From: a virus
Length of the DNA stretch: 29,219 bases
IMG/VR virus record: IMGVR_UViG_3300025141_000531
Coordinates: 1 to 29,219 of that record
Reading direction: 5' to 3' (one strand)
Positions 1 through 29,219 of the stretch are shown here, piece after piece. The notes under the pieces are model-generated. The model was not told where the DNA came from. It ran no database searches and saw nothing but the letters and a program-made list of their open reading frames with translations. The stretch's first letter is position 1; the number at the start of each line of letters is the position of its first letter. A program made the translations under genes and the position numbers.

Positions 1-1235
1 GTTTCCATAAATATATTACCATCATCGTCTTTAGTAATCCCATCATAATTAGTTAAACTATCTAAAACACTATTAAACAAAGCTTCTTCCATTTCTTGGT
101 TATTAGGAAGTAGTTTTTGATAAGAATTTGCAAATCCTTCGTTTAACTTTTTCAAATCTATATTCCAAAAATTAGCTAATTGTTGAGGACCAGATTTAAC
201 AAGTCCAGCAACTTTTTGTTTTAATAAAGGTTGCATGGCTTTTTTCATAGCCTCAACGTTTAGTTTTTTTCTTAGAGAAGTTTTAGTATATCCTGCGTTT
301 AGATTTTCTGTAACTATCATATCTTCTACCCAATAGTCGTCTGAAATTATTCCTTTTTGATTTAAAATACCTAATCCATCTCCTTCTGGAGTTTGACCTT
401 GGGGTACTAATTTCTTAATAGTTTCATTAACAACTTGAGGAACAGATGAAACAAATCCAAAATCTTTACCTTCTCCAGTTCTAGCATTAAAAGCTCTAGC
501 ACTCATTATTTTTTCTCTATAAGGTCCTTCAGCCATCACCCCATCTTTTAATTCATGTTCATAGCCAGAAACCTTTATCATTACATCATTTTTTTCTTCA
601 TCATATACTATTTCAAAATTAGCGTCATCATACACTCCTCCTAAAGCGTTAACAAAATATTGATTGTTTGCTATTTCATTTTCATCATTTCCTATAATAG
701 TAATAGCTGATCCAATGGTTGGAGCTTTTTCTTCCCAATAAGAACCTAATGCAGTAAAATTAGTTATAGTATTTTTTGTTAATGCTAATAAATCATAATA
801 ATCTGATACTGCTTTTTGAGCTGATTTTCTTTTTTCTTTATCTCCATGCTGTGTTTTTAAATAAACTTGAGCTTGTGTAGCAATATCTAATCTTTTATGT
901 AAAGTAGCTTCTAGTTGATCTTGAACAGCTGAGGTTTGAGGAATAGTATTAAGATCACTCATTTGCTGTAAGTTCCACAAATCTGCATTTGTTTGAACTA
1001 GTTGCATTCTATCTATTAAAGCTTGATTTTCTTTATCTTCTAATTCTTTTTCTCTTTTTCTTTCCGCCTCTTGTAATTGTCTTAATTTATCTCCTTGTTG
1101 TAATACGTTTACCATTGCAGATGCAGGAGGTGCTACTTGTCCTCTACCCCCTGTTGGTTGAGAGTAAGCTCCATAGTCAACGTTAGGTAGTGTAACTCCT
1201 GGTAAAGGGTAGCTTGATTGTGCTTTTGTTGCCAT
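1..1235 (-). CDS. Putative internal virion / ejection (cargo) protein, 3' end cut by window edge
   Basis: An open frame starts at ATG 1235-1233 and runs about 411 codons to the left edge without a stop, so the C-terminus is missing. It begins MATKAQSSYPLPGVTLPNVD, followed by a Pro/Gly/Gln-rich stretch. A highly charged, probably coiled-coil part follows (residues about 45-75, rich in Arg, Lys, Glu and Gln), then a mixed helical part. No enzymatic motif is visible. The start is supported by the leader TAAATAAATT just before ATG and by its position right behind the 224-aa ejection-type gene. As the last gene of the tail block in a short-tailed phage, a protein carried in the virion and released with DNA is the best guess. 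That role comes from position and composition only, because I do not recognise a named family. Confidence 0.75.
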   Translation of the reverse strand, partial: MATKAQSSYPLPGVTLPNVDYGAYSQPTGGRGQVAPPASAMVNVLQQGDKLRQLQEAERKREKELEDKENQALIDRMQLVQTNADLWNLQQMSDLNTIPQTSAVQDQLEATLHKRLDIATQAQVYLKTQHGDKEKRKSAQKAVSDYYDLLALTKNTITNFTALGSYWEEKAPTIGSAITIIGNDENEIANNQYFVNALGGVYDDANFEIVYDEEKNDVMIKVSGYEHELKDGVMAEGPYREKIMSARAFNARTGEGKDFGFVSSVPQVVNETIKKLVPQGQTPEGDGLGILNQKGIISDDYWVEDMIVTENLNAGYTKTSLRKKLNVEAMKKAMQPLLKQKVAGLVKSGPQQLANFWNIDLKKLNEGFANSYQKLLPNNQEMEEALFNSVLDSLTNYDGITKDDDGNIFME

Positions 1236-1251
1236 AATTTATTTTATTTAT

Positions 1252-1373
1252 TTATCCTTCGTCGTAGTCATAATAATACGAATTGGGGTCGCTTAAACTT
1301 GCGTAATCATCATCTTCTTCTCCTGCGTTCAAGTCTGGACTTACGGAATTATTCCCGGCCGCTATCCCCCCCC
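1252..1373 (-). other. G8 slippery run and -1 frame extension (candidate programmed frameshift or phase-variable site)
   Basis: On the minus strand the 224-aa gene ends ATC GGG GGG GGA TAG, containing eight consecutive G (1366-1373). If one G is re-read (-1 shift), or if the run had nine or six G, translation continues for 37 codons: ATA GCG GCC GGG, then an Asn/Ser/Pro part, then an acidic, Tyr-rich tail ending YYYDYDEG before TAA at 1254-1252. This extension fills almost all of the 126-base gap to the next start at 1235. G GGG GGA fits the X XXY YYZ slippery pattern and is followed at once by the stop. A short GGAA/TTCC stem can form just downstream. Programmed frameshift, replication slippage and sequencing error cannot be told apart here. 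Confidence 0.6.
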
Positions 1374-2036
1374 GATTAAACCTCCTATACCTCCTACTAC
1401 TTGTCCTACTGAATTATACATTTGAGCTTCTGCTTGAGCCTCTGCTGCTCTAGTTGCTCTTAAATCTTGTTGAGCATTATCTAACATGCCTGCTGTTCTA
1501 TTAAGTTCAGCTACTTCTCTTTGTTCTTGAGTACCAAACATAAACTGTTTACCCATTACACCAGCTGATTGTAATCTTTGTTCTTCTTGCATTTTCATTT
1601 GATTCAATCTTTCTTCTCCTTGTGCGTAAAGTTTTTGGTTTTGAGCTTCTTGTAATTGAATACTACTAGAAACCTGTTTTTTACTTTGTAAAGCCGCTTG
1701 AGCTAAAGCTGTAGCTCCACCAGCACTAGCACCTGTAGATCGTAAAGTATCTAAAGTGTTAGCTAAAGATATATCTGCTTGTTCTGCTTGAAATTTAGCT
1801 GCTTCTGTGGCAACACCTAAATTAGCATAGGTATTAGATAATTGTCCACTTGTATCTGTTACATCCGCATATGGATTAATAATAGGTTGTCTGCTATTTT
1901 CTAATGCATCCAACTCACCTTCAAGACGAACTTTTTCATTTTGCGCTCTTCTTCTATCGTCTCTCGCTCTTCTTTGTGCGGCGCCTGCTCCCATGATGCC
2001 AATTGCTCCACTGACTACTCCTGATGCTGCTCCCAT
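1362..2036 (-). CDS. Small internal virion / ejection-type protein (T7 gp14-like features), 224 aa
   Basis: The protein has a Gly/Ala-rich hydrophobic N-terminus (MGAASGVVSGAIGIMGAGAA), a long Gln/Ala/Glu-rich helical body (about residues 20-205) and a Gly-rich C-terminus ending GGIGGLIGGG. Membrane-active glycine-rich ends around a long helix are typical of small ejection proteins of short-tailed phages. The assignment rests on this composition and on the gene's place after the nozzle genes, not on a recognised signature. The start lies 2 bases after the stop of the acetyltransferase-like gene. The annotated stop falls directly after a run of eight G. A -1 shift would add 37 residues with an acidic Tyr/Asp tail, so the true product may be about 262 aa, or both forms may be made. 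Confidence 0.7.
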   Translation of the reverse strand: MGAASGVVSGAIGIMGAGAAQRRARDDRRRAQNEKVRLEGELDALENSRQPIINPYADVTDTSGQLSNTYANLGVATEAAKFQAEQADISLANTLDTLRSTGASAGGATALAQAALQSKKQVSSSIQLQEAQNQKLYAQGEERLNQMKMQEEQRLQSAGVMGKQFMFGTQEQREVAELNRTAGMLDNAQQDLRATRAAEAQAEAQMYNSVGQVVGGIGGLIGGG

Positions 2037-2038
2037 AT

Positions 2039-2428
2039 TTATGAATATTTATATATTATGTTGTGTTTTTTATCTAACACTTTATAGTTTAATTTTATAG
2101 CTTTTTTTAACATGTTATCATTAGATGTAGTAGCCCAAACAAGTTTACAACCTTTGCTTAAAGCTTCTTCTACCATATGATCTATTAATGTTATTATTAA
2201 AGCATTTCTGTCTTTTTTCTTATAATTTATATTAGAAATAATAAAATCAAGATAAGCAATTTTTGAATTAGTATAATATACATATCCTGCTGCTACCTTA
2301 ATATTATTATTAATAATTACGTAACCTTTTTTAGGTAAACATTCTTTGTCTGGAATATTTAAACCCCAGTCTTCCCACCAATTAATGATTTCATTATCAC
2401 TAATAGTGTTGAATTTATTTATTTTCAT
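2039..2428 (-). CDS. GNAT-like acetyltransferase, small
   Basis: This 129-aa protein has the build of a minimal GNAT (Gcn5-related) N-acetyltransferase: beta strands around residues 35-65 (GYVIINNNIKVAAGYVYY and AYLDFIISNI), then a basic stretch KKKDRN where the acetyl-CoA pyrophosphate loop normally sits, a long helix, and a strand KLVWATTSN with a following LKKAIKLNYKV, resembling the GNAT C-terminal motif. The usual Q/RxxGxG/A loop is not clearly present, so acetyl-CoA binding is uncertain. It lies in the middle of tail and ejection genes, 5 bases after the preceding gene, so it should be made late with the virion proteins. Its target is unknown; a virion protein or host protein would both fit. 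Confidence 0.6.
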   Translation of the reverse strand: MKINKFNTISDNEIINWWEDWGLNIPDKECLPKKGYVIINNNIKVAAGYVYYTNSKIAYLDFIISNINYKKKDRNALIITLIDHMVEEALSKGCKLVWATTSNDNMLKKAIKLNYKVLDKKHNIIYKYS

Positions 2429-2433
2429 TTAAT

Positions 2434-3732
2434 TTAATATGATGATTGTACAAACTCTGTAGATACTGCAAATAATTCATTAGTTTGAGTAGCTCCTGCA
2501 GTATTAGTAGCTGTAAATTTAGCTATTCCATAGAATCCTTTTATTCCAGAAATATCTTTTCCATAAATCACCTCTCCTTGATTTACAGTACTTGTATTTA
2601 TTAAGTTTGCAAAATATTTATTTTCTTTTGCTTTAAATTCATTTTTTAATAAAGCAGTTTCCATAGCTGCTAAGGTCGTTGGTGTTGTATAAATCCCTAT
2701 TGCATTAGCAGAATCACTAGCTGTAGTAAAAGAATCTAACGCCCAATTACTATCTCCTTCATAATTAATAGTTTTAAATGTTTTACTTAAAGAAGGTTGT
2801 ATATTAAAAATAGACGTAACATCTGATAAATTATTAGCTCCATAAAAAGAAGCTCTATTAGAAGTTTCGGAATAGTGTTTCCATAAATCTCCATCTAAAT
2901 CAAAAGTATAAAATTTATTATCTAAACTAAACATTTGAGAAGGAACATAGCTATAAAAACTTGTCCACCCTCTAGTTTGTTCATCAAAAGATAATGTCAC
3001 AGCATTAGCTCCAGTAGATCTATTTATAGTAGGTTGAATAGAAATAGTGTAACATTTGTTATGTATATCCCATCCTCCTATTACTTTACCTGATACTCCT
3101 AAATTAGCAACATTTAATTGATCTCTAAAAAAATCATACATTCCATAATTAGATATTTCAGTTAATCCATCTTGAGACAAACGCATTACAGAACCTTTAT
3201 TAGCATCGCTAAAATATTTTCTATATCCATATACTGCGAAAGATTCAGGATTTGTAGCTATTCCAAACTCCCCTGCGTATGGTTGAATTTGACCTATAAC
3301 TAAATTGGTACTAGTAGTTACTGGTTGACCTTCTGCTGAATAAATAGCATCTTTATCAATTAAAGCTCTATTTACTTTATATTCTTGAAATATAACAAGA
3401 TTAGTATCTTCAGCATATAGTTTTTGTATAGTTCCTTTTCCTGGATCAACTGTTCTAGTAATATCATTAGCAACTGAAAACTGATTAGTTTCATTAATAT
3501 CAGTTCTTGAATTAAATATACCAGAATAAATAATAGTATTATTAAAAGCTTCTTGATATTTATCATCTGTGCTTAAATAAGCTCTTGGTGCTAACCCAGA
3601 AAACTTAGCATTATAATCTCCTTTTATTCTTGATTCTTCTACAAACCAATCATATTGAGCATTTGCTGTATTACTATTAATTTTTTTAAGTATATACGTG
3701 TTATAATACTTTACATTTAATGTTGTTGCCAT
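2434..3732 (-). CDS. Tail nozzle/stem-type protein (beta-rich), 432 aa
   Basis: This beta-rich protein is typical of the block that follows the giant nozzle protein in crAss-like and related marine Bacteroidota phages. Visible hallmarks are a beginning rich in Asn/Tyr, the segment DWFVEESRIKGDYN near residue 28, DPGKGTIQKLYAEDTNLVIF in the first third, and AVYGYRKYFSD followed by LSQDGLTEISNYGMYDFFRD in the middle. The alternation of short strands and turns suits a beta-propeller such as the one in T7 gp12-like nozzles, but I infer this from pattern and position. No enzymatic residues stand out. The protein is probably part of the short tail tube or its tip. The start is ATG 3732, preceded by TTATAAAAT, with a 32-base gap from the giant gene. 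Confidence 0.65.
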   Translation of the reverse strand: MATTLNVKYYNTYILKKINSNTANAQYDWFVEESRIKGDYNAKFSGLAPRAYLSTDDKYQEAFNNTIIYSGIFNSRTDINETNQFSVANDITRTVDPGKGTIQKLYAEDTNLVIFQEYKVNRALIDKDAIYSAEGQPVTTSTNLVIGQIQPYAGEFGIATNPESFAVYGYRKYFSDANKGSVMRLSQDGLTEISNYGMYDFFRDQLNVANLGVSGKVIGGWDIHNKCYTISIQPTINRSTGANAVTLSFDEQTRGWTSFYSYVPSQMFSLDNKFYTFDLDGDLWKHYSETSNRASFYGANNLSDVTSIFNIQPSLSKTFKTINYEGDSNWALDSFTTASDSANAIGIYTTPTTLAAMETALLKNEFKAKENKYFANLINTSTVNQGEVIYGKDISGIKGFYGIAKFTATNTAGATQTNELFAVSTEFVQSSY

Positions 3733-3764
3733 ATTTTATAATCACTTGTTTATCTTAATGTTTA

Positions 3765-6700
3765 CTAAGCTCCAGGCCACCCACTTGTTTTGTACCACCA
3801 ATCAGTTACAAATGGTGGAGATCCAGTTGCAGGTTGAACTGGTTTAGGATCAACTGGGGCTGCAGGAGTCGCAGCATTAACATCATAATATATTTCAATT
3901 CCTGCTCCTCCATTACATGTATTTAAGCTAGTAAATGCTATTTTATTATTTATCCATACACAATTTCCAAAATCATAAGCAGCACCACTAGAATCTGTCC
4001 CTTTATCTCCTGGAACTACTCCGTCAGTAATTTGTTGAGCAGTAGGATTAAAAGGTTGTAATGTACCAATTAATTGCCACGTGGTAGTAGTACCACTATA
4101 ACTCATATTAACTGCTGCTCCTAAAGCAGCTGTACCATCACCTTTTGCTGGAGAATTAGAATTTTGAGTATTTTCTCCATTCCAAGTTACTTGAAAACTA
4201 GAAAGAGCAGTAACTGTACTATCACCTGGTCTAAATACATTACCAATCTTTACATATATATTTATTGGTACACCAGCATTATATTCCCAATTTCCAATTT
4301 CTCCAACCCATGTAGGTAGAACTGGAGTAGAATATTGAGTATCACATCCTGCATACATGTTCACCGCTGGTCCATTAAATTCATTAGCAGTTGCGGCAGG
4401 ATTATTATTATAAAAGTTAATTCTTACCCCTGTATATCTAGCAGCTTTAGGAGTCCATTGTACTGTAATAGTTTCACTAGCTCCCGTAGAATTTAAATCA
4501 GTTAGTTTCATTATTAGTTCTTGAAGAGTAGCTTCATATTGAGAATTATAAGTAGATAAGTTTCTATTTACTTTAACACCATAAAAATTAGTATTACTTC
4601 CCGTAGTACACGTTGTTTGATTTTGAGCTGTTTGCTCTTGTATTAACATATAATAATCAATATCAGTTGACGTGGGTTCTCCAGTAGGATTTTGACCTGT
4701 TATATAATCTCCCCATACACCTAAAGTATTTTGATATCTAAATGATTCAATAGACCATTGTATATCTTGAGTTCTTTGACATGGATTAGCACTTCCATTG
4801 TATCCTTTTAATACTCCTGGTCCATTTCCTGGGCCTGGACTTAATCCTCCTGGAGGAGTATATCCTACATAATTTAATATTTCTTTATCAGCTATTTCTG
4901 GAGCTGGAGCTAAAGATAAATCACATATAGGTTTATCATTAATTAAAGTACGTGTGATAGTTTGATAAGAAACATTACCATCGTTTTGAGTGAATTCAAT
5001 CTTTATTTGATATTTTTCTAAATACTCAAAGTTAATTAAACAAGCTCTTTCTGCTCCTACTTTTAACTGTAAGTAAAAACCTCCTCCTCCAGCGCTTACA
5101 ATATTAAATAAGGATATACTAGGTAAGGCGGGTTGACCATCAGAATCATGAATAAGAGTTTCTACAACAGAAGCTGTACTTGTAGTATCATTACCTTGAG
5201 GAGTTACAGGCCAAAATGTAGTTGTAATTTGAGTATTACCAGCATCTCCCTCATTGAACAACCAAGTAAAAGGAGATATTCCTGTTATTCGAGTTCCCTC
5301 AGATGTTATTGCATAATTTAAATCAGATATTAAACCACTTGTAGAAGTTTCCCAAAATAAATCTAATTGAGAAACTACAGGTGCAGTTTCATATACAGAT
5401 AATCTCATATATGCTGGGTAATCTGGTCTTCCTGCTACTGCGGCTGTATTAAAAGACGTTTGTATTAATCCAATACTTTTTTGAGTATTAACTTTAGCAA
5501 TAAAAGGTTTTGAATCGACATCATAAATAGCGTTAGTATTTAATTTATTATCAGTACCTGTTGGTGCAGCAGCATAAGTTATATCAGGAAATACATCTTT
5601 TATTCCTCCAATTAATTCTACGCCATCAGGATTTATATTAGGAGAATATTGAGCGTTTCCTGGAGTAGTTTCTTCATTTGTTACTCTTCCCCAACACATT
5701 AAATCACTGTTAAATTGTGTGTCCTGATTACTTACGTTTTTTAACTGTCTAGGAACTTTATTTATATTATCATGTGTTAATACCATAAAAGCAGTACTAC
5801 CTACTTCAGTTGTATTATCGCCAATAGGATAACCATCTATGATTCCAGGTAAATATACGTTATAAAACTCTTGTTGTTGTTGTTTTACTACTAATCTATA
5901 AGAATAAAACCCCATTTCATTAATAGCATATACATAGTTAGTATAATCGTCAGCTATTACAGGTTCTGGATATACAGTGCTAGCTAGAGTTAAGAACATA
6001 TAACTGTCAGCTATTTCCTCATAAGTATAAATATTAAGAATATTATTTAACTCTGGATCTACTTGTCTTTCTATTTTAACATAATCCTGATATTTTCCTC
6101 TTAATTCTTTTCCTACTGCAAACAAATCTTTTGATGTTATTAAATCAGCAGCAGCATCTCCAGTAGTAGGAATATATGATAATGTATAATAATATTCACC
6201 ACTTGTAGTATCTGTATTGTATTTTAATTCTGCTTTTATTTGTTGATTTAAAGGCAATGCAGTATTTAAAGTAACTTTTAATCTACCGTTAGTTGGATCT
6301 GTTGGTGTAGAAGATGCAGCAGCTGTATATGTAGCTGGAGCAATAACAACCCATCCTGATCCATCGTTAGAATATAAATTAAAAGTATTAGCAGCTGCTT
6401 GAGTATCAGTATAATTAATGCTTCCGAAAAAATATCCTAAATCTGCAGTTAAACTACCAGTGAATAAAGTAAGAACTACATTTGTACTACCTCCTATTAC
6501 AGTTCCCGCAGCAATAGTAAAAGTATCTCCTGCTATATAACCTGTTCCTGCTGTTGCTAAAGTTACACTAGTTACAGCATTACCAGTAATAGTTATTTCA
6601 AAACTTGCTCCTGATCCTGCTGAAGAACTTGTAGTCCAACCTGTAGTAGTACCAGGAGTTCCTGAATAATCCCCATTTGTTCCATCAGAAGTATTAGTAG

Positions 6701-8855
6701 TAACGTTTGCAACTGCTAAAGTAGTTATTCTTGATCCTGTAGTATCTAAGATTTGAGTTGAATAATTTTTAAAATAAGAATATGGTGCTCCACTAGGAAC
6801 TGCTACTGTATATTGTTCTGGAACAGCATATAATCCCGCATTATTTCCATTTACATTTATAGCACTATCAAATCTTACAGATAATTGCTCACCTTGCCAT
6901 CCAGACAACGTACTAGCATTTTCTACTGGTCTATAGTTAGAAAAATAATTAGATCCTTCTGTAGGTTCTCCTCCTGCTACTAATACATTGTCTTTTGAAG
7001 AAAGTATAACATCTGTTTGTCTTCCCCATTTATCTGCTAAAATTACTCCTACTTGGTAATTTCTATTTTCTTTTACAGAATGTTGAGGATATTCTTCATA
7101 TTCTTGATTATCTTTATCTTTCTTGTCTACCGCATAATCTAATCCTAAAGGAGCGTTATAACCCTGTATAAAGTTTCCATACATTACTCTATTACCTGCG
7201 ATTTCTTGAGATAAAGCTCTTACTGGAACTTTATCATAAACTCTAGTAGTTTCATCAGTAGGTAAAGTTTTATAAGGAATAGTAGATTGGTAAGTATATT
7301 GATAAACATTAGTGTTATTAAGATTAGATATAAAGGTAGTATCTACAGGTACACTTTGTAATACCCTGTAAGTTAAAGAATCAGATTCTTTATATATAAT
7401 ATCTATTTCTTGTATTTTATAATCATTTATAATATCTAAAGAAGGGAGTTCAATATTTAATATAACATTGTTAATATTATTTTGCATAAACTCTACTATT
7501 GTAGATGTCATTGTGTCATCTTCATCTTCATTAACAAACTTTCCTTCTTGTTGAGGAACAAAACACTCTTGTGTAAATGGAGCAATAAGAGAATATTCAC
7601 CATCATTATATTTAAATCTATAACTAAATCTTATAAATTTATCTTTCATTAGTTCGGGATCACCTTGCCAACCTTTAAAACCAGAATCTTTTATTACTCT
7701 AACCGCTCTTCCTTGAAGATTAGAACTAGATGCTTGATTACTCGGTGCAGATCCACTGTCTAAAATTTGAAAATATTTATCTACTCCTTTAATCCAAAAT
7801 TCTCCATGTGTATTAATGTTTTGAAAATCTGCTACATCACTAGTAGCTATTCTTTCTCCAGAAGGTAAAGCATTAAAGCCTAAACTGTTGTTTGTTATAA
7901 GAGATGTAGCTGTCCAATATGCTGTTGATTTAATATCTGCTACTGTTCGTCCACCAGCTGTAGTATAAGTCTTAAGAGCAGTATAATTAGCTTCAGTAGC
8001 TAAAGTATATCCATAAGGGGCTAAGTTTCTTGAATCTTCTACAGCCCATTTATTATATAATTTTCCATATATAGCTCCATTATCATAATCATTATTATAA
8101 TAACACCATGCTCCTACCTGTCTAGTATTTGCATTTACCCAATCTGCCCATGTAGTTGCGTGTTCTATTAAATCTCCATTTCTATATCTAGTTACATTTA
8201 AATTAACTGTTGCCCAATTTAATGCGTCTATTAATATAGTAGGAACAGCAGTTTCATCACTCATTGTACTTGGAAGAGTAGAACTAACACTTCTTAAATC
8301 TACTAATCTTGGTGCTTCATATGGAGAATATTTACAAACAGTTATATCTGATTCATCAGTGTAATAAGTTTTCCCAGAACCACTAGGGCTTGCTGTTTGA
8401 ACATTAATAACTCTTGGTTGATTTCTATTATCTGTCCAAAATAAAAGATTTTCTAATAAATTTACTCCATGTATAGGAGCTTGAGTAGAAAAATTAAGAA
8501 AATGACCTTCTACTAAAACATCTGGGGTATTTGACCCTGAACTAGGTGACCATCTACATATTTGACAAGTATTAGTAGTGGCAATATCTTGACTTAATGT
8601 TCCTGAAAAATCTGTTAAAAAATAGTATATAAATCCACCAGCTTGATCCACATAGTTACCTATAGTTTCTAAAGAACCAGCACTAGAAAACACAGCTTCA
8701 TTACCTAAAATTGCTTCTAAAGCTCCTACGTCTTGGTTTTCAGATCTAGAAACTGCAATATTATTAGCATCTCTGTATTCATTATTTGGAATTAGTCTAT
8801 CATCTAAGTCTTTATTCATTTTAGACTTAATGAAACTATTTTTATTTTCTGCCAT
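3765..8855 (-). CDS. Giant tail nozzle/muzzle-type protein with inserted FISUMP domain, 1696 aa
   Basis: This is the largest gene of the window. The N-terminus (residues about 10-55) carries SKMNKDLDDRLIPNNEYRDA and DVGALEAILGN, a signature I associate with large tail proteins of marine and crAss-like short-tailed phages. Residues about 213-391 form a FISUMP domain inserted before the next conserved block, KFIRFSYRFKYNDGEYSLIA (about 406-425). TRVYDKVPVRALSQEIAGNR follows (about 537-556), and a Gly-Ser-Gly-Tyr-type module lies near 722-800. The last third is beta-rich with a Gly/Pro-rich linker and a Trp-rich end. The gene sits two bases after the second ring protein and before another nozzle-type gene, so the product probably forms the tail nozzle. 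The inserted modules are candidates for host-surface contact. Confidence 0.75.
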   Translation of the reverse strand: MAENKNSFIKSKMNKDLDDRLIPNNEYRDANNIAVSRSENQDVGALEAILGNEAVFSSAGSLETIGNYVDQAGGFIYYFLTDFSGTLSQDIATTNTCQICRWSPSSGSNTPDVLVEGHFLNFSTQAPIHGVNLLENLLFWTDNRNQPRVINVQTASPSGSGKTYYTDESDITVCKYSPYEAPRLVDLRSVSSTLPSTMSDETAVPTILIDALNWATVNLNVTRYRNGDLIEHATTWADWVNANTRQVGAWCYYNNDYDNGAIYGKLYNKWAVEDSRNLAPYGYTLATEANYTALKTYTTAGGRTVADIKSTAYWTATSLITNNSLGFNALPSGERIATSDVADFQNINTHGEFWIKGVDKYFQILDSGSAPSNQASSSNLQGRAVRVIKDSGFKGWQGDPELMKDKFIRFSYRFKYNDGEYSLIAPFTQECFVPQQEGKFVNEDEDDTMTSTIVEFMQNNINNVILNIELPSLDIINDYKIQEIDIIYKESDSLTYRVLQSVPVDTTFISNLNNTNVYQYTYQSTIPYKTLPTDETTRVYDKVPVRALSQEIAGNRVMYGNFIQGYNAPLGLDYAVDKKDKDNQEYEEYPQHSVKENRNYQVGVILADKWGRQTDVILSSKDNVLVAGGEPTEGSNYFSNYRPVENASTLSGWQGEQLSVRFDSAINVNGNNAGLYAVPEQYTVAVPSGAPYSYFKNYSTQILDTTGSRITTLAVANVTTNTSDGTNGDYSGTPGTTTGWTTSSSAGSGASFEITITGNAVTSVTLATAGTGYIAGDTFTIAAGTVIGGSTNVVLTLFTGSLTADLGYFFGSINYTDTQAAANTFNLYSNDGSGWVVIAPATYTAAASSTPTDPTNGRLKVTLNTALPLNQQIKAELKYNTDTTSGEYYYTLSYIPTTGDAAADLITSKDLFAVGKELRGKYQDYVKIERQVDPELNNILNIYTYEEIADSYMFLTLASTVYPEPVIADDYTNYVYAINEMGFYSYRLVVKQQQQEFYNVYLPGIIDGYPIGDNTTEVGSTAFMVLTHDNINKVPRQLKNVSNQDTQFNSDLMCWGRVTNEETTPGNAQYSPNINPDGVELIGGIKDVFPDITYAAAPTGTDNKLNTNAIYDVDSKPFIAKVNTQKSIGLIQTSFNTAAVAGRPDYPAYMRLSVYETAPVVSQLDLFWETSTSGLISDLNYAITSEGTRITGISPFTWLFNEGDAGNTQITTTFWPVTPQGNDTTSTASVVETLIHDSDGQPALPSISLFNIVSAGGGGFYLQLKVGAERACLINFEYLEKYQIKIEFTQNDGNVSYQTITRTLINDKPICDLSLAPAPEIADKEILNYVGYTPPGGLSPGPGNGPGVLKGYNGSANPCQRTQDIQWSIESFRYQNTLGVWGDYITGQNPTGEPTSTDIDYYMLIQEQTAQNQTTCTTGSNTNFYGVKVNRNLSTYNSQYEATLQELIMKLTDLNSTGASETITVQWTPKAARYTGVRINFYNNNPAATANEFNGPAVNMYAGCDTQYSTPVLPTWVGEIGNWEYNAGVPINIYVKIGNVFRPGDSTVTALSSFQVTWNGENTQNSNSPAKGDGTAALGAAVNMSYSGTTTTWQLIGTLQPFNPTAQQITDGVVPGDKGTDSSGAAYDFGNCVWINNKIAFTSLNTCNGGAGIEIYYDVNAATPAAPVDPKPVQPATGSPPFVTDWWYKTSGWPGA
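6456..6692 (-). other. GSGY-type beta module inside the giant tail protein
   Basis: Residues about 722-800 are Thr/Ser/Gly-rich and include SSAGSGASFEITITGNAVTS followed by LATAGTGYIAGDTFTIAAG. The pattern (GSGA, strand, GxVTSVT, AGxGYxxGD) repeats in the 185-aa protein at 20734-21291 (for example TTGAVTAVAINAAGSGYKLGD). Such modules are frequent in phage fibre and decoration proteins. I infer an accessory surface domain. Confidence 0.65.
7683..8222 (-). other. FISUMP (Fibrobacter succinogenes major paralogous) domain in tail protein
   Basis: Residues about 213-391 show the FISUMP order of motifs: WCYYNNDYDNG, IYGKLYNKWAV, LAPYGYTLATEANYTALKTY, GGRTVADIKSTAYW, LGFNALPSGER, a Gly/Phe/Trp stretch (GEFWIKG), and a closing GRAVRVIKD (TIGR02145-like). 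The family is abundant in secreted proteins of Bacteroidota and Fibrobacterota and belongs to a C-type-lectin-like fold group also used as phage variable domains. The flanking tail sequence resumes right after it (MKDKFIRFSYRF), so it reads as an insertion. Binding of a host-surface ligand is inference. Confidence 0.8.
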
Positions 8856-8857
8856 AC

Positions 8858-10132
8858 TTAATTTTTAATCCACTTAGATTTGTTACGCATAACTTGTACT
8901 ATTTCATCTAATTTAATATTAGATAATCTAATTTTAGCATTTCTTAATTTAGCTGCTTTTTCTTTTTTAAGTCTCATAACAACATATTCAGGTTGATTAA
9001 TTCTACCAGCTATAATTGAATACATTATATAAGAATACATAGCATCTTCTACCATCTTAGGTACTCTACTATCTAAATCATAAGCTAATCCATCTGATAT
9101 ATACTCAAATACAATCATTAAATTAGCTAAATTACTAGAAAAAGATAATTTATTCTCTCTTTCGTTTATATTAAACCAACCATTCATTTGAGCAGCAGAT
9201 GGTTCTAATCCATATCTTTGGCCCCATCCATATCCAGTTCCTAATCCCCAACCATATCCATAGCCATACCAATCTGGATTTACTCCGTCATTAATATCAT
9301 CATTAGTTAGTTGATTATTAATTAAATCAGTATTAGCTTTATGCCACCTTTCTTGTGTTATAGATGTACCTTCCATATCATTACCAAAATTATCTGTAGT
9401 TGGTATTCCTTCATCATCTTGAAGTTGAGTATAATATGGACTAGTTGTTATATTATTAGTAGGATATATAATATGTTGAACTCCTAATTTATCAATCCAT
9501 GAACATCTTACGTAGTTAACATAATCTTGAGGTAATACTAATGTTAAACTAGGAGGAATAGTTAATTCTGAGGATTTAATACTTTTTAAAGTGTCATAAC
9601 TAAATTCTTGCATTGCTCTTTTAGCGTGAAAAATAACGTCTGTTCTTTTAACATTTGGAATTAATTTATCTTTGCCTACATAACCTACTAAAAAATTATT
9701 TACAATATCATTTAATTTTATATATTTATAACTACCATAGTTATCCTCTACTGCTTCACCAAATGCTTTTTCAGCGTCTGTATTTCCGTATTTACCTCCT
9801 GTTAGAGATTTTAATTGAACTACTAAAAACGTATTAGCAGCTAAAACACCTGTTATTTCAATAGTGTTATTAGTAACAGTATAAGCTGAGGTATATTCTG
9901 TCCAACTACTAGGAGTACCAGTAGCACTAGTATATATTTTAAAATTATTTAAAGCATAATCAGCTGTAGTAGGATCCCAATTACCTAAATATAAATCTGT
10001 ATCAAAGGTGGTAACAAAGGTTTGATTAGGAAGAGCTGAATCAGTACTTCTAAAATCCTGTGAACCTGCGTAATATTGCTGCGCTGTTTCTTTTATTAAC
10101 CCGTCATTAGGCGGTTTTATTATACTTGCCAT
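8858..10132 (-). CDS. Neck/ring (tail adaptor) structural protein, 424 aa
   Basis: This appears to be a head-to-tail connector protein of the type following the capsid block in crAss-like and related marine phages. I recognise its recurrent core FHAKRAMQEFSYDTLKSIKS (about 168-187), LVLPQDYVNYVRCSW, and a helical C-terminal end (VEDAMYSYIMYSIIAGRINQ, then a Lys/Arg-rich helix). The N-terminal part (about 35-110) is a beta-sandwich-like module ending LAANTFLVVQLKS, similar in pattern to the one in the next gene. Residues about 288-308 form a striking Tyr/Gly/Trp loop (WYGYGYGWGLGTGYGWGQRY). The start (AATAAATT-ATG) lies 6 bases after the 307-aa gene. No enzymatic motif is seen; exact position in the connector is unknown. 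Confidence 0.7.
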   Translation of the reverse strand: MASIIKPPNDGLIKETAQQYYAGSQDFRSTDSALPNQTFVTTFDTDLYLGNWDPTTADYALNNFKIYTSATGTPSSWTEYTSAYTVTNNTIEITGVLAANTFLVVQLKSLTGGKYGNTDAEKAFGEAVEDNYGSYKYIKLNDIVNNFLVGYVGKDKLIPNVKRTDVIFHAKRAMQEFSYDTLKSIKSSELTIPPSLTLVLPQDYVNYVRCSWIDKLGVQHIIYPTNNITTSPYYTQLQDDEGIPTTDNFGNDMEGTSITQERWHKANTDLINNQLTNDDINDGVNPDWYGYGYGWGLGTGYGWGQRYGLEPSAAQMNGWFNINERENKLSFSSNLANLMIVFEYISDGLAYDLDSRVPKMVEDAMYSYIMYSIIAGRINQPEYVVMRLKKEKAAKLRNAKIRLSNIKLDEIVQVMRNKSKWIKN

Positions 10133-10138
10133 AATTTA

Positions 10139-11062
10139 TTATTGTTTTTCATTTATTTCATTAGCTGCTAATTCTCGTGAAGCTGCTTCAACCACCATTG
10201 GATCTTTTATTGTTACTCCTGCATATTTTAATACTTCTAATATTACAGTACTTTGTTCTGATATATCTAATTCAAAATCTACAGAACTAGTAGAATCGTA
10301 AACATAATAACCTGTTGCTGAAGAAAAATTCCAAACAACATCATTAGGTTTTCTTAAATACGACATAGTAATATCAGAAACTATATTTTGTGGATATATT
10401 ATTATATTTCCATTTTCATACAAATAAACTGGAAAATATGTAGAAGGTTTAGTTATAGTTGACATGTTCATTTGAGCTAATTCATTTCTTTGAATTGCTT
10501 GTACTTCTTTATCTGTTTTATATAAAACTGTTCCTAATTTATAAAAATTTTCTGGATACAAAGTTACAACTAAAGTAGAACCTGCCGCAATAGCTCCTGT
10601 GGTTAAATTAAATATTCCACCAGTAATATTATAATTAGCATAATCTACGCTATTTAGTTTTACTACTACTGTACTTGTTTCTACTTGTGCTTGTGTTATA
10701 GTTGTGAGAGTATAAGCCGTTTGGCCATTAACGGTAGCAAAGGTTTGTGTACCGCTGGCAACTCCTGAAGTTGTTGGAGTTGTAAAATAATCTTCGCTGC
10801 TAGCTACAGCTGTATAAGTTCCTGTACCTAATACTTTAAATATATCTAGTTTTTCTTGAACTGTTTTGTATCTGTCTCCATATTCACTTTCGTTTTGAGG
10901 AAGACGCATTTGTTGATTTAACGTTTCAAAATAGCTTTCAAATATTTCTAATTGAACTTGAGTAGCAATTTTATTAAACTCATCTGGAGTTAAATAACCT
11001 CTTTGTTCTTTATTTATTATTAATAAGACTGTTTTGTAAACCTTATCTACGTTTATAGCCAT
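10139..11062 (-). CDS. Neck/ring (head-tail connector) protein, 307 aa
   Basis: The first 80 residues are helical and carry IINKEQRGYLTPDEFNKIAT and KTVQEKLDIFK, a signature I associate with ring proteins below the portal in short-tailed phages of Bacteroidota. A beta-rich insert (about 94-170) with QTFATVNGQTAYTLT, then IAAGSTLVVTLYPENFYKLG interrupts the helical protein. The core resumes with FPVYLYENGNIIIYPQ, SYLRKPNDVVW and FELDISEQSTVILEVLKYAG. Size and place (after capsid, before the second ring protein) agree with a gp11-like tail tubular or ring protein. The leader contains a UUCG hairpin 18 bases before the start. No catalytic residues are visible. Confidence 0.7.
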   Translation of the reverse strand: MAINVDKVYKTVLLIINKEQRGYLTPDEFNKIATQVQLEIFESYFETLNQQMRLPQNESEYGDRYKTVQEKLDIFKVLGTGTYTAVASSEDYFTTPTTSGVASGTQTFATVNGQTAYTLTTITQAQVETSTVVVKLNSVDYANYNITGGIFNLTTGAIAAGSTLVVTLYPENFYKLGTVLYKTDKEVQAIQRNELAQMNMSTITKPSTYFPVYLYENGNIIIYPQNIVSDITMSYLRKPNDVVWNFSSATGYYVYDSTSSVDFELDISEQSTVILEVLKYAGVTIKDPMVVEAASRELAANEINEKQ

Positions 11063-11079
11063 TTATATTTTTTTAAAAT

Positions 11080-11110
11080 TATAGTATGGGGTCCGAAGAC
11101 CCCTACTATA
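11080..11110 (-). terminator. GC-rich hairpin with UUCG tetraloop before the 307-aa ring gene
   Basis: On the minus strand GGGGTC-TTCG-GACCCC forms a 6-bp stem closed by a C(UUCG)G tetraloop. It is extended, after one bulged base, by TATAGTA/TACTATA (7 bp). AATTTTAAAAAAA follows, so the U-tract is short. It may be a weak Rho-independent terminator or an RNA end that blocks exonucleases, tuning expression of the tail genes relative to the head genes. Confidence 0.75.
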
Positions 11111-11129
11111 TTATTATAATTACAGGTAT

Positions 11130-11945
11130 TTATAGTTTTTTATCTATAGATCTGTAAATTTCCACTCCTTCGTCGGTCTTAAAAAATGCCGCCATTGCTG
11201 AGTATGGATTTTCATCAAAAGGTACAGTCATAAGTTTTCTACCATTAGAACCCCATGTGAATGATCTTTGATCTTGAGATAGCTTTATAATACCCAATTC
11301 AGTTGCTCTAATAGCAACGTTTCTCAATTGAACATTTTCATCTTTAACTAATTCAATAAACACATATGGATTAGATCTAGCGTAAATTAGTAAATCTCTT
11401 CTTAATTCTTTAGAAGACATCCCATTTACTCTTGATCCTATTTCTACACGTAGTATTGCTTCAGCCATATCTATACCAATTTCTCTAGCTAAATTCAAAG
11501 CAGTTACTTGCATATTAAGTACTTCTAATTCATCTGTTGCTTCTTCAACCGCATCAAATTCTGTATAAAGATTTTTTCTCAACGGGTGATAAAGAGACAA
11601 TAATTTTTGTAAATTTTGTTTTTCTTTAGGCACCGCTAATACTCCATCTTTAAAAATAATATGACCTAATGTTGCTTCACCGCTTTGTTCATCTACAAAA
11701 GGAGAATCGTGATTAGTAGCATATCTAAGTTCTCTTTGTTTACCATTCTTTTCATCAAAATACAATAAAGCATGTTTTCTAGTATGTTTAGATGGTATTG
11801 TATATGTTAAAGGAGACTTATTATCTTGAAGAAAATATCTTCTATCTTTTATTTCCCATTTAGGAGCTTGAGGTTTTTTAACCTCTATTTCTTTTTTTAC
11901 TTGTACTGGTTTTTCAACCACTACATCTTTTTCTTTTTTTGACAT
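11130..11945 (-). CDS. Conserved head-region structural protein of unknown role, 271 aa
   Basis: The N-terminal 30 residues are Lys/Glu/Val/Pro-rich and probably flexible. A beta-rich part follows (about 30-105, with RYFLQDNKSPLTYTIPSKHT and RKHALLYFDEKNGKQRELRY), then a mostly helical part with LNLAREIGIDMAEAILRVEI, SSKELRRDLLIYARSNPYVF and VQLRNVAIRATELGIIKLSQ, ending RKLMTVPFDENPYSAMAAFF. I recognise this layout from genes placed just after the capsid gene in marine phages, but know no established function. It is set off by UUCG hairpins on both sides, which suggests a separate expression level. It could be a head completion, head-fibre or DNA-contact protein. Its leader shares a 30-base element with that of the scaffold gene. 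Confidence 0.65.
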   Translation of the reverse strand: MSKKEKDVVVEKPVQVKKEIEVKKPQAPKWEIKDRRYFLQDNKSPLTYTIPSKHTRKHALLYFDEKNGKQRELRYATNHDSPFVDEQSGEATLGHIIFKDGVLAVPKEKQNLQKLLSLYHPLRKNLYTEFDAVEEATDELEVLNMQVTALNLAREIGIDMAEAILRVEIGSRVNGMSSKELRRDLLIYARSNPYVFIELVKDENVQLRNVAIRATELGIIKLSQDQRSFTWGSNGRKLMTVPFDENPYSAMAAFFKTDEGVEIYRSIDKKL

Positions 11946-11969
11946 AATATAATATAATTAAATAGTTAA
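11940..11969 (-). repeat. AT-rich leader repeat, copy A (start of the 271-aa gene)
   Basis: The segment contains the start ATGTC and the upstream TTAAATTATATTATATT. It matches 14709-14738 at all but one of 30 positions. No Shine-Dalgarno is present. A shared translation leader is the simplest reading. Confidence 0.7.
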
Positions 11970-12000
11970 AGGTATATGGGCGCCGAAGCGCCCTTACCTT
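11969..12000 (-). terminator. GC-rich hairpin with UUCG tetraloop after the capsid gene
   Basis: On the minus strand AAGGTA, then GGGCGC-TTCG-GCGCCC, then TACCTT forms a two-part stem (6 bp inner, 6 bp outer, small internal loop) closed by a C(UUCG)G tetraloop, starting 9 bases after the capsid stop. No U-tract follows, so an RNA-stabilising or processing hairpin at the 3' end of the capsid message is at least as likely as a terminator. Confidence 0.75.
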
Positions 12001-12009
12001 ATAAATCAA

Positions 12010-13488
12010 CTACAAACCTTTGAATAATACAAAGTTGTTAGCTGCTTGAGTTACTAGACATCTTTCTGATAAGAAGTTAACTTCCATAGCATCAAGAGTA
12101 GAAGTGTAAGCACCGCCAACAGAACCTGTTAACCATGATTTCATTCTTCTATCATCAGCTTGAGAAGCTCTATATCTTACATGTAAGAAAGGTCTTCTGA
12201 TGTTTGTTCCAAGAATTTGGTCATAAACAGTAGAAGTTCCTGCAGGTATTAATACACCTTCAATTGAACTAACACCTGTCATTGCACCTCTTGTAGAAGC
12301 ATCATTTAAGTATTTCCAATCAGTTTTATAGAAGTCATAAGAACCTCTTCTAAAACCAGAGAAACCTAAATTCAACGCCATTTCTTCAGAATTTTCAAAT
12401 AAACCGAATGCAGTACCGCCAGCATAACCACCTGAGATTTGCGCAAGCATATCATCAAAGTCAAGAGCAGTTTGTCTTTGTAAGAAAAGCATGTTTTCTT
12501 CAATAGCACCCTGAGTATCTAAATTTTTAAGAATAGCATCAAACGAATCAATACCAGCTGAAGCAGTAAACCCAGTGTTTACATTACCTCTATCAGAGAT
12601 AGCAGCAAATAAACCTTGTGTTCCTACGCCAACATTAGCAGAACCAATTGCAGCAGAACCAGCAGCAGCTTTTTCTCCTTCAACCATTGCCATTTCTAAA
12701 TTGTCTTCAAATCTTAGTCTTGTTTCAGACTCAGCTTTTAGATACCATAAGTATCCTGAAGTACCATCTTCTGTAGCAACTTCTACCCAACCAATCTGCG
12801 CAGTGTCAGAACCAGAAACAACATATTTGCTTCTAATTATAATTGGTGAGTTAGAATATTGTTGGAAAGCAGGATCAACACTGATCCAACCGCCGTCATT
12901 ACCAATAGCACCTAAAGTATCACTAGCATTTCCTACTGATGATCCTTTTAGGAATTCAGATCCATAAACAAAGATCTTACCTGTAGTGGAAAATCCTTGT
13001 AAATCCGCAGCCGTATATGGTAATACAGCTAACACACCTGTTGATGTTTGACTTGTATCTACATAAGCTTTGATTTCTTTTCCAGCATCGTCCATAATAA
13101 CGATAGTACTCCTTGGAGATACTACGTTTTTAATATCTGCGCTAGCATTTGCTAAACCAGATGCTGCAGTAGGAATAGTTACTGTATTTCCACCGACACC
13201 ATTGTCGATTTCGCAATCATCATAAGCTATATGTAATCTATTTTGTTCAGACCAAATGACCTGATCAGACGTCATCGGCATTTCAGCTCCTACCATTCGT
13301 AAGAATCCAGATAAAGTTCTATTACCATATCTTTCAACTTCTTGTTCATAAATTTCAGGCAAATATTGTTGCGCGAAATCAGCGAATGTTCCAGCTGTAG
13401 CCGAGTCTGTCCATTGTAGGTAGTTACTATCAAGTAACTCCTGTTTTTGTGATGGGACTATTTTCCCAAATTGTGGACTTAAACTCAT
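12010..13488 (-). CDS. Major capsid protein, 492 aa
   Basis: This is the expected main shell protein, probably of HK97 fold. The N-terminus has VPSQKQELLDSNYLQW, TFADFAQQYLPEIYEQEVER and FLRMVGAEMPMTSDQVIWSE, motifs I recall from capsid proteins of marine Bacteroidota phages. The end has RPFLHVRYRASQADDRRMKS and AMEVNFLSERCLVTQAANNF, a strand-helix pattern usual for the C-terminus of capsid proteins. The length (492) suits the crAss-like size class. It lies directly after the scaffold gene and before a strong hairpin, as expected for the most expressed structural gene. It starts MSLSPQFGK behind a leader of AAAAAA with no Shine-Dalgarno. It is the most likely main client of the phage chaperonin encoded upstream (inference). 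Confidence 0.88.
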   Translation of the reverse strand: MSLSPQFGKIVPSQKQELLDSNYLQWTDSATAGTFADFAQQYLPEIYEQEVERYGNRTLSGFLRMVGAEMPMTSDQVIWSEQNRLHIAYDDCEIDNGVGGNTVTIPTAASGLANASADIKNVVSPRSTIVIMDDAGKEIKAYVDTSQTSTGVLAVLPYTAADLQGFSTTGKIFVYGSEFLKGSSVGNASDTLGAIGNDGGWISVDPAFQQYSNSPIIIRSKYVVSGSDTAQIGWVEVATEDGTSGYLWYLKAESETRLRFEDNLEMAMVEGEKAAAGSAAIGSANVGVGTQGLFAAISDRGNVNTGFTASAGIDSFDAILKNLDTQGAIEENMLFLQRQTALDFDDMLAQISGGYAGGTAFGLFENSEEMALNLGFSGFRRGSYDFYKTDWKYLNDASTRGAMTGVSSIEGVLIPAGTSTVYDQILGTNIRRPFLHVRYRASQADDRRMKSWLTGSVGGAYTSTLDAMEVNFLSERCLVTQAANNFVLFKGL

Positions 13489-13502
13489 TTTTTTAAATAG
13501 TT

Positions 13503-14714
13503 TTAATTGTTAAATTTCCTTGTTTTTATTCTTAGTTTTGAAGCATCAGCACCACTTATGGCTTTAACTTTAATACCACCAACAAAAACATCTCCTGAAG
13601 CTTCTTGTCTAGGTTCAGTACTTAAATTTTTAGTTTTAGCAACTAAATCTTTAGTAGCATCCGCCTTTCCTTGCTCATAAAAATGTTTAGCAATAGTATC
13701 AGAATTTCTAGCAGCATACATGGCCTTATGATATCCCTGTGGATCAACTAATAGTCCCTTTTCATCCAAGAACGTCTTGACAAAAGGAGTTATATCTGTT
13801 TGTTTTTCCACTATTTCGTTTGGATTTCTTACTCCGTATCTAAATTTTTTCTCACCTACTTTAAAATCAAAACCTTTGAATTCATCAGTAAAAGTATCTT
13901 TAGTTACTTTTTGAAAAACCTCTCTTTGCTTAGATAGTGTTTTCTGATCTTCATTATAGCGATTGAAAAAATCTATAGCATTTTGCTGATCTTTATTTAC
14001 GTTAGGTCTCAACTTGATTTCATCGTAATATTTAGTTTTAAGATCATTTAAATAACTTTTGGCTTTTCCAACCTCTTCTTTATACGCGAGTTTTTTCTTT
14101 CTCACATCGCGTTCTTCGTCTACGTTTTCGTCTATTTTAAAATTATCTTCTAATAAAAAGTTAACTTCATCATAAGTTAAATGTGGACGAGTATTTTTAT
14201 AATATTCTCGTAATAACGCTTCATTATCAACTTTTTCATAATCAGCGTTTAATCTTACATAATCTTCTACCGTTCCTCCAGTTTCTTCCATAAATGAAAC
14301 AAGTTTTTCTACGTTTTCAGGTAGTTGTTTCATTGGTTGTTTTACTGGTTTTGCTTCTTCTTTTACTTTATTTTCTTCTTTCTTCTTTTCTGCTTTCTTT
14401 TCTTCTTCAGTTATTGGTATTTCTTCAATAACATTTTCAGTGGTCCCTTCGTGTGTTTGTCCCACTTCTTGCAGTCCCATCTCGGGTCCTTCTTCGCGTA
14501 ACACGCTTTCCTCTGTCTTTTGTTTTTGAACGGCATCTTTGTTTTCTGTTTTAGTTAAATCAACTTTAATTGGTTCAGAAGCTTTTTTTACTGCTTCCAT
14601 ATCAATTTTAACTGTTTCTTCTGGAACTGTTAATTTTTTAGGTACTCTTTTCTTTTTTATTTTAAAGTCACCTTCTTGTTTAACAGGTTCATTTGTTTTT
14701 GTTTTTTCTGACAT
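13503..14714 (-). CDS. Capsid scaffolding protein (probable), 403 aa
   Basis: It lies between portal and capsid genes, the normal place of a scaffold. The first 140 residues are low-complexity and strongly charged (runs of Lys, Glu, Val, Pro and Thr). The middle is helical and charged (VNFLLEDNFKIDENVDEERD, KKKLAYKEEVGKAKSYLNDL), and a short basic end follows (KLRIKTRKFNN). These features fit a scaffold that binds the shell with its basic C-terminus. No protease motif is seen, so if the capsid is matured by cleavage the protease is elsewhere. The assignment rests on place and composition. The start MSEKTKTNE shares its AT-rich leader with the 271-aa gene. Confidence 0.7.
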   Translation of the reverse strand: MSEKTKTNEPVKQEGDFKIKKKRVPKKLTVPEETVKIDMEAVKKASEPIKVDLTKTENKDAVQKQKTEESVLREEGPEMGLQEVGQTHEGTTENVIEEIPITEEEKKAEKKKEENKVKEEAKPVKQPMKQLPENVEKLVSFMEETGGTVEDYVRLNADYEKVDNEALLREYYKNTRPHLTYDEVNFLLEDNFKIDENVDEERDVRKKKLAYKEEVGKAKSYLNDLKTKYYDEIKLRPNVNKDQQNAIDFFNRYNEDQKTLSKQREVFQKVTKDTFTDEFKGFDFKVGEKKFRYGVRNPNEIVEKQTDITPFVKTFLDEKGLLVDPQGYHKAMYAARNSDTIAKHFYEQGKADATKDLVAKTKNLSTEPRQEASGDVFVGGIKVKAISGADASKLRIKTRKFNN

Positions 14715-14738
14715 AATATAATATAATTAAATAATTAA
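14709..14738 (-). repeat. AT-rich leader repeat, copy B (start of scaffold gene)
   Basis: This is the second copy of the element at 11940-11969, again including ATGTC and the upstream TATATTATATT. The two copies differ at one position of 30. Both precede head genes, so a shared leader or a recombination product of gene duplication is possible. Confidence 0.7.
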
Positions 14739-14746
14739 TAAATAAT

Positions 14747-17161
14747 TTAACGTGGTTCAAATTGTTCTAATCCAAATCCACCTAACGAATCAAAACCTGC
14801 AGATTCAAAATCAGTAGGCAAAGCATTGTTTTGTCTTTGCTGTATTAATTGAGATTCTTGTGATCCTTGCATTTTAATTCTGTTATCTTTTCTATTTTCA
14901 ATTTCTTTTTCTTTTTTACCTTCTGCTCCAGCTTTTATTTCAGCTAACTGTACATTATAACCAAATTCTTCAGCCATTAATTCTTTTTTAATTGAGGCTT
15001 CTGTTTGCATTCTTTGAATTTCAAATTGAGATTTAGCTTGCTCTATTTGAACTTCTGTTTCAGCTAAAGCTTGTTGTTTTTGCATTTCTGCTAAAGTTGC
15101 TTGTTCGGCTGCTTTTGCATTTGCAGCCGCTTGAGCTTGTATATTAGCTTGTTGTTGAGCTTGATCTTTTTCTAATTTTTGCTTACGTTTTTGTTTTAAT
15201 AATTGATTAGCAAGTTTTAAGTTTTTAACCTGCCTTACATCAATAGCATCATCTAAATCAATACCTCCAGAAGATAGTGCTACTTGAATATTTTGTTCAA
15301 GCATCATTTTTTGTTCTTCATCTGGCTCTAATTCTAAGAATATTCCAAAATCTTGTAAGGTTTTTTCTTTTAATTCTTCTAATGTTCCAGTGTTATATGC
15401 AGAAATTGAATCCATTAATGCAGCTCTAGTTAAAGGATATTGTAATACATCTGCAATTCTTAATGAAATATTTTCACATATTCTTAATGTAATATATAAA
15501 CTAGATTTCATTAAATGTCTTAACGCAGTGTTAGAATTAGCAGCTGCAAGTTTTTGTATTCCTACTAAAGCTTTAACGTCTGGAGTACTAGCATCTGTAG
15601 CTTCATTTAATCCGGTCACATCTCTTATCATTTGTAGATAGTATTGATATGTTTGAATTAAACTAGCTATTTTTTGTCCTCCTGAAGAAGTTTGTAATTC
15701 TTGAATAGGAACTTTACCTCTATTTATATCTCCTTCTTGTGTCATGGATCTTCCTACAATACTACCAGTTTGGAAATACATGTTTAATGCTTCAGCTGGA
15801 TTATAATTAGTTCCATTACCTAAATCAACTTCAGCTAGTCCATCTACATCTACAAAAACCCCATCAGGTACCATACGAGATAATACTTGTTGTAGTTTTA
15901 AGTGAGTTAATTGTATCATATCAGCAAATCCTGTTATTCTACTAACTGTTGATTCAATCATACCTTTGTATATATGAGGAGCACAAATACAATAATTCAT
16001 GTTAACTCTACTTACATTAGATGTAGGTCTAGTCATGTTTTCTGCTAATTTCCATTCAAGCATCATTTCATGACCTAAAATTTTAGCTCCACTGTATAAA
16101 ACTTCTATAGCTCTACCTACTCTTTCAAAGTTATCATTAGTAGGAGGATCAAATGTATCAGGTTTTTCTAATGCTTTTTCTAATCCTTGTTCTGTTTGTT
16201 TAATTTTAAATACTTGATTACTATAAGTTTTATATTCAAAATATAGAACTTGTATTTGATTATAAGAATCTTGTTGAGCATAAAAGTTTCTAGTATAATT
16301 AGCGTTACCTGGAAATTTTTGTATTTTTTCTAATTCCTCATCAGTTAACCATGGAAATTGTTTTTTAACTTCTACTAAACTTAAAGACTTAACTTCTCCT
16401 ACATAATATATATCTTCAAAATTTGGGTCTTCTGTATAAGAATACACTAAATTAGCAGGATCTACATACTCTACATCTATACCATTAGCTAAATTAAAAT
16501 TGGTTTTAACAGCTCCAATTCCAATAATTGTTAAATCCTGAATCATTCTTTTTTTAACTAACTCATATTTATTAGCTTGTAACACGCTATCAATAGCTTC
16601 TTCTTCTGCGATTTCTATAGATTGTTTATAACTAAGCTGCATATGCAAGTCTAAATCTTCTTGAGTTTCAGGTATATTATTAGGATCTGCTGAATTAAAG
16701 AAATCCATACCTGTAGCTTCTTTGGTAGCTTTTATCATCTCTTTAGCATACATATCACGCATTATTGCGTCGGCATATTTTGTTCTTTCTTTTAATGATT
16801 CAGGATCTTGAGCAAACGCTTTTATATCAAAAATTCTTTGTGACATTCCATTTACTATTATATCAACAAATTTAGGTATAATAGGGACTGGTTTCCAATC
16901 TAAATTTAAATAAGATAAATCACCATTTACAGCTAATTCATCTTTATATTTTTGCACAGGTTGTTCTCCTCTAGCATATAATCTTAATCTATGGAAGTTT
17001 AACCAACTATTTTGGTATCTATTTCCCATACCTCCTCTATCTCCAGAAAACCACTCTCCTTCGATGGCTCTACCTACTGCATAACCATATTCCATTGTTT
17101 GCTTTTCCGCGTCTGGTACTACCTGACTGGGAAATGAACCTGCGTAATTGTATGTTATCAT
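14747..17161 (-). CDS. Portal protein, 804 aa
   Basis: This is the dodecameric gate through which DNA enters and leaves the head. The N-terminal third has NFHRLRLYARGEQPVQKYKD, LNLDWKPVPIIPKFVDIIVN and IEIAEEEAIDSVLQANKYEL, and the middle shows the clip/stem pattern IQLTHLKLQQVLSRMVPDGV and YQYYLQMIRDVTGLNEATDA. About 180 C-terminal residues are Gln/Ala/Lys/Glu-rich and probably helical or coiled-coil, as in the barrel of P22-type portals. The size fits portals of crAss-like and related phages. The start follows the terminase stop without a gap (TAA-ATG), and the scaffold is next, giving the standard packaging-head order. The call is confident from order and motif style. Confidence 0.9.
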   Translation of the reverse strand: MITYNYAGSFPSQVVPDAEKQTMEYGYAVGRAIEGEWFSGDRGGMGNRYQNSWLNFHRLRLYARGEQPVQKYKDELAVNGDLSYLNLDWKPVPIIPKFVDIIVNGMSQRIFDIKAFAQDPESLKERTKYADAIMRDMYAKEMIKATKEATGMDFFNSADPNNIPETQEDLDLHMQLSYKQSIEIAEEEAIDSVLQANKYELVKKRMIQDLTIIGIGAVKTNFNLANGIDVEYVDPANLVYSYTEDPNFEDIYYVGEVKSLSLVEVKKQFPWLTDEELEKIQKFPGNANYTRNFYAQQDSYNQIQVLYFEYKTYSNQVFKIKQTEQGLEKALEKPDTFDPPTNDNFERVGRAIEVLYSGAKILGHEMMLEWKLAENMTRPTSNVSRVNMNYCICAPHIYKGMIESTVSRITGFADMIQLTHLKLQQVLSRMVPDGVFVDVDGLAEVDLGNGTNYNPAEALNMYFQTGSIVGRSMTQEGDINRGKVPIQELQTSSGGQKIASLIQTYQYYLQMIRDVTGLNEATDASTPDVKALVGIQKLAAANSNTALRHLMKSSLYITLRICENISLRIADVLQYPLTRAALMDSISAYNTGTLEELKEKTLQDFGIFLELEPDEEQKMMLEQNIQVALSSGGIDLDDAIDVRQVKNLKLANQLLKQKRKQKLEKDQAQQQANIQAQAAANAKAAEQATLAEMQKQQALAETEVQIEQAKSQFEIQRMQTEASIKKELMAEEFGYNVQLAEIKAGAEGKKEKEIENRKDNRIKMQGSQESQLIQQRQNNALPTDFESAGFDSLGGFGLEQFEPR

Positions 17162-19375
17162 TTATTTTATTATTTTAGAAAAACCTCCTTTATTATTATA
17201 TTTTTTAAAACCTAATGGCGTAGGAGTTATTTCTTTTTTATATATAGGTTTGTACATATTTTTATTACAACCCATTATAGCTAGTCCTGAACTAATAGAA
17301 GCATCATGTCTGGTTCTATTATTTATATCAAATTTAGCCCAATCTTCTAATGTTTTTTGAAAATACATATCCCCATACTTTAAGTTTAAATTACCTACAT
17401 AAGTTTCTATATAAGATTCTATTGCAGCAGCATGGGCTTGTTTAATATCTTCACTTGAATTTGGTATGCCACCTATTTCTCTCTCAGTAACAGAAAGTTT
17501 CATTAATAGTTTATCTGGTCTATTCATAGAAAACCCTCTATATCCTCTTCTTTTAAAATGATATAAAAGTCGAGGTTTATTATTTTCCGCTAATATTGGC
17601 ATTCCATAAAACACACAAGCCATTAAAACATCTTCAAAAAATATTTCAGCAGTTTGTGGTCTTGATATATATTCTAAAAAAAACATATTTGGAGGTACGT
17701 TTTCCATAGAAAATTTTGTAAGTCCGTGTAAAGAACCATTAGATCCTCTTGCATCTACAGTTCCTGATATATCATAAGGGTCACACCCAAAACATCCAGT
17801 ATGTTTATTACCTGGAAATCTTACTCCATTTTTCATTATTACATTGTTTTGTAATTGAATAGGAGGTACCCATGAAATATTAAATCTACCATGTTCATTA
17901 GGCATAAACAAAACTTTGGTATCTTTAACACCGTGTTCCCATTGGAAAGATCCTTTGGTAACCATATTATAACTTTTTGAATCTTCATTAAAATCTATTT
18001 GTTCATATATTTTAACTAGATTAAATAAAGATGCTTTAGATTCATCTCTAAATGCATGTTGTGTTGTTCGAGGAAACTGTCTGTAGAATTCATTTAAACC
18101 ATTTTGATCTTCTTTTAAACCTTCTACTTCGTTTTCCCAATATTCTATAACTCCAATTTCTATTTTTTCACCCTTTGGGCCATGTTTAGCTGTTTTCGGT
18201 GTGTCGAATACAGGTAATCCATAAGAATCAATGTATCCCTCGTAGTTCCACTCCATAGGAATGAACAAAGAATAGAGTCCTGAGCGAGTCTGTCCGTTGG
18301 CGTTTCTTTTAGTGACGTCTGAATCATCATATAGTTTTTTGAAATTATCCCCTCCTTTATCTAACGCATTTGAAGTAGAACCCATCATACATTTTCCAAT
18401 AATCCTACTACCTAATCTTAATGTTGTTTTTGTAACCCTCCAATTATTTAGAATATTATTAGGTCTTTCCCATTTACCTGATTCATCATGTACTAATAGT
18501 TTTAATTTTTCACCATCATAACTATTATCTCCAGTATTTTTCCAGTCAATTGTTGTATCAAGTCCTTGTAAATCCTCTGCTTCAGTTCCTAATTCTATTT
18601 TTCTTCTAGTAAATTTAGAAGCTGGTACTCTGTACGCTAATTCGGTTTTAGGTCGATCCATACCGTCTTGAATCGGTTTAAAGAAGAAAGGATAATTAAC
18701 TGATATAGGAACAACTTTATCGGTAAACATCTTTTTAGCATCGGGTCCAGTTTTAGATAATATTCCATATCTTGAATCACTAGATATTGTGGCTAAGTTT
18801 ACTACTTCTCCTGACGCCATAAAAGAAAAACCAGAACGTCTATTTTTTAAATAACACATTCCATAGCATCTTACATCTGCTTTACAAGCTTCCCAAAATA
18901 TAAAGAATAATCTATTAGCTTCTCTAAAATCCGGCGCTCCTACATCAATCTTACTCCATTGTAAATACATGTAATGAGTACCTGTTAAGTAAGTAGGAGT
19001 TTTTTTGTTATAATACCAAAAACCTTCTTCTCGCTTTTTAAATTCCTGATCTATATATGTAAACCACTTTTCTTTAAAATCTTGTGGATATTGTTTCCAA
19101 TCAAAAACTGTTTTAATTCTATTTAATTCTTTAGGATATTCTGTTTTTTCAAATTTATTAGTTTTAAATTTGTGTACAACTTTAGGTGGTGCTGGAATAG
19201 CTATTTTTAAATTTTGGATTTCATATATTTCTCCTATCGTACCATCTCTACTTATAACAATAATATCATGTTCTTTATTGTATCCATATTCCCATTTTTT
19301 ATTTTTATTATTTCTTTTTATTATATGGGGCTTTATATGGTTTTTTAATATTTTATATAAAGTTTGTATATACAT
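17162..19375 (-). CDS. terL: Terminase large subunit (packaging ATPase and nuclease), 737 aa
   Basis: This is the motor that pumps DNA through the portal and cuts it. The ATPase half has a deviant Walker A KNRRSGFS (177-184), Walker B LLVHDE (293-298) and a coupling motif GSTSN (332-336). The nuclease half has the expected acidic residues in GCDPYD (Asp532), PILAENNKP (Glu597) and TRHDASISSG (Asp691), an RNase H-like set. About 90 N-terminal residues precede the conserved core, which begins around YPQDFKEKWFTYIDQEFKKR. The start overlaps the upstream stop in TAATG (19377-19373), which supports it. The next gene is the portal. Both activities appear intact. Confidence 0.95.
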   Translation of the reverse strand: MYIQTLYKILKNHIKPHIIKRNNKNKKWEYGYNKEHDIIVISRDGTIGEIYEIQNLKIAIPAPPKVVHKFKTNKFEKTEYPKELNRIKTVFDWKQYPQDFKEKWFTYIDQEFKKREEGFWYYNKKTPTYLTGTHYMYLQWSKIDVGAPDFREANRLFFIFWEACKADVRCYGMCYLKNRRSGFSFMASGEVVNLATISSDSRYGILSKTGPDAKKMFTDKVVPISVNYPFFFKPIQDGMDRPKTELAYRVPASKFTRRKIELGTEAEDLQGLDTTIDWKNTGDNSYDGEKLKLLVHDESGKWERPNNILNNWRVTKTTLRLGSRIIGKCMMGSTSNALDKGGDNFKKLYDDSDVTKRNANGQTRSGLYSLFIPMEWNYEGYIDSYGLPVFDTPKTAKHGPKGEKIEIGVIEYWENEVEGLKEDQNGLNEFYRQFPRTTQHAFRDESKASLFNLVKIYEQIDFNEDSKSYNMVTKGSFQWEHGVKDTKVLFMPNEHGRFNISWVPPIQLQNNVIMKNGVRFPGNKHTGCFGCDPYDISGTVDARGSNGSLHGLTKFSMENVPPNMFFLEYISRPQTAEIFFEDVLMACVFYGMPILAENNKPRLLYHFKRRGYRGFSMNRPDKLLMKLSVTEREIGGIPNSSEDIKQAHAAAIESYIETYVGNLNLKYGDMYFQKTLEDWAKFDINNRTRHDASISSGLAIMGCNKNMYKPIYKKEITPTPLGFKKYNNKGGFSKIIK

Positions 19376-19653
19376 TATTTAGACCTTCCTTCTGCAAAAC
19401 CTTTGAAAGGTTTTTCTTTTTTAACTTCTTCTTTAGGTTTGTCCTCTAACATATTCTTTTCTTCTTCAATTCTATTTAGAATTTCAAAAGCATCAAATAT
19501 AGCTAACTTTTTAGTTGCAGCAGCATTTTTTAATCTATCTGCAGATATGTCATCATCTGAATCTACAATAGGTTCTTTAGCTACTTTAATTAATTCCTCT
19601 ACTGCTACTTGTCCAGCTTGGATTATATTCTTCTTGGTTTCCTTTGTTTTCAT
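19375..19653 (-). CDS. Small protein upstream of TerL, candidate small terminase / packaging factor, 92 aa
   Basis: The short helical protein starts MKTKETKKNIIQAGQVAVEE, has an Asp-rich turn (VDSDDDIS), then a helix LKNAAATKKLAIFDAFEILN, and a Lys/Glu/Pro-rich tail. It lies exactly where a small terminase subunit usually sits and joins terL through TAATG. I do not see a clear helix-turn-helix, so the small-terminase role is only positional. The first 68 bases overlap the 205-aa gene in another frame, an unusually long overlap here. Both frames look coding. Confidence 0.65.
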   Translation of the reverse strand: MKTKETKKNIIQAGQVAVEELIKVAKEPIVDSDDDISADRLKNAAATKKLAIFDAFEILNRIEEEKNMLEDKPKEEVKKEKPFKGFAEGRSK

Positions 19654-20203
19654 ATTTAATTACAATATCATTTGATTTCATACAGTATAATCGCTCTCCT
19701 TCAATCACAAACTCCCATTCTCCATAAGGAGTATAACCTACTAAGTCTCCTGGGTTTATTTTCTTATCTTCTAATGAACTATTACCATATTTTAATATCC
19801 CTATAAGCTTTTGTTCTTTTTCATTGCTTAAAGTAGATTTATTTTTTATAGGTTTTATAAAACATCTATCATTAAAACTTTTCCACTCTCCATTTTGTTT
19901 ATATAAATAAATTTGATCTGGTTGACAAAAATATAAGTTATCTTTAAACCAAGATCTACTTTTTTTTTGTTTTCCCATAGTATCATAAAAAACTCTAAAT
20001 ACATTTTGATGAACTATTATTGTATCACCTACATTTATTCCAGTATAATAAGCTAAAGGACATGATTTTACTATAGCATGCCTATTAACAAATTTAAAAC
20101 TTTCTATTTTAGTATTTAAAATTAAACTTTTATTCTCTACTTGAACTTCATTACTATATGTTTCACCTAGGGGTTCTACGATAAAATCATATAAACTTTT
20201 CAT
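19586..20203 (-). CDS. Tandem Cpn10/GroES-like protein (putative), 205 aa
   Basis: The protein reads as two co-chaperonin-like halves. The first (about 1-70) has YDFIVEPLGETYSNEV, HAIVKSC and INVGDTIIVHQN. The second (about 113-184) has RCFIKPIKN, LIGILKYGN, INPGDLVGYTPYGEWEF and GERLYCMKSNDIVIKY. In Cpn10 proteins the same order occurs: an opening strand, G-x-V, GD-x-V, and a closing strand pair ending y-x-i-x-x-x-DI-x-x-V. No mobile GroEL-binding loop is clear, so it may use the fold for another purpose. It starts at TAATG with the 75-aa gene, and its last 68 bases overlap the next gene. It precedes the packaging genes, so a role in folding or assembling head proteins is possible (inference). 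Confidence 0.55.
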   Translation of the reverse strand: MKSLYDFIVEPLGETYSNEVQVENKSLILNTKIESFKFVNRHAIVKSCPLAYYTGINVGDTIIVHQNVFRVFYDTMGKQKKSRSWFKDNLYFCQPDQIYLYKQNGEWKSFNDRCFIKPIKNKSTLSNEKEQKLIGILKYGNSSLEDKKINPGDLVGYTPYGEWEFVIEGERLYCMKSNDIVIKYENKGNQEEYNPSWTSSSRGIN

Positions 20204-20430
20204 TAATATTCTAAATCATACTCAACGGATATTGCCATGTTAGAATTAAACTTCTTCCAAGGCAATACCTCATTGTTTTTTTTTATATAAATATTATATG
20301 AATTATCTTCTGGTTCTAAAATAATATGAGAAATAATATGACCGCCGTAAACTTGTTGTCCTACTGCATAATGCATTGCATCATTTTTATAATCAGAACC
20401 AATACTGATTTTACGTATATTATTTTCCAT
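20203..20430 (-). CDS. Conserved small phage protein, unknown function, 75 aa
   Basis: A beta-rich small protein (IRKISIGSDY, MHYAVGQQVYGGHIISHIIL, YNIYIKKNN, LPWKKFNSNM). I recall similar short proteins next to packaging genes of uncultured marine phages but know no function. It overlaps the 91-aa gene by 11 bases at its start and shares TAATG with the 205-aa gene at its end, so translation is probably coupled through the three genes. Confidence 0.6.
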   Translation of the reverse strand: MENNIRKISIGSDYKNDAMHYAVGQQVYGGHIISHIILEPEDNSYNIYIKKNNEVLPWKKFNSNMAISVEYDLEY

Positions 20431-20695
20431 TATTACTTTCTACTTCATCTTCTTTAACTTTTTCAACTTCAGTAAAACTACCGTCATTTAAATCTATAGA
20501 TATTTCACCATAGGTTTCTTGTAAACCAGTTTTAAATTTTTCTATTAAAGTTTGATTTGCTTTAAACTCTTGTATTAATCCGTCTTTAGAAACATCTAGA
20601 GATCCTAATTGCATAGCTATTTGATTTGATTTGCTAATTAGTCCATTTACTTGTTCTAATTCTTCTTTTGTAATTTTGTTAACTTTTTTACTCAT
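20420..20695 (-). CDS. Small coiled-coil protein, unknown function, 91 aa
   Basis: Nearly all helical: ITKEELEQVNGLISKSNQIA, LIQEFKANQTLIEKFKTGLQ, then an acidic tail with KVKEDEVES. Regularly spaced Leu/Ile/Phe suggests a coiled coil and self-assembly. The leader is TTAAATTAAATCAAATT-ATG, close to the one of groL. It lies upstream of the Cpn10-like and terminase genes. Function is unknown; a packaging or assembly partner is possible but not shown. Confidence 0.6.
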   Translation of the reverse strand: MSKKVNKITKEELEQVNGLISKSNQIAMQLGSLDVSKDGLIQEFKANQTLIEKFKTGLQETYGEISIDLNDGSFTEVEKVKEDEVESNNGK

Positions 20696-20733
20696 AATTT
20701 GATTTAATTTAATTGTTAATAATTGTTTTTAAT

Positions 20734-21291
20734 TTATGTTTCATTTCTCATGGCTACAAAATCACCAGCTGTAGTACTTGTACTTAATACATAATCTACT
20801 TTTACTGGTAATACATCACCATTGTTTAAGTTTTGAAACAATACTCCATCACTCACTGCTGGTAATAAACTTTGTATACTATCTACTCTTACCGTAGCGT
20901 TAGCGCCTCCAGTAGAAATAGTTACTATATCTCCTAGTTTATAACCAGATCCTGCAGCGTTAATAGCTACAGCAGTAACTGCACCAGTTGTAACAGTTGT
21001 ATTAACTGTTAAACCAGATCCATCACCTGTAGTTGTTGTAGCAACCCCAGTACCTCCAGTGTAACCTGAACCACCATCGGTTATTGTTAAATCAGTGACA
21101 GTATTTTGTGCACCAACTGTTCCTGCTATAATTACATTTACATCTTTACTACCAGCGCCGTCACCTACGTATATAACAGAACCCGCTAAGTATTTACCTA
21201 GACTTCCTGTTTGGTTCATAAATTCCCATGCTGGAAGACCATCGATAGTATCGGATTTAGTAATCACTATAGCGTTTCCAAAATATCCCAT
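20734..21291 (-). CDS. Probable virion surface / decoration-type protein with GSGY module, 185 aa
   Basis: The Gly/Thr/Val-rich, beta-only protein starts MGYFGNAIVITKSDTIDGLP. Residues about 65-130 hold two related units, LTITDGGSGYTGGTG and VAINAAGSGYKLGDIVTIS, separated by a Thr-rich strand pair. The C-terminus (LLPAVSDGVLFQNLNNGDVL, PVKVDYVLSTSTTAGDFVA) recalls small capsid-decoration proteins that end in a T-T-A-x-D/N-x-V-A strand. The same GSGY-type unit is in the giant tail protein, so the phage uses this module twice. No Cys or catalytic residue is seen. A virion surface role is likely but inferred. Confidence 0.6.
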   Translation of the reverse strand: MGYFGNAIVITKSDTIDGLPAWEFMNQTGSLGKYLAGSVIYVGDGAGSKDVNVIIAGTVGAQNTVTDLTITDGGSGYTGGTGVATTTTGDGSGLTVNTTVTTGAVTAVAINAAGSGYKLGDIVTISTGGANATVRVDSIQSLLPAVSDGVLFQNLNNGDVLPVKVDYVLSTSTTAGDFVAMRNET

Positions 21292-21312
21292 TTTAATTTG
21301 TTTTTATTGTTA

Positions 21313-21771
21313 TTATTTTTTGTTAAATATATTGCTTGCCTTTTCTGTCGTGCGTCCGCCGAAATAGGCTAAAACGACGGCCATCATGACCTTTTCGAAA
21401 GTATCATTCCATAATTCATTAATATGAAAAGGTATAGTTTCAACACTGTCTAAAATACCAGCCATTGAAAATATACATATACACCATATTAATACTAGTG
21501 GACGTACGTTTTTTGACATCCATGAATCTGACATGGAGTCTGCTTCCCACCTTGAGGTGATAGCTTCTATTTCTTTATTTTGTTGTTCAAATATTATTTG
21601 TTGTAGTTTTACTTTATCTTCAGCAGGTGCCTCAGATTTAGTAATAGCTTCAATAGCTTCTTTTGGTGAGGTTACTCCTTGTAATACATTTCCTAAGGTA
21701 GGATTTATTACAGAAGCTGCTCCAAACAATAACTGTCCAACAGTTGTGTCTTTAAATTTCTTCTTTGACAT
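21313..21771 (-). CDS. Holin of the 3TM / GTA-holin family, 152 aa
   Basis: A holin makes holes in the inner membrane at the end of infection. A cytoplasmic helical half holds charged Lys/Glu/Gln residues, then the family motif SRWEADSMSDSWMSKNVRP (73-91), a membrane segment from about 91 to 109 (LVLIWCICIFSMAGIL), and a second one (VMMAVVLAYF, about 128-137) ending YFGGRTTEK. This is the layout of the GTA_holin_3TM family (PF11351). It lies among small late genes close to a metallopeptidase-like gene and a two-TM protein, which may form a lysis cluster. No classical endolysin is present in the window. Confidence 0.85.
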   Translation of the reverse strand: MSKKKFKDTTVGQLLFGAASVINPTLGNVLQGVTSPKEAIEAITKSEAPAEDKVKLQQIIFEQQNKEIEAITSRWEADSMSDSWMSKNVRPLVLIWCICIFSMAGILDSVETIPFHINELWNDTFEKVMMAVVLAYFGGRTTEKASNIFNKK

Positions 21772-21808
21772 TTTATATAATTACTTGTTTTTATGTTTTT
21801 TTACTAGG

Positions 21809-22726
21809 CTATTGTCCAAGATTTGCTACCGATTTTAATGTTTCAAATCTAATAGTTCCTGGAGAATTTTTTTCTCTTTCTGCAAGCTCAGTACTAAATG
21901 ATTCCCATTCAGGTATTGTAATTTCAAAGTTATTTGTTTTACGTTTCATGTCCTCAAAATCATAACCTACATTTCTAAATCTATCAGAATAATCTTGGGC
22001 AGAAGAAGCCCTATCTCTTAAATCTTGAAAGTTGTGAATATTTCTCAGCGATTGTCCACTAGGATTCGCGGCATAACCTCCTGCAAGGTTTTTTGCAGAT
22101 CCTGTATTTTGAGTAGATATAGGAAATTCTGATATTACAGGCATCTCTTGACCTATTGCAACACCATGTTTATTGTAAATATCTTGTTGTGATAAAGCCG
22201 CATTTAAAGCTTCTTCGCCTTGGTTGGCAGCATTTAATAAATACTCATGTCTTTCGTTCGCAATTTTAGCTGCTTTTTCCGCATCTTTATTAAACTTACT
22301 ACCGAAATAAGTACTACCTTTTGTACCAGCAGAAAGATCTCCACCCTCATTAAGTAATCTATCTTGATATCGTTTTCTTTCCTCAGCTATAGTTAAAATT
22401 CCCTCATCCATTTCTGTACCATCTTCAATTTTTGACCTTCTAGCATTAGTTAGCATTGGGTTATGAATAGAGTTCATTGTATGATGGCGAGAACTTAAAT
22501 AAGGATATTTTTTATCTGTACCATATTCTTCCGCATATGGAGCCATTATGCTATTAGCAGCATTTGTTACTTTACTATATGTATCTGTTCCTCTAACCGC
22601 TTTTTTTCTAGCTAATTCCTTAGCCCAAAAATCTTCCATAGTAGTATTAAAATTACTCATAGTTGAAGCACCAAGGTTATTTAGAGCTGCTATTTGAAAT
22701 TGAGGTTTTTTAATTTTAAATCCCAT
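21809..22726 (-). CDS. Late-region protein of unknown function, helical, 305 aa
   Basis: I chose the ATG at 22726-22724 (MGFKIKKPQFQIAALNN), 5 bases after the stop of the upstream gene and behind TAATAATT. An in-frame ATG at 22762 would add 12 residues and a longer overlap, and is less likely. The protein is mainly polar and helical, with DFWAKELARKKAVRG, AEERKRYQDRLLNEGG, ANERHEYLLNAANQGEEALN and LRDRASSAQDYSDRFRN. No enzymatic signature is seen. It lies between the holin and the metallopeptidase-like gene. A structural or assembly role fits the charged helices, but I do not recognise a family. Confidence 0.6.
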   Translation of the reverse strand: MGFKIKKPQFQIAALNNLGASTMSNFNTTMEDFWAKELARKKAVRGTDTYSKVTNAANSIMAPYAEEYGTDKKYPYLSSRHHTMNSIHNPMLTNARRSKIEDGTEMDEGILTIAEERKRYQDRLLNEGGDLSAGTKGSTYFGSKFNKDAEKAAKIANERHEYLLNAANQGEEALNAALSQQDIYNKHGVAIGQEMPVISEFPISTQNTGSAKNLAGGYAANPSGQSLRNIHNFQDLRDRASSAQDYSDRFRNVGYDFEDMKRKTNNFEITIPEWESFSTELAEREKNSPGTIRFETLKSVANLGQ

Positions 22727-22731
22727 AATTA

Positions 22732-23094
22732 TTATTGATTTTGATATGCTTCTTTTTCCCACTTAAATCCTGGCCAACCTTCTTCTCTCCATTGTCCTTC
22801 ATAGAGTATTTTACCATCTTTTCTAGGATATTTCACTCCATCAAATAATAGATAATCATCTTCATAATCCATACCTTTCTCACCATTAGAAATATGAAAT
22901 TCTTTTACTTGTAAATTATGAGTCTTTTCATGATTATAAGTCTCTTGTTCTTGTAATGGAGATAGTTTTTCATTAATTAGAATACTACCATTTTTAGTAG
23001 CCATTCCTCTAGTATTATCATCCATTGGTGTGTGATACACAGGGGTGTGTAAAGTCTCTTTGCAATATGGAGCACCTTTCATTTTAAAAGACAT
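22732..23094 (-). CDS. Small HExxH metallopeptidase-like protein, 120 aa
   Basis: It contains HEKTH (55-59), the HExxH zinc motif of metallopeptidases, within ETYNHEKTHNLQ, and a possible third ligand in KWEKEAYQ (about 111-118), as Glu of gluzincin-type enzymes. The stretch before it (ATKNGSILINEKLSPL) and the DYLLFDGVKYPR segment after it agree with short phage proteins of this kind that I recall from marine genomes. If active, it could cleave a virion protein or host peptide; only the zinc motif is visible. It starts 2 bases after the 67-aa gene (TATA-ATG context) and ends 5 bases before the next start. Confidence 0.65.
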   Translation of the reverse strand: MSFKMKGAPYCKETLHTPVYHTPMDDNTRGMATKNGSILINEKLSPLQEQETYNHEKTHNLQVKEFHISNGEKGMDYEDDYLLFDGVKYPRKDGKILYEGQWREEGWPGFKWEKEAYQNQ

Positions 23095-23095
23095 A

Positions 23096-23299
23096 TTATA
23101 TAGGTTTCTCTACAACGTAACGTGCCCCGGGGAACGTATAATCGTAACCGGGGTACATTACCTTTGTATATCCTCTATCATCAGTTCCTAATACTTTAAA
23201 ATCAACTCCTTTCATAGTGATTTTATTTCCTGGTATAATGTTTTGAGGTTGATTAATATCTGGGCTATTTCTTAAATAACCAGTTTTTGATATATTCAC
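23096..23299 (-). CDS. Small conserved protein with GTG start, 67 aa
   Basis: Likely start is GTG 23299-23297 inside the end of the previous gene (35-base overlap). The first residues MNISKTGYLRNSPDINQPQN look like the conserved beginning of small proteins I recall in marine phages, and an internal ATG (residue 29) would lose this. The rest is beta-rich (NKITMKGVDFKVLGTD, MYPGYDYTFPGARYVVEKP). Codons CCC GGT and CCC GGG are used in a locally GC-rich patch at 23121-23156. Function is unknown. Confidence 0.55.
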   Translation of the reverse strand: MNISKTGYLRNSPDINQPQNIIPGNKITMKGVDFKVLGTDDRGYTKVMYPGYDYTFPGARYVVEKPI

Positions 23300-23450
23300 T
23301 TGCTTTATATGTATTATAAATAACAGCTAGTACAATAAAAAGTCCTAAACTATAAACCATTACTTCATATGCTTCATATGTCATTGTTGTAAAATTTGCA
23401 ATAATTCCACATATTGCATAATAAGCTATAAATATTAAATTAAATTTCAT
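23265..23450 (-). CDS. Small membrane protein, two TM segments, 61 aa
   Basis: Two hydrophobic stretches are clear: residues about 3-20 (FNLIFIAYYAICGIIANF) and about 29-47 (VMVYSLGLFIVLAVIY), joined by an acidic turn, with a Lys-rich end (NWLFKK). Such a protein near a 3TM-family holin could be an accessory lysis factor, or be unrelated. I do not recognise a family. It starts 12 bases after the 233-aa gene. Confidence 0.6.
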   Translation of the reverse strand: MKFNLIFIAYYAICGIIANFTTMTYEAYEVMVYSLGLFIVLAVIYNTYKASEYIKNWLFKK

Positions 23451-23462
23451 TATATTTTGTTT

Positions 23463-24164
23463 TTAGTTACCTCTCTTCTTGTTTGGATTTGTTACATAAG
23501 CATCAGTATCATCAAATAAACTAGAAGTTCCAATATCAAATATTTTTCCTTCTTTAGCCATTTGTCTTGTTTTAGCAAAATGATCTTGTTCATACCTTTT
23601 TTGTCTATATGCTTCATCACCAGCAGCTCTACTACCACCTAATGTGAATCCTACATTACTTCCACCACCAGTATGTCCTGGATCTGGAGTGAGTAAGTCA
23701 ACTGCTTGAACACCAAGATCTCCTAACGTTCTAGCGCCAGTTCTTAGTACTTTTTTACCAAAATCAAATCCTTTTCTAAAGATGTTTTGTTTTGCTGGAT
23801 GTCCATGCATGTAATCTCTGTGTGTTGCGGATTGATCTCCATGTGACGCACCTGTGTGTCCATGATAATTTGGATCAGTTCCTTTATAATGAGCATAATC
23901 TGTATGCGTTGCAGATTGATCACCTTTCATAGCACCTTTATGAGGGGCTGGTGAATTTGGATCTCCCATTGCATTATATGCTCCTGACATATCTTTTATG
24001 TCTCTTGAATCTGCTAGATTTTTAGCTGGATGATGAGTTTCATCATTTTCTAAATAATGTAATCTTGCAGAAGCACTTAGGTCTTTGTTATGTGCTTCTT
24101 TGGCATCATAACGTTCTTCCTGTCTTCTTGAAAACCTTGGATGGTTTCCTGAATATTCTCCCAT
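23463..24164 (-). CDS. His-rich repetitive late protein, 233 aa
   Basis: Hydrophilic and unusually rich in His, Asp, Gly and Tyr in its first half. It holds an internal repeat: KGDQSATHTDYAHYKG (about 80-95) and HGDQSATHRDYMHGH (about 108-122); HPAK also occurs twice (45-48 and 122-125). A basic amphipathic helix follows (IFRKGFDFGKKVLRTGARTL, 128-147), then LGVQAVDLL and a Gly-rich part. The repeats and histidines could bind metal, and the amphipathic helix could touch membrane, but both are inference. It follows a terminator and starts after CTAAAAAAA-ATG. No known family was recognised. Confidence 0.6.
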   Translation of the reverse strand: MGEYSGNHPRFSRRQEERYDAKEAHNKDLSASARLHYLENDETHHPAKNLADSRDIKDMSGAYNAMGDPNSPAPHKGAMKGDQSATHTDYAHYKGTDPNYHGHTGASHGDQSATHRDYMHGHPAKQNIFRKGFDFGKKVLRTGARTLGDLGVQAVDLLTPDPGHTGGGSNVGFTLGGSRAAGDEAYRQKRYEQDHFAKTRQMAKEGKIFDIGTSSLFDDTDAYVTNPNKKRGN

Positions 24165-24180
24165 TTTTTTTAGTTTTAAT

Positions 24181-24206
24181 AAAACCCTGCTAGAAAACTA
24201 ACAGGG
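24181..24206 (-). terminator. Rho-independent terminator after the 159-aa gene
   Basis: On the minus strand CCCTGTTAG-TTTT-CTAGCAGGG gives a 9-bp stem (one G-U pair) with a 4-base loop, followed by TTTTATT. It lies 33 bases after the stop of the 159-aa gene and 17 before the next start. It should end messages of the strongly expressed upstream gene. Confidence 0.85.
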
Positions 24207-24238
24207 ATTTATGATTAATTTATTTTAAAATATCTCCG

Positions 24239-24718
24239 TTATGAAGAAGCTGGTACTGGAGATGTATTAGAAATCGTGAATTGATTCCAAACCATCTGAG
24301 CACCTGCACCATCTTTACCTAATTGAGCAGCAGCTGCAACCCCACCTGGGTTAGCAGACATAGCTTTTCTAATAGCCATTGAAGGCATGTCTCCAGCTAC
24401 TGTTATTGCAGTAGGTTTGTTAGTTCCAGCGCCTGCACCAATAGTTGCACTTGCTCTAACTTGTAATACTAATACTCTACCACTAATTTCTGAAGTAACC
24501 GCTGGTCTTGCAGCAGCTTCTTGATTTGCCGCAGCAGCAGCTACACTAGAAGCATTGCTTCCTTTTAATACTACTGTTACTTTGTCAACGGTACCTGCAC
24601 CGCCAGTTAAACCGTCGTATACGCTTTCAATGTCGTCTACGTTAACATATCTCCATCCAGAACCAGCATCTAAACCGTTTCCACTATTTTGAATGTTAAA
24701 TTTAATAAATCTTGCCAT
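24239..24718 (-). CDS. Ala/Gly-rich late protein, probable virion component, 159 aa
   Basis: It starts MARFIKFNIQNSGNG, continues with VDDIESVYDG and a strand VDKVTVVLKGSN, then an Ala-rich section (SSVAAAAANQEAAARPAV), beta strands (GRVLVLQVRASATIGAG) and AAAAQLGKDGAGAQMVWNQF. No Cys and no enzyme motif are seen. It has a CAA-repeat leader of about 37 bases and a good terminator of its own, unlike most neighbours, suggesting strong, separate expression as for a capsid or decoration protein. The local composition is richer in G and C than the flanking genes. I do not recognise the family. Confidence 0.6.
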   Translation of the reverse strand: MARFIKFNIQNSGNGLDAGSGWRYVNVDDIESVYDGLTGGAGTVDKVTVVLKGSNASSVAAAAANQEAAARPAVTSEISGRVLVLQVRASATIGAGAGTNKPTAITVAGDMPSMAIRKAMSANPGGVAAAAQLGKDGAGAQMVWNQFTISNTSPVPASS

Positions 24719-24755
24719 TTTGTTGTTGTTTTTGTTGTTGTTGTTGTTATTGTTT
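24719..24755 (-). promoter_or_regulatory. CAA-repeat unstructured leader before the 159-aa gene
   Basis: The 37 bases before the ATG are (minus strand) CAAACAATAACAACAACAA, then CAAAAACAACAACAAA. They contain no G and cannot fold. Unstructured CAA-type leaders enhance translation where Shine-Dalgarno is not used. It lies about 30 bases from the stop of the 49-aa gene. A promoter upstream (TATAAAAC near 24769) is possible but not shown. Confidence 0.55.
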
Positions 24756-24784
24756 GACTTGAGTTTTATACAGTTCTCATACTG

Positions 24785-24934
24785 TTATTTTTTCATACGA
24801 GCTTTTTGAGCAGCAGTTGGGCCAGATCCAGCACCTTTTAATTTAGCATTAGCTATAGAGCCAGCTATTTTAAGTGCTGAAGTTCTTGACTTGCCATCTC
24901 TCATAAGTTCATCTACTAGACTTTCAAAACTCAT
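24785..24934 (-). CDS. Small basic protein, 49 aa
   Basis: A short frame from ATG 24934-24932 to TAA 24787-24785. It reads MSFESLVDELMRDGKSRTSA, then LKIAGSIANAKLKGAGSGPT and AAQKARMKK. It starts 3 bases after the stop of the 70-aa gene (TAA-ATT-ATG), strong evidence for coupled translation. The SIANAKLKGAGSGPTAAQKA pattern recurs in small proteins of marine phages that I recall. The positive charge of the second half suits nucleic-acid or capsid contact. Function is unknown. Confidence 0.75.
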   Translation of the reverse strand: MSFESLVDELMRDGKSRTSALKIAGSIANAKLKGAGSGPTAAQKARMKK

Positions 24935-24937
24935 AAT

Positions 24938-25150
24938 TTATCTTTTAGCGCATTCAGTAATAGGCATTCCTTTATAAGAAACAGGTGCTTTTAATATTTG
25001 CATACCCTTTATACCTGAACTAGAACCCATACCATGAGGTCTTCCAGTTTGATCTAGTGGCCCATCCCATATATGAGATTCTCCAACTATACCAACTTTA
25101 CTTCCTGGTTTTAATCTTTCCATTGCTGGATCATATTTTTTGTTGTGCAT
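24938..25150 (-). CDS. Small late protein of unknown function, 70 aa
   Basis: Starts MHNKKYDPAMERLKPGSKVG and contains HIWDGPLDQTGRPHGMGSS, with two Gly/Pro-rich turns, ending PITECAKR. It is neither membrane-spanning nor enzyme-like. It lies between the 185-aa gene (10 bases upstream) and the 49-aa gene (3 bases downstream), behind AATAATT-ATG. No family recognised. Confidence 0.55.
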   Translation of the reverse strand: MHNKKYDPAMERLKPGSKVGIVGESHIWDGPLDQTGRPHGMGSSSGIKGMQILKAPVSYKGMPITECAKR

Positions 25151-25160
25151 AATTATTGTT

Positions 25161-25718
25161 TTAACTTAGTTTATATAATTCTTCTAATTTATTTTGTGGA
25201 CTTGCTGCTATTTCATTACCACCTACTTTATTCATTACTTCATTTACTACTTCGTTTTTAAATTCTGATTTATCAGCTGGATCTATTTCTGATGAAAAAG
25301 TATTTACAGCTTCTTTTTGAATATCATTTTTAACAGCATTAGGTTTTAAGGGATCAGTTAGTGATCCTACAACAGTATCAGGAACTTGTGGTGCACCTGT
25401 AGGTAAACTAGTAGGTTTAAAATCTCCACTACCAAATCCTCTATTTTCAATAGTAGCACCTGTTACCTTATCTTGTCTCGTATTAGCATTATTAGCCCCC
25501 CAATTTACATTTACACCTGCAGCATTCATAGCTCCTTGATCAAATCTACCTCCTTCATTACCTCTTTGATCATACGCACCAACTCTAAATTGTTGATTAA
25601 ATGAAGCGGCTTGATTTTGATCTATATTTGCTTGTGACCAGTTGTTTATCCCTTGTGAACCTGGAACTATTTGTCTCAATGGAGGTGTTCTACGTGATAT
25701 TTTTCTTCTTCTTGCCAT
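25161..25718 (-). CDS. Asn/Gln-rich late protein, 185 aa
   Basis: Basic start (MARRRKISRRTPPLRQIVPG), then a long polar stretch rich in Asn, Gln, Gly (NWSQANIDQNQAASFNQQFR, NVNWGANNANTRQD), and an acidic, more helical end (KSEFKNEVVNEVMNKVGG, NKLEELYKLS). Low-complexity composition suggests a flexible virion or assembly protein. Its ATG shares the A of the previous stop (TAATG at 25720-25716), so it is translationally coupled to the 200-aa gene. Function is unknown. Confidence 0.55.
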   Translation of the reverse strand: MARRRKISRRTPPLRQIVPGSQGINNWSQANIDQNQAASFNQQFRVGAYDQRGNEGGRFDQGAMNAAGVNVNWGANNANTRQDKVTGATIENRGFGSGDFKPTSLPTGAPQVPDTVVGSLTDPLKPNAVKNDIQKEAVNTFSSEIDPADKSEFKNEVVNEVMNKVGGNEIAASPQNKLEELYKLS

Positions 25719-26320
25719 TATAACCAGTTTTGAGGATTAATTTTTCTCAAGAAATTTCCAAAACCAGTACCTGTGTTAGTTCGCTCTCCTTGTTCGTTAC
25801 GCTGAGATCTAGCTTGTTGATTCAGTTTAAAGTTATCTATTTTCTTTTTAAGTCTTTCAGCTTTAACAAGTTTACCGTCATTTAAAGCTTTCTTATATCT
25901 TGCATCAAGTGATGGTAGATTTCTTTTATGAAAACCAAACTTGTTTACATGCTCTGGCATTTCTTTAGTTAATAGATCGTCATCCATAAAACTATATGGG
26001 TTTATAGTATTACTGTTGTCATTAGCGTCTGAATCAGTTGTAGATTGAGGACTAGCATAAGTTCCTAAAGTAAAATTAGTATCAGGCATATTTACGCTAG
26101 GTAAAGCTACTGATCCCGCAGATCCTTGAGGTGTATTACCATGATATCTAGTACTAGTAGGGTCAAGTGTGTTTTTTAACCTATTAATCTCTTCCATAGC
26201 ATTATAACCAGCATTAGCAGCTAACGTACCTACTTGCTTTAATGGGTGATTCATTTCTCTTTCATGTTCTTCACCAAACATTATTTTAGCAGCTTTTTTT
26301 GTTTTATTATTAAAACTCAT
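25718..26320 (-). CDS. Late protein of unknown function, polar, 200 aa
   Basis: Starts MSFNNKTKKAAKIMFGEEHE, with NAMEEINRLKNTLDP as a helix, a Ser/Asn/Thr-rich middle (TYASPQSTTDSDANDNSN), and a Lys/Arg-rich helical end (RYKKALNDGKLVKAERLKKK, KLNQQARSQRN) closing NFLRKINPQNWL. The basic end resembles proteins that contact DNA or capsid, but no motif fixes a role. It starts 1 base after the stop of the 148-aa gene and is coupled to the next gene by TAATG. Confidence 0.55.
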   Translation of the reverse strand: MSFNNKTKKAAKIMFGEEHEREMNHPLKQVGTLAANAGYNAMEEINRLKNTLDPTSTRYHGNTPQGSAGSVALPSVNMPDTNFTLGTYASPQSTTDSDANDNSNTINPYSFMDDDLLTKEMPEHVNKFGFHKRNLPSLDARYKKALNDGKLVKAERLKKKIDNFKLNQQARSQRNEQGERTNTGTGFGNFLRKINPQNWL

Positions 26321-26321
26321 T

Positions 26322-26768
26322 TTATCTATTTTTATCTATATTTACATTATCAATAGAAGTTCTTAAAACTTTATTACTATATGTATTTTTTCTCATTATA
26401 ATATTTCTTCTTTCGCTTGTAGGAATATCTTCGTATCCTAACATTATTTTATATATTTTATTTATAAGCTGCTTTCCTTTAAAAGAAACTTTATAAATAT
26501 TGTATTTTTGAGTAGTTCTATTACGATTCCTCCATACTACTACCCATTCATTTTTAATAAGTCTACTCCATCTTTTCTTATCCCAACTGTAAGAATAAGA
26601 ACCTTCTTTAAAATCTTTTATAGTAAAAAGATTTATACAATCTAAATATATTAATAATTCTAAATCAGCGTTATTTAAGCCGTTGTTTTTACAAGCCCAT
26701 CTGCGTATTATACGGTAATGTTTAAGTAGATTAAGATTTTTTAAATCTTCTACGTCTAGCCTTTTCAT
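26322..26768 (-). CDS. Basic winged-helix-like protein (putative DNA-binding), 148 aa
   Basis: Basic and aromatic: LKHYRIIRRWACKNNGLNNA, DLELLIYLDCINLFTIKDFK, WDKKRWSRLIKNEWVVVW, then RNRTTQKYNIYKVSFKGKQL and INKIYKIMLGYEDIP. The order helix, helix (LELLIYL), recognition-like helix (WSRLIKNEWVVVW), and a beta-wing (KYNIYKVSF) resembles a winged helix-turn-helix of the MarR type. It overlaps the GroES stop by the 4-base ATGA, so it is coupled to the chaperonin operon. Regulation of late genes is a guess from fold and position. Similar proteins exist in marine phages to my recollection. Confidence 0.6.
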   Translation of the reverse strand: MKRLDVEDLKNLNLLKHYRIIRRWACKNNGLNNADLELLIYLDCINLFTIKDFKEGSYSYSWDKKRWSRLIKNEWVVVWRNRNRTTQKYNIYKVSFKGKQLINKIYKIMLGYEDIPTSERRNIIMRKNTYSNKVLRTSIDNVNIDKNR

Positions 26769-27028
26769 AAAACAACGACCACATCTTGTGATTTTATAAC
26801 ATGATATGTATTATTTTCTACTTCAATTTTATGACCTGCGTGGCGATCAAAATAAATAACATCATCTTTATTTAATCCATTTATTTCATCACCTACAGAT
26901 AAAACTGTAGCTTTTGTATATCTAATATCTTCTTTATTTTTTTCAGTCAACAATAAACCACCTTTTGTTTTAGTAGTTCCTTGTTTAGCTTTTTCTATTA
27001 TTAAATTTCTACCTATTGCCTTCATCAA
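26765..27028 (-). CDS. groS: GroES co-chaperonin, 87 aa
   Basis: Lid of the GroEL folding cage. It has the Cpn10 order: start strand MKAIGRNLIIEKAK, mobile loop TTKTKGGLLLTEKN with GGLLL in place of the GroEL-binding GGIVL, KATVLSVGD, LNKDDVIYFDRHAG, then YHVIKSQDVVVVL. It is shorter than bacterial GroES: between VLSVG and DDVIYF there are about 8 residues, against roughly 17 in the E. coli protein, where the roof hairpin lies. T4 gp31 also lacks this roof. It overlaps the 3' end of groL by about 20 bases; the start could be the second Met (27025). The ATGA end couples it to the next gene. The order groL then groS is reversed from the bacterial operon. Confidence 0.93.
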   Translation of the reverse strand: MMKAIGRNLIIEKAKQGTTKTKGGLLLTEKNKEDIRYTKATVLSVGDEINGLNKDDVIYFDRHAGHKIEVENNTYHVIKSQDVVVVL

Positions 27029-28565
27029 CTCTTAAATTATTAATTACACAATCTGTAGATAAAATAGTAGTAGCTACTGAAGCTGCATTTTTTAAAGCAC
27101 TTTTAGTTACTAATAAAGGATCTATTATTCCTGTTTTAACCATGTCAACAATTTCTCCATTTAGAACATTTGTTCCATATCCATCTTCTGCAGGTATTGT
27201 TATTTCTTCAACTCCAGCATTTAATAAAATAATCTTATATGGTGATAATATAGACGCTGTTAATATTTTTTCTCCTTGATTTTTTTCATCTACTTTCATA
27301 GCTGCGTTTAATAAAGCTACTCCTCCTCCGGGGACTATACCTTCTTTTATTGCAGCTTTTGTTGCACAAATAGCATCTTCAGCTCTATCAAGTTTCTCTT
27401 TTAATTCTACTTCAGAATCCGCACCTATTTTTACAACAGCAATTTTAGCAGCTAATCTTGCTAATCTTTTTTCTAAACTTATAATTTTCTCTGGAATCTT
27501 ACAAGTTTTTAATTCTTTTTTTAATTCTTTAATAATATTTAAAGTTTCAGGTTTAGTGTTTTGTATTTGGATTATTGTTTCATCTATACTAGTAACACTT
27601 TTAGAACAAGTACCTAAAAAATCAATATCTATAACGCTCATATCATCTCCTAAATCTTCATTTATTACAACAGCGTTAGTTAATAAAGCAATATCATCTA
27701 ATATTTGTTTTCTCTTTATACCTAATACCGGAGCTTCAATTACATTAACTTTAATATTACCTTTAGTTTTATTCATTGCTAAAGCACTTAAAACATCAGG
27801 TTCTAAATCTCCTATAATTAAAAGAGATTTTTTGTTTTTAATAATATATTCTAGAACACTTTGTATTTGTCTAATATTAGATACTTGAGAATCAATAATA
27901 AGAACAAGTGGATTATCTAGTTCTGCAGTCTTTTTTTCTTTATTAGTTATAAAATGAGGACTAGTAATTCCTTTTGGATATTGAGCTCCATCTATTATTT
28001 CTACTTTAGTTTCTCCTGAAACTGAAACTTCCATCATAACTACTCCTGTTTTATCTACTTCTCTAAAAGCATCAGCTATTAATTTTCCTAAAACTTTATC
28101 ATTATTAGTAGATATAGTAGCTACATTATCTAGCATTTTATCTTCAACAGGTATAGATATATTATCTAAATATTTTAAAACTTTTTTAACAGCTGAATTT
28201 ATACCTTCTTTAATTTCTCTTACATTTTTTTTATCTAAAACCTCATAAGCTTGTTCTAAAATTGCATGTGCAAGTACTGTTGCAGTTGTTGTCCCGTCTC
28301 CAGCTTCTTGTACGGTTTTTTTAGCAGCTTGTTTTAGTAATGTAGCACCCATGTTTTCAACAGGATCTCTTAATATTATATTTTCTGCTACAGTAACACC
28401 ATCTTTTGTTATAATAGGATTACCTCCTTTATCTTCAAGTATTACACACTTACCGCTAGCTCCTAATGTGGAGCTAACAGCTTTAGTGAGTTTTTCAATA
28501 CCTTCAAATATTTTGGTCTTAGCTTTGTTGCCAAAGTTAAGATTTTTAACTATCATATTTGACAT
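27009..28565 (-). CDS. groL: GroEL-type chaperonin (60 kDa), 518 aa
   Basis: ATP-driven folding cage. The equatorial domain has TLGASG (33-38; usual Pro is Ala), PIITKDGVTVAENI (catalytic Asp55), GDGTTTATVLA (89-99) and AEDAICATKAAIKEGIVPGGG (Asp397). Late equatorial segment: IIDPLLVTKSALKNAASVA. The apical domain (about 190-375) is diverged: the Tyr and Phe sites of substrate binding read GITSPHFI, and the conserved APGFG is APVLG. The protein ends CVINNLRVDEGNR and lacks the Gly-Gly-Met tail. All ATPase residues checked are present, so it should be active. It lies upstream of structural genes, so capsid protein is the likely client (inference). Phage-encoded GroEL is uncommon. Confidence 0.97.
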   Translation of the reverse strand: MSNMIVKNLNFGNKAKTKIFEGIEKLTKAVSSTLGASGKCVILEDKGGNPIITKDGVTVAENIILRDPVENMGATLLKQAAKKTVQEAGDGTTTATVLAHAILEQAYEVLDKKNVREIKEGINSAVKKVLKYLDNISIPVEDKMLDNVATISTNNDKVLGKLIADAFREVDKTGVVMMEVSVSGETKVEIIDGAQYPKGITSPHFITNKEKKTAELDNPLVLIIDSQVSNIRQIQSVLEYIIKNKKSLLIIGDLEPDVLSALAMNKTKGNIKVNVIEAPVLGIKRKQILDDIALLTNAVVINEDLGDDMSVIDIDFLGTCSKSVTSIDETIIQIQNTKPETLNIIKELKKELKTCKIPEKIISLEKRLARLAAKIAVVKIGADSEVELKEKLDRAEDAICATKAAIKEGIVPGGGVALLNAAMKVDEKNQGEKILTASILSPYKIILLNAGVEEITIPAEDGYGTNVLNGEIVDMVKTGIIDPLLVTKSALKNAASVATTILSTDCVINNLRVDEGNR

Positions 28566-28589
28566 AATTTAATTTAATTTAATTTAATT
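28566..28589 (-). repeat. (AATTT)n tandem repeat in the groL leader
   Basis: Four AATTT units plus AATT fill the gap before groL; on the coding strand they read AATT, AAATT, AAATT and so on up to the ATG. The leader has no Shine-Dalgarno. Copy number could vary and tune translation. Confidence 0.7.
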
Positions 28590-28590
28590 G

Positions 28591-28878
28591 TTATTTAAAG
28601 GTTTTTACGACTTTAGGACCTTTTAAGAAATCTACTTTTTTAACATAATGCTCTACTGATCCATCAATAGCGCTTTCTGCTCCTTCAATAGTTTCACGTC
28701 TTGTAACGTCGTGCCAAGTATCTTTATCTGGATCTTGGTATTCAGTTTGATAAAAACCGTTAGGTAATTGGGTTATTCTCCAGTTCTTTTTGTCTGAGAG
28801 ATGTTTCCAAAGGTTAATGGTTTCTTCTGAAATTTGTGGTTGACTATTCCACGTTCTAGTCTGATAATAAAACGTCAT
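28591..28878 (-). CDS. Conserved small phage protein, unknown function, 95 aa
   Basis: Starts MTFYYQTRTWNSQPQISEET, continues LWKHLSDKKNWRITQLPNGF, YQTEYQDPDKDTWHDVTRRE and ends HYVKKVDFLKGPKVVKTFK. I recall nearly identical short proteins from uncultured marine phages, always of unknown role. Trp/Tyr-rich, one compact domain. It lies 25 bases upstream of groL and may be part of the same message. Start context ACCAAAATT-ATG. Confidence 0.6.
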   Translation of the reverse strand: MTFYYQTRTWNSQPQISEETINLWKHLSDKKNWRITQLPNGFYQTEYQDPDKDTWHDVTRRETIEGAESAIDGSVEHYVKKVDFLKGPKVVKTFK

Positions 28879-28964
28879 AATTTTGGTTTTAATTTAATAT
28901 TTGGTTTATGTCCTAACCCGGACCGGGTATATGTTTATTATTACTGGTTTTTGTTATTTTTTAC

Positions 28965-29219
28965 TTAAACGCCTATGACATTCTCTATGTCTGCAGATGA
29001 TACAGTAAGTACTGAATCTATATTTGAATATGATACACCTATTACGTCATTTCCATAACCTAGAGCCGTAGCAGTAAAACTTAAATAAGGTACTGTACTA
29101 AAATTAGCATAAGCTCTTATGTTAGTACCTGCTACTGTTGGTGCTGTATCTGGATAATCATATAAATATTCCATTATACATATTTTAAGATACCCAGTAC
29201 TTGTTATAGCACTAATAGC
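28965..29219 (-). CDS. C-terminal part of a beta-rich (virion?) protein, 5' end beyond the window
   Basis: The frame is open to the right edge: upstream of the ATG at 29174 it continues in phase for 15 codons (reading ...TSTGYLKICI). The visible 84 residues include YDYPDTAPTVAGTNIRAY, YLSFTATALGYGNDVIGVSY and SVLTVSSADIENVIGV. Alternating short strands and Gly-Tyr turns suggest a beta-sandwich. I think the real start lies outside; treating 29174 as the start gives only 69 residues. After the stop, 86 bases hold a weak ACCCG/CGGGT hairpin and no gene. Confidence 0.65.
   Translation of the reverse strand, partial: AISAITSTGYLKICIMEYLYDYPDTAPTVAGTNIRAYANFSTVPYLSFTATALGYGNDVIGVSYSNIDSVLTVSSADIENVIGV

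Follow-up and report, generated by a model that had tools for sequence, protein, structure and literature searches.

Programmed frameshifting is known for the capsid, major tail and tail-chaperone genes of phages. In phage lambda the ribosome shifts by -1 at the site GGGAAAG, close to where a late gene ends, to give the G/GT pair. The long form of this and other tail assembly chaperones is an assembly chaperone with a tape-measure-binding part, whereas the locus described here would attach a short hypervariable tail to a virion-type protein. Likeness of another kind is offered by the phage capsid and tail cases covered in a review of frameshifting: in gene 10 of T7 and T3 (major capsid proteins 10A/10B) -1 frameshifting at the gene's 3' end lengthens the C-terminus of some virion subunits, and phages A2, A118, A500 and PSA also carry frameshifted C-terminal extensions of a capsid or tail virion protein (PMC5009743). 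None of these is an ejection protein, however; gene 10 encodes a capsid protein, its T7 site starts with G_GU and is stimulated from a distance (PMC5009743), and the proteins of the other four phages are capsid or major tail proteins, the A2 extensions being Ig-like.

Ejection genes are ordered gp14-gp15-gp16, the small ejection proteins reviewed have 181-240 aa, and the gp14 of T7 assembles into a hexameric pore in the outer membrane of its host (PMC8954989). Frameshifting is not mentioned in that review (PMC8954989), the words 'internal' and 'ejection' are absent from the main text of the PRFect paper (PMC10885494), and the literature searched contains no report of frameshifting in ejection proteins, subscription papers lying mostly outside the search and absence being no proof. 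On the established sequence layout, its recurrence, the coding homology of one -1 tail and the hairpins present in most loci, we propose that a gp14-like ejection protein gene very probably undergoes a programmed -1 ribosomal frameshift at its 3' end.

The predicted slip site and its gene

The window, that is the whole stretch of viral DNA analysed, comprises 29,219 bases of 31.5% GC (positions 1 to 29,219 of IMG/VR record IMGVR_UViG_3300025141_000531). The features needed here are the following, L003 being a related contig from a separate assembly:

2039 to 2428, minus strand: preceding gene, acetyltransferase-like by synteny (phrog_17252), a context marker
1362 to 2036, minus strand: short-form gene (224 aa), probable gp14-like internal virion (ejection) protein, from the open reading frame, the matching ends of relatives and a fold match
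1366 to 1373, minus strand: run of eight G (C8 on the plus strand), read directly, of equal length in L003
1365 to 1371, minus strand: slippery heptamer G_GGG_GGA, in phase, read directly
1362 to 1364, minus strand: 0-frame stop TAG, immediately 3' of the heptamer, read directly
1344 to 1357, minus strand: weak candidate stimulatory hairpin CGGGAAUAAUUCCG, 7 nt past the heptamer, dG about -3.2
1252 to 1365, minus strand: -1 frame tail, 37 codons plus TAA, predicted for the long form only, its frame conserved in L003
3 to 1235, minus strand: next gene, in gp15-like position, truncated at the edge of the window (about 608 aa in L003)

Direct reading confirmed the layout and coordinates given in an earlier note on this DNA, namely eight G followed by a hidden -1 extension of 37 codons that closes before the next start. 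The focal gene (2036..1362, minus strand, 224 aa) ends GGT TTA ATC GGG GGG GGA TAG, and the -1 frame entered at the heptamer reads IAAGNNSVSPDLNAGEEDDDYASLSDPNSYYYDYDEG, its 37 codons occupying 1365..1255 and its TAA 1254..1252, shortly upstream of the ATG at 1235. Joining the 0-frame to this acidic tail (10 D/E, zero K/R) would give a predicted product of 261 residues. The note had also judged the run improbable in an AT-rich genome, and it is indeed the sole run of at least seven G or C in the window, for a chance expectation that we estimate at about 0.02 runs of eight per window; in these genes, about 0.1% of codon positions carry a strong heptamer in phase. Taken alone, the open -1 frame of 37 codons is moderately unusual (shuffle p = 0.069). 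Readthrough of the stop was rejected as a source of the tail, the next in-frame stop coming after six codons. Separate initiation was rejected as well: five of the ten -1 frames described below contain no ATG, GTG or TTG, and the single TTG of the window's frame is absent from L003.

The identity of the protein relies on position and fold. At an E threshold of 0.001 the window protein matched neither a Pfam family nor a PHROG, and PDB searches by sequence and by fold likewise gave no match. The 224-aa protein is modelled (pLDDT 77) as a helical structure in which one long helix spans residues 105 to 221. In fold comparison the model comes closest to a protein from an uncultured virus named 'Internal virion protein' (E 3.4e-5, TM 0.71); several weaker, non-significant matches bear the same name. 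The locus runs from a large tail gene through a smaller gene, the acetyltransferase-like gene and the focal gene to the gene of about 608 aa and then an open frame of more than 1300 codons, the last two being read in L003; this order parallels that of phage isolate ctfjg026 and Elemovirus and agrees with the gp14-gp15-gp16 order, and 224 aa fits the size range of small ejection proteins (PMC8954989). T7 gp14 and P22 gp7 are of similar size, and their genes likewise precede a gp15-like gene and a very large gp16-like one (PMC8954989), but no sequence match to the focal protein was found for them. Elemovirus gp20 and PANI_CDS0072 of Maribacter phage Panino are syntenic virion structural proteins of cultured Bacteroidetes phages, with only marginal sequence similarity. 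The description 'ejection-type protein' made in the earlier note agrees with gene order and fold but lacks sequence-family support, and the focal protein is probably gp14-like, a membership that sequence does not prove.

The protein in the major-capsid position of the window has relatives in phages of Flavobacterium, Cellulophaga and Maribacter, which makes a Bacteroidetes host likely. Elsewhere in the window a GroES-like gene (26765-27028, recognized by eye) adjoins a GroEL-like gene (27009-28565; Cpn60_TCP1, E 3.5e-58).

Long gaps and slippery heptamers among relatives

Scanning IMG/VR with the window gene returned 13 relatives. Seven near relatives (L002 and L004-L009, 84-87% identity) have the same end point, with a TAA directly before the next gene, a gap of 1-10 nt and the tail DNA missing; the tail thus looks like an added cassette, and the tail-less form is the common state in this group. 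It had been proposed beforehand that the tail would be refuted by relatives that share the stop and have no extension. Taken literally, these seven are such relatives, but the tail DNA itself is absent from them and, as they run straight into the next gene, they point to an acquired cassette rather than to an untranslated tail. L003, on the other hand, has the G8 run, the TAG and the tail frame all as in the window, with one codon deleted by an in-frame 3-nt indel and a handful of substitutions (88.9% identity of the tail frame).

The comparison of these two contigs is informative about the origin of the insert. Around it about 50 nt before and about 80 nt after are identical, whereas identity falls to 84% over the whole gene and to 73% over the opening 120 nt of the gene that follows. 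Because the DNA adjoining the insert is identical on both sides, window and L003 count as one origin and not as independent cases. In the tree L003 clusters with the tail-less L005, and the window with the other near relatives; we infer that the cassette was transferred by recombination. Over window positions 1160-1420 (minus strand) and L003 positions 6620-6870 the insert differs by 9% between identical flanks, the surrounding genes differing by 16-27%, which looks like recombinational cassette exchange with the tail itself varying. Viral scans for the window tail, as DNA or peptide, returned the contig of L003 only.

The wider set consists of 144 distinct relatives from further viral scans and one genome scan. 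The gap was taken from the stop of the focal gene to the next start and called long at 50 nt or more: it is below 50 nt in 132 of the relatives measured, and ten members, the window included, have real long gaps, as listed here with heptamer and downstream hairpin (kcal/mol):

L175: 59 nt, AAAAAAG, weak predicted hairpin
L155: 90 nt, GGGAAAG, -7.6
L057: 91 nt, GGGAAAG, -8.1
L195: 102 nt, GGGAAAT, weak predicted hairpin
L095: 104 nt, GGGAAAC, -6.8
L186: 117 nt, GGGAAAG, -12.1
L156: 122 nt, GGGAAAC, -6.9
L003: 123 nt, GGGGGGA, weak predicted hairpin (-1.8)
window: 126 nt, GGGGGGA, weak predicted hairpin (-3.2)
L105: 162 nt, GGGAAAG, -4.5

A strong in-phase heptamer lies within the last three codons in all ten long-gap members versus one of the 132 short-gap ones (L196). 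The association has a Fisher p of 1.7e-13 for strong motifs, the spurious L110 being entered as one exception, and of 4e-11 when any X_XXY_YYN motif is counted, both values applying to relatives gathered by similarity and not at random, and to a gap threshold and strong-motif list set after the data had been seen. L110 was rejected as an eleventh long-gap member, its next gene beginning about 30 nt downstream and being broken; at L110:3593-3730 that gene is interrupted after about 45 codons, or there is an assembly error. The -1 frame spans the gap in 10/10 loci and leaves about 7-30 nt to the next ATG, which is the usual spacing. Shuffle p values for the individual open -1 frames are modest (0.04 to 0.29), so the weight rests on the joint pattern. 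When 571 non-redundant genes from all these loci and three cultured phages were scanned, exactly these ten qualified. In Panino, elemoF and ctfjg026 the syntenic gene adjoins its downstream neighbour directly and has no frameshift layout; tblastn of cultured phages with the window protein and three relatives gave no match, and searches of 395 and 396 whole genomes yielded almost no additional relatives.

Hairpins point in the same direction. In six of the ten loci a stable one (-4.5 to -12.1 kcal/mol) begins 3-6 nt downstream of the heptamer, the best among 134 control genes being -2.8, so that no control has a stable one, and the combined shuffle p for the ten loci is 5e-7. The hairpin of the window is not significant alone (shuffle p 0.097). 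Of the shift motifs in E. coli, GGGAAAG and AAAAAAG belong to the strongest, and GGN codons in the A site on average shift less than AAN (PMC4066793), a ranking that is applied here to a probable Bacteroidetes host assumed to translate likewise. The case for frameshifting is therefore stronger for the family than for the window's own site.

Proposed ribosomal frameshifting and its rivals

Ribosomal frameshifting, the first option that the earlier note had offered, draws strong support from the eight further loci, in more distant relatives, which use heptamers other than the G run at the same position of the gene. The layout recurs in nine independent settings, and our best reading of the sequences is that it arose repeatedly. 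In the tree it is scattered, with at least ten changes, six of them forced by well-supported branches; this scatter may reflect repeated gain and loss or exchange, and the tree fits either.

That the tails are read as protein is suggested by L057, whose -1 tail (...RPPVEVGEEWGSYTPSL) shares 13/16 residues with the C-terminus that a close relative, L062, encodes in frame (...KPPTEVGETWGSYTPTL; E 1.7e-9), and by the survival of the L003 tail frame through a 3-nt indel. An untranslated insert, either a regulatory RNA or a decayed segment whose -1 frame is open by chance, could appeal to the shuffle p of 0.07 in the window and to insert copies that differ at several bases where the close flanks do not, but it is scarcely credible against a -1 frame that fills the gap in 10/10 loci, a tail homologous to a translated one and a frame kept through an indel.

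The rival that survives best is transcriptional slippage, in which RNA polymerase would add or drop a G on the G8 run and the identical two protein forms would arise at a different step. Eight identical bases are long enough to consider it, examples occur among bacterial genes and IS elements (PMC5009743), and the weakness of the window's own heptamer and hairpin leaves room for it at this site. It is nevertheless unlikely, since the eight other loci use GGGAAAN or A_AAA_AAG instead of long homopolymers and the hairpins stand at ribosome spacing.

Two further options raised in the earlier note found no support. In some bacteria phase variation works through G tracts, and here the frames would fuse with 6 or 9 G, so that a tract changing in length between virus generations would switch the tail on, and off at 8 G. 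This is very improbable: exactly 8 G, with a coding-compatible tail behind them, occur in both assemblies, and the other eight loci have no G tract. Still less probable is a sequencing or assembly error in the run, the true gene being a single frame of 262 codons; homopolymers are error-prone and in-frame tails do exist in L062 and L116, but L003, whose focal gene is 16% different from that of the window, yet retains both G8 and TAG, and the other loci show an equal frame offset in ordinary sequence free of long homopolymers.

A possible variable tail on a minority of pore subunits

Under programmed -1 ribosomal frameshifting, most ribosomes would stop at the TAG and release the 224-aa protein, and a minority would slip on G_GGG_GGA, re-pair there and continue for another 37 codons; the resulting 261-aa form would carry the acidic tail beyond a Gly-rich C-terminal segment. 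Slippage would have to occur at a useful rate in the host and both forms would be expected to enter the virion, where tail-bearing subunits might make the ejection pore suit a particular partner or the host surface. By analogy with T7, this minority could present a variable peptide from the pore, and a role in partner- or host-specific contact fits tails that are variable and exchanged. It is tempting to speculate, as a tentative view that we hold at somewhat short of even confidence, that short-tailed marine Bacteroidetes phages have repeatedly evolved -1 frameshifting to place a hypervariable, exchangeable tail on a minority of DNA-ejection pore subunits; slip site, hairpin and tail would travel between phages together as a cassette and act as a tunable module of host or partner specificity. 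If this were true, the ejection machine would be built from two subunit forms in a ratio set by the ribosome. Ordinary gene finders call the short form only and miss the tail, and the gains and losses scattered through a single protein family would constitute a natural experiment on the origin of recoding sites.

A shared origin of all tails was rejected, the -1 tails being mutually unlike except for those of the window and L003. L116, 84% identical to L057, has an unrelated acidic in-frame tail GDTSDDQEDPNQ, which indicates fast tail turnover, and other close relatives of L057 (L099, L051) have no tail. The in-frame C-termini of L124 (2492-3451) and L139 (2501-3454) resemble the Peptidase_S74 intramolecular chaperone in sub-threshold matches, and that of L174 shows a likeness of the same type by eye. 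This chaperone is normally found on tail fibres and is odd for an internal virion protein; such ends suggest that the C-terminal end of the protein hosts swappable modules.
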